Origin: Hyphomicrobiales bacterium
GTDB lineage: Bacteria; Pseudomonadota; Alphaproteobacteria; Rhizobiales; Xanthobacteraceae
DNA length: 15,027 nucleotides
Direction of reading: 5' to 3'
NCBI GenBank assembly: GCA_016201085.1
Contig: JACQDO010000226.1
Span: forward strand, 1 to 15,027
Both the position numbers and the translations under genes were made by a program. The notes beneath the pieces were generated by a model. The model did not search any database, was not told the DNA's origin, and saw nothing but the letters and a program-made list of their open reading frames with translations. The first letter of the stretch is position 1. Every line of letters begins with the position of its first letter. Shown here piece after piece: positions 1 through 15,027 of the stretch.

Positions 1-462
1 CTCGATGCCTGCCGGGCCGCCGACATCGCGGTCGAAGTTGTTCCCGGCATCACGGCAGCGCAAGGCGCAGCCGCCAGGCTCGGCCTGCCGCTCACCGACC
101 GCCAACATGCGCGCCGGCTGCAATATGTCACCGGCCACGCCAAGGACGGCCAGCTACCCGCCGATATCGATTGGCGCAGCCTTGCCGATCCCACGACCAC
201 CACGGCGATCTACATGCCAACCAAAACGCTGGAGACTTTGGTCACGCGCGCCATCGCCGCGGGCCTCGACCCGACAACGCCGGCCATCGCCATCGCCCGC
301 GCCACGCGGCCCGATCAGGCGGTGGTCGCCGCAGCCATAAGCGAGCTACCCGCCCGCCTGGCGCAGGCCGCTTTGCCGGGCCCGGTGCTGGTGATGCTGG
401 GGCGCACCCTCGGCGCGCGGATGGCCGAGCGGGCCGTCACGCCTGTGCGCCGGCACGGCTGA
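1..462 (+). CDS. cobA: Uroporphyrinogen-III C-methyltransferase (SUMT), C-terminal part, 5' end outside window
   Basis: The frame is open from base 1 to the TGA at 460-462, giving 153 visible residues. The protein starts in mid-domain with VEVVPGITAAQGAAARLGLP and continues with PLTDR, LQYVTGHAKDG, TAIYMPTKTLETL and PGPVLVMLGRTL. This is the order of conserved blocks in the second half of the tetrapyrrole methylase fold: PGITA..G, the TGH block, the Y-M block and the C-terminal V.GR. Such enzymes use S-adenosylmethionine to methylate uroporphyrinogen III at C2 and C7, giving precorrin-2 for siroheme or cobalamin synthesis in the cytoplasm. The first half, with the N-terminal SAM-loop glycines, is outside the window. 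I therefore cannot say whether this is a stand-alone SUMT or the C-terminal domain of a CysG-type fusion. It converges on the TPR gene, with 12 bp between the stops. Confidence 0.88.
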   Translation, partial: LDACRAADIAVEVVPGITAAQGAAARLGLPLTDRQHARRLQYVTGHAKDGQLPADIDWRSLADPTTTTAIYMPTKTLETLVTRAIAAGLDPTTPAIAIARATRPDQAVVAAAISELPARLAQAALPGPVLVMLGRTLGARMAERAVTPVRRHG

Positions 463-474
463 TTGTGCGCCGGA

Positions 475-3400
475 TTATAAACTCTGCGCGGTCTTGGAGC
501 GCAGCGGCTTGGCCTTCGGCAAGGGCACGCCGCCCGCGCCGAAATCCGGCGCTTTCATGGTGGCCGGCTCCTGTTTGACGACCGGCGTCGGCTTGGGCAG
601 CACCACGACCGGAGCGGCCACCGGTTCGAACAGCATCGGCCGCAGCCCCGGACTGACCGGCGGGAAGGTATCGGCCGCATAGGCGTAGGCATTGTACTGG
701 TTGCTGCGGATCGGCTGGTTGGCGTCCTGGATGATGCGGTCGCCCTCGCGCCGGTTCTCGTAAGCGCTGCCACGGTCGTTGAAGCTCACCGAATAAGTCG
801 GCTTGCTCGCGACCACCGGATCGAGCGAGGCGATGGTGCGGTCGTAGTCGTGCTTGTCGTAGAAAGCGATGCCGCGGTCGAGGAAGGCGATGGCGAAGTT
901 CGGATTGAGCTTGATCGCCTGGTTGATGTCCTGCGTGGCGCGGTCGAACTCGCGCCGGTCGTAATAGGCGATGCCGCGATTGTAGAGCGCCAGCGCATAG
1001 CTCGGATTGAGCGCCAGCGCCTGGCTGTAGTCGGCGACGGCGCGCTCGAATTCGCCCTTGTTGCGATAGCCGAAGCCGCGATTGTTGAAGGCGTGCGCGT
1101 TCTTGGGGTCGAGACTGATGGTCTGGCTGAAATCCAGGATCGCCTTGTCGAAATCGTTCTTGTTGTCGTAGGCGATGCCGCGGGCGTTGTAGGCGGCCGC
1201 GAAGAGCGGGTCGAGTGAGATCGCGGCGTCGAAATCCTTGATGGCGCGGTCGAGGTCGCGCCTCACGTAATAAGCGTTGCCGCGGTTGTAGAGCGCGATC
1301 GTATAACCGGCGTTGATCTTGATCGCCTCGCCGAAGTCGGCAATGGCGCGGTCGGTCTCGCCCCGGTTGCGATAGGCGAAGCCGCGGTTGTTGAAGGCGA
1401 CCGCGTTCCTCGGATCGAGCTTGAGCGCGGCATCGAGGTCGACGATGGCGCGGTCGTTGTCGCCGCGCATGCCGTAGCTGGTGCCGCGGTTGATGAGGGC
1501 GTCCGCCGATTTTGCATCGAGCCGCACCGCCTGTTCGAAATCGGCGATGGCGCGCTCCAGATCGCCCTTCATGCGATAGGCGAGACCGCGATTGTCGAAC
1601 GCCCCCGCGTTGCGGGCATTGAGCCGGATGGCCTGGCTGAAATCGTTGATGGCGCGGTCGTAGTCGCGTTTGTCGCGGTAGCTGAGGCCGCGGTGGTAGA
1701 AAGCGAGTTCGTAGTTGGGATTGAAGCGGGTCGCCTCGCCGAAATCGGCGATGGCGCGGTCGAAATCGCGTTTCTCGTAATTGGCATTGCCGCGCTGATA
1801 GAAGCCGAGCGCGAATTTGCCGTCGAGCTTGACCGCCTCGCTGAAGTCGGCAATGGCGCGATCGATGTCGCCCTTGAGCCGGTAGGCGATGCCGCGGTTA
1901 TAGAACGCCAGCGCATGCTTGGCATCGAGCCGGGCGGCCTCGTTGAAATCGGCGATGGCGCGGTCGAGATCGCCCTTGGCGCCGTAGCTCAGCGCGCGGT
2001 CGTAATAGGCCAGCACGTAGTCCGGCCGCAATCTGATGGCCTGATCGAAGTCGGCGATGGCGCGGTCGTAGTCGCGCTTGAACTCCAGCGCGTTGCCGCG
2101 ATTGTAATAGGCCACCGCATGATTCGGGTTGATCTTGACGGCCAGATCGAAGTTCTGGATGGCGCGGTCGACATCGTGCTTGTCGCGATAGGCGAGACCG
2201 CGGTTGTAAAAAGCCAGGCTGTTGCGGCCGTCGAACTTGACCGCCTGCTCGAAGTCGGCGAGCGCGCGGTCGACATCGCCCTTGGCGGCGTAGGCGACGC
2301 CGCGATCGTTATAGCCCTGCGCGTAGCTCGGGTTGAGCTTGAGCGCGAGGGTCAGATCGGCGATGGCGCGTTCGTAGTCGCGCCGGGTGGCGTAGGCGTT
2401 GCCGCGGTTGTTCAAGGCGAGCGTGTCGGCCGCATTGAGCCGGACCGCGCTGTCGTAGTCGGCGATGGCCTGCGCGTAGTCGCCCTTGTCGTATTTGGCG
2501 TTGGCGCGATTGTAGAAGGCGGTGGCATAGCCGGCATTCAGCTTGATCGCCTGGTCGTAGTCCTGGATGGCGCGGTCGAGCTGGTTCTTGGCGGCATAGG
2601 CGATGGCGCGGTTGTTGAAAGTCGGCGCGTGCTGCGGGTTGAGCGTGACGGCCTGGTCGAAATCGGCGATGGCGCGGTCGGGATCGCCCTTGAGCCCATA
2701 AACGATGCCGCGCTCGTTGAACGCCATGGCCTGGCCGGGACTGAACAGGATCGCCTGCGTCAGGTCGGCGATCGCCTTGTCATAGGCGCCCTTGCTGGCC
2801 AGCGAATTGCCGCGCGCGATGAACGCCAGGGCCAGCTTGGGATTGAGCTTGATCGCCTGGTTGAAATCCTCGATGGCGCGGTCGAAATCGCGCTGTTCGT
2901 GGTAGGCGATGCCGCGGTTGTAGAAAGCGGCCGCGTTGCTCGGGTCGAGTTTGCCGGCCTGCTCGAAGTCCTGAATGGCGCGGTCGTAATCCTCGCGTTC
3001 GTAGCGCGCGACGCCACGGTCGTAATAGGCCATGGCGTCCTTCGCGTTCAGCCGGATGGCCTGGTCGTAGCTGGCGATGGCGCGCTCATGGTCGCGCTTC
3101 TGGAAAAACGCGTTACCGCGATTGTAGTAGGCGACGGAGAAGCTCGGATTGATCCGGATGGCGCGATCGAAGCCGGCGATGGCTTTGTCGAATTCGCCTT
3201 TCGCGGCGGCAGCGATGCCGCGATCGTTATAAGCGAGCGTGAAGATGGGGCTGAGCCGGATCGACTGCGCCAGCGCCATGGTGTCGCGGTCGTAGCCGCG
3301 CTGGTTGCGGATTTCGTCGCTTTTCGGGCTGGCCGCGATGGTGAATTGCGGATTGATCTTGATCGCGGATTCGAAGTCCGCGATGGCGTGTTCGAAGTCG

Positions 3401-6400
3401 CGCTTTTCGTAGTAGGCGATGCCGCGGCTGTGATGGGCGTACGCATCCTTGCCGTCGAGCTTGATCGCCTGATCGTAGTCGGCGATGGCGCGGTCATAGT
3501 CGTGCTTGTCGAAATAGGCGTTGCCGCGGTTGTAGTACGCGACCGAATAGCCTTGGTTGAGCTTGATCGCCTCGCTGAAGTCGGCGACCGCGCTGTCGCT
3601 GTTGCCTTTGTTGCGATAGGCGACGCCGCGATTGTTCAGCGCGATGGCGTTCTTCGGATCGAGTTTGAGGGCGTGGTCGAAATCCTGGATGGCGCGGTCG
3701 GTCTCGCCCTTGGTGCCATAGGCGACGCCGCGATCGTAATAGGCCCGCACATAGCTCGGATCGAGTTTGATCGCCTCGCTGAGGTCGGCGATGGCGTGAT
3801 CGTAGTCGCGCTTGTCCAGATAGGCGTTGCCGCGGTTGCTGAAGGCCAGCGCGAAGCTCGGATCGATCTTTTGCGCCGTGCTGAAATCGGCGATGGCGCT
3901 GTCGTTGTCGCCCTTGGCGCGATAGGCGAGACCGCGGTGGTTGTAGGCCACCGCCAGCTTGCCGTCGTTCCGGATCGCCTGGCTGAAGTCGCCGATGGCG
4001 CGGTCGTACTCGCGCTTGCTGCTGTACGCGAGGCCGCGTGAATTGTAGGCCAGCGCGTTGCTGGGATTGAGCCGGATGACCTGGTCGAGATCCTTGATGG
4101 CGCGGTCGTGATAACCGAGCGTCTGCAAGGTCTCGCCGCGGTTGAACAGCGCCAGCGCGAAGCCGGAATTGATGGTGATGGCCTGGTCGAAGTCGCGCAC
4201 CGCGCGTTCGAGCTCGCCCTTGTTCTTGTAGGCCATGCCGCGGTTGTTCAAGGCGGCGTCGAAATGCGCATTGGCCTTGATGGCCCCGTCGAAGTCGGCG
4301 ATGGCGCGGTCGAGCTCGTCGCGGCCCTGGTAGATGGCGCCGCGATTGTTGAGCGCGACCGCGAAATTGGCATCGAGCGCGATCGCCTGGTCGAGATCGG
4401 CAAGCGCATGCGGGATGTCGCCCTTGCGCTGATAGAGCAGGGCGCGGCTGTTGAACACGCCGGCGTAGCTCGGGTTGAACTTGATGGCCTGCTCGAAGTC
4501 CAACAAAGCGCGATCGATCTTGCCGCGCGCGGCATAGGTGTTGCCGCGCTCGGTGAAGGCGGCGGCGTATTTCGGGTCGAGCTTGATCGCCTGGTCGTAG
4601 TTGCTTATCGCGCGTTCGTAGTCGCCTTTGCTCTGATAAGCATTGCCGCGGTCGACATAGGCCGCGGTGAATTTCGCATCGATATGCAAGGCCTGGTCGA
4701 AATCGGCGATGGCGCGGTCGAAATCGCGCCGGTCGCGATAGGCCAGGCCGCGGCCGTAGACGGCAAGCGAGTCGTTCGGATCGAGCCGGACCGCACTGCT
4801 CAGATCGGCGATGGCCCGGTCGTAGCTGCGGCGCTGGTAATACGCCATGCCGCGATTGTAATAAGCCGCGCCGAAGTTGGCATTGAGCTTGATCGCCTGA
4901 TCGAAATCGGCGAACGCGCGCTCCTCGTCGTTGAGGCCGAGATAGCTGGAACCGCGCGCGTTATAGGCGGCGGCATGCTTGACATCGAGCTTGATCACGC
5001 GCGTGAAATCGGCGACCGCGCGCTGGTGGTCGCGCTTATCGTGATAGACCAGCCCGCGGCTGAAATAGGCGCTGGCATAATTTGGGTTGGCCTTGATCGC
5101 CTCGTCGAAATCGGCGATGGCGCGCTCTAAATTGCGCGATTTCTGATGTGCGTCGCCGCGATTGCTCAGTGCCGCGGCGAATTTCGGATCGATGCGCAAA
5201 GCCTGATCGAAATCGGCGATGGCGCGGTCGCTGTCGCCCTTGCCGTTATAGGCGAGCCCGCGCACGTTGAAGGCGGCGGTGTAATCGGGCTTGATATTGA
5301 TCGCCTTGTTGAGATCGGCGATGGCTTGGTCATAGTCGCGCTTCTCGTAGAGCGCGTTGCCGTGCTCGTAATAGGCGTCGGCGTTCTTATCGGCGAGTGC
5401 GCGATCGATACTGCCGCGTTCGCGATAGACGATGCCGCGATGGTAGTAAGCCAGCGTATGCTTCGGGTCGAGGCGGATGGCTTGGCTGAAATCGGCGATG
5501 GCGCGCTCGTCCTCGTGCTTGGCGCGCAGCACCAGCCCGCGATTGTAGAAGGCGAGCGCGTTTTTCGGATCGATGCGGATCGACTGATCGAAATCGGCGA
5601 TGGCGCGGTCGGCCTCCTTGCGCGCGGCATAGGTGACGCCGCGGTTGTAATAGGACAACGCATCCTTGGGATCGAGCTTGATCGCCTGCGCCAGGTCGCG
5701 CAGCGCCCGGTCGTAATCGTGCTTGTTGAAATAGGCGATGCCGCGGTCGTAATAGGCCAGCGCGTATTTGCCGTCGAGACGGATCGCCTGATCGTAATTC
5801 TGAATGGCGCGATCGTAGTTGCGCTTGTCGTAATAGGCGTTGCCGCGATTGTAATAGGCCAGCTGGTAGTTGGGATTGAGCAGCAGGGCCTGGTCGTAGT
5901 CCTTGATGGCGCGGTCGGTCTCGCCGCGGTTGCGATAGGCCAGGCCGCGATTGTTGTAGGCGAAGGCGTCGCGCGGATCGAGCAGAATGGCGCGGTCGTA
6001 GTCCTGGATGGCGCGGTCGCTGTTGCCCTTGGCGGCGTAGGCGATGCCGCGGTCGTTGAGCGCCAGGATGAAGTCGGGGGTGATCTTGATCGCCTGGTCG
6101 AAATCCTGGATCGCGCGCTCGTAATCGCGGATGTCGCGATAGGCCAGCCCGCGGCTGTGATAGGCGAACGCGTCGCTGACGTTGAGCTTGATGGCGCGGT
6201 CGTAATCCGGGATGGCGCGGTCGGGTTCGCCCTTGGCGCGATAGGCCATGCCGCGATTGTAGTAGGCGAGCCCGAAATTCGGATTGAGTCTGATCGCCTG
6301 ATTCAAATTGTTGATGGCGTGATCGTAATCGCGCCGGTCATAATAGATGTGGCTGAGCGTATCGAACGCGACCGCGTTTTTCGAATCGTACTTGACCGCC

Positions 6401-6768
6401 TGTTCGAGATCCTGCAACGCGCGATCGGTCTCGCCGCGATCGCGGAACGCCAGTCCGCGATTGTAGAACGCTTCGCCGTTATTCGAATCGATGAGGATCG
6501 CCGCGTCGAAGTCGCGAATGGCGCGATCGCTGTCGCCCTTGGCGCGATAGGCCTTGCCGCGACTGATGAGCGCGTCGGACTTTTCTTTCGGGACCAGTGT
6601 CTGTTCGATCGCCGTGGTGCAGCTGCTGATGCGCAGATCGGTCGAGGCGGCTTCCTTGCCTTCGCATCTGAGCTGCTCGTGCGTCGCGGCGAATGAATGC
6701 TGCGCGGCCGTCAGCGTCAATGACGCCGCCATCGCGCCTATCCAGAATCGTCGCACTCCCCAGATCAT
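475..6768 (-). CDS. Giant exported tetratricopeptide-repeat protein (2097 aa, 58 TPR units)
   Basis: ATG start at 6768, with GAGG about 6 nt upstream; TAA stop at 475-477. Residues 1-27 form a signal peptide: Arg-Arg, then a hydrophobic stretch IGAMAASLTLTAA, with probable cleavage after SFA27. Residues 28-64 form a short cap with Cys35 and Cys50, which could pair once exported. Residues 65-2027 are 58 consecutive TPR units, 57 of exactly 34 residues and one of 25. A typical unit reads LAYYNRG.AYYDKRDYDRAI, then ADFDQAIKLDPK and two variable residues. It keeps the Gly, Ala, Ala and Pro of canonical TPR positions 8, 20, 27 and 32. The last two units are degenerate. Residues 2028-2097 form a Pro/Val/Ala/Lys-rich tail without repeats. 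TPR arrays bind proteins or peptides, so this one is predicted to be a very long periplasmic or secreted scaffold. No partner can be named. It appears monocistronic. Long TPR proteins of this style occur in Rhizobiales, but the repeat number here is exceptional. Confidence 0.95.
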   Translation of the reverse strand: MIWGVRRFWIGAMAASLTLTAAQHSFAATHEQLRCEGKEAASTDLRISSCTTAIEQTLVPKEKSDALISRGKAYRAKGDSDRAIRDFDAAILIDSNNGEAFYNRGLAFRDRGETDRALQDLEQAVKYDSKNAVAFDTLSHIYYDRRDYDHAINNLNQAIRLNPNFGLAYYNRGMAYRAKGEPDRAIPDYDRAIKLNVSDAFAYHSRGLAYRDIRDYERAIQDFDQAIKITPDFILALNDRGIAYAAKGNSDRAIQDYDRAILLDPRDAFAYNNRGLAYRNRGETDRAIKDYDQALLLNPNYQLAYYNRGNAYYDKRNYDRAIQNYDQAIRLDGKYALAYYDRGIAYFNKHDYDRALRDLAQAIKLDPKDALSYYNRGVTYAARKEADRAIADFDQSIRIDPKNALAFYNRGLVLRAKHEDERAIADFSQAIRLDPKHTLAYYHRGIVYRERGSIDRALADKNADAYYEHGNALYEKRDYDQAIADLNKAINIKPDYTAAFNVRGLAYNGKGDSDRAIADFDQALRIDPKFAAALSNRGDAHQKSRNLERAIADFDEAIKANPNYASAYFSRGLVYHDKRDHQRAVADFTRVIKLDVKHAAAYNARGSSYLGLNDEERAFADFDQAIKLNANFGAAYYNRGMAYYQRRSYDRAIADLSSAVRLDPNDSLAVYGRGLAYRDRRDFDRAIADFDQALHIDAKFTAAYVDRGNAYQSKGDYERAISNYDQAIKLDPKYAAAFTERGNTYAARGKIDRALLDFEQAIKFNPSYAGVFNSRALLYQRKGDIPHALADLDQAIALDANFAVALNNRGAIYQGRDELDRAIADFDGAIKANAHFDAALNNRGMAYKNKGELERAVRDFDQAITINSGFALALFNRGETLQTLGYHDRAIKDLDQVIRLNPSNALAYNSRGLAYSSKREYDRAIGDFSQAIRNDGKLAVAYNHRGLAYRAKGDNDSAIADFSTAQKIDPSFALAFSNRGNAYLDKRDYDHAIADLSEAIKLDPSYVRAYYDRGVAYGTKGETDRAIQDFDHALKLDPKNAIALNNRGVAYRNKGNSDSAVADFSEAIKLNQGYSVAYYNRGNAYFDKHDYDRAIADYDQAIKLDGKDAYAHHSRGIAYYEKRDFEHAIADFESAIKINPQFTIAASPKSDEIRNQRGYDRDTMALAQSIRLSPIFTLAYNDRGIAAAAKGEFDKAIAGFDRAIRINPSFSVAYYNRGNAFFQKRDHERAIASYDQAIRLNAKDAMAYYDRGVARYEREDYDRAIQDFEQAGKLDPSNAAAFYNRGIAYHEQRDFDRAIEDFNQAIKLNPKLALAFIARGNSLASKGAYDKAIADLTQAILFSPGQAMAFNERGIVYGLKGDPDRAIADFDQAVTLNPQHAPTFNNRAIAYAAKNQLDRAIQDYDQAIKLNAGYATAFYNRANAKYDKGDYAQAIADYDSAVRLNAADTLALNNRGNAYATRRDYERAIADLTLALKLNPSYAQGYNDRGVAYAAKGDVDRALADFEQAVKFDGRNSLAFYNRGLAYRDKHDVDRAIQNFDLAVKINPNHAVAYYNRGNALEFKRDYDRAIADFDQAIRLRPDYVLAYYDRALSYGAKGDLDRAIADFNEAARLDAKHALAFYNRGIAYRLKGDIDRAIADFSEAVKLDGKFALGFYQRGNANYEKRDFDRAIADFGEATRFNPNYELAFYHRGLSYRDKRDYDRAINDFSQAIRLNARNAGAFDNRGLAYRMKGDLERAIADFEQAVRLDAKSADALINRGTSYGMRGDNDRAIVDLDAALKLDPRNAVAFNNRGFAYRNRGETDRAIADFGEAIKINAGYTIALYNRGNAYYVRRDLDRAIKDFDAAISLDPLFAAAYNARGIAYDNKNDFDKAILDFSQTISLDPKNAHAFNNRGFGYRNKGEFERAVADYSQALALNPSYALALYNRGIAYYDRREFDRATQDINQAIKLNPNFAIAFLDRGIAFYDKHDYDRTIASLDPVVASKPTYSVSFNDRGSAYENRREGDRIIQDANQPIRSNQYNAYAYAADTFPPVSPGLRPMLFEPVAAPVVVLPKPTPVVKQEPATMKAPDFGAGGVPLPKAKPLRSKTAQSL
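688..6576 (-). repeat. 58-unit tandem TPR-coding repeat, 102-bp period
   Basis: The unit is 102 bp (34 codons). Tiling by hand from residue 65 accounts for every residue to 2027: 57 units of 34 plus one of 25. The block coding for DRAI, seen on the + strand as GATGGCGCGGTCG and close variants, recurs at about 102-bp spacing. I count an exact DRAI in 27 of 58 units; most others have ERAI, DRAL, DKAI or DHAI. Units differ at many synonymous and surface positions, so the array is old and diverged, not a fresh identical tandem array. Only unit 12 breaks the length register, and only unit 33 has lost the motif internally. Confidence 0.93.
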
Positions 6769-7094
6769 GCGGCCTCGTCATTCCTGGTGTTGTATTACCT
6801 GCGCCGAGCCAGAGCTTTGTTTCGATGGCGAAGCTAAATGAAATGTTGCCCGTGGAGTCGCGCGCGTCGAGGAAATGAAAGAGTTAAGATTAATCTTTGA
6901 GCAGCGATGTCGCGCATCGCGTTAACGCAATCGGGTTAATGCAATCCGTGTTGCATTTACGAAAATAAGTTAAAGCGGCCGCGTCGACGGCGAACGATCG
7001 CCGCGCAACGGTCATCGCGGCGTGCGCCGGCAAAGGCGATCGCCTCGTCGTGTTGCGAGCAAAGTGAAAATGGCAAGCGGAGTGAAACGTCCGG
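6769..7094. promoter_or_regulatory. Intergenic region upstream of the TPR gene with clustered dyads
   Basis: No credible gene is visible in these 326 bases. The segment 6886-6957 is crowded with symmetry. AAGATTAATCTT (6886-6897) is a perfect 12-bp palindrome. GCGATG/CATCGC (6904-6909, 6915-6920) is an inverted repeat with a 5-nt spacer. GTTAACGCAATC (6921-6932) and TTAATGCAATCC (6936-6947) form a near-direct repeat about 14 bp apart. AATGCAA/TTGCATT (6938-6944, 6951-6957) is a perfect inverted repeat with a 6-nt spacer. This lies 120-190 bp upstream of the TPR start and probably holds its promoter and operator. I cannot assign a confident -35/-10 pair. A 7-bp GC-rich inverted repeat at 6999-7022 sits downstream of the NlpC-like gene but has no T-tract. 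Confidence 0.45.
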
Positions 7095-7682
7095 CTACTT
7101 GAGCGCCGCGGCGCGCGCCGCCGCCGCCATATCCTCGAGCACGTAAGTAGGCGGCATCACATAGGCGATGACTTTGTGCTTGGGATAGACCGCTTCCTTG
7201 ACCGTCGGGCCATGGTTGCCCGATACGACGATCGGATTGCCGTCGCCGTCGGTGCCGCGCACGACGCCGACATGGCCGGTGTTGGGGCCGCCACGATAGA
7301 ATATGGCGATGGCGCCGACACGCGGGCCGTCGAGCTTCTTGCCGAACTGGAGGAACGAACGCGACGAGCGCGACTGCGTGCCTTTGCCGCCGGCCTGGCG
7401 GAAAACGTAATTCATGAAGTCGGCGCACCACAGCGTGGTCGGCAGGCCCATCTGTTTGGCCGTGCGGCCGCGCCAGCGCAGGGCCTCCAACAGCACGGCG
7501 GCGGCGCCGGGCACTTGCGCGGCGGCCAGCGCGGCGTCGCTGCGGCTGCGCGCCAACGGCTGTGCCTCGGAACGTTCGGTGATGGCAAATCGCTCGTTGC
7601 TACTGACGCCGGCTGCCTGTGCCGGCATGGCGATGCCAAATGCGAGAACGGAGATACTCAACGCTACAAACGCACGCTGCAT
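7095..7682 (-). CDS. Exported NlpC/P60/CHAP-like cysteine peptidase-fold protein (TIGR02594-type)
   Basis: 195 residues; ATG at 7682. The upstream region carries only a weak GGAAA about 9 nt before the ATG. Residues 1-23 are a signal peptide ending in AQA, so the protein is predicted to be periplasmic or secreted. The catalytic-domain pattern is clear: LWCADFMNYVF with Cys86, then VGAIAIFYRGG, NTGHVGVV with His137, and VVSGNHG with Asn156. This gives a Cys-His-Asn triad of the papain-like NlpC/P60/CHAP fold used to cut or bind peptidoglycan peptides. The spacing and the 'GNHG' ending resemble the small TIGR02594 family, whose substrate is not firmly known. The C-terminal 15-20 residues are Ala-rich and possibly helical. 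It lies alone between long spacers, so it is probably its own transcription unit. The fold is fairly sure; the enzymatic target is inferred. Confidence 0.82.
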   Translation of the reverse strand: MQRAFVALSISVLAFGIAMPAQAAGVSSNERFAITERSEAQPLARSRSDAALAAAQVPGAAAVLLEALRWRGRTAKQMGLPTTLWCADFMNYVFRQAGGKGTQSRSSRSFLQFGKKLDGPRVGAIAIFYRGGPNTGHVGVVRGTDGDGNPIVVSGNHGPTVKEAVYPKHKVIAYVMPPTYVLEDMAAAARAAALK

Positions 7683-7958
7683 TTTTTGTTTTTCCGATCG
7701 ATCGACTTGATCGACCGGATCCCCCCTTACCCGACCCCACTCTGCTTACGGCACCCTATCCTATTTTTTATTACACCAGGGCGAAGAGATTTCGGCAAGA
7801 CGTTCGTGAAGCTAGTTAATCTTCGCGATCCTCGCGATTGGCCGAATCGTCGGCAAGCCGCGTCTCGTCGCAATCCCCCGCCGCATAGTGTTATGGTTAA
7901 AGCGCGCGATGACGCAAGAAATAGTGACGCTATTGATGGAAAAATTATCCGGTAAAAA
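7683..7958. other. AT-rich spacer between tonB and the NlpC-like gene
   Basis: These 276 bases hold no convincing gene. They must contain the promoter of the NlpC-like gene and the end of the tonB transcript. Visible small elements are the palindromic CGATCGATCG near 7697-7706, an AATAG/CTATT inverted repeat with a 5-nt spacer (7920-7934), and a direct repeat AAAAATTAT (7940-7948 and 7954-7962) overlapping the tonB stop. No GC-rich hairpin with a T-tract follows tonB. Confidence 0.4.
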
Positions 7959-8543
7959 TTATTTAAAATTGTAACGGATCGGCACCACCACGGCGATCTG
8001 CCCGCCTTGGATTTCCGCCGGCGGCGGCGGCAGCGGCTGCGCGCGTTCGAGCAGAGCCAGGGTCTCGCGATCGAGCACGCTGGAGCCGGAACTGTGCGCG
8101 ATACGCGCGTTATGCACGCCGCCGCCGCGATCGATGCTGAAGGCGAGCTGCGCCACGCCGTATGGCGCGCTGGCGAGGCTGGCGTGTTTCTGCTTCGGCG
8201 TCTTGTCCTTCGGCTTCTCGATCGGCTTCGGCAGCGTCACCGGCAGCTCGGCCTGCGGCGTTTGCGTCAGCTCGATTTTCTCGACCGGCTTGACCGGCTG
8301 CGGCTCCGGCCGCGCTTCCGCCTGTTGCGGGCCGGGCGGCAATTCGTTCGGCGTGGTGACGGGCGCGACCGGCACCGGCGCCAGCTCGAGCATGATCACC
8401 GGCGCATTGGCCAGCAGGTCGGCGCCGTCGTTCCAGCGCGCCAGCAGGGCGGCGGCGCCGGCGGCGTGAAACGACAGCGCCAGCGTAAAGCAAACGCTCC
8501 AGCGCGCCGTCTCCGGCCAGCGGGCTGCGCGCGTTTGCCTCAT
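7959..8543 (-). CDS. tonB: TonB family energy-transducing protein with shortened C-terminal domain
   Basis: 194 residues. The ATG at 8543 overlaps the exbD stop as ATGA, so translation is probably coupled. Residues 17-36 form one N-terminal membrane helix. Residues 52-120 are a Pro/Lys/Glu-rich periplasmic spacer (for example PQPVKPVEK, LPKPIEKPKDK). The rest matches the second part of the TonB C-terminal domain: VAQLAFSIDRGG, ARIAHSSGSSVLDRETLALL, AQPLPPPP and VVVPIRYNF. TonB carries proton-motive energy from ExbB-ExbD to TonB-dependent receptors. Unusually, the segment that normally precedes the first strand (Trp, an amphipathic helix, then KRYP or a similar Tyr-Pro) is absent: the spacer runs through ASLASAPYG straight into the strand. 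No frameshift is evident. Function as a TonB is likely but altered receptor contact is possible. Confidence 0.88.
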   Translation of the reverse strand: MRQTRAARWPETARWSVCFTLALSFHAAGAAALLARWNDGADLLANAPVIMLELAPVPVAPVTTPNELPPGPQQAEARPEPQPVKPVEKIELTQTPQAELPVTLPKPIEKPKDKTPKQKHASLASAPYGVAQLAFSIDRGGGVHNARIAHSSGSSVLDRETLALLERAQPLPPPPAEIQGGQIAVVVPIRYNFK

Positions 8544-8968
8544 GGCGGCAGCTTCTCCGCTTCGAGACCGACCAGCGCCACATGCAGATAGCCGGCGCCG
8601 CGCAGCTCGTTCATCAGCGCCATCAGTTCGCCATAGGGCACGGCCTTGTCGGCGCGCAGGAACACGCGCTGCTGCTTGTCGCCGGCGCTGGCGCGGTCGA
8701 GCGTGGCCGCCAGCGCGGCGCGGCCGATATTATCGTTGTCGATCGCCAGACTGAGATCCGATTTCAGCGTCAGATACAGCGGCTTGTCCGGGCGCGGCGC
8801 CGTCTCGGCATTGGCGGCCGGCAGATCGACGGAGATATCGACGGTGGCCAGCGGCGCCGCGATCATGAAGATGATCAGCAGCACCAGGATCACGTCGATG
8901 AACGGCGTGACGTTGATCTCGTGCACTTCGTCGAGTTCGTCGCCGCCATGGTCGAGACGCACGCTCAT
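8540..8968 (-). CDS. exbD: ExbD biopolymer transport protein
   Basis: 142 residues. The N-terminus has the ExbD signature EINVTPFIDVILVLLIIFM, with the single membrane helix at about residues 22-42. Asp25 falls at the position of the essential membrane aspartate of Escherichia coli ExbD. A periplasmic domain follows, ending with VFLRADKAVPYGELMALMNEL and an ALVGLE motif, as in the family. It works with ExbB as the proton channel/motor that drives TonB. Its start lies 7 nt after the exbB stop and its stop overlaps the tonB start, so exbB-exbD-tonB is a tight operon. Confidence 0.95.
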   Translation of the reverse strand: MSVRLDHGGDELDEVHEINVTPFIDVILVLLIIFMIAAPLATVDISVDLPAANAETAPRPDKPLYLTLKSDLSLAIDNDNIGRAALAATLDRASAGDKQQRVFLRADKAVPYGELMALMNELRGAGYLHVALVGLEAEKLPP

Positions 8969-8975
8969 GGTGGGC

Positions 8976-9812
8976 CTACTCCGCTGCCGTCACGGCGCGG
9001 CGGCGCTCGGCCGGGCGCTGCTCGAACGCGCCGCGATCGAGGTCGCGGCTGACGATGCGCAGGATTTCCGCGGTGGCGTCGGCATGCAGCGCGCGGTAGC
9101 CGGCGGTCCAGCGCGCGAATATGTTGTACATCACCACCGCCGGGATCGCCGCCACCAGGCCGAGCGCGGTCGCCAGCAGCGCCTCGGCGATGCCGGGCGC
9201 CACCACCGCCAGATTGGTGGTGTGCGACTTCGAGATGCCGATGAAGCTGTTCATGATGCCCCACACCGTGCCGAACAGTCCGACGAACGGTGCGGTGGCG
9301 CCGATGGTGGCGAGGATGCCGGTGCCGCGGATCATCCGGCGGCCGGCGGCGGCCTCCAGCCGTTCCAGCCGCGAGACGATGCGCTCTTTCACGCCATCGG
9401 TTACCATGGCGTCGGCCGACAGCCGCAATTCGGCGTCGGCGGCGCGTACCAGCAGGGCGGCGCTATCGCCGGCGCCCTGCAGGCGCGCGACGGCCTCACG
9501 CCAGCTGCGCGCGGCGTCGAGCGCGTCGATCGCGATGCGCAGGCGCCGGCGCGCCATCATCAGCTCGATCGCCTTGGCGAACCAGATCGTCCAGGTCAGC
9601 ACCGAGGCGAATACCAGGCCCACCATCACGGCTTTGACCACGATATCGGCCGCCAGGAACATGCCCCAGGGCGACAGGTCGCGCGGCAGCTTGAGCAGCA
9701 CGTCGGATTCGGGCGCCGTCTGCGCCAGGGCCAATGCCGGCAGCAGCAGACCCACGGCCAGCAGGGCGGCCAAAAGCGGTCGGCGCTGCGGAATGCAAGT
9801 ATTACGGCTCAT
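8976..9812 (-). CDS. exbB: ExbB proton-channel protein of the TonB system, with N-terminal signal-like extension
   Basis: The ATG at 9812 is preferred (278 residues): AGG sits about 8 nt upstream, while the in-frame GTG three codons earlier has no clear ribosome site. The first about 30 residues form a hydrophobic signal-like segment ending ALALAQTAP, followed by a short periplasmic stretch. Three membrane helices lie near residues 53-80, 160-182 and 202-232. The C-terminal MotA/TolQ/ExbB core is highly conserved: ATIGATAPFVGLFGTVWGIM and GIAEALLATALGLVAAIP. Glu210 corresponds to the membrane glutamate, and Thr182 and Thr215 to the channel threonines. ExbB forms the pentameric proton-conducting scaffold around ExbD. 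The extension is usual in alphaproteobacterial ExbB. Confidence 0.94.
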   Translation of the reverse strand: MSRNTCIPQRRPLLAALLAVGLLLPALALAQTAPESDVLLKLPRDLSPWGMFLAADIVVKAVMVGLVFASVLTWTIWFAKAIELMMARRRLRIAIDALDAARSWREAVARLQGAGDSAALLVRAADAELRLSADAMVTDGVKERIVSRLERLEAAAGRRMIRGTGILATIGATAPFVGLFGTVWGIMNSFIGISKSHTTNLAVVAPGIAEALLATALGLVAAIPAVVMYNIFARWTAGYRALHADATAEILRIVSRDLDRGAFEQRPAERRRAVTAAE

Positions 9813-9945
9813 CGCACACACCTGTGTATTGTTCCATTTCTGCCGGCCCGCCTAGTGAAACACTTTAACCGGAGATTCTACAAAAGCATGGCCGGCGACG
9901 CGGCCGGAAAACGCCCGACCGCGCTCGCGTAAGCAGGCCAAAAGC

Positions 9946-10257
9946 TCAGTTGGCTTTCTGCATCTTCACGACCGTGAACTGGCCATTCACCTTGTCGGCC
10001 TCGAACTTCACCTTGTCCCCCACCTTGACCCCCTTGAGCATCGCCGGATCCTGGACGCGGAACACCATGGTCATGCCCTCATCCATGCCCAGGTTCTTGA
10101 GCGGGCCGTGCTTGAGCGTGATCTTGCCCGCGGTCTGATCGATCTTGGCGACCTGCCCGTCCACCACGCTCGATTGGGCCAGGCCGCGATTCGATAGCGT
10201 CGTGGCCCAAAGAGTAAGAACGCTGGCGATGACAAGTGACATTTTGCGCATGGTCAT
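9946..10257 (-). CDS. CusF-like periplasmic copper-binding protein
   Basis: 103 residues with a signal peptide (cleavage likely after GLA27). The mature part is a small beta-barrel of the CusF/CusB C-terminal type: VDGQVAKIDQTAGKITLKHG, then the metal loop with EGMTMVFRV, then VGDKVKFEA and FTVVKM. In CusF of Escherichia coli, His36, Met47 and Met49 bind Cu(I) or Ag(I) and Trp44 caps the ion. Here His50, Met62 and Met64 are present, but the Trp position appears to be filled by a non-aromatic residue (GMDEGMTM). The expected role is periplasmic Cu(I) carriage. An ATG at 10257 lies 3 nt after AGGAG, while a second ATG two codons on (10251) has the better 9-nt spacing; either could be the start. 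It follows the beta-barrel gene by 33 nt and probably shares its transcript. Confidence 0.85.
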   Translation of the reverse strand: MTMRKMSLVIASVLTLWATTLSNRGLAQSSVVDGQVAKIDQTAGKITLKHGPLKNLGMDEGMTMVFRVQDPAMLKGVKVGDKVKFEADKVNGQFTVVKMQKAN

Positions 10258-10290
10258 TCTCTCCTCTTGACGAATTATCGCGGTCAGATG

Positions 10291-11229
10291 TCAATTGAAC
10301 TCGTATCCGACTCCCAACCTCACGAGCCCTCTCTGACTGACCTCAGTCAGTCCAACGGCGCCACCAATCATGAAATGAAATCCGTTCTGCAGGTGCGTCA
10401 TGACATTTAATCCGAGATAGTGCTCCGTTATAGCCGGATTGATGGTCATACCCAAGGATGTATCGCCCAGGCCACCGAACAGTTCCGCTCCAAGCTTGAT
10501 GTGCGCTATCCCCCACCGTCCGTCGTCGGCGCCAGCGGCAGCGGCGTGTTGGTGAGGATAAGCGCCAACGCCAGGGTGTCGCGCCTCGCCCCCTTTCGCG
10601 TTGTAGATCATGTAATTGAGGCCAAGCGCATAGCCAAAGTCGGTTCGCCCGGCGGTGTTCACAAAAATATCCGTCTCATTGATCCAATTGAACGACACGC
10701 TCAGTTTGTCACTCAGGTCCTGGCCCAGGATAAGTCGTGTTTCGAGAATGCGTTCGGTGTTGCGCTCCGTATTTTCCGGCTTATCCGTGCGACCGCTGAT
10801 TTCCATGACGTATTTTGTGGTCGGTTTCAGGTTCTCGTATTCCACGTAGAGGCCCGGGTTGAGGAAAGTACCGTAGTCAAACAGCCGATAGCGGTTCTCC
10901 CAGCGCCAACCGGTGTATTGATACCCCTCACCTGATGTTTTCTGCCCCTCCATCATCAATTCAGTTTCCCACTGATCGGTCATGGCGCGCTCGATCATCA
11001 ACATCTGAGCGCTGTAGGACGGCTCGCCAGGCGCACCGCGGCCGAAATCGTTGAGTAACATGACAGAGACCGTGCCCTGCTTTTCGGTATGATGATCGTA
11101 CAGGACGAAATTTGCTTCGTTCCCCGACCAAGCTTGCCGATCGGCGGGCAGCAACCCAAATGCGGCCAGGAACAAAACCAATCGCGTTCGCCGCCACGCC
11201 GAAAACGTTCCAATCGGAAGACAATTCAT
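10291..11229 (-). CDS. Predicted outer-membrane beta-barrel protein, function unknown
   Basis: 312 residues from the ATG at 11229, chosen because AAAGG lies 7 nt upstream and a proper signal peptide then follows (RR, then LVLFLAAFGLLPA). An ATG nine codons earlier (11256) has no clear ribosome site. The mature sequence alternates aromatic and polar residues in strand-like stretches (WRWENRYRLFDYGTF, NPGLYVEYE, SVSFNWINETDIF, FGYALGLNYMIYN, FHFMIGGAVGLTE) and ends in a strand, LVRLGVGYEFN, as barrel proteins do. One long loop (about residues 213-240) is rich in His, Gly, Ala and Asp, with His218, His226 and His228; His46-His47 lie near the N-terminus. I do not recognise a characterised family. 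The gene sits between the TonB-dependent receptor and the CusF-like gene, only 31 nt after the receptor stop. Three hand-counted lines give 94/180 GC (52%), far below the genes on either side. Confidence 0.8.
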   Translation of the reverse strand: MNCLPIGTFSAWRRTRLVLFLAAFGLLPADRQAWSGNEANFVLYDHHTEKQGTVSVMLLNDFGRGAPGEPSYSAQMLMIERAMTDQWETELMMEGQKTSGEGYQYTGWRWENRYRLFDYGTFLNPGLYVEYENLKPTTKYVMEISGRTDKPENTERNTERILETRLILGQDLSDKLSVSFNWINETDIFVNTAGRTDFGYALGLNYMIYNAKGGEARHPGVGAYPHQHAAAAGADDGRWGIAHIKLGAELFGGLGDTSLGMTINPAITEHYLGLNVMTHLQNGFHFMIGGAVGLTEVSQRGLVRLGVGYEFN

Positions 11230-11260
11230 ATGACACCTTTGCGATATTGCTTTCATGAGA

Positions 11261-13432
11261 TCAGTAACTCGCGGTTATGGAAACGCGCGCCGCGCGCGGC
11301 GAGCCCGGCGTGATGTTGTTGTTGGCGTCGGCGGTCGGGTAGTACCGCGTGCCGAAGATGTTTTCCACGTTGAGCTGGGCGCGCAGGTGCTTGTTCAGTT
11401 TGTAGAACACGGCGCCGTCGACCCGGGTGTAGGCGGGCAGGATGACCGTATCGTCCGAGCTGGCATAGAAATCGCTCGTGCCGATCACGCCGAGGCCGGC
11501 GCCCCAGTTGTCGGTGAAATCGTAGCGGTTCCACAGACTGAACTGGTTGTAGGGCACCAGCGCGACCCGGTTGCCCGGCAAGATGATTGTCGAGGTCGCA
11601 CCGACCACGCGCGCGTCGGTATAGGCGTAGCCGGCGGTGATCTGCCACTGGTCGGTGACATAGCCGGCCAGCGAGGTTTCGAAACCGCGCGTCTTGGTGG
11701 CACCGCTCAGGATGAAGAAGCCGGCATTGACCGGATCGGGAAAGCGCGAATTGGTGCGATCGAGCTCATAGATCGCCGCGGTCAAAGCCAGGCGCGGCGT
11801 CACGTCCCATTTCACGCCGATCTCCTTGTTGACGAATTTCTCCGGTTCCGCGGAAACCAGCCCCGGCGTCAGGCTGTTGAACTGATCGCCCGAGGACGGC
11901 AGATACGACACGCTGTAGCTGCCATAGAGCGAAACCTGCTCGACCGGCTTGAGCACGATGCCGGCACGCGGCGAGACCAGATTGTCGATACGGCCGAAGG
12001 TCTGGCCGTAGGCCGCGCTCTGTCCATTGAGGTTGACATAGCCGAGATCGAAGCGGTCGAAGCGCACGCCGCCGATGAATTGCAGCCAGCGCGTCAACTC
12101 GATCTGATCCTGGCCGTAGGCCGCCGCGATGTTGAGGTTGGTGCGATTGCGCGCGTCGCTCGCCAAGCCCCGAAAGGTCACCGGCACGAACGAGACCGGG
12201 TTGCTGGCCGGCACCGTGATGGTCGTCGTCAAATTGTTGAAGAAGCCGGTGAAGCGGGCATTGGCCGACTTCTGGTTGGCGAACTCGGTGCCGAACAGCA
12301 AGGTGTGCTTGATCGGCCCGGTATTGGCCTTATAGGTCCAGTCCGTCTGGTTGATGATGTTCTGCCGGTCGTTGGTGTTGTTGTAGGCGGCGAGCGTGGC
12401 GAGGCCGCCGGCGGTCACCGGCGAGGCGGCGTTGGGATAGACGTTCTGATAGAATTTCTTGCTGTCCTGGAACCGCGTCTGGTTCTTGACCTTCAGCCCG
12501 TTGTCGAAAACATGATCGACCGAGGCCATGACGATGTTCGAGGTCGTCGGCGTGTAGCTCAAGTCCGGGTTGCCGAAGAATGTCGAATATCCGGCCGGAA
12601 AATACGGTTGCCCGTTCTGCGACGGGACGCCGCGATCCTGCACGCGGCGGTCGTAGAAATATTCGTAAGACAGCGTGACCTTGGTGGCGGCCGACGGCGT
12701 CCAGGTGAAGGTCGGGTTGATGCCGTAGCGCTTGAGATTGGTGAAATCCCGGTAGCTGTCGGACTGCTCGTACACCGCGTTGAGGCGTGCGGCGAAGCTG
12801 TCGTTGACCCGGCCGCCGGCATCCGCCGACACGCGGGCGTCGTTGAATGAGCCGCCCAGCGCCGTGACTTCGCGGCGCGTGACGCCGTCGGCTTCTTTCA
12901 GCACGCGATTGAGCACGCCGCCGCCGCCGCCGCGGCCGAAAATCATCGCGTTCGGTCCCTTGAGCAATTCGACGCGTTCGGCATTGTAAAGATCGCGGAA
13001 AAGCTGCGCGTCGTCGCGCATGCCGTTGACGAAGAAATCGGCGGTCGAACTCTGGCCGCGGATGACGATCTGGTCGCGATTGTTCTCGCCCTGGTGCCAG
13101 ACCACGCCCGGCACGTAGCGCACGACGTCCTCCAGCTTCAGCGCGCCGGTGTCGGCGATCTGCTGCTTGGTGACGACGGTGATCGACTGCGGCACGTCGC
13201 GCAGCGGCGTGTCGGTCTTGGTCGCGGTCGAGGTGCGGGTGGCGAGATAGCCGACCGTTCCGCCGGCATCGCCCTGTACGTTGATGGTGTCGAGCGTCAC
13301 AGCCTGCGCGTTCGCCTCGAGCGCTTGCTCGGTTTTGTCCTTGGCGAGCGCGTCCGCCATCCCCGCCGCTGCAACCAAGATCGCCATCGCCGGCAAAGCC
13401 GCAAGGCGCCGGCCCATCCCCTGTCTACCCAT
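11261..13432 (-). CDS. TonB-dependent siderophore-type outer-membrane receptor
   Basis: 723 residues; ATG at 13432 behind AGGTGGAG. The signal peptide ends at about ADALA30. TLDTINVQG (residues 46-54) is a plausible TonB box. The plug (about 75-185) has the family blocks DVPQSITVVTKQQIAD, EDVVRYVPGV, VIRGQSSTADFFVNGMRDD, and ERVELLKGPNAMIFGRGGGG with VLNRVLK. A full-length 22-strand barrel follows and ends in an aromatic residue (VSITASY). This layout fits the siderophore receptors of the FhuE/Fiu/FpvA group (TIGR01783-like), which take up ferric siderophores using TonB-ExbB-ExbD energy. Family membership is clear; the substrate is not. A catecholate such as Fiu ligands is a guess, and the CusF-like neighbour leaves a copper-binding ligand open. 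It is the first gene of the minus-strand cluster and is preceded by an ICE-like operator. Confidence 0.93.
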   Translation of the reverse strand: MGRQGMGRRLAALPAMAILVAAAGMADALAKDKTEQALEANAQAVTLDTINVQGDAGGTVGYLATRTSTATKTDTPLRDVPQSITVVTKQQIADTGALKLEDVVRYVPGVVWHQGENNRDQIVIRGQSSTADFFVNGMRDDAQLFRDLYNAERVELLKGPNAMIFGRGGGGGVLNRVLKEADGVTRREVTALGGSFNDARVSADAGGRVNDSFAARLNAVYEQSDSYRDFTNLKRYGINPTFTWTPSAATKVTLSYEYFYDRRVQDRGVPSQNGQPYFPAGYSTFFGNPDLSYTPTTSNIVMASVDHVFDNGLKVKNQTRFQDSKKFYQNVYPNAASPVTAGGLATLAAYNNTNDRQNIINQTDWTYKANTGPIKHTLLFGTEFANQKSANARFTGFFNNLTTTITVPASNPVSFVPVTFRGLASDARNRTNLNIAAAYGQDQIELTRWLQFIGGVRFDRFDLGYVNLNGQSAAYGQTFGRIDNLVSPRAGIVLKPVEQVSLYGSYSVSYLPSSGDQFNSLTPGLVSAEPEKFVNKEIGVKWDVTPRLALTAAIYELDRTNSRFPDPVNAGFFILSGATKTRGFETSLAGYVTDQWQITAGYAYTDARVVGATSTIILPGNRVALVPYNQFSLWNRYDFTDNWGAGLGVIGTSDFYASSDDTVILPAYTRVDGAVFYKLNKHLRAQLNVENIFGTRYYPTADANNNITPGSPRAARVSITASY

Positions 13433-13446
13433 AACTCCACCTGTTC

Positions 13447-13504
13447 CTGTCGGGCTGTCGCCGCGACGCGTTCAAGGCGCGTCGTTGTTGCGAGCCCGTC
13501 GCAG
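13447..13504 (-). promoter_or_regulatory. Nested stem-loop in the leader of the TonB-dependent receptor
   Basis: An inner perfect inverted repeat CGACGCG/CGCGTCG (13464-13470, 13478-13484, 7-nt loop) is enclosed by an outer perfect repeat CGGGCT/AGCCCG (13451-13456, 13493-13498), with CTG/CAG (13447-13449, 13502-13504) possibly extending it. The structure would form in the 5' leader of the receptor mRNA and end about 15-20 nt before the ATG, next to the ribosome site. It could affect translation or mRNA stability; this is inferred from base pairing only. Confidence 0.4.
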
Positions 13505-13545
13505 GTAGCTTTAGGTGGAAAAAATATAATAGCAATATCAATAAC

Positions 13546-13572
13546 TTAGACTGATTCTAATGTATCATTAGA
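13546..13572 (-). promoter_or_regulatory. ICE/Irr-like operator: overlapping TTAGA/TCTAA inverted repeats
   Basis: TTAGA (13546-13550) and TCTAA (13556-13560) form a 5-N5-5 inverted repeat. The second half-site also starts TCTAAT-N5-ATTAGA (13556-13561 with 13567-13572), a perfect 6-bp inverted repeat, and that site continues as TTAGAACAATTC. Alternating TTAGAA/TTCTAA half-sites resemble the iron control element bound by Irr in Rhizobiales. The element lies 114-140 bp upstream of the receptor start in an AT-rich tract, at a position where it could cover a promoter. Assigning it to Irr rather than to another Fur-family regulator is an inference. Confidence 0.55.
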
Positions 13573-13716
13573 ACAATTCGCGAAAGCGCCTCAGGGCGCG
13601 GGGATCGTTCGGATATTTTACGCTGTGGCAACAATGCCAGCCGCGAAAAAAAGTTTTGGATGGCGATTGTGTGTGCTCAATTGAACGACACGCCGCTCGC
13701 GTGCATCTTGCGCCGC

Positions 13717-13733
13717 GCCGGCACAGTGCCGGC
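13717..13733. promoter_or_regulatory. 17-bp palindrome upstream of the DUF1993 gene
   Basis: GCCGGCACAGTGCCGGC is a perfect 8-1-8 inverted repeat lying 32 bp before the ATG of the DUF1993-type gene. It could be an operator, or a hairpin in that gene's leader. The surrounding 13573-13765 segment has no other gene. It also holds a TGGCA/TGCCA repeat (13626-13639) and no confident promoter. Confidence 0.35.
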
Positions 13734-13765
13734 CCGCCATTCATCGTGCAAGGATCCGTGCCCTC

Positions 13766-14287
13766 ATGCCGTACTCAATGTCGCAAGCTTCCCTGCCGGT
13801 CTTCGAGATCGGCCTCAATGCCCTCAGTGCCGTGCTGGACAAGGCCGCGGCCTTTGCCGCGGCCAAGAAACTCGATCAGGCGGTTCTGTTCGGCTGGCGG
13901 CTGGCGCCCGATATGTATGCGCTCGGCAAACAGGTTCAGGTGGCGTGCGATCAGGCCAAGAACGGCCTGGCGCGGCTCGCCGGCGTCGAGCCGCCGAAAT
14001 TCGAGGACAACGAAACCACCATCGACCAGCTCAAGGAGCGGCTGGCCAAGACCGTCGCCTTCCTCAAGACGCTCGACGCCAAGGCGATCGACGCGTCAGC
14101 CGACCGCGAGATCACCTTTCCGCTCGGCCCGGCCAAGGGCCAGATGCTGGGCGCCGATTATCTCAATCACTTCGTGCTGCCGAACTTCTATTTCCACCGT
14201 ACCGCCGCCTACGCCCTCGTGCGCAGCCTCGGCGCGGAGATCGGCAAGCGCGACTTCCTGGGCGCCATCCCGATCAAACGCCTCTAG
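13766..14287 (+). CDS. DUF1993 family protein
   Basis: 173 residues; ATG at 13766, with AAGGA about 11 nt upstream. The sequence follows the DUF1993 (PF09351) pattern from end to end: SQASLPVFEIGLNALSAVLD, RLAPDMYALGKQVQVACDQA, RLAGVEPPKFEDNETT, then ADREITFPLG, and YLNHFVLPNFYFHRTAAYAL followed by IGKRDFLG. The family is a small all-helical cytosolic protein related in shape to DinB four-helix bundles. Its biochemical role is unknown. The His of LNHFVLPNF and the His of NFYFHRT sit where such bundles hold metal ligands, which is suggestive only. There is no signal peptide. It diverges from the TonB receptor and ends 17 nt before a strong hairpin terminator shared with the convergent transporter gene. 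Confidence 0.9.
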   Translation: MPYSMSQASLPVFEIGLNALSAVLDKAAAFAAAKKLDQAVLFGWRLAPDMYALGKQVQVACDQAKNGLARLAGVEPPKFEDNETTIDQLKERLAKTVAFLKTLDAKAIDASADREITFPLGPAKGQMLGADYLNHFVLPNFYFHRTAAYALVRSLGAEIGKRDFLGAIPIKRL

Positions 14288-14303
14288 CGCTACGTGAAAA
14301 ACA

Positions 14304-14337
14304 AAACCGCCCTGCCGGTTTGCCGGCGAGGCGGTTT
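14304..14337 (-). terminator. Rho-independent terminator between convergent genes, strongest on the minus strand
   Basis: The stem AAACCGCC/GGCGGTTT (14304-14311 with 14330-14337) continues past a C/A mismatch with TGCCGG/CCGGCG (14313-14318, 14323-14328) around a TTTG loop. Read on the minus strand it is followed by TTTTGTTTTT, an excellent U-tract, and it lies 21 nt after the transporter gene stop. On the plus strand the tail is only TTT before CGC, so it would stop the DUF1993 transcript less strongly. Confidence 0.85.
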
Positions 14338-14358
14338 CGCAGCTTTCAGCGTCAGCGT

Positions 14359-15027
14359 TTATTTCAGCCGCTTGGCCGCTTCCTGCGCCAGGCTCAGATC
14401 GACGTATTTCTTGATGTCGATCTTCTTCTTCACGAAGCCGAGGTCCTGGGTGACGTCGACATTGCGCTGCAACGCCTCGACGTTCGGGATCAAGTTGGGA
14501 TCGCGATAGGTATCGGACTTGCTGAACAGCCAGCCGAACCGCTCGGGCGGCACCTTGGTGATCTTGGAGGCGATTTGGGCGACTTCGGCTTGGTTCTTTG
14601 GGTCCTGATACCAGCGGGTGATGATCAGCATGTCTTCCATGAAATCGATCAGGGCGGCGCGATTCTTGTCGATGAACGACTTGCGCGCCGTCCACACGAT
14701 CATCTGCGTCACGCCGAGCGCCTCGCGCTGCTCGAACAGCACCTTGCCTTCTTCCTTGAGCTTGGGATTGAACGAGAACGGCAGCACCGCCGGAATGAGG
14801 TCCGCCTTCTTCTCCAAGAGCATCGCCGGCATGGCTGGCAGCGGGCCTTCCAGCATGGTGTAGTCGCGCTTTTCCTCGAGCCCGTGCTTCTTGAGCGCGG
14901 CGCGTAGCGCGACGTCGACGGCGCTGCCGCCGCCGTTGGTGCCGACCACCTTGCCCTTGATGTCCTCGATCTTGTTGATGCCGCTGTCCTTGCGGACATA
15001 GAACTGCTCGCTGAAATAGCCGGGCAC
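14359..15027 (-). CDS. ABC transporter substrate-binding protein (nitrate/sulfonate/taurine type), C-terminal part, N-terminus outside window
   Basis: 222 codons are visible, ending with TAA at 14359. The frame is open to the right edge; the first visible codon, GTG, is internal because the protein begins in mid-domain. The sequence fits the SsuA/TauA/NrtA (NMT1-like) periplasmic binding fold: FYVRKDSGINKIEDIKGKVV with GTNGGGSAVDVALRAAL (the first ligand-contact loop), LPAMPAMLLEKKADLIPAV, and a C-terminal helical part around LIDFMEDMLIITRWYQDP. These proteins capture a small anion or organic substrate in the periplasm and deliver it to an inner-membrane ABC permease. The ligand cannot be told from this part. 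The permease and ATPase genes are not in the window. A strong terminator follows the stop, so this is the last gene of its transcript. Confidence 0.88.
   Translation of the reverse strand: MPGYFSEQFYVRKDSGINKIEDIKGKVVGTNGGGSAVDVALRAALKKHGLEEKRDYTMLEGPLPAMPAMLLEKKADLIPAVLPFSFNPKLKEEGKVLFEQREALGVTQMIVWTARKSFIDKNRAALIDFMEDMLIITRWYQDPKNQAEVAQIASKITKVPPERFGWLFSKSDTYRDPNLIPNVEALQRNVDVTQDLGFVKKKIDIKKYVDLSLAQEAAKRLK

Follow-up and report, generated by a model that had tools for sequence, protein, structure and literature searches.

A predicted exported TPR protein of 58 units paired with a CHAP-type wall hydrolase gene in Pseudolabrys: a candidate scaffold for peptidoglycan enzymes

The window analysed here, a stretch of DNA of 15,027 nucleotides, carries on its minus strand a giant TPR gene (475..6768) that runs from ATG to stop over 2097 codons and encodes 2097 residues. 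The protein opens with a predicted signal peptide (residues 1-28; 6685..6768, minus), where cleavage near HSFA/ATHEQ was judged by eye, followed by a two-cysteine cap recognised from sequence and alignment (residues 29-65, with C35 and C50; 6574..6684, minus). The cap leads, on the same minus strand, into units recognised with a 34-residue profile, namely units 1-11 (residues 66-439; 5452..6573), a truncated unit 12 (residues 440-464; 5377..5451), units 13-32 (residues 465-1144; 3337..5376), a degenerate unit 33 that reads QRGYDRD..SPIF and is a possible hinge (residues 1145-1178; 3235..3336), and units 34-58 (residues 1179-2028; 685..3234). The chain ends in a Pro-rich tail (residues 2029-2097; 478..684, minus) with the motif VPLPKAKP and 12 prolines in its last 60 residues. 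Upstream, across an intergenic gap of 326 bp (6769..7094), lies the gene for a predicted secreted CHAP cell-wall hydrolase (7095..7682, minus), and this two-gene cassette is flanked by tonB, exbD and exbB upstream (7959..9821, minus) and by the 3' part of a cysG-like siroheme synthase gene downstream (1..462, plus; PF00590), of which a full-length relative in L156 has siroheme domains. Scanning the window for Rfam families and tRNAs gave no result, and a plasmid origin was set aside because megablast matched none of 72,556 plasmid records.

The repeats are regular, with a residue autocorrelation of 0.40 at spacings of 34, 68 and 102. The profile finds 56 clean units within residues 66-2028, sharing a mean pairwise protein identity of 44%, and these together with units 12 and 33 make the 58 that an HMM built from the TPR units also returns; the 58 tandem units of the first-pass annotation are thereby confirmed, with one of them shortened and one degenerate. 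Pfam TPR_1 places the protein in the TPR family at 1303.7 bits over 49 stretches. The cap described in that annotation also holds, with C35 and C50 being the sole cysteines of the protein (the sole tryptophans are residues 3 and 9) and both invariant across 19 alignment rows. Relatives have signal-like N-termini by eye, and this and the invariant cysteines support export. The Pro-rich tail is present in the window, yet it does not stand as a conserved feature, since 4 of 20 full-length genus proteins (L011, L014, L015 and L016; the window counted) stop soon after unit 58. Pfam and NCBIfam profile scans recognised no catalytic domain, which argues for the action by binding that had been suggested; no wall-binding domain was found.

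Is the length of this array real, and is it maintained? No 35-mer is repeated inside the ORF, four 30-mers recur, and the units are on average 61% identical in their DNA (maximum 81%). Because no 35-mer recurs and the one-contig genomes G011 and G004 carry an array equal in extent, an assembly artefact, raised as a possible refutation when the array was first described, is very unlikely and the array is taken as genuine. Comparison of homologues in 24 other full proteins (19 of the genus and 5 of other genera, with identity down to 52%) gives no whole-unit insertion or deletion among the 58 units, so that unit number is constant across the relatives aligned. Unit 12 of the window is 9 residues short; all 21 other genus sequences aligned have it complete, and its shortening is therefore, on this alignment, a 27-bp in-frame deletion private to the window. 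The frozen unit number may be passive, with the DNA of the units being too dissimilar to recombine and no ruler implied, a view that fits the mean unit identity and the lack of recurring 35-mers, and also the long conservation described for protein repeats in general (PMC3995336, PMC5120217). It has to accommodate the 27-bp deletion, which means that length changes do happen, and the difference of about four C-terminal units between the genus and other genera, across which the array spans 58-62 units. We give passive freezing an even chance, and it is compatible with any functional explanation of the giant.

The constancy bears on the possibility that the giant is a secreted or surface protein, such as a matrix component, adhesin or aggregation factor, for which the hydrolase would simply open the wall. 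The signal peptide, great length and variable tail would suit such a protein, as would an autotransporter-domain ORF on the contig of a second TPR giant in the same assembly. Surface repeat proteins are, however, expected to vary in repeat number, which this one does not, and the cassette showed no gene for outer-membrane secretion, such that a surface role appears quite unlikely.

Further evidence comes from the neighbouring gene. Its product is a CHAP protein by both TIGR02594 (98.9 bits against a cut-off of 70.55) and PF05257 (39.7 against 26), and C86, H137 and N156, presumably the catalytic residues, belong to the positions at which no more than one of 36 sequences deviates; no related solved structure was found at E <= 0.001. 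The sample consisted of 43 genomes of Pseudolabrys (Xanthobacteraceae), including that of the window, whose genus is inferred. The CHAP protein has a match in 28 of them, the window included (E <= 1e-30; weakest best match 2.3e-62), the TPR giant is found in the same 28 (E <= 1e-60), and both are missing from the same 15, with CHAP in none of these. In all but one of the 28 carriers the two genes adjoin, sharing contig and strand; the exception is G009, where they lie on separate contigs and the TPR piece is at a contig end. Thus, none of the genus genomes sampled has one of the paired CHAP and TPR genes without the other. Since they adjoin, joint absence from an incomplete bin could reflect a single missing contig; nine of the 15 non-carriers are at least 90% complete, and four (G050, G018, G003 and G008) display an empty site, with tonB beside the siroheme synthase gene and neither gene between. 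On an rpoB DNA tree of 16 genomes, in which several branches have bootstrap values below 80, the pattern needs three changes (at least three in 993 of 1000 bootstrap trees); on the weakly resolved rpoB protein tree it needs four, of which well-supported branches force one. The 326-bp gap may mean that the two genes are separate transcripts, and no sigma-70-like promoter pattern was found in it or anywhere between 6650 and 8050, where 0.6 would be expected.

Given what lies upstream, the giant could instead serve the neighbouring TonB-ExbB-ExbD system, scaffolding the uptake of siderophores or metals in the periplasm. The exbB, exbD and tonB genes are directly upstream, and all 10 named relatives compared over a long flank (L019-L028) have them on that side too; a TonB-dependent receptor gene and a CusF-like gene are close to the cassette in the window. 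Against this, seven of the 15 non-carriers keep exbD (E <= 1e-40), and an eighth, G043, has a fragment of it, 81% identical, where a contig ends. The adjoining receptor varies over 10 loci: a single locus matches at 74%, four more match at 28-34%, and five have no match. At five loci of other genera there is no exb/tonB match and a wall enzyme is retained, and service to TonB is accordingly rated as decidedly improbable.

The giant is in fact found in three other genera. At all five loci there in which the relevant flank is covered, the TPR gene and the gene for a class A penicillin-binding protein (PBP) are arranged divergently; a transglycosylase domain (PF00912) and a transpeptidase domain (PF00905) are both present in the L162 and L167 proteins, making these class A. 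CHAP lies 4.6-6.1 kb from the TPR gene in four of five loci and is near it in two of the three genera, and in G112 and G172 the CHAP gene, a gene of ~350 codons and PBP sequence are consecutive up to near the contig end. G072 has the TPR and PBP genes and no CHAP gene nearby. The hydrolase linkage and the PBP linkage were both absent from the first-pass annotation. Co-inheritance of the PBP within Pseudolabrys was rejected, its best relatives being ~39% identical and occurring in 38 of 43 genomes, TPR carriers and non-carriers alike, while the ~350-residue exported neighbour has no match in the 43 genomes at E <= 1e-10, in a search that lacked a positive control. A CHAP relative is also seen mid-contig in G201, with no TPR, PBP or ~350-residue match within 9 kb on either side, and alone on a 7.6-kb contig in G226. 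The second TPR giant of the window's own assembly has an L,D-transpeptidase gene as its divergent neighbour, on a 14.6-kb contig without a CHAP match. In an order-wide draw that contained none of the other known carriers, the giant occurred in 1 of 397 genomes, that of the window.

TPRs bind many clients, and the protein could be a general periplasmic chaperone or protein-binding hub that is linked to wall genes by chance or shared regulation; exported-type TPR proteins with Cys-pair caps do exist elsewhere. A rhizobial example, P0112 of a Rhodopseudomonas bin (1485 residues), has, as does the giant, a Cys-pair half-cap before NRG-type TPRs, with a spacing of CX11C in place of the giant's CX14C, and several caps along its chain; its unit count is not among the top 25, which go down to 27. 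That presence and absence follow CHAP exactly, and that wall enzymes are linked at different chromosomal places, make a general hub improbable.

That CHAP and TPR are kept or lost together suggests instead a scaffold for wall building or remodelling. Our preferred reading, with a probability of roughly 0.55, is that the giant is an exported TPR solenoid of fixed length, retained in the envelope and most likely in the periplasm, that serves as a scaffold for peptidoglycan enzymes. Where might these enzymes bind? The gene is under strong purifying selection (dN/dS 0.04-0.16 over six pairs), and the slow-evolving stretch of units 4-10 (residues 168-405; 5554..6267, minus) is lower still at 0.009-0.10; the slowest run of six units is 4-9, equalled in 1 of 10,000 shuffles. 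Units 4-10, proposed as the main docking site, would dock the CHAP hydrolase and, in other genera, perhaps also the PBP or the adjoining ~350-residue exported protein. The remaining solenoid would lie along the wall, not across the periplasm, holding further partners at fixed spacing, and the broken unit 33 would be a hinge between arms of 32 and 25 units. One long molecule could in this way bring hydrolase and synthase together, much as NlpI, CpoB and LpoA do in E. coli, which provide the precedent for such a role in the published accounts consulted (PMC7049810, PMC11211486, PMC4458516). In its favour we count co-occurrence, empty sites, the PBP linkage, the L,D-transpeptidase beside the second giant, the fixed unit number and the slow units 4-10. 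Counted against it are that linkage is not binding, the G072, G201 and G226 cases, the second giant's CHAP-less contig, the lack of a close PBP copy in Pseudolabrys, the possible missing-contig effect, weak rpoB branches, the 326-bp gap, the absence of a lipobox after the signal peptide and of a wall-binding domain, and the concave positions, which over the whole array evolve faster (rate 1.07) than the remaining positions (0.81 and 0.85).

The giant is best read, by analogy, as like NlpI or CpoB in role and not as a member of either family. CHAP and NlpC/P60 are related peptidase folds. NlpI, an outer-membrane TPR lipoprotein of E. coli and an adaptor for wall endopeptidases, is described as gathering wall hydrolases, including the NlpC/P60-domain MepS, and as working with LpoA/PBP1A (PMC7049810, PMC11211486). 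NlpI is lipid-anchored, contains four TPRs and binds its endopeptidases, whereas the giant has 58 units, no lipobox after its signal peptide and a CHAP neighbour to which it is linked by gene neighbourhood only. Its score of 516.7 bits with the NlpI model NF008391 exceeds the cut-off of 250, yet it is summed over 26 stretches, the best covering positions 66-168 of 297, and a lipid anchor is not indicated either: no cysteine precedes residue 35, and within residues 1-60 the sole lipobox-like match has as its cysteine C50, which belongs to the cap. The Tol system is related to ExbBD-TonB, and CpoB/YbgF is by definition a short protein of the tol-pal locus. CpoB/YbgF and LpoA are TPR regulators of class A PBPs, far shorter than the giant and with other domain layouts, and CpoB is reported to act between PBP1B and Tol (PMC4458516). 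The giant matches the CpoB/YbgF TPR model TIGR02795 (183.2 bits against 90.1, best stretch 4-103 of 119), itself a TPR model and thus weak evidence; it was rejected as CpoB/YbgF at 2097 residues and with neighbours that pass the cut-offs for ExbB, ExbD and TonB and not those for TolQ/TolR, there being no Tol gene beside it by NCBIfam cut-offs. MamA, by definition a short TPR protein of the magnetosome gene cluster, was also rejected: the 740.7 bits with NF040959, a model of 204 positions, add up over 16 stretches, and the other nine window proteins scanned matched no magnetosome model. The curated models for MamA, NlpI, PilW and PrsT exceed their cut-offs on such arrays by summing repeats, and automatic names for long TPR-array genes can therefore mislead.

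The pitch of a TPR superhelix is 6-7 nm and the periplasm is 20-25 nm wide. With eight repeats to a superhelical turn (PMC7885266), 58 units amount to about 7 turns, and at the above pitch to 43-52 nm. Earlier figures of seven to eight turns and tens of nanometres stand in so far as about seven turns are obtained, and the suggestion that the length is enough to cross a periplasm is weakened, as it is about twice the periplasmic width; lying along the wall is therefore likelier than radial bridging. The continuous superhelix once envisaged has its seven turns' worth of units, but unit 33 is degenerate in the relatives that cover it and breaks the array, so that continuity of the superhelix is not a safe assumption. 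By sequence, the best-matching solved structures include the OGT superhelix and consensus or engineered TPR rods (1w3b, 2fo7, 8bu0 and 9qhb), whose repeat fold would be expected in the giant; the longest among them, 9qhb, would have room for about 16 repeats in its 564 residues, and the giant is longer.

A bolder extension is that this length-fixed exported rod of ~50 nm is a template or ruler that spaces hydrolase and synthase, perhaps at the growing pole, which we consider unlikely. The set of Rhizobiales polar-growth proteins is described as including RgsF (TPR/Sel1) and the giant RgsE/GPR of 2089-2115 residues (PMC7327166); RgsE/GPR is cytoplasmic and membrane-anchored and RgsF has six Sel1-like repeats, the likeness being one of description. 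No ruler-like TPR part in wall assembly was described in the literature searched, in which Pseudolabrys and tetratricopeptide were not found together and, among the matches listed for giant or periplasmic TPR proteins, no title concerned such a protein. There was no evidence for symbiosis, the close records being by title metagenome bins and one isolate, Pseudolabrys sp. Root1462, in which the giant's gene is present (L025). If the scaffold reading is true, one long repeat protein would organise several wall enzymes, in contrast to the short adaptors NlpI, CpoB and LpoA, and the giant would allow the importance of solenoid length to be tested directly. A record length is not claimed: by the window's unit HMM the 120 proteins listed, out of 1904 TPR matches among 8000 candidates scored, reach at most 38 units and not 58, but this HMM undercounts distant units, and TPR proteins of up to 3644 residues (P0006) are among the matches listed.

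The gene at 475-6768 on the minus strand of the window is a complete open reading frame, ATG to stop, encoding 2097 residues, and all the features that the first-pass annotation ascribed to it are seen: a signal-peptide-like segment (residues 1-28, judged by eye), a cap (residues 29-65) whose C35 and C50 are the sole cysteines of the protein, 58 TPR units and a Pro-rich tail (residues 2029-2097). A 34-residue profile recognises 56 clean units, to which are added a truncated unit 12 (residues 440-464) and a degenerate unit 33 (residues 1145-1178), and a unit HMM likewise counts 58; the Pfam TPR_1 score is 1303.7 bits. The absence of a visible catalytic domain also held, with only TPR-type families, and no enzyme domain distinct from the repeats, among the best 25 of 27 Pfam and best 25 of 35 NCBIfam matches. 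Many genus relatives, though not all, share a VP[ML]PxARP-like motif close to the C-terminus (window 478-684), and an antisense open frame of 782 aa (1693-4041, plus strand) that crosses the repeats probably results from the repetition of GC-rich codons.

Could such an array have been created by assembly? The assembly that contains the window, as contig C454, has 526 contigs and a completeness of 88.57%. Within the reading frame four 30-mers recur and no 35-mer does, the DNA identity between units has a mean of 61% and a maximum of 81%, and an array of equal extent is found in the one-contig genomes G011 and G004. As far as can be seen, the 58 units are not an assembly artefact.

The comparison of repeat numbers between homologues, which had been proposed as a check, indicates that the unit number of the giant is fixed, judging from the aligned proteins. 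The genus alignment comprised 22 non-identical sequences including that of the window, after three duplicate loci were dropped, and two loci (L010 and L017) were incomplete at contig ends. Between residues 66 and 2028 no whole unit has been gained or lost in the 19 other full genus proteins, where indels span 1-4 residues apart from the 9 residues of unit 12. These are present in all 21 other aligned genus sequences and absent from the window, such that the shortening of unit 12 (5377-5451) represents a private 27-bp in-frame deletion. Five full proteins from other genera, 51.6-55.8% identical, similarly lack any whole-unit indel and all retain the 9 residues; the giant of G112 entered this comparison as a partial piece. 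When each unit was required to find its best match at its own position, for which about 1 of 58 is expected by chance, register was kept for 55 of 58 units between the window and relative locus L004, 27 with L016, 11 with genome G072 and 14-20 in three further pairs. The proteins of other genera, with unit HMM counts of 59-61, carry about four extra units past unit 58 together with a second Cys pair, and the ancestral number may therefore have been about 62. Protein repeats are known more generally to be conserved over long periods, according to the available parts of PMC3995336 and PMC5120217, and to that extent a frozen unit number is not in itself unique.

Upstream of the giant on the same strand lies a secreted-type CHAP protein (TIGR02594, 98.9 bits) in which C86, H137 and N156 are conserved, followed by tonB, exbD and exbB, while a convergent siroheme synthase gene lies downstream. 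Behind exbB, at 9946-13432, stand in a row a CusF-like protein, a 321-aa ORF to which neither Pfam nor NCBIfam gave a match, and a TonB-dependent receptor of the siderophore type; the receptor next to the exbB region differs between relatives. Across the genus, inferred to be Pseudolabrys (family Xanthobacteraceae), the giant is found in 28 of 43 genomes, the window's own counted (E <= 1e-60), and CHAP in the identical 28 (E <= 1e-30), with one or two matches per carrier. The two are neighbours on one strand in 27 of these, and on two contigs in G009. Both are absent from the same 15 genomes (G003, G006, G007, G008, G015, G018, G019, G020, G022, G042, G043, G048, G049, G050 and G054), six of which are less than 90% complete, where one missing contig would remove both neighbours. 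Seven of the 15 retain exbD (E <= 1e-40), with an additional fragment in G043, and a close exbD is absent from seven. In G050, G018 and G003 the ends of tonB and siroheme synthase overlap or lie no more than about 20 bp apart, and in G008 about 80 bp separate tonB from the start of the next match, at a contig end; these empty sites define the cassette as CHAP plus TPR gene. In G015 tonB sits in a different setting, and the contigs of G049, G020 and G043 stop too early for the site to be judged. An rpoB DNA tree was built from G187 and 15 genomes of the genus (a match was obtained in 18 of 30 genomes tried, the partial genes of G020 and G099 being excluded). On this tree, several branches of which are weak, the distribution requires three changes, as in 785 of 1000 bootstraps (194 gave four, 14 gave five and 7 gave two), read as co-loss of both genes.

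A family scan (E <= 1e-150) found the giant in 21 of 258 genomes and four of 47 genera, and an order-wide draw, which included no other known carrier, matched one of 397, the window's own. The carriers beyond the genus are eight genomes of three genera, g28 (G069, G112, G172, G187, G201 and G234), g58 (G099) and g31 (G072). In all five loci where the flank in question is available (G187, G234, G069, G099 and G072), the giant is divergent from a gene for a class A PBP (65-72% identity with the query from G187), and on the far side of the PBP gene each has a roughly 350-aa exported-type protein (for instance L185 2236-3303, L189 3411-4454 and L190 11367-12386). This protein, a candidate PBP regulator, had no Pfam match in the two copies tested. 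CHAP lies 4.6-6.1 kb from the giant in four of the five loci, G072 being the exception. In G112 and G172 the giant is on a separate contig, and the CHAP contig carries the 350-aa gene with adjoining PBP sequence nearly to its end. Contrary to this pattern, the CHAP relative of G201 has no TPR, PBP or 350-aa gene within 9 kb, and that of G226 is alone on a 7.6-kb contig. The window's assembly also holds a second giant on contig C526 (L246, 1-14564), 59% identical, with the same unit order and cut by the contig end. An L,D-transpeptidase ORF (YkuD) lies in divergent orientation to it, and no CHAP match was found on these 14.6 kb. Third-position GC is 0.70 on C526 versus 0.85, and so this contig is possibly contamination.

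Wall enzymes thus neighbour the giant in three gene settings, as CHAP hydrolase, class A PBP and L,D-transpeptidase, and with one or two CHAP matches per genome repeated adjacency by chance is unlikely. The giant most likely acts as a scaffold for such enzymes. In six close pairs dN/dS is 0.04-0.16 for the repeat region, 0.009-0.10 for units 4-10 and 0.15-0.31 for the tail. Among 20 sequences the mean site rate over units is 0.87, and the slowest six-unit run, units 4-9, has a rate of 0.54, equalled in 1 of 10,000 unit shuffles. Taken over the entire array, the positions assumed to line the concave groove evolve faster (1.07) than signature positions (0.81) or the remainder (0.85), but their rates are low in units 4-10 (0.55) and units 19-21 (0.66). 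This would be consistent with docking at those units, with units 4-10 as a putative site for CHAP. In every relative that covers unit 33, this unit departs from a normal TPR and keeps a GYDR-like core. The pitch of a TPR superhelix is 6-7 nm and the periplasm is 20-25 nm wide. With eight repeats per turn, as given in the available part of PMC7885266, the seven to eight turns first envisaged become about seven, or 43-52 nm; the suggested reach across the periplasm gives way, since this is about twice its width, to a solenoid that would extend along the wall or be bent at unit 33.

Proteins of comparable role are described in the available parts of the literature: NlpI binds several hydrolases and joins LpoA/PBP1A complexes (PMC7049810, PMC11211486), CpoB and LpoA are TPR proteins that work with class A PBPs (PMC4458516), and polar growth in Rhizobiales involves Rgs proteins, of which RgsF carries TPR/Sel1 repeats (PMC7327166). 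For a presumed exported TPR adaptor, what is new here is the size, the fixed length and the gene partnership. The NCBIfam equivalog models for MamA, PrsT, PilW and NlpI pass their cut-offs on 475-6768 by summing repeats, a hazard for naming; although the cut-offs of the NlpI, MamA and CpoB models are exceeded, the giant lacks tested traits of each.
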